A stretch of 25,940 bases of DNA, taken from the IMG/VR virus record IMGVR_UViG_3300021142_000161, positions 1 through 25,940 of that record; one strand, 5' to 3'. Origin of the DNA: a virus. Positions 1-25,940 of the stretch are shown piece by piece. The position numbers and the translations under genes were made by a program. The stretch's first letter is position 1. Each line of letters begins with the position of its first letter. Below the pieces are notes generated by a model. That model ran no database searches. It was not told the DNA's origin and worked only from the letters and a program-made list of their open reading frames with translations.

Positions 1-32
1 CAGTAAGTCGAAAGACTGAAAGTAACAGAATG
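1..32 (+). ncRNA. 3' end of a first group I intron in the coat gene (partial)
   Basis: The first 32 bases are non-coding and closely match the last ~30 bases of the complete intron ending at 457. Both have CAGTA, a GAAA-tetraloop hairpin (here AGTC-GAAA-GACT at 6-17; GGC-GAAA-GCC at 434-443) and the identical tail AGTAACAGAATG. In the complete intron the final G of this tail is the terminal guanosine, so the homologous junction here is 32/33. Translation from 33 begins in the P22-coat-like segment KPGRFIGTTGPAL, meaning the intron falls between codons. The core lies left of the window, so catalytic helices cannot be checked. The ATG at 30-32 is intron sequence and not a start codon. Confidence 0.75.
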
Positions 33-1370
33 AAACCTGGACGCTTTATTGGAACTACAGGGCCAGCCCTGAACGTAGAAGATTTCAATGAAACTTCTGT
101 GCCTGTAACTTTGTCAACACAGTTCCACGTTGACACACAGTTCACAACACAAGATTTGGCATTGTCTTTAGATATGTTCTCTGATCGTGTATTGAAGCCA
201 GCCGTTAACAGTAGCGGCCTAGTTCACTAAGAGCTAGGAAAACTGTCCCTGATTGACTTGGAACTCCTGTAGAGGACAACAAGGGGCAAGCAAGAGGAAA
301 CTCTGTGCAGCCTGAACGACTAAGTGGGATGGCCCTGAAATGGGATGCGATAGTCTGAACTAGAACGCAACTAGATGTAAACAAAGTTCTAGAGGGTGAT
401 TCGAAGAAGTTGCCCCGCCAGAAATGGTCAGTAGGCGAAAGCCGAAGTAACAGAATGTGCTGCAATTGCGAACAAAATCGACCGTGACGGTACGTTACAG
501 GCCGCTAACAACACCGCCAATATTGTCGGTACTGCTGGCACTCCACCAACAGGTTTGATCACCTATTTGACTGCTGCTGCTTACCTTGACTCTGAAGGCG
601 CACCACGTGATGGTCGTAGATCATGTATCGTTGAGCCGTTTACTTCCGCTACTATCGTTGACAGCTTGAAAGGCTTATTTGTGCCACAAGAAGCTATTGG
701 CGAACAGTATCGTAAAGGCTTGATGGGTCGTGACTCTGCTGGTATGAACTGGAAGATGGATCAGAACGTTGTAGCACATACATTCGGTTCTTTTGCTGGT
801 ACAGCTACTGTAGCAACTACAACTGCTACTGGTTTCTTGACAAGTGGTTGGGCATCAAGCTCAAACATCACTTTGACATTGACCAATGGTGTTTCATTAA
901 ACCAAGGCGATACATTCACAATCGCTGGCGTTTATGCAGTTAACCCACAAAATCGTCAGGCTTATGGTTCAAACAAGCTACGCAACTTTGTTGTTAATAC
1001 TGCTGTTAGTGGTTCAGGTAGCACGATTACTGTTAACGTAAGCCCTGCGGTTATTACTGCTGGTCAGTTCCAGAACGTATCTATCCCTTCTACTTCAGCA
1101 ACTGCTGCTGTTAGCTTCTTTAATAGCTCTGGTACTGTTTCCCCACAAAACATCATCATGCACCGCAATGCGTTTACTCTAGCAGTAGCCGACCTTGAGT
1201 TGCCAGAGGGTGTTCACTTTGCTGGTCGTGCAAGCGACAAGGAAATCGGTCTGTCAATGCGTGTAGTTCGTCAATACACCATTAACAACGACTCTATTCC
1301 TACTCGTTTAGACGTTCTGTATGGTTGGGCTAACTTGTATCCTGAACTCGCTTGCCGTGTTGCAGCTTAA
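33..1370 (+). CDS. P22-type major capsid (coat) protein, exons 33-205 and 458-1370
   Basis: Coat protein that builds the icosahedral shell. Exon 33-205 encodes KPGRFIGTTGPAL to ...DMFSDRVLKPAV. Exon 458-1370 continues AAIANKIDRDGTLQ to the C-terminal DVLYGWANLYPELACRVAA. Joined, they read through without a stop and give the order typical of P22 gp5-like coats: an N-arm 'kPgRF..GpA' segment, 'TT..LaLSLD.FSdRvLkPAv', 'AIANkIDrDG', an 'NPqnr..yGsnklrnFVV' insertion-domain segment and a 'GLSmRVvRqYti.nD..pTRlDvLyGw' tail. The visible part is 361 residues against ~430 in P22, so roughly 70 N-terminal residues lie upstream, beyond intron 1. Without splicing, translation stops at the TAA at 228-230. 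A reading that starts at the TTG at 555 would be an artefact of the intron. The family call is from memory of conserved motifs and was not searched. Confidence 0.85.
206..457 (+). ncRNA. Complete 252-nt group I intron in the coat gene, no ORF
   Basis: Self-splicing intron. P1: 5' exon GCCGU (201-205) pairs with GCGGC (214-218), with the canonical U.G pair at the splice site. P10: 3' exon UGCUG (458-462) pairs with CAGUA (209-213), next to the P1 strand as in an internal guide sequence. P2: CTAG 219-222/234-237. P3: 243-249 with 326-332 (7 bp including two G.U). A P6-type hairpin AGAG-GAAA-CTCT lies at 293-304. P7: GACTA 318-322 with TAGTC 351-355. P8: CCC 333-335 with GGG 342-344. P9-type stem: CTAGAAC 360-366 with GTTCTAG 386-392. 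The terminal hairpin is GGC-GAAA-GCC 434-443 and the last base is G457. Removing 206-457 joins GT and T into a Val codon and restores the frame. No homing endonuclease is encoded inside. The subgroup was not assigned. Confidence 0.9.
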
Positions 1371-1396
1371 TTCACGAATAACGAAAGGAAACTAAA

Positions 1397-1831
1397 ATGT
1401 CTAATCCAGGACCAGCAGTAACTACCTCGATTCACCCACAAGTTTTAGGCTCTAACCAAGCATTGCGTTTGATCGCAACTGCTCAAGGTGTTAGCTTGGC
1501 AACTTTAGGTGATACCGCAGTTAACGTAATTGATGTAACTAGCTATGTTCCAGTATCCGTTATTACGGCTAACTGTAACAACGCTGGCGCAGCAGTATCT
1601 ACAGCAAGCACTTATTTAGGTGTTTACACAGGCTTATCTGCTGGTGGTACGGCTGTTTACACTAAAGCGGCTTTAGCAACTAACACAACTACCGCTAACG
1701 CATCAGTTGTAGCTGCAACTTTAGTAGCAAGTGCAACATCTGCTCAAACTTTGTATGTAAACGTATCTTCTGCTGCTGTAACAGGCACAATTGACGTATA
1801 TGTATATGGTTACGATTTGTCAGCACAGTAA
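1397..1831 (+). CDS. Small virion protein, possible capsid decoration or head protein
   Basis: Encodes 144 residues, rich in Ala, Thr, Ser and Val, with no charged core, no transmembrane segment and alternating hydrophobic/polar stretches that suggest beta-structure (YLGVYTGLSAGGTAVY; TIDVYVYGYDLSAQ at the end). It lies 26 bp after the coat gene behind an AGGAAA ribosome site and is followed by a strong terminator, so coat and this gene probably end one late transcript. The position directly after the coat is where many phages place a decoration or head-completion protein. I do not recognise a named family; the structural role is inferred from position and composition. Confidence 0.6.
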   Translation: MSNPGPAVTTSIHPQVLGSNQALRLIATAQGVSLATLGDTAVNVIDVTSYVPVSVITANCNNAGAAVSTASTYLGVYTGLSAGGTAVYTKAALATNTTTANASVVAATLVASATSAQTLYVNVSSAAVTGTIDVYVYGYDLSAQ

Positions 1832-1849
1832 TCTGTTGTAAAATAGAAG

Positions 1850-1877
1850 CCCACCCCTTAAAAAAGGGTGGGTTTTT
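1850..1877 (+). terminator. Rho-independent terminator after the capsid genes
   Basis: CCCACCC (1850-1856) pairs perfectly with GGGTGGG (1866-1872) around an A-rich 9-nt loop and is followed directly by TTTTT (1873-1877). It lies in the gap between the small virion gene and the glycosyltransferase gene. It would limit read-through from the highly expressed capsid genes. Confidence 0.9.
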
Positions 1878-1896
1878 AACATTCTGAGGGGAGTTT

Positions 1897-2577
1897 ATGA
1901 AAAATGTAATGATTGCAATGCCTTGCTATTCAGCAAAGGTACATTTTCCGACTATGAGAGCTATTTTGTTAGATGCTATCAATATTATTGGTCGTGGCGA
2001 TAAATTTAGTATTGCAGAAGATATTGGTAATAGCGATATAGCAGGCTCAAGAGGCGCATTATTTGGTGCTTTTGTACGTTCTAAAGCAGATACGCTAGTG
2101 TTTATTGATGATGACGTATTTTGGGAGCCAGGAGCGTTAATTCAGTTAATTGATTACCCTGTAGATGTAGTAGGTGGTATTTACCCTAAAAAACAAGACC
2201 CATTTGAATGGCCTTTTAAAATTGGCATAAAAGAAGAATATCGTAATGACCCAGAAACAGGGTTAATGGAAGTATTAGGCTTGCCAGGTGGCTTTATGAA
2301 GATTAGCCGTAATTGTGCCGAAAAGATGATTGAAGCATATCCTCGTCAGACTTTAAGAAGCACAAGTGAAAACAGTCAGTTTTGGCCTTTATTTGATCCT
2401 TATGAAACGCCTGACGGCAATCGTTTAAGTGAAGATTTTAGTTTTTGCCAAAGATGGGTAGATATAGGTGGCAAAGTATGGGCAAATCTTGAATTTGAGC
2501 TAGGTCACATTGGCTACAAAACTTTTAAAGGAAGTTGTGGAAAACACTTGAGAGATCAACAAAACAATGTAAAATAG
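1897..2577 (+). CDS. Glycosyltransferase-like protein (GT-A fold)
   Basis: 226 residues. An N-terminal strand IAMPCYSAKVHF is followed by SRGALFGAFVRSKADTLVFIDDDVFWEPGAL (about 51-81). The DDD at residues 71-73 is the likely metal/nucleotide-sugar DxD motif of GT-A transferases. VVGGIYPKKQ, LPGGFMKISR and LSEDFSFCQRW resemble the acceptor and catalytic-base regions of phage-borne family-2-like enzymes. A good ribosome site (GAGGGGAG) precedes the ATG. It opens the segment after the capsid terminator and sits among virion genes. It may modify a virion protein or host surface glycan; substrate and target cannot be read from the sequence. Confidence 0.75.
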   Translation: MKNVMIAMPCYSAKVHFPTMRAILLDAINIIGRGDKFSIAEDIGNSDIAGSRGALFGAFVRSKADTLVFIDDDVFWEPGALIQLIDYPVDVVGGIYPKKQDPFEWPFKIGIKEEYRNDPETGLMEVLGLPGGFMKISRNCAEKMIEAYPRQTLRSTSENSQFWPLFDPYETPDGNRLSEDFSFCQRWVDIGGKVWANLEFELGHIGYKTFKGSCGKHLRDQQNNVK

Positions 2578-2617
2578 TTGTAGATTTACCACACTACCCC
2601 TTTGCAAAGGAAAAATT

Positions 2618-2944
2618 ATGTCTAGTACCACAGTTACTCGTGGCAATTCCCACGAAACTTTTTATATTACCCCATCATTAACTCCAGCCCAAGTTGCTTT
2701 AAATACAACTGCTGCACAGACTTTTAGCGTTCCTGGCTTACAAACTACTGATTTTGTAAATGTTATTGGTTATCAAGGCACACAAACTGCTGGTATTGTT
2801 GTTGCTGAAGCTGATTGCTTAACTGCAAACGTATTGTCAGTTCAATTTGGAAACTGTGCTACCGCTAGTGCTACTCCAGCTTCTGGCTTGTATGCTATTC
2901 AAATTACTCGCTTAGAAGGCCCAGCACCATCTACTGCTGTTTAA
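2618..2944 (+). CDS. Small phage structural protein, unknown function
   Basis: 108 residues, Thr/Ala rich, beta-prone, no membrane segment. The start follows an AAAGGA ribosome site. That site lies inside the 12-bp palindrome CCTTTGCAAAGG (2599-2610), which could form only a weak 4-bp hairpin. It begins a run of three short genes that end just before the tail fibre, with almost identical stop/ribosome-site junctions. I do not recognise the family. A head or tail decoration role is a guess from composition and position. Confidence 0.55.
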   Translation: MSSTTVTRGNSHETFYITPSLTPAQVALNTTAAQTFSVPGLQTTDFVNVIGYQGTQTAGIVVAEADCLTANVLSVQFGNCATASATPASGLYAIQITRLEGPAPSTAV

Positions 2945-2953
2945 GGATAAATC

Positions 2954-3307
2954 ATGGCTAACGTATCAGCTTACCGCTTTGTTGGCCCGACAACGGCCAT
3001 ATCAGTAACTACATCTAGTTCAACTTCTGTAACTATTACCCCTAATGGTAATGATCAAGCGAACTTTTGTGGCTTTTTAAACGTAGGTACAACACCTATC
3101 GCTATTACTATTGCTCCAGCCGTTGCAGGAACAACGACAACTGCACCAGCAGCCGTTCTCCCAACAGGTGGAAATAGCTCACAGAGCTTTGTTTTAGGCA
3201 TTTCAATGTCACAGCCTACTGTGATTGCTGTACCGCCTAGCTTTGCTATTACAGCTATTGGAACAGCTAATACGCTATATGTATTGCCTATGGTCGATCA
3301 AAACTAA
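2954..3307 (+). CDS. Small phage structural protein, unknown function
   Basis: 117 residues beginning MANVSAYRFVGPTTAISVTT, rich in Thr, Ala, Ile and Pro, with strand-like repeats such as ISVTTSSSTSVTITPNG and TPIAITIAPAVAG. It contains FLNVGTTPIAI and ends YVLPMVDQN. No catalytic motif or membrane segment is visible. It is separated from the gene before by 9 bp; that gene's stop overlaps this gene's ribosome site (TAAGGA). A single beta-sandwich that binds the capsid or tail is a reasonable guess from the composition, but no family was recognised. Confidence 0.55.
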   Translation: MANVSAYRFVGPTTAISVTTSSSTSVTITPNGNDQANFCGFLNVGTTPIAITIAPAVAGTTTTAPAAVLPTGGNSSQSFVLGISMSQPTVIAVPPSFAITAIGTANTLYVLPMVDQN

Positions 3308-3316
3308 GGAATAATT

Positions 3317-3787
3317 ATGGCAAACCCAGGCGTAGCAAGTAGTTCAGTTATCAATCTATTGCCAGTTCAGGCTGAATACGATGCTAATAACAATTGTTTA
3401 GGTCTATATGGTCAAGGTGGTAATGCTTTATATGCCCCATACAATGCTAGTTCATTGTCTATTGGCAATAATTTAGTTGCTTCTACCACGCTTCCTACAG
3501 TTTCTAGCGGTTTTGGCACAGGCCCTACTGTTCTTGCTAATAACACTTTTTGTTTTAAAGTAACAGTTGGCACAGGTGGCGCAGCTAACGGAACAATTAG
3601 CCTTCCTACAGCCCCTAATGGATGGCTTTCTTTTGCTGCCGATGTAACAAGTGGTAGTTCATTGTTTTTACAGCTAACAGGTAGCACAGCAACATCAGTT
3701 ACATTTACTAGCTATTCTGTTACAACAGGTGCTGCTGCAAATATGTCTGCTGGAGATGTGGTTTTAATTAACTGTATTGCCTATTAA
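3317..3787 (+). CDS. Short fibre-like protein sharing the tail fibre's N-terminal motif
   Basis: 156 residues. The first ~45 (SSVINLLPVQAEYDANNN, then LGLYGQGGNALYAPYN) match the start of the next gene (VTQNLLPVQAYFNLDG, then FIGQNMPFYATTNP). This suggests a shared virion-attachment motif, NLLPVQA followed by a GQ...YA element. The rest is Ser/Thr/Ala/Val-rich and beta-prone (FKVTVGTGGAANGTISLP), ending SAGDVVLINCIAY. It precedes the large fibre by 9 bp with a stop/ribosome-site junction (TAAGGG). It may be a short second fibre or an adaptor that docks at the same site. This is inferred from the shared motif only. Confidence 0.6.
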   Translation: MANPGVASSSVINLLPVQAEYDANNNCLGLYGQGGNALYAPYNASSLSIGNNLVASTTLPTVSSGFGTGPTVLANNTFCFKVTVGTGGAANGTISLPTAPNGWLSFAADVTSGSSLFLQLTGSTATSVTFTSYSVTTGAAANMSAGDVVLINCIAY

Positions 3788-3796
3788 GGGTAATTT

Positions 3797-6058
3797 ATGG
3801 CAAACATAAATGATTCTGTAACTCAGAATCTACTGCCTGTCCAAGCGTATTTTAACTTGGATGGGTCTTTTAATACGTTTATAGGGCAGAATATGCCCTT
3901 TTACGCTACTACTAACCCTGTTCAGTCAGGGTTAACCATTACAAATAGTACGATTGATAGCACGACTATTGGTGCTACTACCCCATCTACTGGGGTTTTT
4001 ACTAATATCACAACAACTACAGGTCAAATAACAACTCAACCTAGCGGTGCTACTGACATTGTTAACTTGCTTGCTTTGCAATCGTATGCTGCTGGAATAA
4101 GCTGGAAACAACCTGTAGCTTGTGCAACAACAGCCAATATTACGCTTTCAGGTCTGCAAACAATTGACACTTACACGACTTTATCAGGCGATAGAGTCAT
4201 TGTTAAAAATCAGAGTACAAGTGCTAACAATGGCATTTATATTGCCTCTAGCGGTGCTTGGACTCGTTCTACAGATGCAGATACATGGAATGAGTTAGTT
4301 TCAGCTATTGCATTTATTGAATATGGTTCACAAGCTGGTGGCGCATGGTTCTGTACAGTAACTCCTGGCGGTACATTAGGCGTAACTCCTGTAACTTGGG
4401 CGCAATTTACGACTTCAGCTACTTATAGCGCAGGCACAGGATTAAGTCTTACAGGCTATACATTTAGCATTACAAACACAGGCACAGCAGGCACTTATGG
4501 TTCTGCAAGCGCAGTTCCTGTTTTTGTTACAAACGCTCAAGGTCAAGTCACTAGCGTAACGAATACAAGTATCGCAATTGCTAATACTCAGGTTTCTGGG
4601 CTTGGCACAATGTCAACGCAAAATGCCAATAACGTAGCAATTACAGGTGGATCAATCAATGGCACAACTATTGGGGCTTCTACTGCTTCAACTGTTACTG
4701 GTACTACCATTACTGCTAATAGTAGTTTTAGCGGTCCTGGAACTGGGCTAACAGGCACAGCAACTTCATTATCTATTGGTGGCTCTGCTGGATCAGCTAC
4801 CACAGCCGGAAGTGTAACTAATAGCGTTACATTTAATAATGGTGGTACAGGCGCAGCATCAGGCACAACTTTTAATGGCTCTGTTGCTCAGACTATTTCT
4901 TACAATACTATTGGCGCACCTAGCACTACAGGTACAGGCGCAAGTGGCACATGGGGAATAAATGTTACAGGCAACGCTGCTACAGTAACGAATGGTGTAT
5001 ATACAACTAGTAGCTACTCAAATCCTACTTGGATTACATCAATTCTAGGCTCTATTGTTAGTGGTGCAGTAGCATCAGCTACAACCTCTACTAATCTATC
5101 AGGCGGTTTAGCTGGTTCTTTGCCATATCAATCAGGCGCAGGCGCAACAACGTTTTTAGGTATTGGTTCTGCAAACTATGTATTAACGTCAACTGGCTCT
5201 GCACCACAATACGTTGCTCAAAGCACATTGTCAGTAGGATCAGCTTCTACAGCAACAACAGCAACTAATCTTGCTGGTGGTATTGCTAGTCAAATACCTT
5301 ATCAAACTGGAGCTGGAACAACTGCTTTTGTAGCCAATGGAACAACAGGTCAGTTTTTAACATCTAATGGTACTTCTGCTCCATCATGGACAACAGTAAC
5401 AACTGCCGTAACGATTAGTGACCAAACATCATCTGCAAGCGTGTTTTATCCTGTATTTGTAAATGCTACTTCAGGCACTACAAACACAATAGACACTAGC
5501 TCTACAAAACTTCAATATGTTCCTTCTACTGGTTCTTTTAGTGCCACGACTTTTGTAGGAGCATTAACAGGTAATGCCACAACTGCAACTTCTGCTACTT
5601 CAGCAACTACAGCAACAAATATAGCTGGCGGTGCTAATGGTTCTGTTCCTTATCAAACAGGAAGCGGTGCAACAACATTTTTAGCGGCTGGTACTAACGG
5701 CTATATTATGACTTTAGCTAGTGGTGTTCCTACTTGGGCTGCCGCACCAGCAACAGGCGTAACAATTTCAGACGATACAAGTTCTGCAACTGCTTATTAC
5801 CCACTATATGCAAGAGTAACAAGCGGTACTGCTTCAACTGAATATACAAGTTCAACTAAATATCTTTATAAGCCATCAACAGGCGAATTAACTTCACCTA
5901 TCACTATAGCTTCTAACGGATTACAACTAAATAGTTCTACTGTATCTACAAGCTACACAATAGCCACAGGAAACAATGCAATGAGTGTTGGTCCTATGAC
6001 AATTGCAAGCGGTCAATCAGTTACAGTAAGTTCAGGTCAAAGGTGGGTGGTTCTATGA
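3797..6058 (+). CDS. Long tail fibre protein with internal repeats
   Basis: 753 residues of low-charge, Ser/Thr/Gly/Ala-rich repetitive sequence typical of trimeric tail fibres. Order: an N-terminal NLLPVQA attachment-like segment (1-50). About residues 90-200 hold a domain with NLLALQSYAAGISWKQPV, GDRVIVKNQ, NNGIYIASSGAWTRSTDAD and TPVTWAQF, common in phage fibres. A shaft of G/T/S repeats follows. Then come three copies of an 'ATN(L/I)(S/A)GG...PYQ(S/T)G.G.T.F' unit (near residues 433, 492 and 608) and two copies of 'SD.TSSA..(F/Y)YP...TSGT...TSSTK...PSTG' (near 540 and 657). The C-terminus is SSGQRWVVL, and the next gene starts within the stop (ATGA). It probably recognises the host surface. 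Sequence repetitiveness makes it a recombination hot spot. Confidence 0.8.
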   Translation: MANINDSVTQNLLPVQAYFNLDGSFNTFIGQNMPFYATTNPVQSGLTITNSTIDSTTIGATTPSTGVFTNITTTTGQITTQPSGATDIVNLLALQSYAAGISWKQPVACATTANITLSGLQTIDTYTTLSGDRVIVKNQSTSANNGIYIASSGAWTRSTDADTWNELVSAIAFIEYGSQAGGAWFCTVTPGGTLGVTPVTWAQFTTSATYSAGTGLSLTGYTFSITNTGTAGTYGSASAVPVFVTNAQGQVTSVTNTSIAIANTQVSGLGTMSTQNANNVAITGGSINGTTIGASTASTVTGTTITANSSFSGPGTGLTGTATSLSIGGSAGSATTAGSVTNSVTFNNGGTGAASGTTFNGSVAQTISYNTIGAPSTTGTGASGTWGINVTGNAATVTNGVYTTSSYSNPTWITSILGSIVSGAVASATTSTNLSGGLAGSLPYQSGAGATTFLGIGSANYVLTSTGSAPQYVAQSTLSVGSASTATTATNLAGGIASQIPYQTGAGTTAFVANGTTGQFLTSNGTSAPSWTTVTTAVTISDQTSSASVFYPVFVNATSGTTNTIDTSSTKLQYVPSTGSFSATTFVGALTGNATTATSATSATTATNIAGGANGSVPYQTGSGATTFLAAGTNGYIMTLASGVPTWAAAPATGVTISDDTSSATAYYPLYARVTSGTASTEYTSSTKYLYKPSTGELTSPITIASNGLQLNSSTVSTSYTIATGNNAMSVGPMTIASGQSVTVSSGQRWVVL
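5094..5905 (+). repeat. Coding repeats in the tail fibre shaft
   Basis: Three copies of a ~21-residue unit (GGLAGSLPYQSGAGATTFL type) lie at about 5094-5158, 5270-5332 and 5620-5683. Two copies of a ~45-residue unit starting ISDQTSSA / ISDDTSSA lie at about 5410-5560 and 5760-5905. The copies are diverged at DNA level, so these are old protein repeats and not a recent DNA duplication. Confidence 0.7.
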
Positions 6059-6600
6059 GTTCAGTAGTCATTTCAGGCGATACAAGCGGTACTATTACAT
6101 TAGCCGCCCCAGCCGTAGCTGGTACAAATACTATTACGCTTCCTGCCGCTACTGGTACTGCTTTAGTTTCAGGTAATCAACCAGTATTTAGCGTTTATTC
6201 AAGTGCTAATCAAACAGGATTGACAATTAGCACACTTAATAAAATAGCTTTTGACACAAAACTTTACGATTCTGCTTCTTGTTTTAATACATCTAATTAT
6301 CGTTTTACACCAACAGTAGCTGGGTATTACCAATTTAATATGTGTGTTTATATAACATCCGTAGCTTTAACAATAATAGAGCCATTTATTTATAAAAATG
6401 GAAGCATTTTTAGTTCTGGTCAATATTTATCTGCGTCAGGCGGAACTACGGCAATAGGAACTGCAAGCAATATTATTTATTGCAATGGCTCAACTGATTA
6501 CATTGAATTTTATGCTTATGCACAAGGTACTGCAAGTTATACAATCAATGCTTCTTTAAATTACACTTTTGCTTCAGGTTGCCTTGTAAGGACTGCATAA
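6055..6600 (+). CDS. C1q/TNF-like jelly-roll fibre tip protein
   Basis: 181 residues from the ATG at 6055. That start overlaps the fibre stop as ATGA and has AGGTGGG upstream, so it is better than the GTG at 6043. The N-terminal 45 residues (VVISGDTSGTITLAAPAVAG, TNTITLPAATGTALVSG) are the linker repeat seen at the start of many phage fibre tips. From FSVYSSANQTGLTIS the protein follows the C1q-like plan: NKIAFDTKLYD, YRFTPTVAGYYQFNMCVYI, YIEFYAYAQG. C1q-like domains form trimeric jelly-roll heads and act as binding tips. Translational coupling to the fibre gene suggests a second subunit of the same fibre or a split receptor-binding tip. Confidence 0.7.
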   Translation: MSSVVISGDTSGTITLAAPAVAGTNTITLPAATGTALVSGNQPVFSVYSSANQTGLTISTLNKIAFDTKLYDSASCFNTSNYRFTPTVAGYYQFNMCVYITSVALTIIEPFIYKNGSIFSSGQYLSASGGTTAIGTASNIIYCNGSTDYIEFYAYAQGTASYTINASLNYTFASGCLVRTA

Positions 6601-6767
6601 TGAATTTATACGAAAAAATTAAAGCAATTTACCCATCTTTAACAGATGACGATTTTTCCCCAAGAGGAACAATTCAACTTCAAAACGATTCAGACGGCAA
6701 AGGCGATTACATTGCTTCTTGGAATCACCCAACACTAGCTAAACCAACTGCGGAGCAATTAGCATGA
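6600..6767 (+). CDS. XkdW-like small tail-fibre-associated protein
   Basis: 55 residues starting MNLYEKIKAIYPSLTDDDF, with IQLQNDSDGKGDYIASWNH and PTLAKPTAEQLA. The pattern 'LY.aI...YP..t..DF......L.nDgdG..Yi..Wn.p.l..Pt..qL' is that of the small XkdW-like proteins next to tail-fibre genes. The ATG at 6600 overlaps the preceding TAA (TAATG), and the next gene's ATG overlaps this gene's stop, so it is translationally coupled on both sides. A role in fibre assembly or attachment is generally supposed for such genes but cannot be shown here. Confidence 0.6.
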   Translation: MNLYEKIKAIYPSLTDDDFSPRGTIQLQNDSDGKGDYIASWNHPTLAKPTAEQLA

Positions 6768-7861
6768 GCATTACATATGGCGGCGATACTATAACTGATT
6801 CAAATGGTGGAGTATTGCGCCCTATTAGTTCTGTTATGCGTAATCGTATTATCAATGGTGCGATGGTTATTGACCAAAGAAATGCTGGTGCTAGTATTAC
6901 CCCTACAAACGGACAATTTAGTTTAGATAGATGGGGATGTGGATTAACTCAAGCATCTAAATTTACAGCACAACAATCTTCAACAGCACCAGTAGGATTT
7001 TCTAACTCTTTATTAATTACTTCATCCTCTGCTTATTCAGTAGCTTCTGGAGATGCTTTTTATATTCAGCAATTTATTGAAGGATTTAATTGTGCAGATT
7101 TAGCTTGGGGAACTGCTAATGCCAAAACAGTTACTTTGTCATTTCAAGTTTATTCTTCATTGACTGGAACTTTTGGTGGTGCTTTGCAAAATGGGGCACA
7201 AAACAGAAGTTATCCATTTAGCTTTACAGTTTCTTCTGCAAACACTTGGACAACAGTTAGCATTACTATTGCTGGTGATACAAGCGGAACTTGGTTAACA
7301 ACCAATAGTCGTGGTATTGGAGTTTTCTTTAATTTAGGTTCAGGCTCAACATACTTGGGAACTGCTAATACTTGGGCTGGTTCAGCTTATTTTGGTGCAA
7401 CTGGAAATACATCCGTAGTAGGAACAAGCGGAGCAACCTTCTACATTACTGGTGTTCAACTAGAAGTAGGTAGTAGTGCTACTGGATTTGAATATCGTCA
7501 GTATGGTCAAGAGTTAGCATTGTGTCAGCGTTACTATTACAAAATAATTAATGGTTCGGGAAATTCTAGAGTTTTATCAGGCTATATCACAACTACAACT
7601 CAAGCACTTCATGTATTAAATATGCCTGTATCAATGAGAACTTCTCCAACGGCATTAGAAACAGATGGAACTGCATCTCATTATGCTATTTCTAATTTAA
7701 ATACAGATACTACTTGTAGTGCAGTACCATCATTTAACGATGCAACGATAAATACAGTTTCAGTTGTTGGAACTGTTACTGCTGGTTTAGTTGCTGGCGG
7801 TGGATGCCAATTACGATATTTAAATTCGGCTGGTTATTTAGCTGTTTCTGCGGAGTTATGA
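6764..7861 (+). CDS. Phage tail fibre/tip protein with carbohydrate-binding-like domain
   Basis: 365 residues. The N-terminal MSITYGGDTITDSNGG is a short attachment-like segment. MRNRIINGAMVIDQRNAGAS with FSLDRWGCGL (about 25-60) is a recognisable start of a phage beta-sandwich module resembling carbohydrate-binding domains. It continues through SLLITSSSAYSVASGDAFYI, VTLSFQVYSS, TWTTVSITIAGDTSGTW and FYITGVQLEVGSSATGFEYR (about 230-247). Past that, QELALCQRYYYKI opens a C-terminal tip region of about 115 residues. ATGA overlaps link it to its neighbours. It probably binds host glycans as an exchangeable tip. The domain call comes from pattern memory and could be refined by structure prediction. 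Confidence 0.7.
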   Translation: MSITYGGDTITDSNGGVLRPISSVMRNRIINGAMVIDQRNAGASITPTNGQFSLDRWGCGLTQASKFTAQQSSTAPVGFSNSLLITSSSAYSVASGDAFYIQQFIEGFNCADLAWGTANAKTVTLSFQVYSSLTGTFGGALQNGAQNRSYPFSFTVSSANTWTTVSITIAGDTSGTWLTTNSRGIGVFFNLGSGSTYLGTANTWAGSAYFGATGNTSVVGTSGATFYITGVQLEVGSSATGFEYRQYGQELALCQRYYYKIINGSGNSRVLSGYITTTTQALHVLNMPVSMRTSPTALETDGTASHYAISNLNTDTTCSAVPSFNDATINTVSVVGTVTAGLVAGGGCQLRYLNSAGYLAVSAEL

Positions 7862-8019
7862 TGACATACAAACTATTAAGAACAAATCAAGATGGCATTA
7901 AAATTTATGCCAAAATTGACGATGATGGTTTATGCCGAGTTACTTGCAATGAATTTGATGAAGCCTACCTAAAATGGATTTCTGAAGGCAACACACCATT
8001 ACCAGCGGAGAATGAATAA
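7861..8019 (+). CDS. Small fibre-associated protein (assembly-type)
   Basis: 52 residues from the ATG at 7861, chosen because GGAG at 7852-7855 is well spaced for it and too close for the ATG at 7858. It starts MTYKLLRTNQDGIKIYAKID and ends EAYLKWISEGNTPLPAENE. The 'YL.W..EGNTP.PA' ending is typical of small proteins after phage tail-fibre genes, often annotated as fibre-assembly proteins. It overlaps the stop of the tip protein before it and its last base is the first base of the next ATG. Function is inferred from this context. Confidence 0.55.
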   Translation: MTYKLLRTNQDGIKIYAKIDDDGLCRVTCNEFDEAYLKWISEGNTPLPAENE

Positions 8020-8504
8020 TGTCAATGATTATTGATGGGACTAATGGTCTAACATTTAACAACGCCACTACACAAGCTAGTGCTGGTTTAGTTGCTGGTG
8101 GAACTATTGCTACAGGCACAGTAACAACGCTAACTACAACAACCCTATCAGACGGCACTAATAGCACTTCTTCTACTAACGCTATTAAAGGTTCTGCAAA
8201 GGCTTGGGCTAAATTTAATAATAGCGGTACTATTTCTGCTTCATACAATGTTTCAAGCATTACTGTAAATTCAACTGGGTATTACACAGTAAATTTAACT
8301 AACGCTTTGCCTAATGCAGATTATGCCGCTATTGCAACTGCTACAGCATCAACTGGTTCAAACGGAAATGTTACGGCAACAGTATTTACAGATAATAGTG
8401 GTAATGCAGTTACTCCAACTACAACAACTTACGCAATAAATACAGGTGTTTATGGTGTTGGGCAATTTGCTACTAGATTTGTATGTACCGCAGTATTTGA
8501 TTAA
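8019..8504 (+). CDS. Short tail fibre/tip protein
   Basis: 161 residues: MSMIIDGTNGLTFNNATTQAS, a linker of Thr/Gly repeats, then AIKGSAKAWAKFNNSGTI, YNVSSITVNSTGYYTVNLTNAL and DYAAIATATAS, ending in FATRFVCTAVFD. The 'GSAKAW.kFN....i..SyNVSSiT....G.Y.vnft..lp...Ya' pattern recurs at the C-terminus of many phage fibres. Here it is carried by a free-standing short gene. It follows the TAATG start/stop overlap of the small gene before it. It is the third tip-type gene in this cluster, so it may be an alternative or additional adhesin. Confidence 0.65.
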   Translation: MSMIIDGTNGLTFNNATTQASAGLVAGGTIATGTVTTLTTTTLSDGTNSTSSTNAIKGSAKAWAKFNNSGTISASYNVSSITVNSTGYYTVNLTNALPNADYAAIATATASTGSNGNVTATVFTDNSGNAVTPTTTTYAINTGVYGVGQFATRFVCTAVFD

Positions 8505-8519
8505 TAAAGGACAACCAAA

Positions 8520-8837
8520 ATGACACAAGCAATTATTTTTACTAACTCCAATGGCGGTGTATCAGTTTGCACCCCTACTGGTGAATTGTCTATTGAAGAA
8601 GTGTTAGTTAAAGATTGTCCTGAAGGTGCAATGATTGTTGATACCAATTCTTTACCTACTGACAATCAGTATTTTAATGCTTGGGAATTAGTAGATGGTC
8701 AAGTAGTAGTTAATGAAACTAAAAAACAAGCCATTATTGATGCCATTCAAGCACCAATAACTGCAAAGGCTTCTGCACTAGCTAAACTAGCCGCATTAGG
8801 TTTAACCCAAGATGAAGTAAAGGCATTGATAGGATAA
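8520..8837 (+). CDS. Fibre-cluster small protein, unknown function
   Basis: 105 residues starting MTQAIIFTNSNGGVSVCTPTGELSI, followed by 'KDCPEGAMIVDTNSLPTDNQYFNAWEL'. The pattern 'I.ft...gvsv..PtgElsieev..KD.P.G....d...lP.d..f..AWe' occurs in proteins downstream of phage tail fibres. The C-terminal half is helical and Ala-rich (ITAKASALAKLAALGLTQDEVKAL), like a short coiled coil with a fixed tail motif. It begins with an AAAGGA ribosome site and is followed after 2 bp by the next gene. It may help fibre assembly. Confidence 0.55.
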   Translation: MTQAIIFTNSNGGVSVCTPTGELSIEEVLVKDCPEGAMIVDTNSLPTDNQYFNAWELVDGQVVVNETKKQAIIDAIQAPITAKASALAKLAALGLTQDEVKALIG

Positions 8838-8839
8838 TC

Positions 8840-9154
8840 ATGGAATATAAATGGAAAATTTTAGAAGTATTTGCTAAAGATACTGTTATTACAGGTGTTA
8901 AATATCATTTAATAGGCACAGAAGGTGAATATTCTGTAGAAACAGAAGGAAATTTTTATTTTGAAGAGCCTACTGAAAAAGTGCCTTTTGCACAAATTAC
9001 AGAAAGCACAATTATTGGTTGGTTAGAAAATGAAGCTATTTTTGATGGCAAAAACCATATCAAAATGGGTATCGAAAATCAAGTAGAAGCGTTAAAATTA
9101 CATAAACCAGTTCCTATGCCTTGGAAACCACAAGTATTTAAGGTTCAACTATGA
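8840..9154 (+). CDS. Conserved phage protein, unknown function
   Basis: 104 residues: [25 protein letters not shown], then [31 protein letters not shown] and [11 protein letters not shown]. It has an anti-parallel beta N-half and a short helix ([14 protein letters not shown]), the layout of small uncharacterised proteins often found in fibre regions of aquatic phages. It lies 2 bp after the previous gene and overlaps the gp4-like gene by 4 bp (ATGA), so it is co-translated with both. No motif indicates an enzyme. Confidence 0.5.
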
Positions 9155-10122
9155 CAACCCCCTACGATATTGTTTCTAGAGCATTAAAAGACATAGGCGC
9201 ATTAGAGGCTGGGGAAAGCCCTAGCGCAGATGCAGCTCAAGATGCTTTTGATATGCTCAATGATCTAATAGATCAATGGTCAAACGAAGAAATGATGGTC
9301 TATTACAAGAACGAAATTGTATTTCCTATCGTTCCTGGTCAGACTCAATATACTATTGGCCCTGGTGGTCAAATAGGCGCAATTATCACAGGATCAATTT
9401 CAGGCACAACTTTAACTGTTACAGGCATTACTTCTGGCGCAATTAACGTAGGGCAAACCCTTAGTGGTACAGGAATTACATCAGGAACTAAAATTGTAGC
9501 CATGCTCACAGGCGCAGGAAACAACGTCAATGAAGCAGGCACATATCGTTTAAATATTAGTCAAACTGTAAGCTCTGAAACTATCAACCTTTACTATCAA
9601 CGCCCATTAAGCATTGATTCAGCATTTGTACGCATTAATACTAATAGTAATGGTGTACCTATTGTAAATGGTGGCTTGGACTACCCAATCTCTATTCTTG
9701 CAGTAGAAGATTATCAAATGATTGGTTTAAAGACTTTAAATGGGCCTTGGCCTAAAGCTCTTTATTATCAGCCTAGCGAAACATTAGGAAACATCTATGT
9801 ATGGCCTAATCCATCGCAAGGCGAAATGCACATTTTTACAGATAATTTGTTTCAAAGCTATACAAATCTAAATGATACGATTATTCTTCCACAGGGCTAC
9901 ACAATGGCTCTCAGATGGTGTCTAGCAGAGCGTTTGATGCCTATGTATGGAAAATCTAGTGCAACGCAAATAACGATGATTAACGCCTATGCTGCTCAAG
10001 CTAAAGCTACTGTTAAACGTATCAATATGAAACCTGTTCAATCTGCTCGATTTGCTGATGCTATGTTGGCAAGCAGACAAAAAGATGCAGGATGGATTTT
10101 GAGTGGGGGTTTCTTTAGATAG
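9151..10122 (+). CDS. P22 gp4-like tail completion factor with inserted beta domain
   Basis: 323 residues. The N-terminal segment [20 protein letters not shown], then [24 protein letters not shown], is the helical head-tail adaptor motif of P22 gp4, which caps the portal after packaging. After [13 protein letters not shown] the family sequence is broken at about residues 77-148 by [18 protein letters not shown] to SQTVSSETI. This is an Ig-like/beta repeat also found in the gp10 homologue downstream. The gp4-type sequence resumes with [26 protein letters not shown] and [23 protein letters not shown]22 gp4 is ~166 residues, so this homologue is about twice as long. It should bind the portal ring from outside. 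Confidence 0.8.
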
Positions 10123-10140
10123 AGTATTTGTTCGATAGTG

Positions 10141-10149
10141 TGATATAAT
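10141..10149 (+). promoter_or_regulatory. Extended -10 promoter for the HNH gene
   Basis: TGATATAAT: a TGn extension at 10141-10143 directly before a perfect TATAAT (10144-10149). No good -35 is seen. It lies between the gp4-like stop (10122) and the HNH start (10176), so it would let this gene be transcribed independently of the late operon. Start expected near 10156. Confidence 0.6.
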
Positions 10150-10175
10150 AAAGATTCTAACAAAGGATTCTTATC

Positions 10176-10784
10176 ATGAAAACACTAGCAGAATTAAAAG
10201 CAGAAAAATTAAAAGTAAACAGAGCAATAAAAAGATTAAAAGATAACGAAGCATACGCAAGAAAAGTAAACAGAGAAATAGGTGCGCCAGGAAAACCAGC
10301 AAACACTCCTAAAGTGCTTTGGAGCAAAGTTGATAAACGTAGCAAAGATGAATGTTGGAATTGGAAAGGTTTTATAAATCATGATGGTTATGGAAGGACT
10401 TGGATTAATGACAAAGGCTACTATGCTCATAGAGTCATTTATTCGCTTGCTTATCCAAACACGATTAACCTTAGTGCGCCCAAATTTACAGATAATTCAG
10501 GATTTCTTTTACACACTTGCGACAATCCTTCTTGCTGTAATCCAAAACATTTATGGGTTGGCACTCATGCTGATAATATGGCTGATAAAGTTGCCAAAGG
10601 CAGACAAAAAAGATTTCCACAAGATTCTGGCCCACGTTGCAAACTTACAATGGATCAAGCTAGAGAAGCTAGATTACTTAGGAAAAATGGTATGACTGTT
10701 TTACAATTAATGGAAAAATTTGAATTAAGTCGTGCTAGTATGAAAACCTTGTTACGTGGTGATTCATACAAGGAAAGCGAATAA
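10176..10784 (+). CDS. Free-standing HNH homing endonuclease
   Basis: 202 residues. The N-terminal ~45 are highly basic and helical. The HNH_3-type core spans about 48-145: ECWNWKGFINHDGYGR (59-74), AHR at 84-86, LLHTCDNPSCCNPKHLWVGT (111-130, with H113, C115, N122 and H125 as likely catalytic/metal residues) and NMADKVAKGR (134-143). A C-terminal helix-turn-helix (LTMDQAREARLLRKNGMTVLQLMEKF, about 157-182, then SRASMKTLLRG) is the DNA-binding half seen in intron-type endonucleases. It lies between the gp4- and gp10-like genes, normally neighbours in P22-type modules, and has its own extended -10 promoter and a ribosome site. It looks like an inserted selfish gene, though it carries no intron itself. 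Confidence 0.85.
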   Translation: MKTLAELKAEKLKVNRAIKRLKDNEAYARKVNREIGAPGKPANTPKVLWSKVDKRSKDECWNWKGFINHDGYGRTWINDKGYYAHRVIYSLAYPNTINLSAPKFTDNSGFLLHTCDNPSCCNPKHLWVGTHADNMADKVAKGRQKRFPQDSGPRCKLTMDQAREARLLRKNGMTVLQLMEKFELSRASMKTLLRGDSYKESE

Positions 10785-10786
10785 TT

Positions 10787-12910
10787 ATGGATTTTGGCTT
10801 TGTTGGCGCATCGTACACAGCTCCGTCTATTTATCAAGATGACCAAGAGTGCATCAATTGGCGGCCTGAAATTGACCCAACTAAAGGTCAAGGCGCAAGA
10901 GGTGTTGTCGCACTTTATCCCACGCCTGGTCTTACTAACGTAGTTACTTTGCAAAATGCCCAAGTAGTTCGTGGTATGAGAACAGTAAGCGGTGGTCAAT
11001 ATTGCGTTGCAGTATGTGGCCCATACGTTTACGTTTTAAATTCTACTTTTACCCCTACAATTATTGGGCAATTAAATAGCTCAACAGGTCAAGTAGGCAT
11101 TAGTGATAACGGAACAAACGTATATATAGTTGATGGATCATATCGCTATACATGGCGTATTTCAGCACCTAGCGCAGCAGTATTTCAAGGCACAATCTCA
11201 GGAACGACTCTTACAATAACAAGAGTAATTAGCGGCACAATTGCTGTAAATCAATCATTGTTTGGTATTGGCGTTCCTAACGAAACAGTTATTGTTAGCG
11301 GTAGTGGAACAACTTGGACAATCAATAACACAGCTAGTATTGCAACTGCTATTCAAATGAACTCTGCTGCTGTAGCTGGTGTTATAACAGCTTCTATATC
11401 AGGGTCAACCCTTACTGTAACAGCCGTTACAAGTGGAACAATTTACCCAGGTCAAACAATTCAAGGAACAAGTGTAGCTTCTAATACTGTAGTTACAGCT
11501 TTAGGTTCTGGAACTGTATTAAGTCAGTCTATTGCTACAGGCGGCACAGGATACGCTATAAATGACACTATAACTGTCTTAGGTGGTGTTTATGGCTCAA
11601 GCCCAGCTACTTATACTGTATCGTCTATTTCAGCAGGCGTTGTTACTGGATTGACTCAAACATTTGCCGGTCAATATACTTCTATTCCTACAAACCCAGC
11701 TTCTACATCTTCAAATGGTGCAGGAACAGGGTTAACCCTTAATCTCACTTTTGGTACAGGATCAGGTTCAACAGGTAATTATGTAGTAAGTGGATCACAA
11801 ACTGTTTCGTCTGAAACAATGTATTTGCTTAACTTTAGCGTATTACCTAGCTCTGATGGCGCATTTCAAGGTGCTTCAATTGTAGATATAGTAGATAATT
11901 ACTTTGTTTATAACAGACCAAGCACCCAACAATGGGCAGCTTCTAATCTTTTAAGCCCTATTACTTATGGATTAAGCTATGCAAGCAAATTTACAGGGCC
12001 TGATAACCTTGTTTCTTTAGTCTGCGATCATGGACAAGTCTATTTATTAGGTGAACAAACTTCAGAAGTATGGGCAGATCAAGGTACATTCCCATTTGCT
12101 TTTCAAAGAATTCCTGGCTCATCAAGTCAACATGGTTTAGCCGCAGCCAATTCAATTGCTCGTTTAGGCAATTCTTTTGCTTATGTAGCTAAAAACAATC
12201 GTGGGCAAGCTGAAATAGTCATTATGAATGGATATTTTCCTCAAAGAATATCAACTCATGCTGTAGAAAACACTCTTGTTAATCAAAGCATTTCTGATGC
12301 TATTGCTTATACTTATCAATTAGAGGGCCATGAGTGCTATGTAGTGACGTTCCCTAGTCTTGATATTACTTGGGTGTATGACATTACGACTCAGTTATGG
12401 CATAAATGGCTATGGACAGATAGTCAAAATAATTATCATCGTCATCGCTCAAATTGCTCTGCTTTCTTTCAAAACGTAGTTTTAGTAGGTGATTGGCAAA
12501 ATGGTCAAATCTATCAATTAGACCCTAACAATTACACAGATAATAGCGATTCAATACGCAGATTGCGTAGATGCCCACATTTAACTACAGACTTACAACG
12601 TCAATATTTTGACGAATTACAAATACAATTTCAGCCAGGCGTAGGTTTAGAAGGTATTACCGATCCACCTTTAAATGCTGAAACTATTGGTGCAAACCCT
12701 CAAGCTATGTTACGTTGGTCATCAGATGGTGGCTCAACATGGAGTAACGAGCATTGGTCAGGAATTGGTAAAGTCGGAAGATACAAAAATCGTATTATTT
12801 GGCGCAGATTAGGCTGGGCAAGAGATAGAATCTATGAAGTAGTGGTTACAGACCCTATAAACGCTGTAATCGTGTCTGCTAACCTTAAAGCAAGCGCAGG
12901 GGAAAATTAA
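10787..12910 (+). CDS. P22 gp10-like packaged-DNA stabilisation (tail hub) protein with inserted beta repeats
   Basis: 707 residues. MDFGFVGASYTAPSIYQDDQ, then ECINWRPEI and GVVALYPTPGL, is the start of P22 gp10-type tail hub proteins. Family sequence resumes after about residue 355 with SDGAFQGASIVDIVDNYFVYNRP, FTGPDNLVSLVCDHGQVYLLG, EVWADQGTFPFAFQRIPG, ITWVYDITTQLWHKW and RWSSDGGSTWS. Between about 132 and 355 it carries at least two copies of an inserted beta module (FQGTISGTTLTITRVISGTI and ASISGSTLTVTAVTSGTI, with a final SQTVSSETM). The same module is in the gp4 homologue. P22 gp10 is 472 residues, so the inserts account for most of the extra length. It is preceded by an AAGGAAAG ribosome site. 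Confidence 0.8.
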   Translation: MDFGFVGASYTAPSIYQDDQECINWRPEIDPTKGQGARGVVALYPTPGLTNVVTLQNAQVVRGMRTVSGGQYCVAVCGPYVYVLNSTFTPTIIGQLNSSTGQVGISDNGTNVYIVDGSYRYTWRISAPSAAVFQGTISGTTLTITRVISGTIAVNQSLFGIGVPNETVIVSGSGTTWTINNTASIATAIQMNSAAVAGVITASISGSTLTVTAVTSGTIYPGQTIQGTSVASNTVVTALGSGTVLSQSIATGGTGYAINDTITVLGGVYGSSPATYTVSSISAGVVTGLTQTFAGQYTSIPTNPASTSSNGAGTGLTLNLTFGTGSGSTGNYVVSGSQTVSSETMYLLNFSVLPSSDGAFQGASIVDIVDNYFVYNRPSTQQWAASNLLSPITYGLSYASKFTGPDNLVSLVCDHGQVYLLGEQTSEVWADQGTFPFAFQRIPGSSSQHGLAAANSIARLGNSFAYVAKNNRGQAEIVIMNGYFPQRISTHAVENTLVNQSISDAIAYTYQLEGHECYVVTFPSLDITWVYDITTQLWHKWLWTDSQNNYHRHRSNCSAFFQNVVLVGDWQNGQIYQLDPNNYTDNSDSIRRLRRCPHLTTDLQRQYFDELQIQFQPGVGLEGITDPPLNAETIGANPQAMLRWSSDGGSTWSNEHWSGIGKVGRYKNRIIWRRLGWARDRIYEVVVTDPINAVIVSANLKASAGEN

Positions 12911-13146
12911 TGGCTAATGTCTTATGGGGTAACAGTCAATCAAATAGTTACCCGAATACACCTGTTTTAGACGAACAAACAAAAATGCCTACAAGGGCAT
13001 GGCAACAGTATTTTTTGAATATATTGAACTTTACAAGCGCAACAAACGCAACAAAAGGGACAGGAACGCTTCCTAGCAATCCTGTAGGCTTTATTAACAT
13101 TACAGTAGCTGGTAAACCTTATAAAGTGCCTTATTACAATGTCTGA
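12910..13146 (+). CDS. Small conserved virion-cluster protein
   Basis: 78 residues: MANVLWGNSQSNSYPNTPVL, then PTRAWQQYFLNILNFT and GTGTLPSNPVGFINITVAGK, ending YKVPYYNV. The 'PNtPvld......t..WqqyF' plus 'LP.nPvGFi.vtv.g..ykvPyyn' pattern recurs just after gp10-like genes in P22-type phages of aquatic bacteria. It starts in the gp10 stop (TAATG) and its stop overlaps the next gene by 8 bp. Likely a minor virion or tail-tip component; function unknown. Confidence 0.6.
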   Translation: MANVLWGNSQSNSYPNTPVLDEQTKMPTRAWQQYFLNILNFTSATNATKGTGTLPSNPVGFINITVAGKPYKVPYYNV

Positions 13147-13609
13147 CATTATTGAAAAAATGGGTATTCCTACCCAAGAACAAATATTAAAATTACAAGC
13201 AGAAATGACTTGTATGCCACAAGTTGAACTTAAAACAGAACATTACTTCTCTGAAGGTATGTATTGTAGAAAGCTAACTAGACCAGCCGGTACGTTAATT
13301 GTTGGTAAAGTTCACCTAAAAGATCATTTTTTTATGTGCGCTATGGGAGAAATAATAGCTTGGACTGAAAATGGGATGAAAAAACTGCTTCCAGGCGATA
13401 TAATCGAGTCTAAACCTGGAACAAAACGAGTGACTTTTGCTTTGTCTGATGCTATAGGAATTACTGTACATAAAACAGATAAAACTGATTTAGATGAAAT
13501 AGAGGCAGAATTGATTGAACCTGATGAACTTGCTTTATTTGATTCAAGTAATAAATTGAAAAAAATTGTTATTGAAAGCCAAAAAATGGCTTTGGAAGGT
13601 AAATTATGA
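13139..13609 (+). CDS. Cupin-domain phage protein
   Basis: 156 residues. The central segment LKTEHYFSEGMYCRKLTRPAGTLIVGKVHLKDHFFMCAMGEIIAWTENG, then LLPGDIIESKPGTKRVTFALSD and VHKTD, has the two-motif cupin layout: a first motif around GKVHLKDHFF, a GEI turn, then a 'PGDii.s.pGtkR' turn. Similar small cupins sit in the structural region of many phages and their role is unknown. The C-terminal ~45 residues are charged and helical (EIEAELIEPDELALF). It overlaps the genes on both sides (8 bp and 4 bp). I see no clear full set of metal ligands, so an enzymatic role is doubtful. Confidence 0.65.
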   Translation: MSDIIEKMGIPTQEQILKLQAEMTCMPQVELKTEHYFSEGMYCRKLTRPAGTLIVGKVHLKDHFFMCAMGEIIAWTENGMKKLLPGDIIESKPGTKRVTFALSDAIGITVHKTDKTDLDEIEAELIEPDELALFDSSNKLKKIVIESQKMALEGKL

Positions 13610-14409
13610 GTTGGGTAGCCGTAGCAGTAGTAGGTGGAACATTAGTTGGTGGATATATGGCTGGGCAAGGGGCGCAAAATGCTGCCAATACGCAAGCTAA
13701 TGCTGCTATGGCGCAACAAGCCAATCTTCTTGCTGCTGGGCAACAAGCATCACAACAATTTACCCCTTATTCAGCAGCAGGAACTACTGCGCTATCTAAT
13801 CTTGCTTCTAATAACGCATATTTTAATAATCAATTTAGTAATCAAGATTTAAATTCTCAATTAGCCCCTAATTATGCTTTTCAACTACAACAAGGGCAAT
13901 TAGGTAATGAACAAGCAAATAATGCTACAGGTGGCATAGCAGGCGGTAATGCTCAAAAGGCTTTACAAGACTATACGCAAAATTATGCTGGTACAGCGTA
14001 TCAAAATGCGTTTAATAATTATCAAGCCCAAAGAAGCAATATTAATACTATGAATTTGAATCAAGCTCAATTAGGCCTTGCTGGTGCTACAGGTTCTGCA
14101 AACGCTCAAATTGGCACAGCCACAAACGTAGCTAACTTAGGCATTGGCGCAGCAAACGCTCAAGCTGCTAGTCAAATTGCACAAGGCAATATTTATGGTG
14201 GTGTAGCTAATACAGCAGGCAATATGCTTGGTTACAGCGCATTAAATAGCATGAATCAACCTATGAATACTAGCTCAATAGCTGCTGGTGGTTCTGGTGG
14301 CGGTGGTGCTTTTACTGGTGCTGGAGACTTTACAATGCCATCTGGTTTATCAATGACTGCAACTCCTATTGGTGGTGGGCCATCAACTTCTGGATTTATA
14401 GCGGATTAA
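13606..14409 (+). CDS. P22 gp7-like DNA ejection protein
   Basis: 267 residues. A short hydrophobic Gly-rich N-terminus (VAVAVVGGTLVGGYMAGQGAQNAA, cf. gp7's processed N-terminus) is followed by a Gln/Asn/Ala-rich helical body (QQASQQFTPYSAAGTTALSNLA, LQQGQLGNEQANNATGG, LQDYTQNYAGTAYQNAFNNY). It ends with a Gly/Ser linker. This composition, with 'FtPYsaaGttALsnLa' and 'Y.nAFNnyq.qrsni', is typical of the first ejected protein of P22-type phages. It opens a set of three ejection genes and is linked to the gene before by an ATGA overlap. Such proteins leave the head with the DNA and help it cross the periplasm. Confidence 0.75.
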   Translation: MSWVAVAVVGGTLVGGYMAGQGAQNAANTQANAAMAQQANLLAAGQQASQQFTPYSAAGTTALSNLASNNAYFNNQFSNQDLNSQLAPNYAFQLQQGQLGNEQANNATGGIAGGNAQKALQDYTQNYAGTAYQNAFNNYQAQRSNINTMNLNQAQLGLAGATGSANAQIGTATNVANLGIGAANAQAASQIAQGNIYGGVANTAGNMLGYSALNSMNQPMNTSSIAAGGSGGGGAFTGAGDFTMPSGLSMTATPIGGGPSTSGFIAD

Positions 14410-14419
14410 GGAAAAAAAT

Positions 14420-15649
14420 ATGGCAATCGGCACAAGCGGAGTTTCAGTACCATCAATGGGTCAAACTATTGATCCTAGCATTTATGGCAATAAAGAAGCT
14501 CCTAAAGGAATGAGTTTAAGCGACATAGTTGATCTCAGTCGTAGTTCTAATGCTTTGCAAAAAGAAAAGGCTTTATTAGAACCGCAAATTCGTGCTGGTA
14601 AAGCAGCAGCAGAAACAGCAGAAACAAGTGCAGCTAAAGCTAAATTAGGGTTATCTACAGATTTTGCTGACAAAATGCGACAAAATCAAATTTCATTAAT
14701 TAATGATCCTTTAATTGTGCAAGCAGAACAAGACCCACAATTTGCAGCAGCAAATAAAGACAAGATTGCTAAATTAGTTGAAAGACAAGCTAAAGCTGCT
14801 ACAGAAATGGGATTAGACCCAACAAAAGCAGCAGAACTTAATGCCCCTTATCTTGAAGCAGTAAATCAAACAAATGGTCAAGGATTAAGACAATTTCTTA
14901 AAACTCGTATGCTTGCTGGCTTAGATACACAAGCACAAACAGCATTACAACAGCCATCAACAAACGCTTTAGGTCAAACTGTCATTACAAATCCAATACA
15001 AGAAACAAGAAAAACGCTTGGAGAATCAAACCCAACAACACCAGGAGTTGCAAACTTTAATCAATATCAGCAAGATTTAACTAATCGTGTTGCTGGTGCT
15101 ACACAAGTTGAAATGCGACTAAATGAAGCTGAAAACTTAATGAAAGAGTTTAAGCCTGGTGCTGGCTCAAGAACTTATGTAGATATTGCTCAAAAATTAC
15201 AAGCTGTAGGCGCACCACAATCTTTAGTTGATTCAGTTGCCAAAGGTGATTTATCTGCGGCACAATCTTTAAACAAATTTATTGCTCAAACTGTAACCGC
15301 TAACATTGGTCAAATGCAAGGTAATCCAACGGCTAATATGATGAACGATTATCTTAAAAATAATCCTGATATTAGTAGCGACCCAAGAGCATTGCAACGT
15401 TTCTTTGAATTTGGTCATAAACAAAATGCTATTCCTATTGAAGAACAACAATTTTTGCTTGAAAAAGCTAAAAAAGGAATTTTAAATCCTGATACTCATG
15501 TTGCAGAATCACAACAACATATTTTAGAAAAGTTTGCTCAAAAACAAAATACTGTTACAGGAAAAGAACGTGGCAATCCAACTTATGGAAAATATAAAGG
15601 CCATGATGTAGTAAGCCATGATGGTGGTAAAACTTGGGAATATAAATAA
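14420..15649 (+). CDS. P22 gp20-like DNA ejection protein
   Basis: 409 residues, largely helical and Ala/Gln/Lys-rich. A flexible N-terminus (SVPSMGQTIDPSIYG) is followed by a coiled-coil-prone region around residues 30-80 (SRSSNALQKEKALLEPQIRA, AETAETSAAKAKLG). A second helical domain (AVGAPQSLVDSVAKGDLSAA) leads to a C-terminus ending YKGHDVVSHDGGKTWEYK. Position, length and composition fit the second internal/ejection protein of P22-like phages. Order gp7-gp20-gp16 is kept, and it is joined to the next gene by TAATG. Ejection proteins diverge quickly, so the assignment leans on context. Confidence 0.65.
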   Translation: MAIGTSGVSVPSMGQTIDPSIYGNKEAPKGMSLSDIVDLSRSSNALQKEKALLEPQIRAGKAAAETAETSAAKAKLGLSTDFADKMRQNQISLINDPLIVQAEQDPQFAAANKDKIAKLVERQAKAATEMGLDPTKAAELNAPYLEAVNQTNGQGLRQFLKTRMLAGLDTQAQTALQQPSTNALGQTVITNPIQETRKTLGESNPTTPGVANFNQYQQDLTNRVAGATQVEMRLNEAENLMKEFKPGAGSRTYVDIAQKLQAVGAPQSLVDSVAKGDLSAAQSLNKFIAQTVTANIGQMQGNPTANMMNDYLKNNPDISSDPRALQRFFEFGHKQNAIPIEEQQFLLEKAKKGILNPDTHVAESQQHILEKFAQKQNTVTGKERGNPTYGKYKGHDVVSHDGGKTWEYK

Positions 15650-17700
15650 TGGATAATTTATATGCTTCTCTTGAGCAGAGATATGATTTGCCAGAAGGTG
15701 CATTATCCGCTATTGTCGGTGCTGAAAAAAGTGGTGATACCGCAATAAGCCCCAAAGGTGCTAAAGGTCGATTTCAGTTTATGCCAGCAACGGCTGATGC
15801 TTATGGAGTTGATACTTCTGATCCAATTAGCTCTGCCAAAGGTGCAGCGCAATATTTATCAGATTTAAAAAATCAATATGGCAGTTGGAAAGCTGCTGTT
15901 GCTCATTACAATGGTGGCACAAAAGCTGCTAAAGCTGTTTTAGCTGGAAATGAACCACCGGCAACTGAAACACAAAATTACCTTAAAAATGTTGGATCAA
16001 AGATGGCTATTGATTCATCTCAAGTTGAGCCTTTAGGGTCAGTTAAAGTTTCTGGTTATGAACCTATAAACCCTTCTGAAGTGCAAATTTCTGAACCTAT
16101 TAAAGCGGAAGAAGTTACTAAAGATTTACCTGAAAATCTTAAAGGATTAAGTAAATCTGAGTTATTTCTTAAAGGTTTAAAGGCTTCTGGTGAAACTACT
16201 ATAACCGGAATAGGTCAAGCATTAGACCCATTAGCTCAACAATTAGAAAAAGCATTTCCAAAAGTTTCAAAAGCAGCAGAAAAACTAGGGTTACCTTCTG
16301 CTAAAGAAGTTGCCGCTAATCGTGAAGCTGAAATTCTTGCACAAAGAGAAGCTAATAAACCTTTATTAGAAACAACGCCAGGGATGTTAGGTAATGTTGC
16401 TGGAGAAGTTGGTCAAGCTATTGCATTACCAGGTGGTACTATTGGTAAAGCAGCCTTAACTGGTGCTACTATGGGCGCAGTTCAACCTACATTACCAGAA
16501 GAAAGCAAAGCATTTAATATTGCTTCAGGAGCTGTTTTAGGTGGTGCTGGTCAAGGAATTGTTGGCGCAATCGGTAAAGCTGCTCAACCTATTGGTAAAG
16601 GTTTAAGCGATATTGGTGAAAAATCAGTTCAAGTTCTTAAGAATGCAGGCGTTCCATTAGATGCGGCACAAGCTACAGGCTCTAAAGCATTACAATGGGC
16701 AAAAAGACTTACATCTGATAATCCTTTTACTGGTGGTGAAAATCAAGCATTTTCTCATGTTCAAAATAATGCTTATACAAAAGCAGTAGCAAAAACAATG
16801 GGGGAAGATGTAGAACAAATTACCCCTGAAGTAATACAAAATGCTAAATCTCGTTTAGGTGATACTTACGATCAACTTTTTGAACGCAATGGTGTTCGTG
16901 TTACAAGAAACTTTCAAAATGATTTAAATGGTTTAAAAAATGAAGCAGAAAGAATTTTGCCTTCAAATGAAAAAGCTGTTGGAAATATTGTAAATGACAT
17001 TATTGATAAATCTAAATCCAATATGGGACATTTAGATGGAAAACAATATCAAGCATTTAAACGTCAATTAGATGCTTTAGAAAAGCAAGGTGGTTTATCT
17101 GCTCATTATGCTGGCGAAATTAAAAATAAATTATTAGATGGTTTATCTGATACTGTAGATAAATTTGGCAAAAAAGGGGACATTGATTTACTTAAAGCCA
17201 CAAATAAACAATATGGCAATATGAAAAAGATTGAGGATATTGCTCTTAAAGACCCTGAAGGTCATGTAAGCCCATCTTTGTTATATAACTCTTTAACCAC
17301 AAAAGGAAAACGTGGTGCTTTTTATCAAAATGATCCTGAACTTGCTAAATTAGCTCAAGCTGGAAAAAATATTCTTCCTGAAAAAATGGCAAATAGTGGA
17401 ACTACCGCTAGATTGGCAGGACAAGCAGCAATTCCTACCGCTTTAGCTGCTTATGATTATGCAAAAGAAGGCGATATAGGAAAAGCATTGGGAATTGGTA
17501 CAAGTGCATATATAGCACCTAAAGCGTTGCAAAAAGCACTTTATAGCCCAGCTTTTGCTTCTTATCTTGAAAAAGGCATTGGAAGCACAGCATTAAAAGA
17601 TTTATTACAAGCACCAAGCAAATATGGCATAGGTAAAATTCCACTTGCATCGTTTGAATCTTATTTGCAACAAGTACAAAAAGAAAAAGGTACTCAATAA
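15649..17700 (+). CDS. P22 gp16-like ejection protein with lytic transglycosylase domain
   Basis: 683 residues. Residues 1-115 form an SLT-type lytic transglycosylase domain: SAIVGAEKSGDTAISPKGAK with E26 as the probable catalytic Glu, GAKGRFQFMPATADAYGV (37-54) and AVAHYNGG (83-90). It would cut peptidoglycan as DNA enters. The remainder is helical with Gly/Ala-rich, membrane-active stretches (GNVAGEVGQAIALPGGTIG, GAVLGGAGQGIVGAIGKAA) and a long charged region. The C-terminus is LLQAPSKYGIGKI, then FESYLQQVQKEKGTQ. P22 gp16 is 609 residues and lacks this N-terminal enzyme, but related phages often carry it. It overlaps both neighbours by one base (TAATG) and is the third ejection gene. Confidence 0.75.
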   Translation: MDNLYASLEQRYDLPEGALSAIVGAEKSGDTAISPKGAKGRFQFMPATADAYGVDTSDPISSAKGAAQYLSDLKNQYGSWKAAVAHYNGGTKAAKAVLAGNEPPATETQNYLKNVGSKMAIDSSQVEPLGSVKVSGYEPINPSEVQISEPIKAEEVTKDLPENLKGLSKSELFLKGLKASGETTITGIGQALDPLAQQLEKAFPKVSKAAEKLGLPSAKEVAANREAEILAQREANKPLLETTPGMLGNVAGEVGQAIALPGGTIGKAALTGATMGAVQPTLPEESKAFNIASGAVLGGAGQGIVGAIGKAAQPIGKGLSDIGEKSVQVLKNAGVPLDAAQATGSKALQWAKRLTSDNPFTGGENQAFSHVQNNAYTKAVAKTMGEDVEQITPEVIQNAKSRLGDTYDQLFERNGVRVTRNFQNDLNGLKNEAERILPSNEKAVGNIVNDIIDKSKSNMGHLDGKQYQAFKRQLDALEKQGGLSAHYAGEIKNKLLDGLSDTVDKFGKKGDIDLLKATNKQYGNMKKIEDIALKDPEGHVSPSLLYNSLTTKGKRGAFYQNDPELAKLAQAGKNILPEKMANSGTTARLAGQAAIPTALAAYDYAKEGDIGKALGIGTSAYIAPKALQKALYSPAFASYLEKGIGSTALKDLLQAPSKYGIGKIPLASFESYLQQVQKEKGTQ

Positions 17701-18431
17701 TGGCATCAGTTCTACTATCCCCAGTTGGCGTAGGTCAACAATACTTTGATAATAATGGTGTACCTTTAGCTGGTGGGTTAATTTATACTTATCAAGCTGG
17801 TACAAGCACCCCATTAGCTACTTATACAGACAATGGCGGAACAGTTGCTAACGCTAATCCTATTGTTTTGGACTCTGCTGGTCGTGTTCCATACGAGATA
17901 TGGATGTTTACAGGATATAGCTATAAATTCGTTATACAGTCTGCTACAGCGACTTCTATACAAACTTTAGATAATCTATACCCTATTCTTCAAAACGCTC
18001 CCACAAGCGCACCAGCAGTTCCTAGTGGCGGTATTATTTTATGGTCAGGTTCTACAGGCTCAGTTCCTAGTGGATGGTATTTGTGCGATGGTACAAACGG
18101 AACACCTGATTTACGCAACTCATTTATTGTAGGCGCAGGCAATACATATGCAGTAGGCGCAACAGGCGGTACAGCAGATGCTATTGTAGTAAGCCATACT
18201 CATACTGCTACTTCAACTGTAACTGACCCAGGACATAACCATACATTAGCTACAACTACTGGTGGATTAGGTGGTCAAGATCAGCCAACAAGAGCATTAG
18301 CTGGTTCTACAACTACTGGTACTTCAACTACTGGAATTACAGTAGGAACAACTATTGCTACTGCTGGTACAAGCGGTACAAATCAGAATCTTCCACCTTA
18401 TTATGCTTTGGCATACATCCAGAAAGCATAA
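17700..18431 (+). CDS. Collar-domain tail fibre with head-binding-type N-terminus
   Basis: 243 residues. Residues 1-95 (LSPVGVGQQYFDNNGVPLAG, IYTYQAGTSTPLATYTD, NPIVLDSAGRVP, YSYKFVIQSA) form the N-terminal domain that joins fibres and tailspikes to the virion. Residues ~112-150 (ILWSGSTGSVPSGWYLCDG, TPDLRNSFIVGAG) are a phage tail-collar domain. After it come HTH at 166-168 and GHNH at 178-181, the HxH metal-binding pattern of short fibres such as T4 gp12. The C-terminus NLPPYYALAYIQKA is the usual end of collar-domain fibres. It closes the virion genes just before lysis. It is a separate receptor-binding protein from the fibre cluster at 3797-8504. Confidence 0.8.
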   Translation: MASVLLSPVGVGQQYFDNNGVPLAGGLIYTYQAGTSTPLATYTDNGGTVANANPIVLDSAGRVPYEIWMFTGYSYKFVIQSATATSIQTLDNLYPILQNAPTSAPAVPSGGIILWSGSTGSVPSGWYLCDGTNGTPDLRNSFIVGAGNTYAVGATGGTADAIVVSHTHTATSTVTDPGHNHTLATTTGGLGGQDQPTRALAGSTTTGTSTTGITVGTTIATAGTSGTNQNLPPYYALAYIQKA

Positions 18432-18433
18432 TA

Positions 18434-18640
18434 ATGATAGAGCTTGATCCAGTAAAAATAGGGGTAATGTGGCAAAAGGTTGAAGCTATGGAGCATGAAG
18501 TTTCAGAGCTAAGAGCAGATGTTAAAGAACTATTAGCTATGGCAAATAAAGGTCGTGGTGGCTTTTGGGTAGGCATGATGGTGGTATCAGGCATTAGTTC
18601 TTTTATAGGTTTTATAGCTCATTATTTCAGCGCAAAATGA
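18434..18640 (+). CDS. Small coiled-coil membrane protein, XhlA-like holin candidate
   Basis: 68 residues. Positions ~10-38 (GVMWQKVEAMEHEVSELRAD, VKELLAM) form a coiled coil. Positions 43-65 (GFWVGMMVVSGISSFIGFIAHYF) are one transmembrane segment. An N-terminal coiled coil followed by one C-terminal membrane helix matches the XhlA type of holin-associated protein. It lies directly before the other lysis genes. There is no good ribosome site, so it may be coupled to the fibre gene ending 2 bp upstream. Confidence 0.6.
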   Translation: MIELDPVKIGVMWQKVEAMEHEVSELRADVKELLAMANKGRGGFWVGMMVVSGISSFIGFIAHYFSAK

Positions 18641-18643
18641 ACC

Positions 18644-19096
18644 ATGTCAGACCCATTCGGTATTGCACAAGGGGCAAAAACTCTTAGCAGCAGTATTGAT
18701 GCAAGCAGAGAGGCTAGTAAAGGTTTAACTAAAAGCATAGAAGGAATACAGCATGACGGACTTGCTGTAGCGCAACAAAAAGCAACGGAAAGACGTAGAG
18801 TAGCAAGAGAAGAAGAACATCGTAAGCAAACGGCCTTAATTAAGGCTTTAGAAGATTGGCAACAAAAGAAACAAATTAGCGACAAAGAAGCAAAGTTAAA
18901 GATAGATTTTGTTAAGAAATATGGAGCTAAAGAATGGGATGCAGTTTTAAAGATCAAGCTAGACATAGAAAATATGGAACGTGCAAATAATGAAGCGTTC
19001 AAGCATGATCTAAAAGAAGTGCGTAAAGTACAGTTTTATTGTTTTGCAGTTGCAGCATTAATATCATGGTATTTAACATGGGGTTATAAATTATGA
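18644..19096 (+). CDS. Membrane-anchored phage protein in the lysis cluster
   Basis: 150 residues. Residues 1-125 are charged and helical, with coiled-coil character (QQKATERRRVAREEEHRKQ, TALIKALEDWQQKKQ). Residues ~130-147 (FYCFAVAALISWYLTWGY) are a single C-terminal membrane helix, and the tail KL would be short. A tail-anchored helical protein in this position is not a standard lysis component. It starts 3 bp after the previous gene and overlaps the next by 4 bp (ATGA), so it is part of the lysis operon. It may regulate the holin or line the inner membrane. Function unknown. Confidence 0.5.
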   Translation: MSDPFGIAQGAKTLSSSIDASREASKGLTKSIEGIQHDGLAVAQQKATERRRVAREEEHRKQTALIKALEDWQQKKQISDKEAKLKIDFVKKYGAKEWDAVLKIKLDIENMERANNEAFKHDLKEVRKVQFYCFAVAALISWYLTWGYKL

Positions 19097-19323
19097 ATGA
19101 AATTTTTACACACATATTGACAGGTAAAGACAACAATACGCATGACATTGCTAAATGGGCATGGATGCTTGGATTTTTGCTTGTTGGCTGTTCTGCAATC
19201 TATTTAATCTATACAGGCAAAGATATTAGCCTTACTGAATTAGCTGGTGCTTTAGGAATCGTATCAGGTTCAGGCGCAGCTTCAGTAGCAGCAAAACAAG
19301 TATCTGGTGCAGAGCCACAATGA
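19093..19323 (+). CDS. Small holin-like protein, two membrane segments
   Basis: 76 residues. A soluble start (MNEIFTHILTGKDNNTHDIAK) is followed by a strong membrane helix WAWMLGFLLVGCSAIYLIY (22-40) and a weaker Gly/Ala-rich second helix LAGALGIVSGSGAASVAA (50-67). Size, two-helix topology and position between membrane proteins and the Rz/endolysin genes fit a class II holin, which would open the inner membrane and release the endolysin. It is ATGA-linked to genes on both sides. Other candidates are the small membrane proteins at 18434 and 18644. Confidence 0.55.
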   Translation: MNEIFTHILTGKDNNTHDIAKWAWMLGFLLVGCSAIYLIYTGKDISLTELAGALGIVSGSGAASVAAKQVSGAEPQ

Positions 19324-19760
19324 GCTTTTTACTTAATCTTTTAGGCGGTCTAAGTGGACAAACTTACATATATCTTGTACTTGTACTTGGTAGTTTTTCT
19401 AGTGGTTTCTATATTGAGCATATTCGCTTTGTTGATTTCCAAGATAAAGTCAAAATTGTTGCAGAACAACAAATTGCCGAAAACAAGGCAAAACTTAAAG
19501 AACAAGAATTAATAAATAGAGGAGTAACAGATGCGTACAACGCTAATGTCAGTAATATTCACAATTTTTATCACAGGATGCTCAACGACACCGGTAGCGG
19601 TGCAATGTCCAGCGTTCCCAACGCCACCATCACAATTAATGGCACTACCATCAACACATTGGATTTTGCCGAACAATGTGCCACAACCACCCAACAACTC
19701 GAATCAACCCAAGATTGGATTCGGACTCAAATAGGATTAGATAGTGCAAAACAACTTTGA
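19320..19760 (+). CDS. Rz-like inner-membrane spanin (i-spanin)
   Basis: 146 residues. The N-terminal signal anchor is QTYIYLVLVLGSFSSGFYI (about 14-32). A basic, Gln-rich helical periplasmic stalk (KIVAEQQIAENKAKLKEQEL) follows, then a C-terminal tail (TTTQQLESTQDWIRTQIGL). Position between holin and endolysin, one membrane helix plus a coiled-coil stalk, and a lipoprotein gene entirely inside it define a lambda-type Rz. The i-spanin joins with the outer-membrane Rz1 to fuse inner and outer membranes at lysis. The host is therefore Gram-negative. Confidence 0.8.
   Translation: MSFLLNLLGGLSGQTYIYLVLVLGSFSSGFYIEHIRFVDFQDKVKIVAEQQIAENKAKLKEQELINRGVTDAYNANVSNIHNFYHRMLNDTGSGAMSSVPNATITINGTTINTLDFAEQCATTTQQLESTQDWIRTQIGLDSAKQL
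19531..19734 (+). CDS. Rz1-like outer-membrane lipoprotein (o-spanin), embedded in Rz
   Basis: 67 residues, read in a second frame wholly within the Rz-like gene. It starts MRTTLMSVIFTIFITGCSTT: a short signal peptide ending in an ITGC lipobox with Cys17 as the lipidated residue. The mature part is Pro-rich (CPAFPTPPSQLMALPSTHW, LPNNVPQPPNNSNQP), the hallmark of Rz1. GGAG precedes the ATG at good spacing. Embedded Rz1 in another frame of Rz is the lambda arrangement. This is a real gene and not a shadow, because the lipobox and proline pattern are specific. Confidence 0.85.
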   Translation: MRTTLMSVIFTIFITGCSTTPVAVQCPAFPTPPSQLMALPSTHWILPNNVPQPPNNSNQPKIGFGLK

Positions 19761-20271
19761 TAAATGCCTTGATTTAGTTCTTAAATCAGAAGGTGGCTAC
19801 GTTAATAATAGTCAAGACCCAGGTGGAGTTACTAATTTAGGTGTAACTCAACGAGTTCTTGAAGAATGGCTAGGTCATCCTGTAGATGACAAGATTATGC
19901 GTAACCTTACACCTGATCAAGTATCAGGACTTTATAAGGCTAAGTATTGGATGGCTTGCTACGCACCACAGTTGCCTTTAGGCGTTGATTATTGCTTATT
20001 TGATGCAGCAGTCAACATGGGGCCCGGAAGGGCTGTAAAGCTCTTACAAGAAGCCATACAATGTATGCCTGATGGCACTATTGGCCCAAGAACTATGCAG
20101 CTTTTAGATCAAAAGAAACCAGAAGATATTGTAGATGCGTTTAGTCAGCGTAAAATTAACTTTTATGAAGGTTTAAAGACTTTTCCTGTATTTGGTAAAG
20201 GCTGGCTTAAACGAGTTGAAGATGTTAAATTTAACGCATTAAAAATGATTGGAGAAGCAAATGGCATTTGA
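19744..20271 (+). CDS. GH108 endolysin (muramidase)
   Basis: 175 residues from a GTG start that overlaps the Rz end by 17 bp. The catalytic segment FDKCLDLVLKSEGGYVNNSQ, then DPGGVTNLGVTQ, contains ESEGGY-like E16 (probable catalytic Glu) and the 'DPGG.TnlGvTq' GH108 loop. LPLGVDYCLFDAAVNMGPGRAVKLLQ with DGTIGPRTMQLL is the C-terminal peptidoglycan-binding/helical part. It degrades the glycan strands of the cell wall. No signal peptide or SAR helix is present, so export depends on a holin. It follows Rz/Rz1, which is a less usual order than holin-endolysin-Rz. Confidence 0.85.
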   Translation: MQNNFDKCLDLVLKSEGGYVNNSQDPGGVTNLGVTQRVLEEWLGHPVDDKIMRNLTPDQVSGLYKAKYWMACYAPQLPLGVDYCLFDAAVNMGPGRAVKLLQEAIQCMPDGTIGPRTMQLLDQKKPEDIVDAFSQRKINFYEGLKTFPVFGKGWLKRVEDVKFNALKMIGEANGI

Positions 20272-20464
20272 AATTAAAGAACATAAGCAAAAACTTACAA
20301 AAACAGGTCATTATGTTAAAGACTCTGAGCATCGCACAGAAGATCGTTTAGAACGCTTAGAAAAAAAGCTAGATAAACATATTGCTTTGCCTATGGAGAA
20401 AGCTCACCATCCGCACCAAGCAAGCCAAAAAGAAGCTCCTTTACCAAATATGCGAAAATATTAA
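20261..20464 (+). CDS. Small charged protein at the end of the late operon
   Basis: 67 residues from the ATG at 20261, which has GGAG 6 bp upstream and overlaps the endolysin stop by 11 bp. It starts MAFEIKEHKQKLTKTGHYV, then ERLERLEKKLDKHIALPMEK, a short coiled coil with many Lys/His. The ending is QKEAPLPNMRKY. There is no membrane segment. It is the last rightward gene, and its stop meets the stop of the leftward operon, so transcription converges here. Unknown function; its basic coiled coil could bind DNA or protein. Confidence 0.5.
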   Translation: MAFEIKEHKQKLTKTGHYVKDSEHRTEDRLERLEKKLDKHIALPMEKAHHPHQASQKEAPLPNMRKY

Positions 20465-20889
20465 AATAGGTCTGTTAATTCAGCTATTTTAAATAATTTG
20501 ATGGGGCAGTCGTAAAACAACTCCCCTTTAGCAACATATTTGTTAGGGACTTCAATTAATGGGCAATTCTCTAAAGAGCTTACTTTTGCCCAATAAGCAC
20601 GATGTAAGTCATGAGTTAAAGCAAAAAATAAAACAGGCAGATTACCTAGAGTTAGCTTGTCTTTACGTTGCGCTTTGTGAATACTACCAAATTGATCAAA
20701 CCCTTCTTGACGAACTTCTACCTCAAGCGCACCAACTGGAACACCTGATCGACAAACGATTAGATCAACTCCATACTTATTAGGGTTATCTTTACACTCT
20801 ACTCCCCATTTCATCTGCACCCAATCAGATACAGCTTTACGAGCAGGCGCATCATATTTATCGTGTAAATATTGGCTAAATGGCTTCAA
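20461..20889 (-). CDS. PD-(D/E)XK-like nuclease-fold protein
   Basis: 142 residues. The start is a TTG whose TTGA overlaps the stop of the upstream gene. SDWVQMKWGVECKDNPNKYGVDL, then LIVCRSGVPVGALEVEVRQE, gives a likely catalytic arrangement: D42, then an ExE motif at 56-58 (EVEVR), as in PD-(D/E)XK nucleases where D...(E/D)xK/E bind metal. The usual Lys is replaced (EVE-VR), so activity is uncertain. LFFALTHDLHRAYWAKVS and LELFYDCPIK-like regions follow. It is the last gene of the leftward operon and stops against the convergent late operon. It might be a resolvase, restriction-like enzyme or inactive nuclease. Confidence 0.5.
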   Translation of the reverse strand: MKPFSQYLHDKYDAPARKAVSDWVQMKWGVECKDNPNKYGVDLIVCRSGVPVGALEVEVRQEGFDQFGSIHKAQRKDKLTLGNLPVLFFALTHDLHRAYWAKVSSLENCPLIEVPNKYVAKGELFYDCPIKLFKIAELTDLF

Positions 20890-21101
20890 TGTTTAAGCGC
20901 AAGCACTAAAACTACAAAACAAAGAAAAAGAATATAAGCCACATTGCACCAATATTCAAAACGCAGCTTATAAGGATCGCCAATTAACCATTTTTGAATC
21001 TCTAACATATCTGGGTCGTGCTCTGTATAACGAGGTTTAAGTGGGTTTTCGTCATACCTAGAGCTAATTAAGACTTTGCCGTTGTTAAGATAATCAATCA
21101 T
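20886..21101 (-). CDS. Small single-pass membrane protein
   Basis: 71 residues. The soluble N-terminal half (MIDYLNNGKVLISSRYDEN, MLEIQKWLIGDPYKLRFEYW) is followed by a C-terminal membrane helix, about 50-68 (WCNVAYILFLCFVVLVLALKH). It is tail-anchored with a positively charged end. Its ATG overlaps the stop of the HNH gene (ATGA), and its own TGA forms the TTGA start of the next gene, so it is tightly coupled. No family recognised; superinfection-exclusion or membrane-targeting roles are possible but not shown. Confidence 0.5.
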   Translation of the reverse strand: MIDYLNNGKVLISSRYDENPLKPRYTEHDPDMLEIQKWLIGDPYKLRFEYWCNVAYILFLCFVVLVLALKH

Positions 21102-21394
21102 TTCTCACTTGCCTTTCGATGTTTCATGTTTTCAGCATGACTTAAAACCCTTAAATTTTCGATTCTATTGTCATGTCTAATTCGATTGATATGGTCAATT
21201 TCTAAAGGTGCTTCAGGCATATAACCATGAAACATTTGAAAAATTATTCTATGCACTAAATATCGTTTTTTGTTAATAGAAACTTGTTTATAGCCGTCTG
21301 TAATGGTTGCACCAGCCAAACTGCCAGCCTTTTGCCGACCACGACTAACTTTCCAATAAAGTTCGCCATCTTTATATTCAAACAAATCTTTCAT
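21098..21394 (-). CDS. HNH endonuclease (HNH_3/AP2-like small type)
   Basis: 98 residues. MKDLFEYKDGELYWKVSRGR and AGSLAGATITDGYKQVSINK form the N-terminal beta module seen before HNH_3 domains. Then VHRIIFQMFHGYMP and EIDHINRIRHDNRIENLRVL hold the HNH core: H48-R49, D67-H68 and N80. AENMKH follows. It is a homing-type nuclease without introns in its neighbourhood. It is embedded in the operon with ATGA overlaps on both sides, so it is not an obvious recent insertion. It may have been domesticated, or may mobilise itself or the coat introns. Confidence 0.8.
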   Translation of the reverse strand: MKDLFEYKDGELYWKVSRGRQKAGSLAGATITDGYKQVSINKKRYLVHRIIFQMFHGYMPEAPLEIDHINRIRHDNRIENLRVLSHAENMKHRKASEK

Positions 21395-21675
21395 TTTTCA
21401 GAAGCCCTTTTTAGTATTGCTCTAGCAAATTGCTTTATTTCTTTATCATAATTGCTACTCCAGTCGATATTGTTTTTGTATAAAACAAAACCTGATTTTT
21501 TGGCTAATTTTAATATGTCATCATCTGTTAGTTCTTTTACTGGATGGGTATAGAGCTTTGTTCCTATTGGAAGATTTAAAATATCTTTTACATACCAATC
21601 CAAAGTCGGATAATTTTTACCATTTTTAAATTCTTCGTCAGATTCTATAATTTACGCTACTGGTTCATTGTTCAT
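21391..21675 (-). pseudogene. Conserved small protein gene with in-frame ochre near its start (interrupted, or TTG-started)
   Basis: From the ATG at 21675, which overlaps the gene before it and has AAAAGG upstream, the frame reads MNNEPVA, then TAA at 21654-21652, then IIESDEEFKNGKNYPTLDWYVKDILNLP and onward to ARAILKRASEK, stopping at 21391. Everything after the ochre is an intact 'DWYVKDI.nLPiGTKLYTHPVKELTDDDI' protein. Its only in-frame starts downstream are non-ATG (TTG at 21603 has no ribosome site; ATT is rare). The usual small phage proteins of this 'NEPVA...TKLYTHPV' kind start at the ATG. So either a nonsense change has broken the gene, or it uses a rare start. The TAA is not reassigned, because many genes here end in TAA. 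Confidence 0.6.
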
Positions 21676-21862
21676 TTGCTTTTGCCTTTTCTAGTTGATG
21701 CACTCGGCTCATTGTCTGTGTAGCCAAGTTGTGCATATCTTTGTACTTACGCTTCCATTCTTCTATTTCTGCTTGTTGTTGGCGTAGCATGGTGGCGGCA
21801 TCTTGGTTATATCCACCATCACCGCACAAACCAATTAAATCAGCTAGTTCATTTGCGTTCAT
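21665..21862 (-). CDS. Small helical protein of the early operon
   Basis: 65 residues: MNANELADLIGLCGDGGYNQDAA, then TMLRQQQAEIEEWKRKYKDMHN and LATQTMSRVHQLEKAKANEQ. Residues ~25-62 are predicted coiled coil. 'NELAdLi....GgynqdAAtMLRQQqaEIe.lk.ky' is a common opening of small phage early proteins. The ATG overlaps the stop of the gene before it (ATGA) and its own stop overlaps the ATG of the interrupted gene. Function unknown. Confidence 0.55.
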   Translation of the reverse strand: MNANELADLIGLCGDGGYNQDAATMLRQQQAEIEEWKRKYKDMHNLATQTMSRVHQLEKAKANEQ

Positions 21863-22074
21863 TTCTTTTTATTGTCCATGTCCATGTTTAACAGAGCAAC
21901 AATACGTTGATTTAAACGCTCAGAAATATTGACACAAACGTCTTTACAAAGCCAAAGAGTGCCACTTTCTGTATTTTCTGTAAGTTTTTCAGCAACTAAC
22001 TCTAAAACATTGCCTAAACAGCTTATTTGATTAGCGATTTTTTCAAGCTCACCAGCTTCATCCCATAAGCTCAT
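21859..22074 (-). CDS. Small early protein
   Basis: 71 residues from the ATG at 22074, which overlaps the previous stop (ATGA) and has AGGG upstream; it is preferred to a longer frame from 22101. It starts MSLWDEAGELEKIANQISCL, then VLELVAEKLTENTESGTLW and CVNISERLNQRIVALLNMDM, a helical acidic protein with two or three Cys. No motif recognised. It sits in the middle of the small-gene run of the leftward operon, coupled on both sides. Confidence 0.5.
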   Translation of the reverse strand: MSLWDEAGELEKIANQISCLGNVLELVAEKLTENTESGTLWLCKDVCVNISERLNQRIVALLNMDMDNKKK

Positions 22075-22319
22075 TTTTGATCCCTTGCTGAAGTTGTCCA
22101 AAGCTGCTCAATATGTTCTGTAGCACCCATCTTTACAAGTTCACTTTTATAGAAGTGTCGTGCAACGTAATCTGCTCGTATAAACTTGCTTTCTTTACGT
22201 TTACTAGGACCTACAAACACACCAGGTAACTCATAATGGGGTATATACATTACATTGCCTAATTTATAGCATTTGTAATTAGCCCTATCAGGCACGTCAA
22301 ATTCAGTATCCAAAACCAT
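22071..22319 (-). CDS. Small early protein
   Basis: 82 residues from the ATG at 22319, which has an excellent AAGGAAG ribosome site; the longer frame from 22382 lacks one. MVLDTEFDVPDRANYKCYKL, then NVMYIPHYELPGVFVGPSKRKE, RADYVARHFYKSELV and LWTTSARDQK. It is basic with several Tyr residues and some predicted strands. The start overlaps the end of the preceding gene by 17 bp. Not recognised. Confidence 0.5.
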   Translation of the reverse strand: MVLDTEFDVPDRANYKCYKLGNVMYIPHYELPGVFVGPSKRKESKFIRADYVARHFYKSELVKMGATEHIEQLWTTSARDQK

Positions 22320-22521
22320 AATTTCTTCCTTCTTGAGCGTTATATTCATATCCAAAAGCATAAAACAATGGCGAATTAGCAATCATTATTAGCTTACGTT
22401 TTGCTTCTAAAGTTTTACCTCTGCGTTCTAACAATAAAGTAATCTGCGCTCTATTCTTAAACATTTCCCTATTTTTAAGGGTTTCCATCATTCGTATGGA
22501 AAAAACAGATTTATCAATCAT
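22303..22521 (-). CDS. Small basic early protein
   Basis: 72 residues. MIDKSVFSIRMMETLKNREMF is followed by NRAQITLLLERRGKTLEAKRK and SPLFYAFGYEYNAQ, ending EGRNYGFGY. Residues ~10-45 form a basic helix that could bind nucleic acid. The end is aromatic-rich. Its ATG overlaps the stop of the 34-residue membrane peptide gene (ATGA). Function unknown. Confidence 0.5.
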   Translation of the reverse strand: MIDKSVFSIRMMETLKNREMFKNRAQITLLLERRGKTLEAKRKLIMIANSPLFYAFGYEYNAQEGRNYGFGY

Positions 22522-22622
22522 ATTACATACCCTGTCCGTAAATAATTAACACCAAAAATAACGATTGCAATTACCAGACCCATAAGGCCACCTAATGCTA
22601 ATTCTATTAAAGTTGCTTTCAT
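22518..22622 (-). CDS. 34-residue single-pass membrane peptide
   Basis: Starts MKATLIELALGGLMGLVIAI and ends VIFGVNYLRTGYVI. The hydrophobic run 5-26 is one membrane helix with Gly-rich faces, and the basic residue in LRTG would face the cytoplasm. Support for being a gene: GGGGGA lies 5 bp upstream of the ATG, and its TGA overlaps the ATG of the next gene (ATGA), the coupling used through this operon. It is the first gene after the regulatory gap. Below common length cut-offs, it is easily missed. No homologue recognised. Confidence 0.65.
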   Translation of the reverse strand: MKATLIELALGGLMGLVIAIVIFGVNYLRTGYVI

Positions 22623-22632
22623 ATTTCCCCCA

Positions 22633-22711
22633 AAATTAAAAAAGTCAGGTCAAAGTCTTTTTAGTCTGAAATCTCTAAGAGCCATAGAGCTGAATAGTGT
22701 CGTTGACCTGA
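22633..22711 (-). terminator. Long stem-loop and U-tract: terminator or attenuator before the small-gene operon
   Basis: On the leftward strand TCAGGTCAA (22711-22703) pairs perfectly with TTGACCTGA (22653-22645) around a 49-nt arm. This contains a second hairpin CTCTA...TAGAG, and the stem is followed by a base and then TTTTTT (22643-22638) and AATTTT. That is a terminator-like layout just upstream of the 34-residue peptide gene. With read-through it would be an attenuator, and without it the end of the recombination transcript. The long loop makes it less efficient than a standard terminator. Confidence 0.55.
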
Positions 22712-22746
22712 TGTATGTAATTTATTACAGAATTTGAATAAAAATC

Positions 22747-22760
22747 TTGATCTAGGTCAA
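22747..22760. promoter_or_regulatory. FNR/Anr-like palindrome
   Basis: TTGATCTAGGTCAA: 9 of 10 positions match the TTGAT-N4-ATCAA consensus of the FNR family. A TAATAA on the leftward strand at 22727-22722 has its start about 40 bp from the box centre, roughly the usual distance for a site that recruits RNA polymerase. AGGTCAA also recurs in the neighbouring stem-loop arms, so a phage regulator site is an alternative. Confidence 0.35.
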
Positions 22761-22781
22761 TATTCTTAAAAATAATTTAGG

Positions 22782-22799
22782 TGTTGTATTTTTACAACA
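22782..22799. promoter_or_regulatory. 18-bp palindrome, operator-like or small hairpin
   Basis: TGTTGTATTTTTACAACA: 7-bp perfect arms around TTTT. There is no U-tract after it in either direction, so it is more like a protein-binding site than a terminator. It lies in the gap between the exonuclease gene and the small-gene operon. Confidence 0.4.
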
Positions 22800-22803
22800 G
22801 GGT

Positions 22804-22857
22804 GGGGCTGACACCTCACGGAAGGATTTTTGGCGGGGGATCACCAATGCCAGCCCC
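22804..22857. other. GC-rich structured element after the exonuclease gene
   Basis: GGGGCTGACA (22804-22813) faces TGCCAGCCCC (22848-22857), pairing in 9 of 10 positions. Inside, TTGG (22830-22833) faces CCAA (22844-22847). It is GC-rich in an AT-rich gap, immediately downstream of the leftward exonuclease stop (22865). There is no U-tract, so it is not a standard terminator; it may stabilise the mRNA 3' end or be an RNA element. Confidence 0.4.
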
Positions 22858-22864
22858 ATAAATT

Positions 22865-23635
22865 CTATAGTCCCGATTTTAACTGAAAAAAACGAAGCAA
22901 GTGGAAAAAGCACTTTAATCCCTTTTGTAGCTCATCTTCTGGGATTTCGCACAACTTCACTTCATTAGTTAAGCCGTTTACAAACATAATTCCGCATCTA
23001 GCACCCTCTAAACCAAGCAATTCTCGGTAAGCTGCCATTTGCATGATATGCTCATCGTATGGAACGACCTTTTCCAAAGGGACTTCTTTAGTCTTAAAAT
23101 CTACAACTATGCCTGGCACACCTTTAATCTTGTCTGCTTTAGCGTATAAATCCACTTTGCCACCAAACTTTAATTCTGTATGGCTTGCACTAACTTCAGG
23201 AAGCCATGCCCTAGCCCCATAAGCGGCTTGTAAGGCGTTTTCTACGTTACGGCAATAGGTAGGTACTGATTCCAGCAAAATGCCGTCAAAGAAGCTCTCA
23301 ATGATGTTGTGAATGGCAGTTCCCCTTGCCGCAGCATCTTTTCCTTGCGCCCTTGAATCGCTTAATACACGACTAAGCCAATCTTTTTCTTCTTCACCAT
23401 CTAGGCGAGGTAATGTAAGTGCAGCAAGGATGGCCTGTTCTTGTTTCCATCTGTCAAGTCCTGGCTTTGCTGCAACTCCAATGACTGTGGTAACGCTGGG
23501 CAATAAACCAAGTTTCTTGGCATCTCGTAAGGTTGTCGCTCTTTGTTTTCCGTTTGCACCGATGATTTCGTAGGCTGGATTGCCCAATTCGTCATACCAA
23601 TGCCCACTCTCACTTTGACTGTCCTTTATTAGCAC
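22865..23635 (-). CDS. RecB/Cas4-like PD-(D/E)XK exonuclease
   Basis: 256 residues from a GTG start preceded by AAGGGGAAG. RGTAIHNIIESFF (104-116, H motif), FGGKVDLYA (158-166, D162), VVDFKTK (177-183, D179/K181) and HIMQMAAYRELL (196-207, QxxxY) give the RecB-family nuclease order. TTVIGVAAKPGLDRWKQ near the N-terminus is like phage exonucleases that partner with annealases. It should degrade one DNA strand so that the ERF-type protein encoded upstream can anneal ends. The gene overlaps its upstream neighbour by 26 bp. Confidence 0.8.
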   Translation of the reverse strand: MLIKDSQSESGHWYDELGNPAYEIIGANGKQRATTLRDAKKLGLLPSVTTVIGVAAKPGLDRWKQEQAILAALTLPRLDGEEEKDWLSRVLSDSRAQGKDAAARGTAIHNIIESFFDGILLESVPTYCRNVENALQAAYGARAWLPEVSASHTELKFGGKVDLYAKADKIKGVPGIVVDFKTKEVPLEKVVPYDEHIMQMAAYRELLGLEGARCGIMFVNGLTNEVKLCEIPEDELQKGLKCFFHLLRFFQLKSGL

Positions 23636-23849
23636 TTTTTCTTCCCCTTTTTGGTTTTACTTCATCCGTGTTAATGTCATACACAACTTCTACAGGTGCA
23701 TCTGGAATTATTGCTGCTTCATATTGTGCTGGGATTTCTTGACCGCACCAATCTGATGGCGATTTATTAACCACAACAGGATTGAGCTTACAAGCACCAA
23801 GCATATCATTTTGCATAAATACATAAAATTTACAGTTTTTGCAGGCCAT
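23610..23849 (-). CDS. Small Cys-rich zinc-binding-type protein
   Basis: 79 residues. MACKNCKFYVFMQNDMLGACKLNP, then KSPSDWCGQEIPAQ, gives four Cys in a C-x2-C-x13-C...C pattern followed by 'DWCG', a frequent small phage protein with probable zinc ligands. The C-terminal tail is basic (EVKPKRGRKSANKGQSK). It is coupled at 1 bp with its upstream neighbour. Function unknown; a structural zinc is likely. Confidence 0.6.
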   Translation of the reverse strand: MACKNCKFYVFMQNDMLGACKLNPVVVNKSPSDWCGQEIPAQYEAAIIPDAPVEVVYDINTDEVKPKRGRKSANKGQSK

Positions 23850-24055
23850 TAAATGCCCTTAGAGTAGTTAGTAATTCTCATGCTATCTTCTTGAAATACG
23901 CATAAGTCTGCTGCAACAAGCAGAACCGCCTTAATGACTGATGCTAAATCTTCCGGTCTAAAACTAATGAGTTGTTGTTCTTCATCAACATTGACCCCCA
24001 TCCATACTTTTTCCGTGTATTTAGTTTCAATAATGTCTTTAATTTGGTTCTGCAT
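23849..24055 (-). CDS. Small early protein, unknown
   Basis: 68 residues, MQNQIKDIIETKYTEKVWMG, then NVDEEQQLISFRPEDLASVI and KAVLLVAADLCVFQED. It has helical ends around a hydrophobic middle (ASVIKAVLLVAADLCVF) that is too polar-flanked for a clear membrane helix. Located between the SSB-like and Cys-rich genes in the recombination operon. Not recognised. Confidence 0.5.
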   Translation of the reverse strand: MQNQIKDIIETKYTEKVWMGVNVDEEQQLISFRPEDLASVIKAVLLVAADLCVFQEDSMRITNYSKGI

Positions 24056-24064
24056 AACTATCTC

Positions 24065-24325
24065 CTAAAAAGGAACACTATCATCAATAAAAGGATCAGA
24101 TTTAGGTAGCTCATCCGATCCAGCAGCTTTAAATCCCATAGGCAGTTTTTCTTTGCCAATTGATATGCTAAAAAACTTACCCTTTTTGCCTTCTTTAACC
24201 CAACCCGAAAGCCAATGTTCTTTACCATTAACCATAATTGTGCCTGTCCAATCAGGGTGCGTATCTGTAGTCTTGCGATCATTTTTAAATAGACTCCCTG
24301 AGCCTTCTTTAGGTATATATGCCAT
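24065..24325 (-). CDS. Small conserved early protein of the recombination operon (OB-like)
   Basis: 86 residues: [20 protein letters not shown], then [23 protein letters not shown] and [15 protein letters not shown]. 'KeGsGslF.Ndrk....hPDw.Gti.v.GkehWlsgW.[13 protein letters not shown]' is a widespread small phage/plasmid family of beta-barrel proteins. It lies between the ERF and exonuclease genes, so a role with single-stranded DNA is plausible. A second leftward frame overlapping it (24058-24282) is a shadow. Confidence 0.7.
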
Positions 24326-24335
24326 GTTGTTTCCT

Positions 24336-24809
24336 TTATAAAATATCTTTGGCTATGGTTTTCATTGCACTACTAGACTTGCTTACTACTGCTGCATTTG
24401 CATCATCGTCAGCTTGTACTACTCCTACTACTGCTGCTAATGCGTATCTACGCATATAAGTTAACGCAGACCCTGCGCCTTGAGCATCTACCTTTGACAT
24501 AGGTAAAGACATTTGTTGGCTTATCCATTCGCCAGAGCTATGAGCAAGAATTGTTGTTAATGACATTTCTGCAATAACTGTTTCTCTTTCATTAGCTACT
24601 ATTGTATTTACAATAGTTTCTCCAGGAAGCTGGATAACACTAAGGCCGTTTGCAGCCAAAAGATCACGGCAAGCATCCCACACAGACTCAAGATCAGCGT
24701 ACTTAGACTTGAAAAACGGATTTTCTGAATCTTTTTTAGCATGGCTTAATTTCCCCTGAACAATTGACAAAGCAGTTGCTAATTTAGCGATTGAATCTGA
24801 TTGATTCAT
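24336..24809 (-). CDS. ERF-family single-strand annealing protein
   Basis: 157 residues. [39 protein letters not shown]... contains [11 protein letters not shown] (30-40), then [16 protein letters not shown] and [20 protein letters not shown] (113-132) with DDDAN (134-138), the motifs of the ERF annealing family. It coats single strands and pairs complementary DNA ends, circularising or recombining the phage genome with the downstream exonuclease. It is the second gene after the leftward promoter, so it is expressed early. The start is ATGA-linked to the gene before it. Confidence 0.85.
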
Positions 24810-25012
24810 AATTGACCCCCAAAGATTTTGCCAAAGTCATTAATAACATCACGCAATACAAGATTAACTTGTGCGTTGCGTGGCTTACCACACGCTTGGC
24901 GTATGCAATCAACTTGCGCTTGTGACATAAATTCATTACTGAATTCCATATCATCTAAAGCCTTTTCTAAAAATTCTTCATGCTCTAACATCAGTTGGTG
25001 TAATTCACCCAT
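24806..25012 (-). CDS. First small protein of the leftward operon
   Basis: 68 residues: MGELHQLMLEHEEFLEKALDDME, then FMSQAQVDCIRQACGKPRNAQV and [18 protein letters not shown]. Acidic helical N-terminus. The start is 41 bp downstream of the -10 (25054) of the strong leftward promoter, preceded by a G-rich stretch (GGGGGAA). It is coupled to the ERF gene by ATGA. Function unknown; early genes of this kind often modulate host or recombination enzymes. Confidence 0.55.
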   Translation of the reverse strand: MGELHQLMLEHEEFLEKALDDMEFSNEFMSQAQVDCIRQACGKPRNAQVNLVLRDVINDFGKIFGGQL

Positions 25013-25030
25013 TTCGTTCCCCCGAAATAC

Positions 25031-25046
25031 ATAGCGAAATTGCTAT
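25031..25046. promoter_or_regulatory. Operator-like inverted repeat by the leftward promoter
   Basis: ATAGC-GAAATT-GCTAT, 5-bp perfect arms. It lies at about the leftward transcript start (near 25047) and would block that promoter if bound. A Cro-like protein is encoded just to the right and is the natural candidate ligand. Confidence 0.4.
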
Positions 25047-25053
25047 AAAATTG

Positions 25054-25081
25054 ATTGTAAGCATATTTCATAGGCTGTCAA
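25054..25081 (-). promoter_or_regulatory. Strong leftward early promoter
   Basis: On the leftward strand: TTGACA (25081-25076), 16 bp, then TACAAT (25059-25054): a perfect -35 and a 5/6 -10. Start expected near 25047. It drives the ERF/exonuclease operon. Confidence 0.8.
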
Positions 25082-25088
25082 GAACTAT

Positions 25089-25117
25089 TTGCAAAATAAC
25101 GACATACGATGTAAGAT
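25089..25117 (+). promoter_or_regulatory. Rightward promoter for the Cro-like gene
   Basis: TTGCAA (25089-25094), 17 bp, TAAGAT (25112-25117). The -10 ends 6 bp before the ATG at 25124, so the transcript should begin at or very near the A of the start codon. It is back to back with the leftward promoter; the two -35 boxes are 7 bp apart. Confidence 0.6.
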
Positions 25118-25123
25118 AATTGA

Positions 25124-25357
25124 ATGAAGCTAAAACTAACAGATTCAGCAATAATTGATTTGCTAGGTGGTACTACAAAAGTTGCTAAATTGGTAGGTAT
25201 TTCACCAAATGCTGTATCAATGTGGCGAAAAAACAACATACCATCATCGCAATTTGCATTTTTAGGCGCAACTCTTGAAAAAGAGTCGCATGGTTTAATT
25301 ACTCGCAAGGATATATTTCCTAAGTCCTGGCACATTATTTGGCCCGAACTACAATGA
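25124..25357 (+). CDS. Cro/CI-type repressor, apparently leaderless
   Basis: 77 residues. Residues 12-37 (DLLGGTTKVAKLVGISPNAV, then SMWRKNNIP) form a helix-turn-helix of the Cro type: 'GG..kvAklvGis.naVs.Wrk..iP'. The C-terminal part (FLGATLEKESHGLITRKDIF) has the short tail found in Cro-like dimers. The gene has no Shine-Dalgarno sequence, and the rightward -10 lies 6 bp before its ATG, so the mRNA is probably leaderless. It sits divergently from the recombination operon and would bind the shared promoter region to control it. Confidence 0.8.
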   Translation: MKLKLTDSAIIDLLGGTTKVAKLVGISPNAVSMWRKNNIPSSQFAFLGATLEKESHGLITRKDIFPKSWHIIWPELQ

Positions 25358-25512
25358 ATAAAGAAGAAATGTTACTTAAAATGCTTGCAAGAGCAGACGA
25401 AGAAATTAAACAATTACAATACAAAACTGATTTTTTAACAAAAGAATTATCACAACTTAGAGAACGATTAAACTATATGGATCATCAAGTCTATGGGGGA
25501 TCAACAAAATGA
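25354..25512 (+). CDS. Small coiled-coil protein
   Basis: 52 residues: MNKEEMLLKMLARADEEIKQLQ, then DFLTKELSQLRERLNYMDHQ, ending VYGGSTK. A heptad-like, charged coiled coil of ~45 residues. The start overlaps the Cro-like stop and its own stop overlaps the next ATG (both ATGA), which supports it being a real gene despite its size. It has no good ribosome site and so depends on coupling. Role unknown. Confidence 0.6.
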   Translation: MNKEEMLLKMLARADEEIKQLQYKTDFLTKELSQLRERLNYMDHQVYGGSTK

Positions 25513-25709
25513 AAATTGACGTAAAAATCATTAAGGAAAACGAAGATGGATCAGCCAACGCTCAAGTTGACTTTGACAAAGAAGGGCTTGAAACCCTTGT
25601 CCAATGGGGTCTTGTGGGTATCCTTACCAAAGCAATTGATGAATATAAAATTAAACCCGAAGAAACTGAGACTGTTGTTCAGCCAAAAAGAACTAAAAAA
25701 CAGAAATAA
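25509..25709 (+). CDS. Small early protein
   Basis: 66 residues, MKIDVKIIKENEDGSANAQVDFDK, then GLETLVQWGLVGILTKAID and a basic tail (QPKRTKKQK). 'I.en.DGSA.a.vdfd.eg...Lvq.Gl...L..ai' recurs in small phage proteins near replication genes. A strong ribosome site (TGGGGGAT) precedes the ATG. The basic tail could contact nucleic acid. Function unknown. Confidence 0.6.
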   Translation: MKIDVKIIKENEDGSANAQVDFDKEGLETLVQWGLVGILTKAIDEYKIKPEETETVVQPKRTKKQK

Positions 25710-25822
25710 GTAGTAAAATCTATGGACAGGCTAGGGAAAAGCTCATTACTTGACCCAAAAAGGAACTTAGTCACTTCTCTGCCAAGTCCACCCTATTTTG
25801 ACTACCTTTGACAAGGAATTGT
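25710..25822 (+). other. Gap before the replication gene, with a possible leader stem
   Basis: TGGAC (25723-25727) pairs with GTCCA (25786-25790) and GGC (25729-25731) with GCC (25781-25783), so the transcript could form a large stem-loop. GGG 25733-25735 could also pair with CCC 25753-25755. A 29-codon frame, 25722-25811, exists but has no convincing ribosome site. I see no clear promoter. Confidence 0.3.
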
Positions 25823-25940
25823 ATGCAAAAAGCAGATATATGGATGCCCCTTTATATTGGGGACTATCTAGCAGATACAGCTAGACTTACCACCGAACAG
25901 CACGGAGCATATTTATTGCTTCTTATGGATTATTGGCGAT
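25823..25940 (+). CDS. DUF1376-type phage replication protein, N-terminal part
   Basis: First 39 residues, cut by the window end: [20 protein letters not shown], then [19 protein letters not shown]. 'w..Lyi.dYLadT..[14 protein letters not shown].yWr' is the opening of DUF1376 (YdaU-like) proteins, which sit at the start of phage replication modules. An AAGGA ribosome site lies at good spacing. It is the last gene seen of the rightward early operon. Confidence 0.8.

Follow-up and report, generated by a model that had tools for sequence, protein, structure and literature searches.

An ORF-less group I intron in the P22-type coat gene of an uncultivated lake phage and its family in major capsid genes

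Published phage group I introns show an apparent preference for genes of nucleotide synthesis and DNA metabolism (PMC12350094). Phage virion genes are already known to contain group I introns without an ORF: the mycobacteriophages LittleE (capsid) and BAKA (tail; 265 bp, ORF-less) carry introns that, like the one described here, have a U before the 5′ junction and a G as the last intron nucleotide, and their splicing was shown by RT-PCR (PMC3706429). One site per gene is occupied there and no multi-site coat family was reported, and the likeness is drawn from the published description (PMC3706429). The Jug phages, also compared by description, combine short group I introns (about 206 nt) with free-standing HNH and GIY-YIG genes, as in our case, and RNA reads support splicing for 37 of 76 of them; the examples come from the terL and nrdD genes of huge gut phages, whereas ours is a coat gene (PMC12363816). 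T4-type and collaborative homing (PMC2988022, PMC3984707) share with our locus the apparent co-conversion of flanking exons and the involvement of free-standing endonucleases on intronless alleles, the difference being that the enzyme in our window is a candidate. The unusual part of the locus is the intron family that surrounds it.

The intron and its predicted fold

The window, by which we mean the whole 25,940-base stretch of viral DNA analysed, has a P22-type coat gene (PF11651) in its first 1,370 bases, interrupted at 206–457 on the plus strand. The coat frame meets a stop codon at 228–230 and homology to coat proteins returns past 457. The upstream exon (33–205) was delimited by tblastn to P0001 and alignment, and the 3′ exon (458–1370) matches the P22 coat family with E=6.4e-25 over 555–1367. 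The alignment diagonals from the two sides join 205 to 458, with U205 preceding the intron and G457 as its terminal guanosine (omega-G). The joined reading is stop-free over 362 residues and restores GUU (Val109), which the intron splits in phase 2 at what we call coat site 326. The 252-nt intron contains no sense ORF. The preliminary description, made from the sequence of the window, had named the same host gene, stop codon, ORF-less intron and return of the coat sequence, all borne out by reading frame, alignments and Pfam match; it had placed the splice sites at 205/206 and 457/458 and the restored Val codon from a hand-drawn fold, and protein homology gives identical junctions independently of that fold. 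Judged by dN/dS against an intronless relative (about 0.04 and 0.11 for the two exons, the latter being 458–1370), purifying selection acts on both flanking exons.

Junctions of the coat introns were generally set by protein homology on either side, with the 3′ end taken from an AACAG.ATG motif; where the motif was missing, U and G were required at the junctions. P1 pairing was left out when deriving the junctions of the main intron set. The guides nevertheless fit their own exons, with a mean P1 score of 12 vs. 6.7 when exons and introns were swapped across sites (permutation p about 5e-5). In the window, P1 pairs 201–205 with 214–218, with U205.G214 at the junction, and the P10 strand (209–213) pairs with 458–462; P10 pairing at some other coat-intron sites is weaker. 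A P2 hairpin (219–225/231–237) comes from the minimum-free-energy fold. P3 (243–249 with 326–332) is interleaved with P7 and has changes on both sides in six of seven pairs, 98.2% of its cells being paired. P5 (265–268/273–276) covaries, while its neighbour P4 (257–260/280–283) varies on one side only. Covariation is also seen in P6 (284–287/310–313), which is followed by P6a (290–291/307–308); in P8 (333–336 with 341–344; 80–100% paired); and in the peripheral hairpins P9 (360–366/386–392), P9.1 (394–401/408–415), P9.2 (418–420/425–427) and P9.3 (434–436/441–443). Across 31 coat introns, standard pairs fill 95.8% of the pair cells, vs. 38–44% with partners slid by one to three columns, and in 34 of the 51 pairs both partners have changed. 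P7 (318–322 GACUA with 351–355 UAGUC) is invariant in all 31 introns; as it never varies, covariation cannot test it and its support is the sequence itself. With that qualification for P7, the helices P1, P10, P3, P7 and P8 of the preliminary description are borne out. A single-sequence fold finds P2 to P6 and P9.1 to P9.3 unaided (z=-2.74), although its minimum-free-energy structure mispairs P9. No P7–P3 insertion or P5abc-like extension was seen in the coat-intron fold.

A covariance model built from 25 coat introns, all at sites other than 326, matches window 238–417 with 152.7 bits (E=1.1e-33) and gives no match at E 0.01 on 15 intronless loci. Rfam scans of the window found no match at either gathering or E-value thresholds, with RF00028 silent even when a 700-base scan was relaxed to E 10; the covariance-model check proposed in the preliminary description thus succeeded with our independent model and not with the Rfam one. 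RF00028 misses the whole coat-intron family at its cut-off. Below threshold it reaches three family members at locus L077 (E 0.012–0.046), which the independent model detects too, and as these alignments are in register, they connect the family with group I introns already known. The group I assignment is further supported by the covariation and by the intronless alleles of close relatives. No finding of the kind that the preliminary description had named as refuting it came up. A related coat gene contains a different group I intron (L049 1380–1676), to which RF00028 gives 82 bits.

In the coat RNA, P1, formed by exon GCCGU and guide GCGGC, would place U205 for cleavage; exogenous guanosine bound at P7 would attack the 5′ site, a chemistry taken over from the group I family, and U205 would then attack past G457, with P10 aiding alignment, to give joined exons and an uninterrupted coat mRNA. 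The in-frame stop at 228–230 could alternatively mark an unspliced insertion that leaves the coat gene a pseudogene or makes it encode two polypeptides. We regard this as very improbable given the purifying selection on both exons, the open joined frame, and similar inserts at no fewer than ten sites, with frame-restoring U and G ends and a covarying ribozyme fold. Still more improbable is a group II intron or an intein: the Rfam scans gave no group II match, whether to domain V/VI or to D1–D4, and both the stop codon within the frame and the covarying P3–P9 of the RNA core speak against either reading. That the element is a group I intron needing a host or phage protein, or a neighbouring intron, to splice in the cell is a serious possibility, though one to which we give less than even weight. 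Precedent exists in Bastillevirinae phages, where four of eight spliced genes were spliced in infected cells only (PMC11878797); on the other side stand the completeness of the compact core, with P1 to P10 and peripheral P9 hairpins, and the stability of the fold.

Relatives in capsid genes and a short upstream insert

The window opens with the 3′-terminal stretch of another group I intron from the family (1–32, plus strand; coat site 153; omega-G at 32), which is cut by the contig start and had been overlooked in the preliminary description. Window 1–3985 is 99.8% identical to 2376–6360 of locus L113, where the complete site-153 intron lies at 2180–2407; the ATG at 30–32 is intron sequence and not a start codon. 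The contig start probably reflects a break at such a repeated kind of sequence. On a 1,263-nt reference coat CDS, the introns occupy at least ten sites (116, 153, 221, 255, 326, 612, 1082, 1167, 1178 and 1197), the last few based on one or two loci each, and a single P22-type coat gene has up to three of them (L061, L121). Six of the ten sites end in CCGU and have a GCGG guide.

A strict core-pattern scan found at least 120 loci, a sample that is not random and from which the capsid exemplars were also drawn. Among the 120 loci listed, the intron lies at most 400 nt from a major-capsid exon in 112: the exon belongs to a P22 coat gene in 49 and, in the rest, resembles proteins matching PHROG major head families 1357, 9953, 267 and 14242 or, in a single case, a relative without a label. 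The remaining loci are one portal gene, one ribonucleotide reductase gene and six unclassified. Major capsid genes of the phrog_1357 type contain about three to five introns each at L018, L021, L036, L077, L097, L104 and L108; a brief literature search found no papers on multi-intron capsid genes. DNA-similarity matches among annotated phage records were confined to MW202674, which has a related intron elsewhere in the same coat gene and is annotated as two ‘P22 coat protein’ pieces, and the cultured Roseobacter phage CRP-118, in which a family member (L325 3500–3669, in the gp44/gp45 gap; model E=9.5e-18) splits the ribonucleotide reductase gene.

Upstream of where the window starts, the same phage has a 40-nt insert past coat codon 40 (L113 2106–2145) that opens with a stop codon and is followed by about 33–34 nt of coat exon and then the site-153 intron. 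Such inserts, of 33, 40 or 41 nt, were found at 30 loci (among them L113, L008, L009, L020, L023, L024, L121 and L236), always with the site-153 intron downstream, at a distance of 34 nt in all 30. They were collected with a 15-base pattern scan that yields mostly chance matches, and only loci in coat context were kept. Cutting after a U, before AUAAA at the start of the insert, and between its final UUG and the following A restores the frame for every insert length. The insert and its flanking exons are predicted to pair as in P1, with U.G at the junction, and as in P10, and to form two more helices that involve the 3′ exon; the 29 pairs are paired in 99.4% of cells vs. 36–50% when slid. Seven pairs have changed on both sides, several via synonymous codon changes in the exon, some of the compensating changes being seen at a single locus. 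P1 and P10 alone arise in 1–6% of shuffles and are thus no more than modestly unlikely by chance. No P7 guanosine site was recognised in the predicted folds. That the insert is a relic of one of the coat introns was considered and rejected, as it has no recognisable likeness to them (p 0.34–0.82).

We tentatively propose, as a doubtful but specific model, that the insert may be a coreless mini-intron, consisting of P1, P10 and a 3′-exon helix and spliced by the core of the neighbouring intron. Introns of 63–75 nt in Phialophora (PMC3160393) likewise have a P1 with G.U, a P10 and pairing between mid-intron and 3′ exon; our insert differs in being 33–41 nt long, lying in a phage coding gene, ending in G rather than U and having no P7 that we found. 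Ribosomal bypassing as in T4 gene 60 (PMC11194080, PMC5009743) was considered as another explanation. The stop directly past the last codon and the flanking hairpins suit it, but bypassing would need a landing codon that matches the take-off codon GUA, and the required frame offers none. The three insert lengths exclude a fixed frameshift. If the mini-intron model is true, the insert would be a satellite intron dependent on another ribozyme, shorter than the group I introns of 56–81 nt found in the literature, and the coat transcript would contain two complete group I introns and a mini-intron.

Movement of the intron and its significance

Intronless coat relatives, the search for which had been suggested in the preliminary description, were found. 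Among annotated phages whose coat gene is uninterrupted, MW202520 is the closest, and the coat gene at locus L073 is 97.5% identical to that of the window and has no intron at site 326. The window and L073 differ at 27 positions in 1,089 nt, all within −6 to +218 of the insertion site, with zero differences in about 165 nt upstream and about 690 nt downstream. This confinement points to a co-conversion tract and so argues for recent movement of the intron at the DNA level; it looks like the trace expected of double-strand-break repair with co-conversion. The tract could also be ordinary recombination between phages, and no close donor of it was seen among the loci compared. In a tree of intron cores, the site-326 introns fall in three places, and supported branches enforce at least two of these, so that the site has been filled, or cores exchanged, more than once.

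A free-standing HNH endonuclease gene at 10176–10784 (plus strand; Pfam HNH_3 E=2.5e-06) is a candidate for a trans-acting homing enzyme. Of the intron-bearing records, 6 of 10 have a homolog with at least 65% identity, and of the intronless ones 0 of 14 (p=0.0016, with no correction for relatedness); a close HNH is missing from four intron-bearing records. On this co-occurrence, we infer that the HNH protein may drive homing of the coat intron. In the sister contig L100, the slot of this gene, between an SU10-type adaptor gene and the one that follows, is taken by a gene that by eye is GIY-YIG-like (L100 2647–3342). A second small HNH gene lies in the window at 21098–21394 on the minus strand (HNH_3 E=4.3e-19).

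The introns might instead have spread between coat sites by an RNA route, through reverse splicing, reverse transcription and recombination and without endonucleases. The CCGU ends and GCGG guides at six of the ten sites speak for such a route, as does the occurrence of the site-326 intron in at least two lineages. We nonetheless consider it unlikely, as the −6 to +218 tract resembles double-strand-break repair, the HNH gene co-occurs with the intron, and direct experimental evidence for an RNA pathway is, according to a review (PMC3984707), lacking. DNA-level homing or gene conversion would account for the arrival in the window allele, most likely begun by an endonuclease encoded elsewhere, with the HNH gene at 10176–10784 as the candidate; the relatives at other coat sites may go back to ectopic moves that happened occasionally, when an intron reverse-spliced into a CCGU-like target or the endonuclease slipped. 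As a whole, it is highly probable that 206–457 is a group I intron that is spliced from the coat mRNA and that arrived by DNA-level homing or conversion.

The locus points to a single ribozyme family, below the Rfam cut-off, that has specialised in major capsid genes across several lineages of phage and fills many sites within a single gene. Its covariance model recovers capsid genes broken in two by annotation, as in MW202674, and the member in cultured CRP-118 offers a laboratory handle on the family. With filled and empty alleles that are nearly identical, intron homing can be read directly in an uncultivated lake phage.
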